Shown here: positions 1 through 22,741 of the stretch, piece by piece
How the letters are laid out: every line of letters begins with the position of its first letter
How positions within the stretch are numbered: the first letter of the stretch is position 1
Virus record (IMG/VR): IMGVR_UViG_3300021963_000696
Location: 1 to 22,741 of that record
Strand: one strand, 5' to 3'
DNA length: 22,741 bases
Source: a virus
The notes under the pieces: model-generated
Seen by the model: only the letters and a program-made list of their open reading frames with translations
What the model was told of the DNA's origin: nothing
Databases searched by the model: none
Made by a program: the position numbers and the translations under genes

Positions 1-506
1 CCCGTGACAACGTTGGACGAGAAGGCTTAGCACGCCTGGTCGCGGATGTACTCTTGGAATCCCCTATTACAGGCGAGCGCATTCCGCTCAAGTTGTATGA
101 CTACCAATGTCTGGCCGGAGACTTCTCATTTGACCTCTCGAGCGAGCCAACGGTTGCCTCAGCAAAAGTCATCGAGCTCGGATATACGAATGGCGATAAC
201 CGATCGGTGGTTATGAAAATTTGGGCCAAAGACGTTGATGACATTCACACAGTTGCCAAAAAATTGATTGGGCCAACATTCACATTCTCAAGTCATCGTC
301 TCAATTACGCTCGAATTTCAGTCCGCACGCACAAGGTCGCAGGAGAGCGAGCACGAAACATCAGCATCGTGATGCGCGACGAGAACAAGTGCAACATCAA
401 AACGAAAAGGGATAAAGACCGTGCACTGTGCGACCGCCTCCTTGCCCGTTGGGGATTGGTGAAAGAAATCGGCAATGAAGAAGCTGACGACACCAGCACT
501 GATTGA
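1..506 (+). CDS. Unrecognised protein, C-terminal part (gene cut by window edge)
   Basis: The reading frame is open from the first complete codon (position 3) to a stop at 504-506, so the true start lies left of the window. A TTG at 54 exists, but coding-like sequence continues upstream of it (RDNVGREGLARLVADVLLES), so I treat this as a partial gene. The visible part is about 168 residues, soluble, with no membrane segment and no motif I recognise. The middle looks like mixed beta strands. The C-terminal third is basic (clustered R and K around the NIKTKRDKDR segment) and ends in an acidic tail (GNEEADDTSTD). The next gene starts inside its last 32 bases, which suggests translational coupling and a shared function. 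No function is proposed. Confidence 0.7.
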   Translation, partial: RDNVGREGLARLVADVLLESPITGERIPLKLYDYQCLAGDFSFDLSSEPTVASAKVIELGYTNGDNRSVVMKIWAKDVDDIHTVAKKLIGPTFTFSSHRLNYARISVRTHKVAGERARNISIVMRDENKCNIKTKRDKDRALCDRLLARWGLVKEIGNEEADDTSTD

Positions 507-1491
507 ATTGACCGAGGTCTTTGAAAAATCTGACTCATCACAGTCAGATCTAGAGGGACTTCGTGTTCAAGGCGTACCTGGCTGGGATTTATGCAAGTTC
601 GCACGGATCACTCCTGCCATAACCAGCCACTGGCTGAACAAAGTCGGCTACGCAGGGACGATGCCTGCCTACCGTGGTGATGAGAAGGTCCAAGTTGAGA
701 TTACGGAACTTGATGATTCAGATTCGTCAAATTTTCAATACCGATGTCCAGAAACATTTCGCATGCGTCGTGTTGCGGCCAGTGCAATTGCTGTCTACGC
801 CGTAAAAGCTGAGATGTACCTTGATTACATCGCGGAGCTATTCGGCATTCACAATGCCGCCCGTTCCGGGGCTAAACAAGCCCCTATATTGGGGTGTCTC
901 TGGAAACTAGGGAGCGCTCGAATTGGTCCATCTCAGGTCCCGATCTGGTTCGTTCGAGAGCTTGGAGTAAAGCTTGACAAAGTAATCACACACTTGAACG
1001 ACGTCTCCGTTAATCCTGGCGGCTTACTCGTTACTTCTGGGTTTGATTTGCCCAAGAATATTCAGTTTCCGAAGAATTTTCGAGTTGTGCGTCTGCAAGA
1101 AGCACTCGTTGAATTCACACGATTTTCACAACTTGATTTCACCTACCTTGAGCGACTCATGAGTCAACCAGTAGGAGCGCTGGCCATCAAAACAGGAAAG
1201 GTGTATTTCAACGAGAGCACATCTACGCTTTCGATCGCCACGATAAAGGAGCCTTGGAAAATCGGAGGAGTAAAACAACCCAAGGCCGTTCAGCGCATGT
1301 ACCAGGCTGCTTGCTCAGATATATGGGAATTAACACACGCGGAGGTACTTGATGCCGCATACAAAGGTGCTCCAGAGAGCGAACGCAAGGGAAAGACCAT
1401 CCATGATTTGTTCAAAAAGAATGACAAATGGAAAACATATTTGCGCCTCACTCGCAGAGGACATATTGCGTTCAATTTAGCCCCCGACTGA
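475..1491 (+). CDS. Unrecognised 338-aa protein
   Basis: ATG at 475 is preceded by a GAAAG ribosome-binding site around 461-465. The gene overlaps the preceding unknown gene by 32 bases in another frame and is followed within 20 bases by an intrinsic terminator, so the two genes probably form the end of one transcription unit. The protein is soluble with no signal peptide or transmembrane helix. I see no P-loop, nuclease motif or tyrosine-recombinase R-HxxR-Y set. The N-terminal 60 residues, with a helical segment ending in SHWLNKVGYAG, could hold a DNA-binding helical domain, but this is weak. The C-terminus is basic (KGKTIHDLFKKNDKWKTYL). Its place just left of the early operon would fit an accessory or lysogenic-conversion gene, but that is inference from position only. 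Confidence 0.8.
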   Translation: MKKLTTPALIELTEVFEKSDSSQSDLEGLRVQGVPGWDLCKFARITPAITSHWLNKVGYAGTMPAYRGDEKVQVEITELDDSDSSNFQYRCPETFRMRRVAASAIAVYAVKAEMYLDYIAELFGIHNAARSGAKQAPILGCLWKLGSARIGPSQVPIWFVRELGVKLDKVITHLNDVSVNPGGLLVTSGFDLPKNIQFPKNFRVVRLQEALVEFTRFSQLDFTYLERLMSQPVGALAIKTGKVYFNESTSTLSIATIKEPWKIGGVKQPKAVQRMYQAACSDIWELTHAEVLDAAYKGAPESERKGKTIHDLFKKNDKWKTYLRLTRRGHIAFNLAPD

Positions 1492-1509
1492 TCACTGCAA
1501 AACCTTCAG

Positions 1510-1537
1510 AAAACCGCCTTCTTGGCGGTTTTTTTTT
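1510..1537 (+). terminator. Intrinsic terminator after the left gene pair
   Basis: A 9-bp perfect stem (AAAACCGCC at 1510-1518 with GGCGGTTTT at 1524-1532), a 5-base loop TTCTT and a run of nine T (1529-1537) lie 19 bases after the stop of the 338-aa gene. This is a canonical rho-independent terminator. It separates the left gene pair from the replication operon. Confidence 0.9.
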
Positions 1538-1581
1538 GGACTTTGACAACCTAAACACACCTGAAACAGCCAGAAAACTCA

Positions 1582-1625
1582 GCCCCCATATTCGCCCCCA
1601 TATTTCGGGGGTGGCCGCCCCCATA
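1582..1625. repeat. Three GCCCCCATA repeats in the gap before the early operon
   Basis: GCCCCCATAT occurs at 1582-1591 and again at 1594-1603, exactly 12 bases apart. A third copy, GCCCCCATA, is at 1617-1625. Between the second and third copies lies CGGGGG (1606-1611), which can pair with the C runs to form a hairpin. The repeats sit in the 189-base non-coding gap between the terminator and the small HTH gene. Read on the minus strand they are TATGGGGGC. They could be recombinase arm sites, binding sites for the adjacent HTH protein, or an operator. No clear sigma-70 promoter was found: TTGACA at 1543-1548 has no good -10 partner. Confidence 0.55.
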
Positions 1626-1680
1626 AGCCCAAGAGGACAGTCCAACTCACGAACTCGCAATTACCTGAAAGGAGCGAAAA

Positions 1681-1893
1681 GTGAGCGTAAAACACCTCAA
1701 TCAACGCCAATTGGCGGAACGTTGGGACATCAGCTTGAGGACCTTGGAGCGCTGGCGCTGTGAGGGTATTGGTCCCCTTTATCTCAAGCTTCAAGGCCGC
1801 GTTTTGTATCGAGTCGAAGACGTCGACAAGTACGAAACCCGATGCCTGCATGCCAGCACTTCGGCACGCGCAGCAGTTGGAGGTGTGGCATGA
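1681..1893 (+). CDS. Small HTH DNA-binding protein (AlpA/MerR-like)
   Basis: A 70-aa protein starting at GTG 1681, chosen because AAAGGAG lies at 1668-1674, 6 bases upstream. Residues 5-50 (LNQRQLAERWDISLRTLERWRCEG, then GPLYLKLQGRVLYRVEDVDKYE) match the pattern of the winged-helix HTH_17/AlpA/excisionase family: a tri-helical HTH followed by a wing ending in 'RYR..DV..Y'. Such proteins bind DNA as excision factors or as activators of phage and plasmid operons. It is the first gene of the early operon and its stop overlaps the start of the next gene (ATGA at 1890-1893). The adjacent GCCCCCATA repeats are candidate targets. Whether it is an excisionase or a transcriptional regulator cannot be told from the sequence. 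Confidence 0.85.
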   Translation: MSVKHLNQRQLAERWDISLRTLERWRCEGIGPLYLKLQGRVLYRVEDVDKYETRCLHASTSARAAVGGVA

Positions 1894-2363
1894 CTGCACC
1901 TCTTACACACGCCGAAATCAGCGGCACGCCAATCTCCACCTTGGCAAATCTTTCAGCCCAAGAGCTGTTGGTACTCAAGGCATCACTGTCTCGTGACTAT
2001 GTCACCGCCAAGTCTGCACTTGAACACCTGGATCGGGCGCTGAATCAAAAGTACAGCGAACGCGCCAAAAGCCTTCGCATGCAAGAAGGCAAAGACACAG
2101 GGGTTGTCCATTTCACCGATGGCGATGTCCGTGTGAGCTTTGACCTTCCTAAACGCGTCGATTGGGATCAGGAGATTTTGTCAACCCTGTACACGACGTT
2201 CGTGTCGACGGGACAAGACCCTGCCAAGTACATCGACTGCGCATATCGCGTGAGCGAATCCAAATTCAAAGAGTGGGACACGGAAATCCGCCAGCTCTTT
2301 GAGCCCGCTCGAACCGTCAAAGGTGGCAAGCCATCTCTATCCCTTGAACAAATCACGGAGTAA
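1890..2363 (+). CDS. Conserved-type phage protein of unknown function, 157 aa
   Basis: Start ATG 1890 overlaps the upstream stop as ATGA and is preceded by GGAGG (1879-1883). A longer reading frame from 1842 would bury that site. The N-terminal half is helical (residues about 17-57, LSAQELLVLKASLSRDY... to RALNQKYSERAKSL). A beta-like stretch follows (TGVVHFTDGDVRVSFDLPKRVDWD), and then a helical segment ending in a Ser/Leu-rich tail. There is no catalytic motif. Small acidic or helical proteins of this size commonly precede the RecA-like ATPase in phage replication operons, so a role with the recombination proteins is possible, but I do not assign one. Confidence 0.8.
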   Translation: MTAPLTHAEISGTPISTLANLSAQELLVLKASLSRDYVTAKSALEHLDRALNQKYSERAKSLRMQEGKDTGVVHFTDGDVRVSFDLPKRVDWDQEILSTLYTTFVSTGQDPAKYIDCAYRVSESKFKEWDTEIRQLFEPARTVKGGKPSLSLEQITE

Positions 2364-2367
2364 AGCC

Positions 2368-2652
2368 ATGTTCAAAAACCTTCTCCCCTCCTTGCGCAAG
2401 AAGTCCTTCGTTATGGAGGATTTGCCTGAAACCATCTCTGTTCCTAGCTACGGCAATAAGCCAGAAGTCCCAGCGCTGAGCATTGAAATCGCGACAGTGG
2501 ATGACATTGCATTCGCCATTCGCGAACTGGATCAAAAGTCCACTGCCATCTATACGCAGATCAGCTCCTTGCGTCGCTTGCATGATCTTGCGCGCCGTCG
2601 CGGTGCCGTTGGTACGGACAAAGTCGCCGACATCTTTGAAGGCGAGGTCTGA
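2368..2652 (+). CDS. Small phage protein of unknown function, 94 aa
   Basis: ATG 2368 follows CGGAG (2356-2360) at good spacing, 4 bases after the previous stop. An in-frame start at 2299 would overlap the upstream gene by 65 bases and lacks a comparable site. The protein begins with a basic helix (MFKNLLPSLRKKSF), then a proline-rich linker, then about 55 residues predicted as a long helix pair or coiled coil (VDDIAFAIRELDQKSTAIYT onward, LRRLHDLARRRGAV). This architecture suggests a small oligomeric or partner-binding protein. It lies one base before the RecA-like ATPase start and is probably co-translated with it. Confidence 0.78.
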   Translation: MFKNLLPSLRKKSFVMEDLPETISVPSYGNKPEVPALSIEIATVDDIAFAIRELDQKSTAIYTQISSLRRLHDLARRRGAVGTDKVADIFEGEV

Positions 2653-2653
2653 C

Positions 2654-3481
2654 ATGAAGTTGCAGTTCATCACAGCTGAGCAGCGCATGGCAGAAAAACG
2701 CGGCTCCAAAGGCGTCATCTTGGGTCCATCTGGCGTAGGGAAAACCTCGCTGCTGCACACCACAGATCCAGAGAAAACCTTATTCATTGACTTGGAGGCA
2801 GGTGATCTGTCTGTCATGGGATGGAGTGGCGCAAGCGTCCGCCCCAGAACTTGGCAAGAGTGCCGCGACCTCGCTTGTTTTATTGGAGGCCCCAATCCCG
2901 CTTTGCGAGATGACCAGCCCTATAGCCAGGCTCATTACGACAGCGTATGTGCAGCGCTTGGTGATCCAGCAGTCCTGGACAAGTACTCGCTGATCTTTGT
3001 CGACAGCATCACGGTAGCCGGACGTCTGTGCCTCCAGTGGGCCAAGGGTCAACCGCAGTCCTACTCGGAGAAAACAGGCAAAGCAGACACACGAGCTGCG
3101 TATGGGCTCCACGGAAGCGAGCTGATTGGATGGCTCACACAGCTGCAGCACGTGCGCAACAAAGACATCTGGATGGTTGGGATCTTGGATGAAAAGCTTG
3201 ATGACTTCAATCGCAAGGTGTTCTCACCGCAAATTGAAGGCTCCAAGGCTTCCCTTGAGCTACCCGGAATCGTTGACCAAGTTGTCTCAATGGTTGTCCT
3301 CAAAAACGAAGAAGGCAATCCGTACCGCGCATTTGTGTGCCAGCACATCAACCCATGGGGCTACCCATCAAAAGACCGCTCTGGGCGACTTGACGTCATC
3401 GAAGAGCCAAACCTCGGGCGCTTGATCTCAAAGATCACCAGCCCCCGTCAACAACAAATCGATAAAGGGAATTCCAAATGA
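2654..3481 (+). CDS. RecA-like P-loop ATPase (AAA_24 / Sak4-type recombination protein)
   Basis: The 275-aa protein has a Walker A motif GPSGVGKTS at residues 24-32 and a Walker B-like hydrophobic strand with acidic end, YSLIFVDS, near residues 105-112. The short N-terminus before the P-loop, the FIDLEAG strand after it and the overall length are typical of phage AAA_24 ATPases. Some of these (Sak4) are known single-strand annealing or RecA-like recombinases that work with a phage SSB. Start ATG 2654 is one base after the previous stop, and the next start overlaps its stop (ATGA, 3478-3481). The following gene encodes a probable ssDNA-binding protein, which supports the recombination role. 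The longer frame from 2483 only runs over the upstream gene. Confidence 0.88.
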   Translation: MKLQFITAEQRMAEKRGSKGVILGPSGVGKTSLLHTTDPEKTLFIDLEAGDLSVMGWSGASVRPRTWQECRDLACFIGGPNPALRDDQPYSQAHYDSVCAALGDPAVLDKYSLIFVDSITVAGRLCLQWAKGQPQSYSEKTGKADTRAAYGLHGSELIGWLTQLQHVRNKDIWMVGILDEKLDDFNRKVFSPQIEGSKASLELPGIVDQVVSMVVLKNEEGNPYRAFVCQHINPWGYPSKDRSGRLDVIEEPNLGRLISKITSPRQQQIDKGNSK

Positions 3482-4095
3482 ACAGCTACTCACCTAATGC
3501 CGCTTGGTCGGATTTCAACGACGCAGAAGATCAACGCGAATTCGCACTGATTCCACACAAATCAATCGTCAAAGTTATCGCCAGCATTCGTCCCGGTGGT
3601 TATGACGATGCCAACCACGGTTGGGTTGGTGGATATGCAACGCGCTCGGACAAGACTGGTGCCATCTACCTCAACGTCAAATACACAATCATCGAAGGTC
3701 AGTACGCCAAGCGAGTGATCTTTGGACTGATTGGATTGCACAGCTCAAAGGGGCCGGAATGGGCAAACATTGGTCGTAGCTTCCTACGGGCAATGCTCAA
3801 TTCCGCTCGCGGCATACACCCGGCAGACAACTCACAGCAGGCACAAAACGCACGGCGTATTCGTGGATTCGGCGATCTGGATGGCCTGACATTCGCCGCT
3901 AAGGTGGAGATCGAAAAGGACCAAAACAACGAAGAGCGCAACGTGATCAAGGCGGTAATCCAACCCGATCACAAAGAGTACGCAAGTGTGATGGGTGGCA
4001 CTCCAACCGCTCAAGCGCCTGTCCCTCAATCTTCTCCGACTCAAGCTGTTCAGCCTAGCTCGAATGGCTTTTCGATGCCCGCCTGGGCCAAGTAA
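3478..4095 (+). CDS. Probable phage ssDNA-binding protein (DUF669-like)
   Basis: 205 aa, start overlapping the ATPase stop by 4 bases. The N-terminal ~170 residues look like a beta-rich OB-type domain (PHKSIVKVIASIRPGG..., AIYLNVKYTIIEGQYAKRVIFGLIGL, TFAAKVEIEKD). The last ~35 residues are a Pro/Gln/Ser-rich linker (TAQAPVPQSSPTQAVQPSS) ending in FSMPAWAK. A folded nucleic-acid-binding domain followed by a disordered tail with a conserved tip is the standard plan of SSBs, although the tip here is not the acidic DDIPF type. Proteins of this size next to Sak4-type ATPases are usually DUF669-like SSB analogues. The assignment is by architecture and neighbourhood, since I cannot run a profile search. 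Confidence 0.7.
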   Translation: MNSYSPNAAWSDFNDAEDQREFALIPHKSIVKVIASIRPGGYDDANHGWVGGYATRSDKTGAIYLNVKYTIIEGQYAKRVIFGLIGLHSSKGPEWANIGRSFLRAMLNSARGIHPADNSQQAQNARRIRGFGDLDGLTFAAKVEIEKDQNNEERNVIKAVIQPDHKEYASVMGGTPTAQAPVPQSSPTQAVQPSSNGFSMPAWAK

Positions 4096-4104
4096 GGGGG
4101 CATC

Positions 4105-5787
4105 ATGATTCTTCGCCCCCGTCAGAGAGACTTTGTCTCTCGGTGTGTCAGTGCCCTCAAGGCACACGGGAACACGCTTGGCGTCGCCCCCACGGGGGCG
4201 GGAAAAACAATCTGCCTCTCAGGAACAGCAGGTGAGCTACTGTCTATGCCTGATGCAAAGGCATGCGTCATAGCTCATCGTGACGTTCTGACCAGCCAGA
4301 ACCGTGACAAGTTCTCCAAAGTGAATCCGCGAATCAAGACCTCGGTCTTTGACTCACGGGAGAAGTCTTGGGATGGCCAGGTCACGTTTGGCATGGTTCA
4401 GACGTTGGCTCGAAATGTCTCTGACATCCCACGACTTGATTTGCTGGTAATTGATGAGGCGCATCACTGTGCGGCACCGACATACCGCGCGGTCATTGAT
4501 CAGGTGCGGGATAAAAACCCGAACGCATTGATCTTTGGCGTTACGGCTACTCCGAACCGGGGTGATGGCAAAGGCCTTCGAGAAGTTTTCACAAACGTGG
4601 CTGATCAGATCAGACTTGGGGAACTAATTCGTTCAGGTCATCTGGTCACTCCCCGTACCTTTGTGATCGACGTCGGCACGCAATCTGCGCTAGACGGAGT
4701 CAGGAAACTTGCTTCGGACTACGACATGGAGCAAGTCGCCTCCATCATGAACACGTCCCCAGTGAACGAGTCTGTCGTAAAGCACTGGAAAGAGAAAGCA
4801 GCAGGAAGAAAAACCATCGCATTCGCTGCAACCGTTGAACATGCGCGTGCAGTTTGCACTGCCTTTTTAAAAGGTGGGGTGAATGCAGACGTGATTTACG
4901 GCGAAATGAGCGCAACAGAACGCTCTGTCGTACTTGATCGTTTCGAGCATGGTCAAACCGAAGTACTGGTGAATGTGGCGATCCTGACTGAAGGGTACGA
5001 CTTCACCCCAACAGCCTGTGTCGTGTTGCTGAGACCAAGCTCATACAAGTCAACTCTGATCCAAATGATTGGGCGTGGACTTCGTGTTGTTGATCCGAAT
5101 GAGCATCCTGGCCTCGTCAAATCCGACTGCATCGTTCTTGACTTTGGCACTGCGTCTCTCAAACACGGAAGTCTTGAGCAAGAAGTAGATCTAAATGGAT
5201 ATGACGCCCAGGGAGATGCGCCACAGAAGACTTGCCCTGAGTGTGATGCCGAGATTCCACTTGGTTGTCACGAGTGTCCGATCTGCGGGCATGAATTCTC
5301 GAGTACCGAAAAAGACATCGGATCGGGACTAAGTGACTTCGTGATGACTGAGATTGATCTTCTCAAGAGATCGAATTTCTCGTGGTGCGATCTCTTCGGC
5401 GATGACTGCGCCTTGCTTGCGACAGGCTTTATTGCTTGGGCAGGAGTCTTCTTCCTAAGCGGGCGCTGGTACGCAGTGGGTGGGGTTGAAAAAGGCGGCT
5501 CACGCTTGCTGGGTGTTGGTGAGCGAAGTATTTGTCTGGCTCAGGCAAATGACTGGCTCAACAACAACGAAAGCGATGACGCCGCCCACAAGACCAAACG
5601 CTGGCTCAACGAACCGCCAACAACCGGGCAACTCAAGTACCTCCCAGTGGAGTTCCGAGCTGATTACGGTTTGACTCGATATCAAGCCTCTGCCTTGCTG
5701 ACTTTCATGTTCAACAAGTCTGCCATTCGTCGTCTAGTCAATGCAGCCAATGACTCTCAAATGAACCCACAACTGGAGGCTGCGTGA
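4105..5787 (+). CDS. SF2 DEAH-box DNA helicase with C-terminal zinc ribbon
   Basis: 560 aa from ATG 4105, preceded by AAGGGGG (4094-4100). The helicase core shows motif I APTGAGKT at residues 28-35, motif II DEAH at 117-120, motif III-like VTATP at 146-150, and motif VI QMIGRGLR at 320-327. The second RecA domain includes TEGYDF at 295-300. This is the UvrB/RecG/SSL2-like branch of superfamily 2, which unwinds or remodels phage DNA in the cytoplasm. After the core lies a cysteine cluster C377/C380 and C391/C394 (with C388), a probable zinc ribbon. A ~165-residue C-terminal extension follows that I do not recognise; it contains a beta-rich patch (GFIAWAGVFFLSGRWYAVGG). It sits between the SSB and nuclease genes, and GTG of the next gene overlaps its stop. 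Confidence 0.92.
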   Translation: MILRPRQRDFVSRCVSALKAHGNTLGVAPTGAGKTICLSGTAGELLSMPDAKACVIAHRDVLTSQNRDKFSKVNPRIKTSVFDSREKSWDGQVTFGMVQTLARNVSDIPRLDLLVIDEAHHCAAPTYRAVIDQVRDKNPNALIFGVTATPNRGDGKGLREVFTNVADQIRLGELIRSGHLVTPRTFVIDVGTQSALDGVRKLASDYDMEQVASIMNTSPVNESVVKHWKEKAAGRKTIAFAATVEHARAVCTAFLKGGVNADVIYGEMSATERSVVLDRFEHGQTEVLVNVAILTEGYDFTPTACVVLLRPSSYKSTLIQMIGRGLRVVDPNEHPGLVKSDCIVLDFGTASLKHGSLEQEVDLNGYDAQGDAPQKTCPECDAEIPLGCHECPICGHEFSSTEKDIGSGLSDFVMTEIDLLKRSNFSWCDLFGDDCALLATGFIAWAGVFFLSGRWYAVGGVEKGGSRLLGVGERSICLAQANDWLNNNESDDAAHKTKRWLNEPPTTGQLKYLPVEFRADYGLTRYQASALLTFMFNKSAIRRLVNAANDSQMNPQLEAA

Positions 5788-6197
5788 AATGTCATATCTG
5801 CTCCAGACAAGCAAAAGGTTACGGCTACTTCAATCCGAAGCTCAAACGATCCGACCCGATGCGGTACAGCCATCGTTGGGTGTTTTGCAGTCGTCGGTGC
5901 CAAGAGGCCTTTTCAAAAGCCATGAAAAAACTCACCGACTTCACGGAGGCCGGTGTGATTGATCCATCTGAAATGGAAACCGAGTCCATGCACTCAGCGC
6001 TCCTCCCATTGGGGGAATTCGTGAGTTCCATTGGGATGGAGCGACCTTTCTCTCAATACAGCAAAGCTGAAGTTCTTCGCCTGATTGAGGTTGTCATCGA
6101 TGCCTATCAAGCCTCGATGCTCGCCAAACACGAGGAACAAGCTGAACGCGAACGCATTTATTTCGAGCGTCTTGCCGAGCGCCAATCTCGTCAATGA
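5784..6197 (+). CDS. Small zinc-finger protein (DUF6511-like)
   Basis: 137 aa starting with GTG 5784, which overlaps the helicase stop as GTGA. GGAGG at 5774-5778 supports this start. Residues 3-6 (CHIC) and C35/C39 (FCSRRC) form a C-x2-C...C-x3-C zinc-binding module with the Gly/aromatic stretch KGYGYFNPKL between. The rest is helical, ending in a charged Glu/Arg-rich coil (EEQAERERIYFERLAERQSR). The N-terminal pattern resembles the phage family DUF6511, from memory and not confirmed. The function of that family is unknown; a nucleic-acid-binding accessory factor for the replication and recombination complex is a reasonable guess from context. Confidence 0.78.
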   Translation: MKCHICSRQAKGYGYFNPKLKRSDPMRYSHRWVFCSRRCQEAFSKAMKKLTDFTEAGVIDPSEMETESMHSALLPLGEFVSSIGMERPFSQYSKAEVLRLIEVVIDAYQASMLAKHEEQAERERIYFERLAERQSRQ

Positions 6198-6225
6198 CAC
6201 CTACAAGTCACAGGAACAAGAACAA

Positions 6226-7008
6226 ATGATTGACCTAAACCACCAACCAAAATTTCATGAACGAGTTAGCGCACTACTTGATGCGTCAATTCAGCGTGAG
6301 CGAGGCAAACAGCCCAAGCGCTCCTATCTCGGCGCATCTCGTCTTGGGGTTTCCTGCGAGAGAGCACTTCAATTCGAGTTCACTAACACGCCGAAGGATG
6401 AGGATGGAGATTTTCCTGGCCGGATCTTGCGCGTCTTTGATGTTGGGCACGCCCTTGAGGACCTTGTCATTAATTGGCTGAGAGCAGCTGGATTTGATCT
6501 GTACACCCGCAAGCAAGATGGTCACCAATTTGGATTCTCTGTCGCGGGCGGAAAGATCAAAGGCCACGTGGACGGCATTCTTGCTGGAGCCCCCACTGAG
6601 CTCGAGCTGGCATTTCCCATGCTTTGGGAGTGCAAGACGATGAACGACAAAAACTGGAAGGAAACCGCCAAGAAGGGGGTTGAGGCATCCAAGCCTGTTT
6701 ATGCCGCGCAAATGGCTGTCTACCAAGCCTATATGGAGCCAAGCGTGCCTGGCATCTCCTCCAATCCAGCTTTGTTCACTGCGGTCAACAAGGACACCCA
6801 AGAGGTCTGGTGTGAGCTTGTTCCTTTCAATGCAGCCTTGGCCCAACGTATGTCTGATCGGGCTGTAAAGGTGCTTCAGGCAACAAACGCTGGCGAACTG
6901 CTTCCGCGCATCGCAAGCCAACAGACCTTCTTTGAGTGCCGTTCCTGCTCATGGAGCAATCGTTGCTGGAACGGCCCACAGGAAATCTCGATGGAGGTTT
7001 CCCAATGA
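6226..7008 (+). CDS. PD-(D/E)XK nuclease, RecB/Cas4-like with Fe-S cysteines
   Basis: 260 aa from ATG 6226 (AGGAA at 6212-6216). The nuclease core is visible: GHALE (G74-E78), GHVDG with D116, the WECKT strand with E135-C136-K137, and a helix with Q162...Y166-Q167. These match the RecB-family motifs G-x3-E, D, E-x-K and Q-x3-Y. A cysteine in SCERAL (C44) and a C-terminal C238-x2-C241-x5-C247 set match the spacing of the 4Fe-4S cluster ligands of Cas4/AddB nucleases. It would act as a DNA exonuclease or flap nuclease providing single strands for the ATPase/SSB pair. No CRISPR genes or arrays are present, so it is not a CRISPR adaptation protein here. Its stop overlaps the next ATG. Confidence 0.9.
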   Translation: MIDLNHQPKFHERVSALLDASIQRERGKQPKRSYLGASRLGVSCERALQFEFTNTPKDEDGDFPGRILRVFDVGHALEDLVINWLRAAGFDLYTRKQDGHQFGFSVAGGKIKGHVDGILAGAPTELELAFPMLWECKTMNDKNWKETAKKGVEASKPVYAAQMAVYQAYMEPSVPGISSNPALFTAVNKDTQEVWCELVPFNAALAQRMSDRAVKVLQATNAGELLPRIASQQTFFECRSCSWSNRCWNGPQEISMEVSQ

Positions 7009-7352
7009 AAGGAAATGCAACAAAGCCATCCTCAAACAAGAAGGCATGCACCCTCACTCGTGCCAAGCCGCTGATTCCCGCTTCGTTGGTTGAAAGACTG
7101 CTGATGCGACATGTGGATTTCATCTCGCCTGAGTCGAGATTGATCGTGGCCGTCATTAAGCAAGGATTCATCGACCTCAATGCTCCGTCTGAACATCTTC
7201 GCCGCGAGGCTTGCAAGTTTTTCAAAGACGACCGTCTAGGTCTTTGGTCTGAACGTGTTGGTATCTCTGCGCATTTCGTTCGTGAAATTGCTGTCAAAGG
7301 TGGTTTTTTGCCCATGGAATTCATGGGCCTGAATGGAGGTGCAAATGCTTGA
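7005..7352 (+). CDS. Small basic phage protein of unknown function, 115 aa
   Basis: ATG 7005 overlaps the nuclease stop (ATGA) and has ATGGAGG at 6991-6997. The N-terminus is short and basic (KGNATKPSSNKKA). The rest is helical (PASLVERLLMRHVDFISPES..., RLIVAVIKQGFIDL, EHLRREACKFFKDD, LWSERVGISAHFVREI). The last part could be an HTH-like helix pair (ERVGISAHFVREIA), but the match is weak. It overlaps the primase start by 8 bases, so the two are probably translationally coupled. I do not recognise the family; a primase/helicase accessory role is a guess from position. Confidence 0.75.
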   Translation: MKGNATKPSSNKKACTLTRAKPLIPASLVERLLMRHVDFISPESRLIVAVIKQGFIDLNAPSEHLRREACKFFKDDRLGLWSERVGISAHFVREIAVKGGFLPMEFMGLNGGANA

Positions 7353-9657
7353 TTTCAATAATGAAGAAACAGGAGCACCTTCAACCCCTCACGATTCAGA
7401 CCGCGATGCAATTCGGAATGAATTGATCGCACGCATCGAATCTGTTCTTTTTTCGATCATGCCTGCTGGCAAGGTTGTTCATGGGAAATTCGTAGTCGGG
7501 GATATCTTGGGCAGTCCTGGACGCAGTCTTGAAGTTGAAATTGATGGTGAGCGTGCAGGTCTTTGGATAGACAGAGCTACTGGCCATGGCGGTGACGTCT
7601 TTGATCTGATCGCGGCGAACTCTGGTTTGTCTTCTCAGGTGGACTTTGGTGAGGTTCTCAATGCAGCTCGGGAGCTACTTGGCCGTCCCATGGCTCAGCG
7701 ACCTGCGCGAAAGAAGTCCAACGTCATGATCGATGACCTTGGCCCTGCGACATCCAAGTGGGATTACTTTTCTGCAGACGGAACGCTCATCGCATGCGTC
7801 TACCGATATGACCCCGAGCCTGGTCGCAAGGAATTCAGACCTTGGGATGCAAAGCGTAGAAAGCTCGCACCTCCCGATCCGCGTCCGCTGTTCAATCAGC
7901 CTGGCATTGCAACCGCTGACACCGTTGTCCTGGTTGAAGGGGAAAAGTGCGCCCAAGCATTGATCGACTTGGGTGTGTGCGCCACTACGGCCATGCATGG
8001 TGCAAACGCGCCTGTGAACAAAACGGACTGGAGCCCTTTGACTGGCAAGAACGTCTTGATCTGGCCAGACCGAGATAAACCAGGCTGGGAGTACGCCATG
8101 CACGCTTCTGAGGCGGTCATGGCAGTGGGTGCGACATCATGCGCCGTACTCATTCCCCCGACTGAACCCACTCCAGAACACCCCCAAGGTGAGCCTGACG
8201 GATGGGATGCGGCAGATGCGTTGGCACAGGGCTTTGACGTCCATGAATTCCTGGCTCATGGGGAGCGGTTGCAACTTCAGGCAGCAATCACCGATGTCGA
8301 ACCCGTGGTTGATGAAATAACCGAACAGTCGGTTTGGGCGACCGAGGATGCTTTGGCGCTGACCTTCTCGACCCGTTACGGGCAAGACTGGCGCTATGTC
8401 GCAACCTGGGGCAAGTGGGTCTTTTGGACGGGCAAGCGTTGGCAAGTTGAGGAAACGCTTGCAGCCAACCAATTGATGCGACAGATCTGCCGAGAGGCAG
8501 CTCTGAAGGCCGACTCTCATCGACTGTCTGCACGGTTGGCAAGCAGCGGAACAGTTGCTGGTCTGGAACGACTTGCTCGTTCGGATCGTCGTCACGCAGC
8601 TACTGCAGAAGAGTGGGATGCAGACATTTGGTTGATCAACACCCCCGAGGGAGTTGTTGACCTGAAGTCTGGTGGCAAACGTCCACACGACCGCCTGGAT
8701 CGAATGACCAAGATCACTACAGCCAGTCCGTCTGGAGATTGCCCCGTCTGGAAGCAATTCCTGAACGAGGTGACTGGTGGCAATAAAGACTTGCAGTCCT
8801 ACTTGCAGAGGATGGCGGGCTACGCGCTTACCGGGTCCACGCAAGAGCATGCGATCTTCTTCCTGTATGGAACTGGAGCCAACGGAAAGTCAGTCTTCAC
8901 CAACACCCTCGCCACGATCATGGGCGACTATGCAGCCAATGCACCCATGGATACGTTCATGGAAAGTCGCACCGATCGCCACCCAACGGACATGGCAGGT
9001 CTCAGGGGGGCTCGGTATGTGTCTGCAGGTGAAACGGAGCAGGGTCGCCGTTGGGCTGAGTCAAAGATCAAAAGCCTGACTGGTGGCGACAAGATTTCCG
9101 CTCGCTTTATGCGAAAGGATTTCTTCGAGTTCTTTCCGCAGTTCAAGCTCTTTTGCGCAGGCAATCACAAACCAGCAATCCGCAACATCGATGAAGCGAT
9201 GAAGCGCAGGCTGCACTTGATTCCGTTCACGGTAACCATTCCGCCCGAGAGGCGTGACAAGAACTTGCAGCAAAAGCTCCTTGCCGAGCGTGATGGAATC
9301 ATGGCATGGGCACTTGAGGGATGTCTGCAATGGCAACGCCTCGGGAAGCTCGAACCTCCCAAGGATGTTCTAGATGCCACTGACGAGTATTTCGAAGAAG
9401 AAGACTCGATTGGTGAATTTCTGGACGAGGAATGCACCCTCTCTGCCACGTCACGCGAAACGATTTCGGCAATTTACATCCGATGGCGAGAGCGAGCCGA
9501 AAGACGCGGGGAGTACTACGGAACAAGTCGCTGGCTTTCTCAGCAACTGATCAACAGGGGCTTTTCTCGAACCCGTCTAAGCGGGGGAACAAAAGCGCTC
9601 ATGGGTTTGTCGCTCAAGCCTAAAGAGATGGGCTACATGCCCTACCGAGATGACTGA
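7345..9657 (+). CDS. Toprim primase / D5-like helicase (phage P4 alpha-type replication protein)
   Basis: 770 aa from ATG 7345. GGAGG at 7335-7339 fits this start better than the in-frame ATG 7333, which contains that site. The N-terminal ~190 residues include an LWIDRATGHGGDVFDLIA segment typical of phage primases. The Toprim domain shows VEGEK (residues 197-201) and PDRDKPG (241-247), the catalytic Glu and DxD elements. The C-terminal half is an SF3 D5-like helicase: Walker A YGTGANGKS at 508-516, then VSAGETEQGRRW and the conserved F-K-L-F-C-A-G-N-H-KP sensor segment. Bifunctional enzymes of this class prime and unwind phage or plasmid DNA and often recognise an origin near their own gene. 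The inverted-repeat element just downstream is therefore of interest. Confidence 0.93.
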   Translation: MLDFNNEETGAPSTPHDSDRDAIRNELIARIESVLFSIMPAGKVVHGKFVVGDILGSPGRSLEVEIDGERAGLWIDRATGHGGDVFDLIAANSGLSSQVDFGEVLNAARELLGRPMAQRPARKKSNVMIDDLGPATSKWDYFSADGTLIACVYRYDPEPGRKEFRPWDAKRRKLAPPDPRPLFNQPGIATADTVVLVEGEKCAQALIDLGVCATTAMHGANAPVNKTDWSPLTGKNVLIWPDRDKPGWEYAMHASEAVMAVGATSCAVLIPPTEPTPEHPQGEPDGWDAADALAQGFDVHEFLAHGERLQLQAAITDVEPVVDEITEQSVWATEDALALTFSTRYGQDWRYVATWGKWVFWTGKRWQVEETLAANQLMRQICREAALKADSHRLSARLASSGTVAGLERLARSDRRHAATAEEWDADIWLINTPEGVVDLKSGGKRPHDRLDRMTKITTASPSGDCPVWKQFLNEVTGGNKDLQSYLQRMAGYALTGSTQEHAIFFLYGTGANGKSVFTNTLATIMGDYAANAPMDTFMESRTDRHPTDMAGLRGARYVSAGETEQGRRWAESKIKSLTGGDKISARFMRKDFFEFFPQFKLFCAGNHKPAIRNIDEAMKRRLHLIPFTVTIPPERRDKNLQQKLLAERDGIMAWALEGCLQWQRLGKLEPPKDVLDATDEYFEEEDSIGEFLDEECTLSATSRETISAIYIRWRERAERRGEYYGTSRWLSQQLINRGFSRTRLSGGTKALMGLSLKPKEMGYMPYRDD

Positions 9658-9665
9658 CAAGGTCT

Positions 9666-9757
9666 GTGACCGAAAGTGACTCTCCTTTCTAAATCTCTCT
9701 ATACGTGCGCGTGCGCACACGTGAGCAGTTAATGGAAATCAGGTCACTTTTGGTCAC
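9666..9757. repeat. Inverted GTGAC repeat element (candidate origin or operator)
   Basis: GTGACCGAAAGTGAC (9666-9680) and GTCACTTTTGGTCAC (9743-9757) are inverted copies agreeing at 14 of 15 positions and separated by 62 bases. Each arm itself holds two GTGAC boxes 10 bases apart, about one helical turn, giving four boxes in all. The element fills the only sizeable gap between the primase-helicase and resolvase genes. The arrangement suggests paired binding of a dimeric protein or a long RNA stem. P4-type primases bind short iterons at their origin, but P4's own iteron differs, so the origin role is only a hypothesis. Confidence 0.6.
9700..9723. other. 24-base alternating purine-pyrimidine tract (Z-DNA-prone)
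   Basis: From T9700 to G9723 every step alternates pyrimidine and purine, mostly CG and CA/TG steps. The tract contains the dyad GTGCGC (9705-9710) / GCGCAC (9713-9718) and ACGTG/CACGT outer arms (9703-9707, 9718-9722). It lies in the middle of the inverted GTGAC repeat. Such tracts can adopt Z-DNA or a cruciform under negative supercoiling. Confidence 0.5.
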
Positions 9758-9780
9758 TCATAAAAGAAATGGAGATAAAA

Positions 9781-10266
9781 GTGTCGATTAATCATGTATT
9801 CGCGCTCGATCTGGGCACACAGACAGGTTGGGCCTTGATTGCAGCCAGTGGCTCAGTCACAAGTGGAACCCAGTCCTTCAAACCGCAACGCTTCGAAGGT
9901 GGTGGCATGCGCTTTCTGCGCTTCAAGCGCTGGCTGACCGAAATGAAGCAATGCACCCCGTCCATCGAACTGGTTGTTTTCGAAGAGGTTCGCAGGCATG
10001 CAGGCGTGGATGCAGCGCATGCATACGGTGGGTTCATGGGACAACTGACAGCTTGGTGTGAGCACCACCAACTCCCGTACCAGGGCATTCCAGTTGGAAC
10101 GATCAAGAAGCACGCCACAGGTCGTGGTAACGCAAGCAAGGAGGAAATGATCGAAGCGATTCGCGCCAAGGGACACAACCCAGATGACGACAACGAAGCA
10201 GATGCCATTGCACTGGCTTACCTGGCAAAAGCAATGAATGAATCCTCAATGGAGGTGGGTAAATGA
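9781..10266 (+). CDS. RuvC-like Holliday junction resolvase (RNase H fold)
   Basis: 161 aa counted from GTG 9781, chosen because GGAG (9771-9774) lies 6 bases upstream. An in-frame ATG at 9769 would add four residues. The first strand FALDLGTQTGW carries the catalytic Asp (D10). VVFEEV carries the second acid (E68 or E69), and DDDNEADAIALAYLA at the C-terminus carries the last (D141 region). The segment GTIKKHATGRGNASKEEM before it is typical of phage RuvC-like nucleases. The enzyme would resolve branched recombination or replication intermediates before packaging. The next gene starts within its stop codon (ATGA, 10263-10266). Confidence 0.85.
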   Translation: MSINHVFALDLGTQTGWALIAASGSVTSGTQSFKPQRFEGGGMRFLRFKRWLTEMKQCTPSIELVVFEEVRRHAGVDAAHAYGGFMGQLTAWCEHHQLPYQGIPVGTIKKHATGRGNASKEEMIEAIRAKGHNPDDDNEADAIALAYLAKAMNESSMEVGK

Positions 10267-10463
10267 AGATTCCAAATCGTCCCTATCAATGCCCATTGGG
10301 GAAAGCACAGCCCACACCAATCAATCTGGATGCAATCAAAAAATCGGGATGGCTAGAACAACACATTCTTGTGATTTCAGATGAAGACGACCGACTTGAT
10401 TTCATCGAGCGAGAGTTCATTCGACGAATTGGTAATCGCTTGTATGGCAAAGGGAGGCCGTGA
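10263..10463 (+). CDS. Small phage protein of unknown function, 66 aa
   Basis: ATG 10263 overlaps the resolvase stop, with ATGGAGG at 10250-10256 as a ribosome site. The product is small, with a proline-rich start (IPNRPYQCPLGKAQPTPINL) followed by an acidic then basic helix (ISDEDDRLDFIEREFIRRIGNRLYGKGRP). No family is recognised. The overlap and preserved ribosome site argue that it is a real coupled gene rather than a chance frame. Confidence 0.65.
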   Translation: MKIPNRPYQCPLGKAQPTPINLDAIKKSGWLEQHILVISDEDDRLDFIEREFIRRIGNRLYGKGRP

Positions 10464-10465
10464 TC

Positions 10466-10861
10466 ATGAGAGTGGAACAGAAGATTTGGACTATCGATGA
10501 TGTGGATAACGAACTGCGACAAGCTGCACGCACCGCGCATCGCTTGCCTCCAGTTCGAGTTGCCGGGTATGTCAGTCGCTGGCCCGTCATCATCAGGACA
10601 GATGGCGAAAAGGTTACCGTTGAGGAACAGAAGCCCTTTCGCATCCCCCCTTCTCCAAAGGATGTGGATCAAATGCTTGAGGCAATGCGGTGGATGCACT
10701 GGCTAGACGTTGAGCAACGCCACCTTCTTTGGATGAGGGCTGAGCGGCATCGATGGTCTGAAATTGCGAAGCGATTTGCTTGCTGTTCTCGAACTGCACA
10801 AAGGCGGTGTGATGCTGCCATGCATCTGATATCGCTCTACCTAAACACGGAGAAAAAGTGA
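10466..10861 (+). CDS. HTH-containing phage protein (DUF6362-like)
   Basis: 131 aa from ATG 10466. AGGGAGG at 10451-10457 gives an 8-base spacing, better than GTG 10460. The N-terminal part (WTIDDVDNELRQAARTAHRLPPVRVAGYVSRWPVI) matches my memory of the DUF6362 family start. The C-terminal part, WMHWLDVEQRHLLWMRAERHRWSEIAKRF followed by SRTAQRRCDAAMHLIS, is an HTH resembling sigma-factor region 4 or terminase-small DNA-binding helices. Such proteins are common at the end of phage early operons and may regulate late genes, but this is not established here. About 180 non-coding bases follow. Confidence 0.75.
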   Translation: MRVEQKIWTIDDVDNELRQAARTAHRLPPVRVAGYVSRWPVIIRTDGEKVTVEEQKPFRIPPSPKDVDQMLEAMRWMHWLDVEQRHLLWMRAERHRWSEIAKRFACCSRTAQRRCDAAMHLISLYLNTEKK

Positions 10862-11043
10862 AATAGACGGGCCTCGAATATGAATGTCGGGGTCTGTCGG
10901 TTTTTGGCGAGATCGCGCTCTCCAAAGGGTGTCGCATTTAGTCCGGAATTCATCTACATTCTGGATACGGTCAGCAAGACCACGCGCTTTTGATTCCCGC
11001 GATAACTCGGGAACTCCTCTCCAAACTTCCCCCCAAATTCCCT
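10862..11043. other. Non-coding gap before the methyltransferase gene
   Basis: No convincing gene in 182 bases. Short dyads are present: TCCGGAAT (10942-10949) with ATTCTGGA (10958-10965), 7 of 8 paired, and TCCCG/CGGGA around 10994-11012. I see no clear promoter and no U-tract terminator. If the methyltransferase gene starts at TTG 10990 the gap is shorter. The region could also be the scar of a lost gene. Confidence 0.4.
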
Positions 11044-12294
11044 ATGAAACCCGAGATCCAAATGGTCCCGGTGGATTCGCTCATCCCGTATGCGCGAAAC
11101 GCCCGCACCCACAGTGAAGAACAAATCGCCCAGATCGCTGCCAGCATTCGTGAGTTCGGTTGGACCAATCCAATCCTGACTGACGGTGACAAAGGTGTGA
11201 TCGCTGGCCACGGTCGTTTGGCTGCAGCTCGAAAGCTTGAATTGACCGAGGTGCCCGTCATTGAATTGGGCCACCTAACTCCCGAGCAGAAGAAGGCCTA
11301 CATCCTGGCCGACAACCGAATTGCACTCAACTCTGGCTGGGACGAGGAGTTGCTTAAGCTCGAATTGCAAGAGCTTCAAGGTGTTGACTTTGACTTGGAC
11401 TTGCTCGGGTTTGGAGATGAAGAAATTGAACGCTTGCTCAATGGAGATGACGCAGGCGGTGGTTTGACCGAAGATGATGCAATCCCAGAAGCACCAGTAG
11501 ATCCAGTATCCAGACCTGGGGATCTGTGGATTCTCGGCAACCACCGCCTCCTCTGCGGGGACTCAACGGTTCTAACGGATGTTGAGCGCCTCATGGACGG
11601 TCAATTGGCAGACATGGCTTTTACCGACCCACCCTACAACGTGGACTATGGCAACAATGCCAAGGACAAGATGCGGGGCAAAGACAGGCGCATCCTGAAC
11701 GATGCGCTGGGTGAAGGGTTCTACCAATTTCTGTACGACGCCTGCGTGAACCTGCTGTTGGTCACTAAGGGCGGATGCTACGTTGCCATGAGCTCTTCGG
11801 AACTGCACACTCTCCAAAAAGCTTGGCTTGATGCAGGTGGCAAGTGGTCCACCTTCATCATCTGGGCCAAGAACACTTTCACATTGGGGAGAGCCGACTA
11901 CCAACGTCAGTACGAACCCATCCTGTATGGCTGGAAGCAAGGCTCTGATCACTTTTGGTGTGGTGACCGGGATCAGTCGGATATCTGGAATTACAACAAG
12001 CCCCGGGTCAATGACTTGCACCCCACGATGAAGCCAGTCGAGCTGGTCGAGCGGGCCATCAAGAACTCATCTAAAACACGGGACATTGTGTTGGATCTGT
12101 TCGGTGGCTCTGGCACCACGCTGATCGCTTGTGAGAAAAACAACCGTCAGGCCCGATTGATGGAACTCGATCCCAAGTTCGTGGATGTGATTGTCAAACG
12201 TTGGGAGGATTACACAGGTAAAAAAGCAGAGCGTGTGCCCAGCGAACAATCTGCAGAAGTCACACTTGGTGACGCCGTCGTTCAGCCCTCATAA
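11044..12294 (+). CDS. ParB-domain DNA methyltransferase (probable N6-adenine, beta class)
   Basis: 416 aa from ATG 11044; a TTG at 10990 is a possible earlier start, but the family usually begins near the MVPVDSLIPYARNAR strand. Residues about 6-100 form a ParB/Srx-like domain with GHGRLAAAR at 55-63. The catalytic domain shows DPPY at 195-198 (motif IV) before DLFGGSGTT at 351-359 (motif I, AdoMet binding). This order is typical of beta-class N6-adenine or N4-cytosine enzymes, and DPPY favours adenine. No restriction partner lies nearby, so it is likely an orphan phage methylase that protects phage DNA or alters host gene expression. The target sequence cannot be read from the protein. Its stop overlaps the next ATG. 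Confidence 0.9.
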   Translation: MKPEIQMVPVDSLIPYARNARTHSEEQIAQIAASIREFGWTNPILTDGDKGVIAGHGRLAAARKLELTEVPVIELGHLTPEQKKAYILADNRIALNSGWDEELLKLELQELQGVDFDLDLLGFGDEEIERLLNGDDAGGGLTEDDAIPEAPVDPVSRPGDLWILGNHRLLCGDSTVLTDVERLMDGQLADMAFTDPPYNVDYGNNAKDKMRGKDRRILNDALGEGFYQFLYDACVNLLLVTKGGCYVAMSSSELHTLQKAWLDAGGKWSTFIIWAKNTFTLGRADYQRQYEPILYGWKQGSDHFWCGDRDQSDIWNYNKPRVNDLHPTMKPVELVERAIKNSSKTRDIVLDLFGGSGTTLIACEKNNRQARLMELDPKFVDVIVKRWEDYTGKKAERVPSEQSAEVTLGDAVVQPS

Positions 12295-12662
12295 TGAGAG
12301 CGATGGAAAACGACCTGCTACAAAGCATCGCCGCCAGAAAGCTCGCCATTAAAAAACGGGACGAGAAGATGTATGCCATGTACCAATGCGGCAGCGACTT
12401 TTCAACGATTGCACGTGCGTTTGATATGACGCGCGAAAATGCAATTAATCGAATCCAGCGTTGGGAACTTGCTATTGCAAAGGCTAATAGCACTAACCCG
12501 TTTGAAAAAGTTTCAGACAGAACTGCAAGGTTGCTACGAGATAACGGCGTGAATACTCCTGAAGCAGTTCAACAGGCTGGCCCCCAAGCACTTCTTCGCA
12601 TCAGGAACTTTGGAACAAAAGCCCTACTTGAAGTTCAGAAATATTTTTTTCATAGCGTTTAG
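12294..12662 (+). CDS. HTH plus RNA polymerase alpha-CTD-like domain protein
   Basis: 122 aa from ATG 12294 (TAATG overlap with the methylase stop; ATG 12303 is an alternative; neither has a strong ribosome site). Residues 36-58 (FSTIARAFDMTRENAINRIQRW) look like sigma-70 region 4 HTH. Residues 69-119 align by eye with the C-terminal domain of the RNA polymerase alpha subunit. R76, N105, G107, K109 and E113 occupy the places of E. coli alpha R265, N294, G296, K298 and E302, which contact UP-element DNA and activators. The places of N268 and S299 are changed (Arg, Ala). Likely a transcription factor acting with or against host RNA polymerase. It is AT-rich (44% GC over 12361-12660, hand count) compared with 52% in the gene before and about 62% after, suggesting separate acquisition. 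It converges with the next gene, sharing 4 bases. Confidence 0.82.
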   Translation: MRAMENDLLQSIAARKLAIKKRDEKMYAMYQCGSDFSTIARAFDMTRENAINRIQRWELAIAKANSTNPFEKVSDRTARLLRDNGVNTPEAVQQAGPQALLRIRNFGTKALLEVQKYFFHSV

Positions 12663-13018
12663 CCCAGCCTGGCAACATAACGTGGGCTATCGCCGCCAGA
12701 CGGATCGATGAACAGGTTTGGACGTCCCGGAGCGCGCACCATCACGCACAAGCGGCCATCCCAGTAATCGCCACCCTTGCCTTTTAGCCAGTCGCGAGAC
12801 TTGCTCAAGTTCAATTTAAAGCCATCGAATTCTTCAGGGTCCATCTCCCGGATCTCGGTCACGTAGACGGCCTCGACACCGCAAGATGCAATGTCGGAGA
12901 TGTCTGTGGGCTTGCGGCCAAAGGGCAGCGGAATGCTGAGTTTTTGAACCTGCAATTCGCGGCCATCAAATTTGATGGTGATGGGCTGGGATTCAATTGT
13001 GATGGTGATGGGGTTCAT
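12659..13018 (-). CDS. Unknown small protein of the reverse-strand cassette, 119 aa
   Basis: Reads leftward from ATG at 13018 with GAGGA about 5 bases upstream; a frame extending to 13183 only overlaps the DUF3489-like gene. The N-terminus (NPITITIESQPITIKFDGRELQVQKLSIPLPFG) is strongly beta-like. The middle reads DISDIASCGVEAVYVTEIREMDPEEFDGFKL, and the C-terminus contains RDWLKGKGGDYWDGRLCVMV and PNLFIDPSGGDSPRYVARLG. No catalytic motif is recognised. It is the last gene of a four-gene leftward unit, and its stop overlaps the stop of the convergent alpha-CTD gene by four bases. No terminator lies between them. Confidence 0.8.
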   Translation of the reverse strand: MNPITITIESQPITIKFDGRELQVQKLSIPLPFGRKPTDISDIASCGVEAVYVTEIREMDPEEFDGFKLNLSKSRDWLKGKGGDYWDGRLCVMVRAPGRPNLFIDPSGGDSPRYVARLG

Positions 13019-13025
13019 ATGGTCC

Positions 13026-13475
13026 TCAAACGGTAGTGGTGATTCGGTAAACGCGGTTTGTGCCGGTCTGTTTTTCTGAAGTGATCTCAAGGCCCAGCTT
13101 TTTCTTGAGTGCGCCCGCCATGACTCCCCTGACGGTATGCACTTGCCATTGAGTGACCTCGACCATCTGAGACAACGTGGCACCTTCCGGTCGCGTGAGC
13201 AATGCGATCAGCGCGGCTTGCTTGGTTCCGTCCCGTTGCTTGGCTGGAGCTGCTGGCTCAGTGCCGATGGACTGTAGGCCTGCGGTGGTGATCGCAAACA
13301 GCGTTGTGCCCTCGGGTGTTTTGCTGTGCGGTGCAATTAGCTCTGCGTTACCTAAGGCCGTAAGCACCTTGATGAGTGCGCCACCTTTGAGGTTGGCTGG
13401 AAAGTCAGCCAACAATTTTTGAGGATGCTTGGCCGCTGCTTGAAGCAGATTGCGTTGGGTGTCCGAGAGTTTCAT
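13026..13475 (-). CDS. DUF3489 family protein
   Basis: 149 aa, leftward. The C-terminal half (SKQ-like KQAALIALLTRPEGATLSQM, then VEVTQWQVHTVRGVMAGALKKKLGLEITSEK, ending RVYRIT) carries the hallmark words of DUF3489: RPEGAT, W-Q-x-HTVRG, GALKKKLGL, SEK, RVYRI. This fold is winged-helix-like and probably binds DNA. The N-terminal half (LSDTQRNLLQAAAKHP..., GTTLFAITTAGLQSIG) looks like a second winged helix. DUF3489 proteins occur in proteobacterial mobile elements, often near recombinases, with no established function. The start overlaps the upstream gene's stop (4 bases, 13472-13475), so the two are coupled. Confidence 0.88.
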   Translation of the reverse strand: MKLSDTQRNLLQAAAKHPQKLLADFPANLKGGALIKVLTALGNAELIAPHSKTPEGTTLFAITTAGLQSIGTEPAAPAKQRDGTKQAALIALLTRPEGATLSQMVEVTQWQVHTVRGVMAGALKKKLGLEITSEKQTGTNRVYRITTTV

Positions 13476-13672
13476 TTCTTTCCTTTCGATGTTGGTGATG
13501 TGTTTTGTGCTGTTGCGATCCCTGCAGCGTAGGCGGCTTCAAGCGCGCTCTTGACCGCCCAGACCGAGACGTCGTGAAAGTCGAGTCGGTCGCGGTGTTG
13601 CGTTTCCAGCGTTTCGATGAACAGGTGCTCAAGGGCGATCTGCTCAATGACTTGTTGTTTGGTTTTGCTCAT
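13472..13672 (-). CDS. DUF6900-like small protein, 66 aa
   Basis: Leftward from ATG at 13672 with AAAGGA upstream on the minus strand; the frame extending to 13945 lacks a comparable site and overruns the next gene. The sequence KQQVIEQIALEHLFIETLET, RDRLDFHDVSVWAVKSALEAAYAAG matches, from memory, the DUF6900 pattern (LETRxSDxLDFHxVSVW...AL..AY.AG). It is a compact helical domain of unknown function. It is the second gene of the leftward cassette, and its stop overlaps the DUF3489-like start. Confidence 0.82.
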   Translation of the reverse strand: MSKTKQQVIEQIALEHLFIETLETQHRDRLDFHDVSVWAVKSALEAAYAAGIATAQNTSPTSKGKK

Positions 13673-13683
13673 GGCGTTTCCTT

Positions 13684-13884
13684 TCATGCGTTGTGGATCT
13701 GTTCGGCTTTTGCAAAGCCCACCCAGTGGCCTTGCTTGTCCAACCCCCGGTTGGCGAGTTCTTTGCAGGCCAGCGCGTTGAGGTCTAGCTCCCCGTTGGC
13801 GACTGCTGCCAGGACCTTGTTCAGTGCGAGCTGGATGAATCCAAGCTCGTCGACAGTGAAGGTGGTATTTGCTTCGGTAGTCAT
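13684..13884 (-). CDS. Unknown small protein heading the reverse-strand cassette, 66 aa
   Basis: Leftward from ATG at 13884 with AGGAG spaced 6 bases upstream on the minus strand. The protein is a helical bundle candidate (FTVDELGFIQLALNKVLAAVANGELDLNALACKELANRGLD) ending in QGHWVGFAKAEQIHNA. No enzymatic motif. Eleven bases separate it from the next gene of the cassette. As first gene it would be transcribed from the divergent region 13885-13989, where an operator-like inverted repeat lies. Confidence 0.78.
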   Translation of the reverse strand: MTTEANTTFTVDELGFIQLALNKVLAAVANGELDLNALACKELANRGLDKQGHWVGFAKAEQIHNA

Positions 13885-13948
13885 TGCGTTCTCCTGTGTG
13901 CGTTGCGATGTAAAGCATTGACGCTCTGAATCGAGATGAAGCCAAGTT

Positions 13949-13972
13949 AATTACGCGATGTGTCGCTTAATT
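13949..13972. promoter_or_regulatory. Operator-like inverted repeat in the divergent gap
   Basis: AATTACGCGA (13949-13958) and TCGCTTAATT (13963-13972) are inverted copies matching at 9 of 10 positions around a TGTG centre. It lies between the divergent starts of the leftward cassette (13884) and the HNH gene (13990). The size and symmetry fit a dimeric HTH repressor site. No strong -35/-10 pair was found on either strand, so promoter positions are not assigned. Confidence 0.5.
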
Positions 13973-13989
13973 CTTGAAAGTTGATTGAT

Positions 13990-14364
13990 ATGCCAAGAAG
14001 TGCGCCAACCCCTTGCAGATACCCGGGTTGTATGGCTGTCTTGGCAAAGCCCGGTTACTGCGATTTGCACCGCGCTGCTACTCACCGTGAGTACGGTCGG
14101 GCAAGACGTAGTTTTGATACTGAGGTGGGCTTCTACCAATCGAAGAGTTGGCGGCTCTTGCGTGCAGGCTTCCTGCGGATGCACCCCTTGTGTGAGGGTT
14201 GCGCCAAATTAGGAAACGAAACACCAGCGGTCGTCGCTGATCACATTCAGCCAATCAAGGATGGCGGAGGACGCTTTGACCCAAGCAATCTGCAGGCGCT
14301 GTGCATCTCCTGTCACAACCGGAAGACTGCTCAAGAGACTGCCCGACGCCGCCCTAGGGGGTAG
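13990..14364 (+). CDS. HNH endonuclease (packaging-associated)
   Basis: 124 aa from ATG 13990, with GAAAG at 13976-13980 as the ribosome site (TTG 13981 is possible but less likely). The HNH fold is clear: C68-x2-C71, D84-H85 (VADHIQP), N100 (DPSNLQ), C105-x2-C108 and H109-N110. An additional N-terminal set C9, C14, C24, H27 suggests a second zinc site. In HK97 and many cos phages an HNH protein encoded beside cos and the small terminase works with the large terminase in cutting at cos. Its position directly before the probable cos region and small terminase supports the same role. Confidence 0.92.
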   Translation: MPRSAPTPCRYPGCMAVLAKPGYCDLHRAATHREYGRARRSFDTEVGFYQSKSWRLLRAGFLRMHPLCEGCAKLGNETPAVVADHIQPIKDGGGRFDPSNLQALCISCHNRKTAQETARRRPRG

Positions 14365-14548
14365 GGGGTCTAAATCTCTAGGAACGGCGCTCAAAGATGC
14401 GCGCGCCAGCTCAAATTTTTGCGCGTGCAAATTGAACTAGGGGGGGCTCCCCCTCCCCGGCCCCTCTGTGCGTCTTCGCACACAGCATTTACCGATTTAT
14501 GTGCGGCAACACACATTCACGGCACCTTGAGTGCGAACTGGAATAAAG
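14365..14548. other. Probable cos region between HNH and small terminase genes
   Basis: 184 non-coding bases rich in G and C runs. CTAGGGGG-type words occur at about 14354-14368 and CTAGGGGGGG at about 14437-14446, followed by a pyrimidine run of CTCCCCCTCCCC. A perfect 6-bp hairpin TGTGCG (14467-14472) / CGCACA (14477-14482) has a TCTT loop and no T tract. HNH-gap-terS is the usual order around cos in HK97-like phages, so this is the best candidate for the packaging site; the exact cut point cannot be told. Confidence 0.5.
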
Positions 14549-15010
14549 ATGGCTGGACGAAAACCACTCCCCACCAAGGTAAAGCAGATCAAGGGGACCC
14601 TGCAAAAGTGCCGTACAAACCTTAGAGAGCCCAAGCCGACTGGCGACCTGGTGGACCCGCCTGATTACATGCCCGAAGGAGCCAAGGCGGCTTGGCGATA
14701 TGCACTTGAGTGTGCGCCACCGCACTTACTCAGGCGACTGGATATGTCAGTCCTCGAGGTTTGGGCTTGCGCCGCCGACCTGTACCGAAAGGCACAAGCA
14801 GGTATCGCGAAGACAGGGTTGCTCGTGAAAGCACCCAACACCGGCGTGCCAATGCAGTCGCCATATTTGGCCATTGCCAACAAGCAGGCACAAATCATGA
14901 CCAAAGCGGCCACGGAGATGGGGTTCACACCCGCATCCCGATCCCGTGTCACCTTGCCCATGGAAGCGGCGGACGATGACTTGGACCCTTGGGCCGATAT
15001 TGCAGGATAA
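14549..15010 (+). CDS. Phage terminase small subunit, P27 family
   Basis: 153 aa from ATG 14549 (in-frame upstream starts near 14531 lack a better ribosome site). The opening MAGRKPLPTKVKQIKGT, then P-x-PP-x2-M-x3-A, W-x3-Y and the LDMSVLEVWACAADLYRKAQ helix, is the standard P27 terminase-small pattern. The C-terminus has LGF-like EMGFTPASRSRV and ends in DDDLDPWADI. It recognises the packaging site and recruits the large subunit. Five bases separate it from the large terminase start. Confidence 0.92.
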   Translation: MAGRKPLPTKVKQIKGTLQKCRTNLREPKPTGDLVDPPDYMPEGAKAAWRYALECAPPHLLRRLDMSVLEVWACAADLYRKAQAGIAKTGLLVKAPNTGVPMQSPYLAIANKQAQIMTKAATEMGFTPASRSRVTLPMEAADDDLDPWADIAG

Positions 15011-15015
15011 GTTCA

Positions 15016-16728
15016 ATGGCTCAAGACAGTTATGCGGACATTGCCAAGATGTACGCAGAGAGGGTCGTGGCCGGAGAGATTCTCGCGTGCAAGTGGGTCA
15101 AGGCGGCCTGCCAGAGGCAGCTCAGTGATCTGAAAAAGTACAAGGGCAAGACCAGTCCCTACCGGTTCAATCCCAAGCTCACAAGCAAGAGCGGCAAGAC
15201 CTACTACCCGGCGGACAATCTGTGCGCTTTTATTGAGCGGCTGCCGCACGTCAAGGGGCCGCTTGCGGGAGAGCCCATCACGCTGGAGCCGTGGCAGGTG
15301 TTCATCCTCACGACGGTTTTCGGATGGGTCAAGGCCGATGGGACGCGGCGCTTTCGTCGCTCATACATCGAGGTTCCACGAGGCAATGCCAAGTCCACTC
15401 TGTCTTCTGCGGTAGGCCTGTACATGTTGGCTGCCGATGGTGAGGGAGGTGCCGAGGTGTATTCGCTGGCCACCACCCGTGACCAGGCTCGCATCGTGTT
15501 TGGTGATGCCCAGACCATGGCGCGCCGCAGCCCGGGGTTTCGCAACCGGTTTTCGGTAAACGTCGGGGCGCACAACATGAACGTGTTGTCGTCTGGGTCA
15601 AAGTTTGAAGCACTTTCAGCCGAAGGTTCCACGCTGGACGGTCTGAACATTCATTTTGGTTGCGTCGACGAATTGCACGCGCACAAGACCCGCACGGTGT
15701 ACGACGTGGTCGAGACCGGCACCGGCAAGCGGGACAACTCGCTCTTGTGGGTGATCACCACGGCAGGCAGCAACCGCGCGGGCATCTGCTACGAGGTCCG
15801 CTCGTTCGTGACCAAGCTGCTTGATGGCGTCTTCGAGGATGACACCCAGTTCGGGATCATCTACGGGCTTGATGATGGGGATGACTGGACAACTGAAGAG
15901 TCACTCATCAAGGCTAACCCCAACTGGGGCATTTCGGTGAGGTCCGAGGTGCTCGGGCCGCTGCAGGCCAAAGCCATGCAACTGCCCAGCGCCGTCAACA
16001 ACTTCAAGACCAAACACCTCAATGAATGGGTGAACGCCGACACGGCCTGGATGGACATGCGCTCCTGGGATGCCTGTACCGAGCACGGGATGTTCATTGA
16101 GCAATTCGAAGGCCAGCCCTGCTGGATTGGCCTGGACCTGGCCAGTAAGACTGACATTGCTGCCTTGGTGGCGGTGTTCCGGCATCCTGAGATTTCGGAT
16201 GCCTACGTGACCTTTGGCAAGTACTACCTGCCCGAGGACACGGTCAACGGCGCAGGCAACAGCCAGTACGGCGGCTGGATGCATTCGGGGCGGCTCATCG
16301 TCACCCCGGGCAACGTAATCGACTTTGGCTGGATCGAGTCGGATTTGCTGGACATGGCAACCCGTTACGAGATTCAAGCGGTGGCCTTCGACCCGTTCCA
16401 GGCCACTCAGCTTTCGACTCGGATGCTGGCCGAGGGTCTGCCCATGATCGAGGTGCGCCCCACGGTGCTGAACTTCAGCGAACCGATGAAGACCCTGGAA
16501 GCGCTAGTCCTGCAAAAGAAGCTCGTCCATGACGGCGACCCGGTACTGGCCTGGATGGCCAGCAACGTGGTGGCGCATCTGGACGTCAAAGACAACATCT
16601 ATCCACGCAAGGAGCGAGCAGAAAACAAGATAGACGGCATCGTTGCACTGATCATGGCCCTCTCAAGGGCGATCAAACCGGGGGACTCGGTTGTGCTCGG
16701 ATCCGACTATGAGTTGATGGTGCTCTGA
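15016..16728 (+). CDS. Terminase large subunit (HK97 gp2 / Terminase_1 type)
   Basis: 570 aa from ATG 15016. The ATPase domain has a variant Walker A PRGNAKST at residues 121-128 and Walker B with catalytic Glu, HFGCVDE, ending at 219. The nuclease domain begins WIGLDLASKTD with catalytic D374, then VAFDPFQAT and the final Asp in NKIDGIVALIMA. The length and motifs fit the Terminase_1 family. The protein packages DNA into procapsids and cuts it, docking on the portal encoded immediately downstream. The region is GC-rich (about 62-65% in single-line hand counts), higher than the replication genes. Confidence 0.95.
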   Translation: MAQDSYADIAKMYAERVVAGEILACKWVKAACQRQLSDLKKYKGKTSPYRFNPKLTSKSGKTYYPADNLCAFIERLPHVKGPLAGEPITLEPWQVFILTTVFGWVKADGTRRFRRSYIEVPRGNAKSTLSSAVGLYMLAADGEGGAEVYSLATTRDQARIVFGDAQTMARRSPGFRNRFSVNVGAHNMNVLSSGSKFEALSAEGSTLDGLNIHFGCVDELHAHKTRTVYDVVETGTGKRDNSLLWVITTAGSNRAGICYEVRSFVTKLLDGVFEDDTQFGIIYGLDDGDDWTTEESLIKANPNWGISVRSEVLGPLQAKAMQLPSAVNNFKTKHLNEWVNADTAWMDMRSWDACTEHGMFIEQFEGQPCWIGLDLASKTDIAALVAVFRHPEISDAYVTFGKYYLPEDTVNGAGNSQYGGWMHSGRLIVTPGNVIDFGWIESDLLDMATRYEIQAVAFDPFQATQLSTRMLAEGLPMIEVRPTVLNFSEPMKTLEALVLQKKLVHDGDPVLAWMASNVVAHLDVKDNIYPRKERAENKIDGIVALIMALSRAIKPGDSVVLGSDYELMVL

Positions 16729-16732
16729 GGCA

Positions 16733-18217
16733 ATGGGACTTTTCACATTCATCGATCGATTCAGAGCCTCGAGCAGTGACCGATCCCCTTGGGGAGACTT
16801 CTTCTTTGAACCGGTGTCGGTGCGCAGCGCCTCAGGCATGCGCGTCTCGCCTGACGGGGCGTTGCGGCTCGCGGCGGTGTATGCCTGTGTGCGCATCCTG
16901 TCGGAGACCATGGCATCTCTTCCGGTGGTGGTTTACCGCCAGCGCAAGGACGGAGGCAAGGATCGGGTGTTCGATCACTGGCTCTACGGCCTTCTGGCCC
17001 GCAAGCCCAACCGGTTCCAGAACCCATTCGAGTGGCGCGAGATGCTGCAGGGGCACCTGGCTTTGCGAGGCAATGCTTTCTGCCAGATCATCTCCAACCC
17101 CAAGGGAGAAATCACCGAGCTCATGCCGCTTCACCCAGATCGGGTGCGCATGGAGGTGATGGACAGCGGGGACTTCCGATACCGGGTTCGCATGCAAAAC
17201 GGGGATGAAACCGTATTCCCACGTGGGCAGATCTGGCACCTGCGCGGCCTGTCCTCGGACGGTCTGATGGGCATGAGCCCCATCGAGTTGGCCCGTGAGA
17301 GTCTGGGCATGGCGCTGGCCGCTCAGGACTACGGGGCACGGTTCTTCACGAACGACGCCAAACCCACGGGTGGCTGGATTGAGTTTCCAGGCACCTTCAA
17401 GGACCCTGAGGCCAAGCGGGTGTTCAGGGATTCCTACCAGGCGGCGCAGTCCGGCTCCAACCGGGGCAAAGTTTTGGTGCTGGAAAACGGCATGAAGTTC
17501 CATGAGGTGGGGGTCACGAACAAGGACGCCCAGTTCCTGGAGCTGCGCAAGTTCCAGATCACGGATATCGCCCGGCTGTTCCGGGTGCCTCCACACATGA
17601 TCGCGGACTTGGATCGAGCGACATTCTCGAACATCGAGCAGCAGAGCCTGGAATTCGTCATGCACACCATGACGCCTTGGGCCGAGCGCTGGGAGGCCTC
17701 GATCGAGTCGGACCTCATGCTCGATGGTGACCAACTGGAAGTCGAGTTCGACTTTGCCAACCTGATGCGCGGGGATGCGGCAAGCCGCTCAGCCTACTAC
17801 CAAAGCGGCATCCAAAACGGCTGGCTCACCCGCAACGAAGCACGGATTGCAGAAAACCTCAACCCGCTGCAAGGCTTAGACCAACCCCTTCGCCCGCTGA
17901 ACATGGTGGAAGAAGAGGACGCCGAAGAGGCCGAGCAGGAAAACGAACCCAACGACTCAGAGCCCAACGAGAACGATGCACCCTCTGGTGATCAGGAGAT
18001 GAGCATGCGCTTTCGCAAGCTGGTGCAGTCAAACGCAAGCCGATTGGGCAGGCGAATTGCACGCAAAGGCGTCCTTGATACCAATGAGATCCATCTGATC
18101 TCCCAGGCCTTTGGGCTCAATGAGAGCCATGTGCGTACCTGGGCGCAACAGCAAATACAGCCCTTTGAGGAAAACGCACTGGCTGCTTCCCTGATTCAAC
18201 TTGGAATGAACACATGA
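16733..18217 (+). CDS. Portal protein, HK97 family
   Basis: 494 aa from ATG 16733, four bases after the large terminase stop (CTGAGGCA in the overlap region serves as ribosome site). Recognisable blocks are AAVYACVRILSETMASLPVVVY, the FQNPFEWREMLQGHLALRGNAF segment, QIWHLRGLSSDGLMGMSPIE, and FRVPPHMIADL with ATFSNIEQQSLEFV. These are typical of Phage_portal HK97-type proteins, which form the dodecameric DNA channel. An acidic low-complexity linker (VEEEDAEEAEQENEPNDSEP) near residues 390-410 precedes a ~75-residue helical tail, longer than the shortest family members. The protease gene starts within its stop codon. Confidence 0.95.
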   Translation: MGLFTFIDRFRASSSDRSPWGDFFFEPVSVRSASGMRVSPDGALRLAAVYACVRILSETMASLPVVVYRQRKDGGKDRVFDHWLYGLLARKPNRFQNPFEWREMLQGHLALRGNAFCQIISNPKGEITELMPLHPDRVRMEVMDSGDFRYRVRMQNGDETVFPRGQIWHLRGLSSDGLMGMSPIELARESLGMALAAQDYGARFFTNDAKPTGGWIEFPGTFKDPEAKRVFRDSYQAAQSGSNRGKVLVLENGMKFHEVGVTNKDAQFLELRKFQITDIARLFRVPPHMIADLDRATFSNIEQQSLEFVMHTMTPWAERWEASIESDLMLDGDQLEVEFDFANLMRGDAASRSAYYQSGIQNGWLTRNEARIAENLNPLQGLDQPLRPLNMVEEEDAEEAEQENEPNDSEPNENDAPSGDQEMSMRFRKLVQSNASRLGRRIARKGVLDTNEIHLISQAFGLNESHVRTWAQQQIQPFEENALAASLIQLGMNT

Positions 18218-19140
18218 ACAAACAACTTCTGCTCTCCGAATTCCTGACCACGCCCTGGGCGCTGATGCCCGAGCGTTTGCAGGCCATGTCCGGCATCCTG
18301 ACGCGCTGGTCTGTGGGCGAGCCGCCCAGCGACGAAACCCTGTTTCAGGTCAATACCGATCGCCTTATCCGTGACACCCGAAAACAAATGGCGGCCGCCA
18401 GCACGGGCACGGGCATCGCGGTGCTACCCCTGTACGGGGTGGTGACGCAGCGCGGCAACATGGTCGATGACATTTCCGGGCCGGGCAGCACCAGCACCCA
18501 GCAGTTCACTTCGGTCCTGCGCCAGATGTTGACCGATGATACTGTGGGCCAGATCCTGATCGACATCGACAGCCCTGGTGGCAGTGTCTATGGAGTCAGT
18601 GAGCTGGCCAGCGAAATCGTCAAGGCCCGTACCCAAAAGCCGGTCATTGCCGTGGCCAACAGCCTGGCGGCGTCTGCTGCTTATTGGATTGGCTGTTCGG
18701 CCAGCGAGTTCTACGTCACCCCGGGTGGCGAGGTGGGCTCAATCGGTGTGTGGCAAGCCCACTTCGATTATTCGAAGGCTCTGGAAGAAGAAGGGGTCAA
18801 GCCCACCCTGATTTCAGCGGGCAAATTCAAGGTCGAAGGCAACCCGTATGTTCCGCTCGACGAGCAGGCACAGGCCTTCATGCAATCCCGTGTGGACGAC
18901 TACTACAACGCATTCGTTGAAGCAGTTGCCGTTGGAAGAGGAGTCTCGATCAGCGATGTCAGAGATGGAATGGGCGAAGGTCGCATGCTTGGCGCTGATG
19001 CAGCTTTAGCAATGAATATGGTCGATGGAATTTCAACCTTCGATGAAGTCCTAGCCAAGATGCAGTCCAGCATCAAGACCTCTGTGCCACGCGGTCAATT
19101 GCGGTTGAAGCAAGCGCGAGACGCACTCGCCTTGATCTGA
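18214..19140 (+). CDS. S49 (SppA/ClpP-like) head maturation protease
   Basis: 308 aa, ATG 18214 overlapping the portal stop. The signature IDIDSPGGSV (residues 116-125), the catalytic Ser in NSLAASAAYWIG (S154) and the Lys in the SAGKFKVEGNPY segment (K206, or K204) identify the Ser-Lys dyad of family S49. It has no signal peptide, so it is not the host SppA. In phages this enzyme cleaves the capsid delta domain during prohead maturation and is encoded between portal and capsid genes, as here. GC falls from about 59% (18541-18900) to about 52% (18901-19140), suggesting a recombination join inside the gene's 3' end. Confidence 0.92.
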   Translation: MNKQLLLSEFLTTPWALMPERLQAMSGILTRWSVGEPPSDETLFQVNTDRLIRDTRKQMAAASTGTGIAVLPLYGVVTQRGNMVDDISGPGSTSTQQFTSVLRQMLTDDTVGQILIDIDSPGGSVYGVSELASEIVKARTQKPVIAVANSLAASAAYWIGCSASEFYVTPGGEVGSIGVWQAHFDYSKALEEEGVKPTLISAGKFKVEGNPYVPLDEQAQAFMQSRVDDYYNAFVEAVAVGRGVSISDVRDGMGEGRMLGADAALAMNMVDGISTFDEVLAKMQSSIKTSVPRGQLRLKQARDALALI

Positions 19141-19161
19141 TTCATTTCATTTTCATTGCAT

Positions 19162-19247
19162 CCCTCCGTTGAGGGGTGTGCCCACCTGCGACCCGTTGGT
19201 TGCAAACCCTGTCGCCGCCTTGAGTCATTTCGACCAGGCGGTTTTTT
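19162..19247 (+). terminator. Hairpin leader with a terminator/attenuator before the capsid gene
   Basis: Two hairpins lie in the 127-base gap before the capsid gene. CCCTC (19162-19166) pairs with GAGGG (19171-19175) around a CGTT loop. Downstream, CCGCCT (19215-19220) pairs with AGGCGG (19236-19241), followed at once by six T (19242-19247). A GGTT-GCA-AACC mini-stem lies between. The second has the form of an intrinsic terminator, with a long 15-base loop. It ends 20 bases before the capsid start, so it would separate or tune packaging-gene and capsid-gene transcription. Confidence 0.6.
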
Positions 19248-19267
19248 CATTTCTGGAGAACCAATCC

Positions 19268-20584
19268 ATGAGTAAGCAACTCCGAGAGCTTCAGTCTCGC
19301 AAAGCAACCCTGGTCAAGGACGCTCGCTCCCTGACCGACATCGCTGCCGCTGAGCAGCGTGACATGAATGAGGAAGAAATCAGTGCTTTTGAAGCCCTGA
19401 AATCAAAGATCGAGGCAACTTCTGCTGCTATCGATCGAGAGGCAGCCTTGATCTCAGAAGAAGCGCAGATGAACTACACGGCTCAACTGCCCCATGCTTC
19501 TGTGATCACAGTTGTGGATAACGCAGCCGCAGACCTCAAGCATGGCTTCAAGAGCGTTGGCGAATTCCTTAAAACTGTTCGCCATGCACAAAATCCTGGT
19601 GCCTCGATTGATGAGCGTCTGCTCATCGGCATGAACCGAGGTGCCGTGGCTCCAAGCTCCTTCGGCAACGAAGGTTCTGCCCAAGATGGCGGCTTCTTGG
19701 TTCCTCCTCAGTTCGCACAAGAGATTTTCCAGCTGTCGCTGGGCGAGGACTCCCTCTTGCCTATGACCGACAACGTGGAAATCACAGGCAACACGATGGC
19801 GTTTCCCAAGGATGAGACCACGCCTTGGGGTACCAACGGCATCCGGGCCTATTGGCAAGGTGAGGCAGCTTCGGCGATTGGCACCAAACCAGTGCTGGGC
19901 CTGTCGACCCTGCGCCTTAAAAAGTTGATGGCGCTCGTGCCTGTGACTGATGAGTTGTTGGACGACACCAATGCGTTGTCCACCTATCTGCCCGACAAGA
20001 TTGCGACTTCTATCCGCTGGAAGACCAATGAGTCGATCCTGTTTGGCTCCGGCACTGGCTTGCCTGTTGGCTGTATGACCAACGCAACGACCGTGACTGT
20101 GGCCAAAGAGTCGGGGCAAGCAACGCAGACGCTTTTGGCACAAAACCTGGCCAAGATGATCTCGCGCCTGCCACCCGGTTCATTTGGCAAGGCCGTCTGG
20201 ATCGTGAACAACGATGTGCTGCCTGCACTGTTCACCCTCACCTTGGGCAACTACCCGATCTACCTGCCTACTGGCATGAATCCGGGAGGCATTCAGGTCT
20301 CGCCCTACGGCACCTTGCTCGGTCGTCCTGTATTTGTCTCTCAGCACGCCAACACTTTCTCCGCTGCGGGCGATGTGTTGCTGGCTGATCTGTCTTACTA
20401 CCAGACGATCACCAAGGCAGGTGGCATGCAAACAGCAACTTCCATGCACCTGTATTTCGATGCGGATCTCACTGCATTTCGCACGACATTCCGCATGGAT
20501 GGCCAATCCAAGATCGCTGCGCCGATCTCCCCCGCTAAGGGCAGCACGACCATGTCGCCCTTTGTCCAACTTGGCGCACGTTGA
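19268..20584 (+). CDS. Major capsid protein, HK97 gp5 fold
   Basis: 438 aa from ATG 19268 (GGAGAA at 19255-19260). The frame reaching back to 19169 crosses the terminator-like hairpin and is not used. Residues 1-65 are charged and helical (KQLRELQSRKATLVKDARSL, EEEISAFEALKSKIEATSAA), the coiled-coil delta domain that acts as internal scaffold. A flexible stretch around 105-138 precedes QDGGFLVPPQFAQEIFQLS (139-157), where the mature shell domain begins, so cleavage is expected in that stretch. Later blocks such as FPKDETTPWGTNGIRAYWQG, KLMALVPVTDELLDDT and the WKTNESILFGSGTGLPVG loop are standard for Phage_cap_HK97. It forms the icosahedral head. Confidence 0.95.
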   Translation: MSKQLRELQSRKATLVKDARSLTDIAAAEQRDMNEEEISAFEALKSKIEATSAAIDREAALISEEAQMNYTAQLPHASVITVVDNAAADLKHGFKSVGEFLKTVRHAQNPGASIDERLLIGMNRGAVAPSSFGNEGSAQDGGFLVPPQFAQEIFQLSLGEDSLLPMTDNVEITGNTMAFPKDETTPWGTNGIRAYWQGEAASAIGTKPVLGLSTLRLKKLMALVPVTDELLDDTNALSTYLPDKIATSIRWKTNESILFGSGTGLPVGCMTNATTVTVAKESGQATQTLLAQNLAKMISRLPPGSFGKAVWIVNNDVLPALFTLTLGNYPIYLPTGMNPGGIQVSPYGTLLGRPVFVSQHANTFSAAGDVLLADLSYYQTITKAGGMQTATSMHLYFDADLTAFRTTFRMDGQSKIAAPISPAKGSTTMSPFVQLGAR

Positions 20585-20613
20585 TCGTCGCCTGAACCAT
20601 AAGGAGAACTTTG

Positions 20614-21063
20614 ATGTTTCCCAATGCAAAAGGCAGCGAACTGTTTTCGGTTCTGGCCACCCTCGACCCCGTCAGTCAAGCTGCGGGCACTGCAACGACA
20701 GGTTGGGTCTCTGCAGGCAACCATCACAACCTGCTAGCGCTGATTCAAAGCGGTGTCCTTGGCACTGGTGCCACGCTGGACGCGAAGATTCAGCAGGCAA
20801 CGGATGCTTCTGGCACCGGAGCAAAGGATGTGACTGGAAAAACCATCACGCAATTGACTCAGGCTGGTAGTGGCTCTGCAAAGCAGGCCATCATCAATCT
20901 GCGTCCTGAGGATCTAGATGTCACAAACGGCTATGCCTACGTTCGCCTCTCGGTGACTGTGGGCGTTGCCGCCAGTCTGACTTCTGCACAGCTGCTCGGA
21001 TTCAATCCCCGGTTCGCACCGGGCGATGCAAGCAATCAGGCTGCAGTCGCGCAAATCGTCTGA
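20614..21063 (+). CDS. Structural-module protein of unknown role, 149 aa (possible head decoration)
   Basis: ATG 20614 follows AAGGAG (20601-20606) at 7 bases; the TTG three bases earlier is ignored. The protein is Ala/Gly/Thr-rich, with LLALIQSGVLGTGATLDAKIQQATDASGTG, KDVTGKTITQLTQAGSGSAKQAI and YAYVRLSVTVGVAASLTSAQLLGF, and looks beta-rich. Proteins with this 'ATDASGTGAKDVTGK' style often sit directly after the capsid gene in HK97-like phages. Position and size fit a capsid-decorating or head-stabilising protein, but there is no direct motif evidence. Confidence 0.75.
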   Translation: MFPNAKGSELFSVLATLDPVSQAAGTATTGWVSAGNHHNLLALIQSGVLGTGATLDAKIQQATDASGTGAKDVTGKTITQLTQAGSGSAKQAIINLRPEDLDVTNGYAYVRLSVTVGVAASLTSAQLLGFNPRFAPGDASNQAAVAQIV

Positions 21064-21084
21064 TCCTGAGGGGAGACCAATCGC

Positions 21085-21708
21085 ATGCCCATGCAATTGA
21101 TCACCCCTCCCGCAGGTGAGCCCGTCTCTCTTCAAGAGGCCAAGGCTCATCTGCGGGTGGATTTCGATGATGACGATGGGTTGATCCAAGCATTGATCGC
21201 TGCAGCACGACAAGCAGCAGAGACCATCACCAACAGGCAGTTGATGTCTGCACGATGGAAGCTGGTTATGGATAGCTTTCCTGGACCAAGCCTCATGGGT
21301 GTGCCCGCTGGACAGCCTTTCTCATTGCCTGGGCATGCCATCCTCATCCATAAGTCACCCGTCTTGAACGTGGTGTCCATTAACTACCTCGACATGGCAG
21401 GCGTACTCCAGTCTATGCCTGCGAGTAATTACACGGTCGACGCAGCTTGTGAGCCAGCGAGGATCACACCTGTGTTCGGTCAGATCTGGCCGATTGCTCT
21501 TCCTCAAATTTGCGCGGTATCCGTCACCTTCGACGCTGGATATGGGGCGGCGGCATCGGTTCCCGAGGGGATTAAGAGCTGGATCAAGCTCAGAGTTGGC
21601 AGCCTGTATGCGCATCGCGAGGAAGTGGCAGCACTCTCCCGTGGACGTATTGAGCCGTTGCCTTTTGTAGATGGGTTGCTTGACCCTTTCAAGGTTTCCT
21701 TCATATGA
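21085..21708 (+). CDS. Head-tail connector protein (gp6-like / phiE125 gp8-like)
   Basis: 207 aa from ATG 21085 with GGGGAG at 21070-21075; ATG 21091 is a close alternative. The N-terminus PPAGEPVSLQEAKAHLRVDFDDDDGLIQALIAAARQAAE, with SL-x-EAK-x-HLRVD, the acidic run and the alpha-helical A-R-x-x-x-E segment, is the signature of HK97 gp6-like connectors. The C-terminal part (VPEGIKSWIKLRVGSLYAHREE) is typical of the phiE125 gp8 group. It forms a ring below the portal that joins head to tail. The next gene starts inside its stop (ATGA, 21705-21708). Confidence 0.9.
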   Translation: MPMQLITPPAGEPVSLQEAKAHLRVDFDDDDGLIQALIAAARQAAETITNRQLMSARWKLVMDSFPGPSLMGVPAGQPFSLPGHAILIHKSPVLNVVSINYLDMAGVLQSMPASNYTVDAACEPARITPVFGQIWPIALPQICAVSVTFDAGYGAAASVPEGIKSWIKLRVGSLYAHREEVAALSRGRIEPLPFVDGLLDPFKVSFI

Positions 21709-22055
21709 ATCCAATCAGCGCAGGCATGCTCACACGGCGCATCAAAATCCAGCGCCCCAGCACCATCAAAGATAGTGTCGGGGCACCATGCAGATCCTGG
21801 CTTGATGTTGCGACTGTGTGGGCGGACATCCAACCGCTGTCTGGAAAAGAAGCCGTAATTGCCAACCGGATCTCAGCGGAGTTATCGCATCAGATCATCG
21901 TCCGGTACCAGAGCCTGTTTGACAACCCTCAACAGGTGGCACAGATGCGAGTGCTTTACAAGGCACGGATCTTCAACATTCATTCGGCACTCAATGAGGA
22001 TGAAAAGCGCACGCAGATCATCCTGCTGGCGTCGGAAGGGCTTGACGATGGCTAA
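21705..22055 (+). CDS. Head-tail adaptor / head closure protein
   Basis: 116 aa, overlapping the previous stop by 4 bases. The pattern is MNPISAGMLTRRIKIQRPS, then WLDVATVWADIQPLSGKEA, then RYQ with the RVLYKARIFNIHSALNEDEKR strand. It matches the SPP1 gp16 / HK97 head-tail adaptor (head_tail_adaptor) family: a small beta-barrel that closes the DNA exit channel. Neighbours on both sides are connector and gp10-like genes in the canonical order. The gp10-like gene starts 8 bases before its stop. Confidence 0.9.
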   Translation: MNPISAGMLTRRIKIQRPSTIKDSVGAPCRSWLDVATVWADIQPLSGKEAVIANRISAELSHQIIVRYQSLFDNPQQVAQMRVLYKARIFNIHSALNEDEKRTQIILLASEGLDDG

Positions 22056-22536
22056 GCATGAAACGGTCAAAGTCGAAGGGCTAGCCGAGTTGGCCAAGGC
22101 ACTCCGTGAGCTACCTGATCGAGTTGCCAAGAACGGGTTGCGAGTGTCCGTCTACGCGGGAGCAAAAGTCATTCGAGACGAGGCAAGACTGCGTGCTCCC
22201 AGGGCGGCTCAGTCGCTGGGACCCAATCAGCCTCCACCAGGAACGCTCAAGCGCTCAGTGATCATGAAACACATCCCTGAGCTTTCAACCCTGACCCGAC
22301 AGACATTCTTTGTGACCGTGCGTCATGGAAAAAAGTACCGCAAGCAAGGCAAGAAAGGCACCCTTTCGCAGGATGCCTGGTACTGGAGATTTCTGGAATT
22401 CGGCACGCGAAAGATGAGAGCACAGCCTTTCCTTCGACCAGCCCTTGAGGCCAAGCGACACGAAGCTGTCCAAGCAATGAAAGACCGCCTGTCAGACCGC
22501 ATCGAACTTGAGGCCAAAGCGCTCAACAGAAAGTAA
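22048..22536 (+). CDS. HK97 gp10-family protein (tail component / neck)
   Basis: 162 aa from ATG 22048, preceded by GGAAGGG (22034-22040). The longer frame from 21859 runs over the upstream gene. Blocks VKVEGLAELAKALRELPDRV, GAKVIRDEARLRAP, PPPGTLKRSVI, AWYWRFLEFGTRKMRAQPFLRPALE are the hallmark of the HK97-gp10_like family (YWRFLEFGT...PFLRPA). The protein is basic and acts at the neck or tail terminator in siphophage assembly. It is followed by the tail-completion gene two bases later. Confidence 0.93.
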   Translation: MAKHETVKVEGLAELAKALRELPDRVAKNGLRVSVYAGAKVIRDEARLRAPRAAQSLGPNQPPPGTLKRSVIMKHIPELSTLTRQTFFVTVRHGKKYRKQGKKGTLSQDAWYWRFLEFGTRKMRAQPFLRPALEAKRHEAVQAMKDRLSDRIELEAKALNRK

Positions 22537-22538
22537 TC

Positions 22539-22741
22539 ATGCAGGACTTCTACAACGCCATCAAGGATTTGGCGGCTGGCGAGGTCTATGCGCTTGTTGT
22601 CGCTCAAGACGCACCTTACCCAGCCATCGTCTATACGCCCATCATGCAAGAACATATCTTCGGCATTGATGGTCCTCACGGCTTGCAGCGCGTGCGCGTG
22701 CAGGTCGACACCTATGCCAGAACGTATCAAGAGGCCTTGTT
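22539..22741 (+). CDS. Tail completion protein, DUF3168 / HK97 gp11-like (partial, cut by window end)
   Basis: ATG 22539 lies 2 bases after the gp10-like stop, and the frame stays open to the window end (67 codons visible). The start MQDFYNAIKDLAAGEVYALVV followed by YPAIVYTPIMQEHIFGIDGP and RVRVQVDTYARTYQEAL fits the DUF3168 pattern (P-x-I-x-Y..., then R-V-Q-V-D-x-Y). These proteins complete the tail tube end that joins the head. Only the N-terminal half is visible, so its full length is unknown. Confidence 0.83.
   Translation, partial: MQDFYNAIKDLAAGEVYALVVAQDAPYPAIVYTPIMQEHIFGIDGPHGLQRVRVQVDTYARTYQEAL

Follow-up and report, generated by a model that had tools for sequence, protein, structure and literature searches.

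A gene at positions 12294-12662 of the window (the whole stretch of DNA that was analyzed, an IMG/VR contig of 22,741 bases) encodes a 122-residue protein, here called P0001, in which an HTH domain is followed by a domain homologous to the C-terminal domain of the RNA polymerase alpha subunit (alphaCTD). The gene occupies a variable slot between two conserved phage modules, and full-length homologues occur in bacterial chromosomes. Based on these results, we conclude that P0001 is probably a small accessory DNA-binding transcription regulator of an HK97-like phage. This reading is supported by the alphaCTD homology, the invariance of the DNA contacts and the presence of both domains in distant homologues as well.

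The contig has the features of a phage genome. Terminase subunits were found by search; after them come open reading frames that, by eye, look like portal, protease and capsid genes of HK97-like type. Terminase relatives (82-86% identity) occur in genomes of the order to which G001, a Gallionellales record, belongs; we take this order to be the Burkholderiales of GTDB. We infer that the contig belongs to an HK97-like phage whose host group is the Burkholderiales. The P0001 gene begins with the ATG at 12294, whose first base is also the last base of the TAA that ends the ParB-methyltransferase gene before it, and its stop codon (12660-12662) overlaps the stop of a convergent leftward gene. The position and length given for this open reading frame by an earlier reading of the sequence alone are right. 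Nearby, at 10460-10861, the contig encodes a DUF6362 protein (PF19889, E 1.4e-32) with an HTH-like C-terminus, a possible phage regulator. The features discussed below are:

10990..12294, plus strand: conserved left flank, a ParB_N and N6_N4 DNA methyltransferase fusion
12230..12660, strand not given: variable cargo slot, with sequence that has no match in related phage loci
12294..12662, plus strand: HTH-alphaCTD protein gene (P0001, 122 aa; full-length homologues known)
12312..12488, plus strand: N-terminal HTH domain, residues 7-65 (AF2 model; weak Pfam matches)
12498..12650, plus strand: alphaCTD-like helix-hairpin-helix domain, residues 69-119 (R76, N105, G107, K109, E113)
12659..13945, minus strand: conserved right flank, a leftward module that includes a DUF3489 protein and is convergent with the HTH-alphaCTD gene

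The sequence-only reading had recognized an alphaCTD in the C-terminal half of P0001, and profile searches and the predicted fold agree with it once homologues are included. P0001 alone matches PF03118 (RNA_pol_A_CTD) with 18.5 bits (E 0.0017), below the cut-off of 23.8, but each of three homologues scanned by itself exceeds it, with 26.9-32.6 bits (best E 6.4e-8), and 10/10 aligned family members match PF03118 at E<=1. A three-sequence family profile has 32 matches in the PDB, nearly all of which, including the first 21, are RpoA (best E 1.4e-4). Similarly, all six weaker, non-family matches at E<=1e-3 in genome scans with the family profile are rpoA, and a profile-profile comparison of the P0001 family with phage alphaCTDs gives a probability of 97.6 (E 2.7e-12). 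Because the homologues pass the cut-off and nearly all PDB matches and the non-family genome matches are RpoA, we regard the alphaCTD assignment, as judged from profiles and a structural model, as firm.

The structural model points the same way. The AF2 model of P0001 (mean pLDDT 89.8) has the helix layout of an HTH (residues 2-31, 36-42 and 47-65) and then that of an alphaCTD-like helix-hairpin-helix fold (residues 69-72, 75-83, 89-101 and 108-118), confirming the two-domain layout that had been proposed. In Foldseek, alphaCTD chains are among the top PDB matches, with probabilities of 0.99-1.00 and rmsd of 1.1-1.8 Å over 48-50 columns; the E-values for this half exceed 0.5, owing to the small size and helical make-up of the domain. 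P0001 could instead be only an HHH_5-type helix-hairpin-helix protein that is unrelated to alphaCTD, as P0001 alone scores 18.6 bits against HHH_5, nearly equal to its score against PF03118. However, the HHH_5 match drops out for the other nine family members whereas the alphaCTD match holds for all ten, and the genome and PDB searches give RpoA rather than other helix-hairpin-helix proteins. We consider this alternative very improbable and largely refuted by the PDB, Pfam and singly scanned homologues.

The pattern of kept and lost residues in the alphaCTD half indicates what the domain might do. Residues were mapped by subtracting 189 from the E. coli RpoA number, with no gaps over the core; at 257-259, the alignment methods differ by one position. 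On this mapping, R265, N294, G296, K298 and E302 of RpoA correspond to R76, N105, G107, K109 and E113 of P0001. These DNA-contact residues are invariant in the 10-member family that includes P0001 and are present in 70-71 of the 71 sequences of an RpoA panel (70 RpoA sequences from fetched loci plus that of E. coli). P0001 thus has in common with the RpoA alphaCTD both the fold and these five residues. It differs from RpoA in the HTH that comes before the domain, in having no alphaNTD (none was found in its 122 residues by any search) and at several other positions. Position 268, Asn in 71/71 panel sequences, is Arg in P0001 and the whole family; C269 is Leu in the P0001 domain; and S299 is kept in the family but replaced by Ala in P0001. 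All family members have Lys at 261, where most RpoA are acidic, a reversal of charge, and residues 285-288 are not kept in P0001, such that the 287 patch is lost. In E. coli RpoA, we take residue 261 to contact sigma, 265 to contact DNA and 287 to contact activators. Of the contacts with DNA and activators that had been suggested earlier, only the DNA set is thus conserved.

Since the DNA-contact residues are invariant and the 261 and 287 patches are lost, the domain resembles a DNA-binding module more than a bridge to RNA polymerase. That is, an alphaCTD-derived domain appears to have kept its grip on DNA and lost its contacts with sigma and activators. The Arg at 268 and the Ala at 299 may alter minor-groove binding. 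Helix-hairpin-helix domains can also bind proteins, or DNA without sequence specificity, and a free alphaCTD is without the alphaNTD tether by which it would join the polymerase.

The HTH half is less specific in its relationships. It has weak matches to the Mor, HTH_7, HTH_28, AsnC and HTH_SB families. The match to the Mor/C family (PF08765) reaches 15.2 bits, below the cut-off of 24.9, covers only 41 residues and is found in 1/10 members. The family phrog_645 ('RNase E') weakly matches the HTH of 10/10 members (best 7e-4), and it also matches in 11/14 control genomes, the behavior of a generic HTH. The sequence-only reading had called this half similar to sigma region 4. The HTH is borne out, but region 4 is not: Sigma70_r4 has no match at E<=1 in any of the 10 members, an N-terminal profile compared with the PDB has no match to a sigma factor, and hhalign against true phage sigma-4 domains gives 43.7% for the HTH half, versus 97.6% for the alphaCTD half. 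We dropped the identification on these profile, PDB and hhalign results, while a relationship to region 4 is conceivable. On sequence comparison, the HTH half is best assigned to no specific family, sigma region 4 included.

These results bear on whether P0001 is directed at the polymerase itself. The sequence-only reading had suggested that P0001 could bridge or compete for host RNA polymerase, with a switch from early to late transcription or a shut-off of host genes as the outcome. Its alphaCTD half would then dock onto activators or sigma region 4, or its HTH would take the place of sigma-4 at -35 elements, and the host polymerase would be steered toward phage promoters or host genes silenced. 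The homology to alphaCTD fits such a role, as does the combination of a true Sigma70_r4 with an alphaCTD in proteins of other phages. However, Lys at 261 where RpoA is mostly acidic, the missing 287 patch, an HTH that is not assignable to sigma-4 and the lack of an alphaNTD all argue against it, and we think that a polymerase-directed factor is unlikely.

Phage proteins that match both Sigma70_r4 and RNA_pol_A_CTD were found at seven loci (L158, L160, L164, L167, L169, L171 and L175). The sigma4-alphaCTD fusion is thus a recurring architecture, and in two of these loci (L158 and L164) it has an extra Cro/C1-type HTH at its N-terminus. Like P0001, the fusions have an HTH and then an alphaCTD in one protein. 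In contrast to P0001, they contain a true sigma-4 domain, a canonical alphaCTD (E 1e-14 to 1e-23) and linkers, and they are 241-322 residues long. Compared with them, P0001 has the alphaCTD but no detected sigma-4 domain. The combination that had been proposed for P0001 from sequence alone therefore does exist in phages, though the searches do not show it in P0001.

Several short phage proteins with an alphaCTD are already present in databases. Examples are gp26 of the Microbacterium phage Mazun (141 aa, 'DNA binding protein'), A0A5Q2WLP1 of the Mycobacterium phage Mithril (149 aa) and the 'RNA polymerase subunit alpha' of the Bacillus phage Goe8 (210 aa). These are likewise small, phage-encoded alphaCTD proteins. 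No full-length homology to P0001 was detected for any of the three, and Pfam detected no HTH in Mazun gp26 or Goe8. We found no functional study of the alphaCTD proteins of Mithril, Mazun or Goe8 and, in the open-access literature, no paper on a phage HTH-alphaCTD protein. P0001 can be viewed as a diverged, minimal case of the phage alphaCTD proteins that are already catalogued, and as a member of a family shared between phages and bacteria.

The P0001 gene fills a variable cargo slot. In relatives, the slot between the methyltransferase and the leftward module ranges from 19 bp (L129) to >1.4 kb of other sequence. In L084, only 41 bp separate the same two flanks, and neither there nor in L129 is there a gene between them. 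About 155 loci that surround related methyltransferase or terminase genes were searched with phmmer and the family profile, and the P0001 gene was found in none of them. Its GC content is 45.5%, almost the lowest of any 369-bp segment of the contig, and the flanking genes have 53% and 54-56%. The low GC that had been noticed earlier is thus confirmed, with corrected figures (44% had been given for the gene, and 52% and 62% for its two sides). Independent acquisition, as had been proposed from composition, is supported by the variable slot, the low GC and the failure to find the gene in about 155 relatives. The alphaCTD is unlikely to have been captured from the rpoA of the host itself, because the best PDB matches of the family profile are to Actinobacteria/Bacteroidetes/Firmicutes-type alphaCTDs and that to E. 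coli is weak (E about 0.4).

Two related loci have HU/IHF-like proteins, identified by eye, in the same slot (L067:2700-3041 and L074:3703-4044). P0001 might likewise bind DNA with no preference for promoters, as a generic nucleoid-type protein or as cargo whose gene is exchangeable with many others. The unrelated small genes that fill the slot in relatives speak for such cargo, as do the low GC of the P0001 gene and the failure to find it in those relatives. The conserved HTH and alphaCTD residues and the linkage of bacterial homologues to hipBA suggest specific regulation instead, and we find a generic role rather improbable.

Full-length homologues of P0001 are present in a Gallionellales genome and in a gammaproteobacterial genome (38% identity, pairwise E 7e-24). 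In the Gallionellaceae group, homologues were found in at least 12 of 158 genomes, although 2 of the 12 matches cover the C-terminal end only. The family was found solely through a degenerate codon scan of genomes for the RNFGxK core, and this distribution is a lower bound. Single-sequence scans with P0001, in the form of 8-residue peptide patterns, gave no relative in viral_contigs or genome_contigs. Likewise, P0001 has no relative among INPHARED phages or PLSDB plasmids (the best phage matches, at E 5-9, are at the level of chance), the family alignment A1 has no match in viral_contigs, and the L251 homologue has none in phages or plasmids. A single phage occurrence, with none at about 155 related loci, might suggest a spurious or decaying open reading frame. 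However, a full-length homologue at 38% identity and residues conserved throughout refute this, and we give it almost no weight. Pairwise omega among the homologues is 0.13-0.42 (pairs with dS>0.3 only), indicative of purifying selection.

The Gallionellaceae gene encodes a full-length homologue of P0001 (36-39% identity), with the same two domains and DNA-contact residues. It differs from the phage gene in its setting, as it lies in chromosomal islands (L251, L311-L321) and by hipBA, not in a phage operon. In 8/10 Gallionellaceae loci, a HipB-HipA-like pair follows it directly on the same strand, and a conserved 74-aa gene usually precedes it. HipA domains were confirmed in L331. A position upstream of hipBA suits a regulator; this linkage belongs to the bacterial homologues only and does not apply in the phage. 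In the islands of L322-L331, the surroundings of the HTH-alphaCTD gene include HipBA-like pairs, repeated HipA paralogues and genes of HU-like proteins. One of them (L331:2562-3857) also encodes a protein with Sigma54_DBD (PF04552, E 5.8e-8) and, by eye, a GIY-YIG-like C-terminus (VYIGSTGDLRKRLGDHL), possibly a sigma-54 DNA-binding domain joined to a nuclease. In the L251:6633 region (G001), a TAG falls inside the match as this extends beyond the stop codon of the homologue, and the gene is not broken when read as an open reading frame.

We postulate that P0001 acts on promoters through both of its domains. The HTH would recognize a specific operator through the major groove, and the alphaCTD-derived domain would grip adjacent AT-rich, UP-element-like DNA through its minor-groove residues. 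P0001 would then occupy the region upstream of the promoter and displace the alphaCTDs of the host polymerase, most likely causing repression; less likely, it would position the polymerase. The analysis establishes the homology, predicted fold, residue pattern and slot, whereas DNA binding, operator recognition and the direction of regulation are inferred. The step of competition for UP elements is tentative, and we give it a low probability when taken alone. There are precedents for phage proteins that act at this level. T7 Gp5.7, also a small phage DNA-binding protein, acts on the phage genome as a repressor of promoters that the host polymerase uses (PMC5569994). The analogy is one of function; Gp5.7 has a winged HTH and no alphaCTD. 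Phage G1 gp67 disrupts the contact between alphaCTD and the UP element, as cited in PMC4495994.

Free-standing alphaCTD domains of phages have been annotated, but we found no functional study of them. P0001 offers a minimal, 122-aa test case, which seems to retain the grip on DNA but not the contacts with polymerase and activators, for the question of whether phages compete for the DNA upstream of promoters with copies of alphaCTD. Through the P0001 family, a phage cargo gene is moreover connected with a bacterial gene beside hipBA toxin-antitoxin-like pairs. We speculate, with considerable reserve, that the family might consist of mobile anti-promoter proteins, in which a captured alphaCTD without sigma and activator contacts would compete for UP elements and the HTH would pick the promoters, with phages and bacterial islands perhaps exchanging members of the family.
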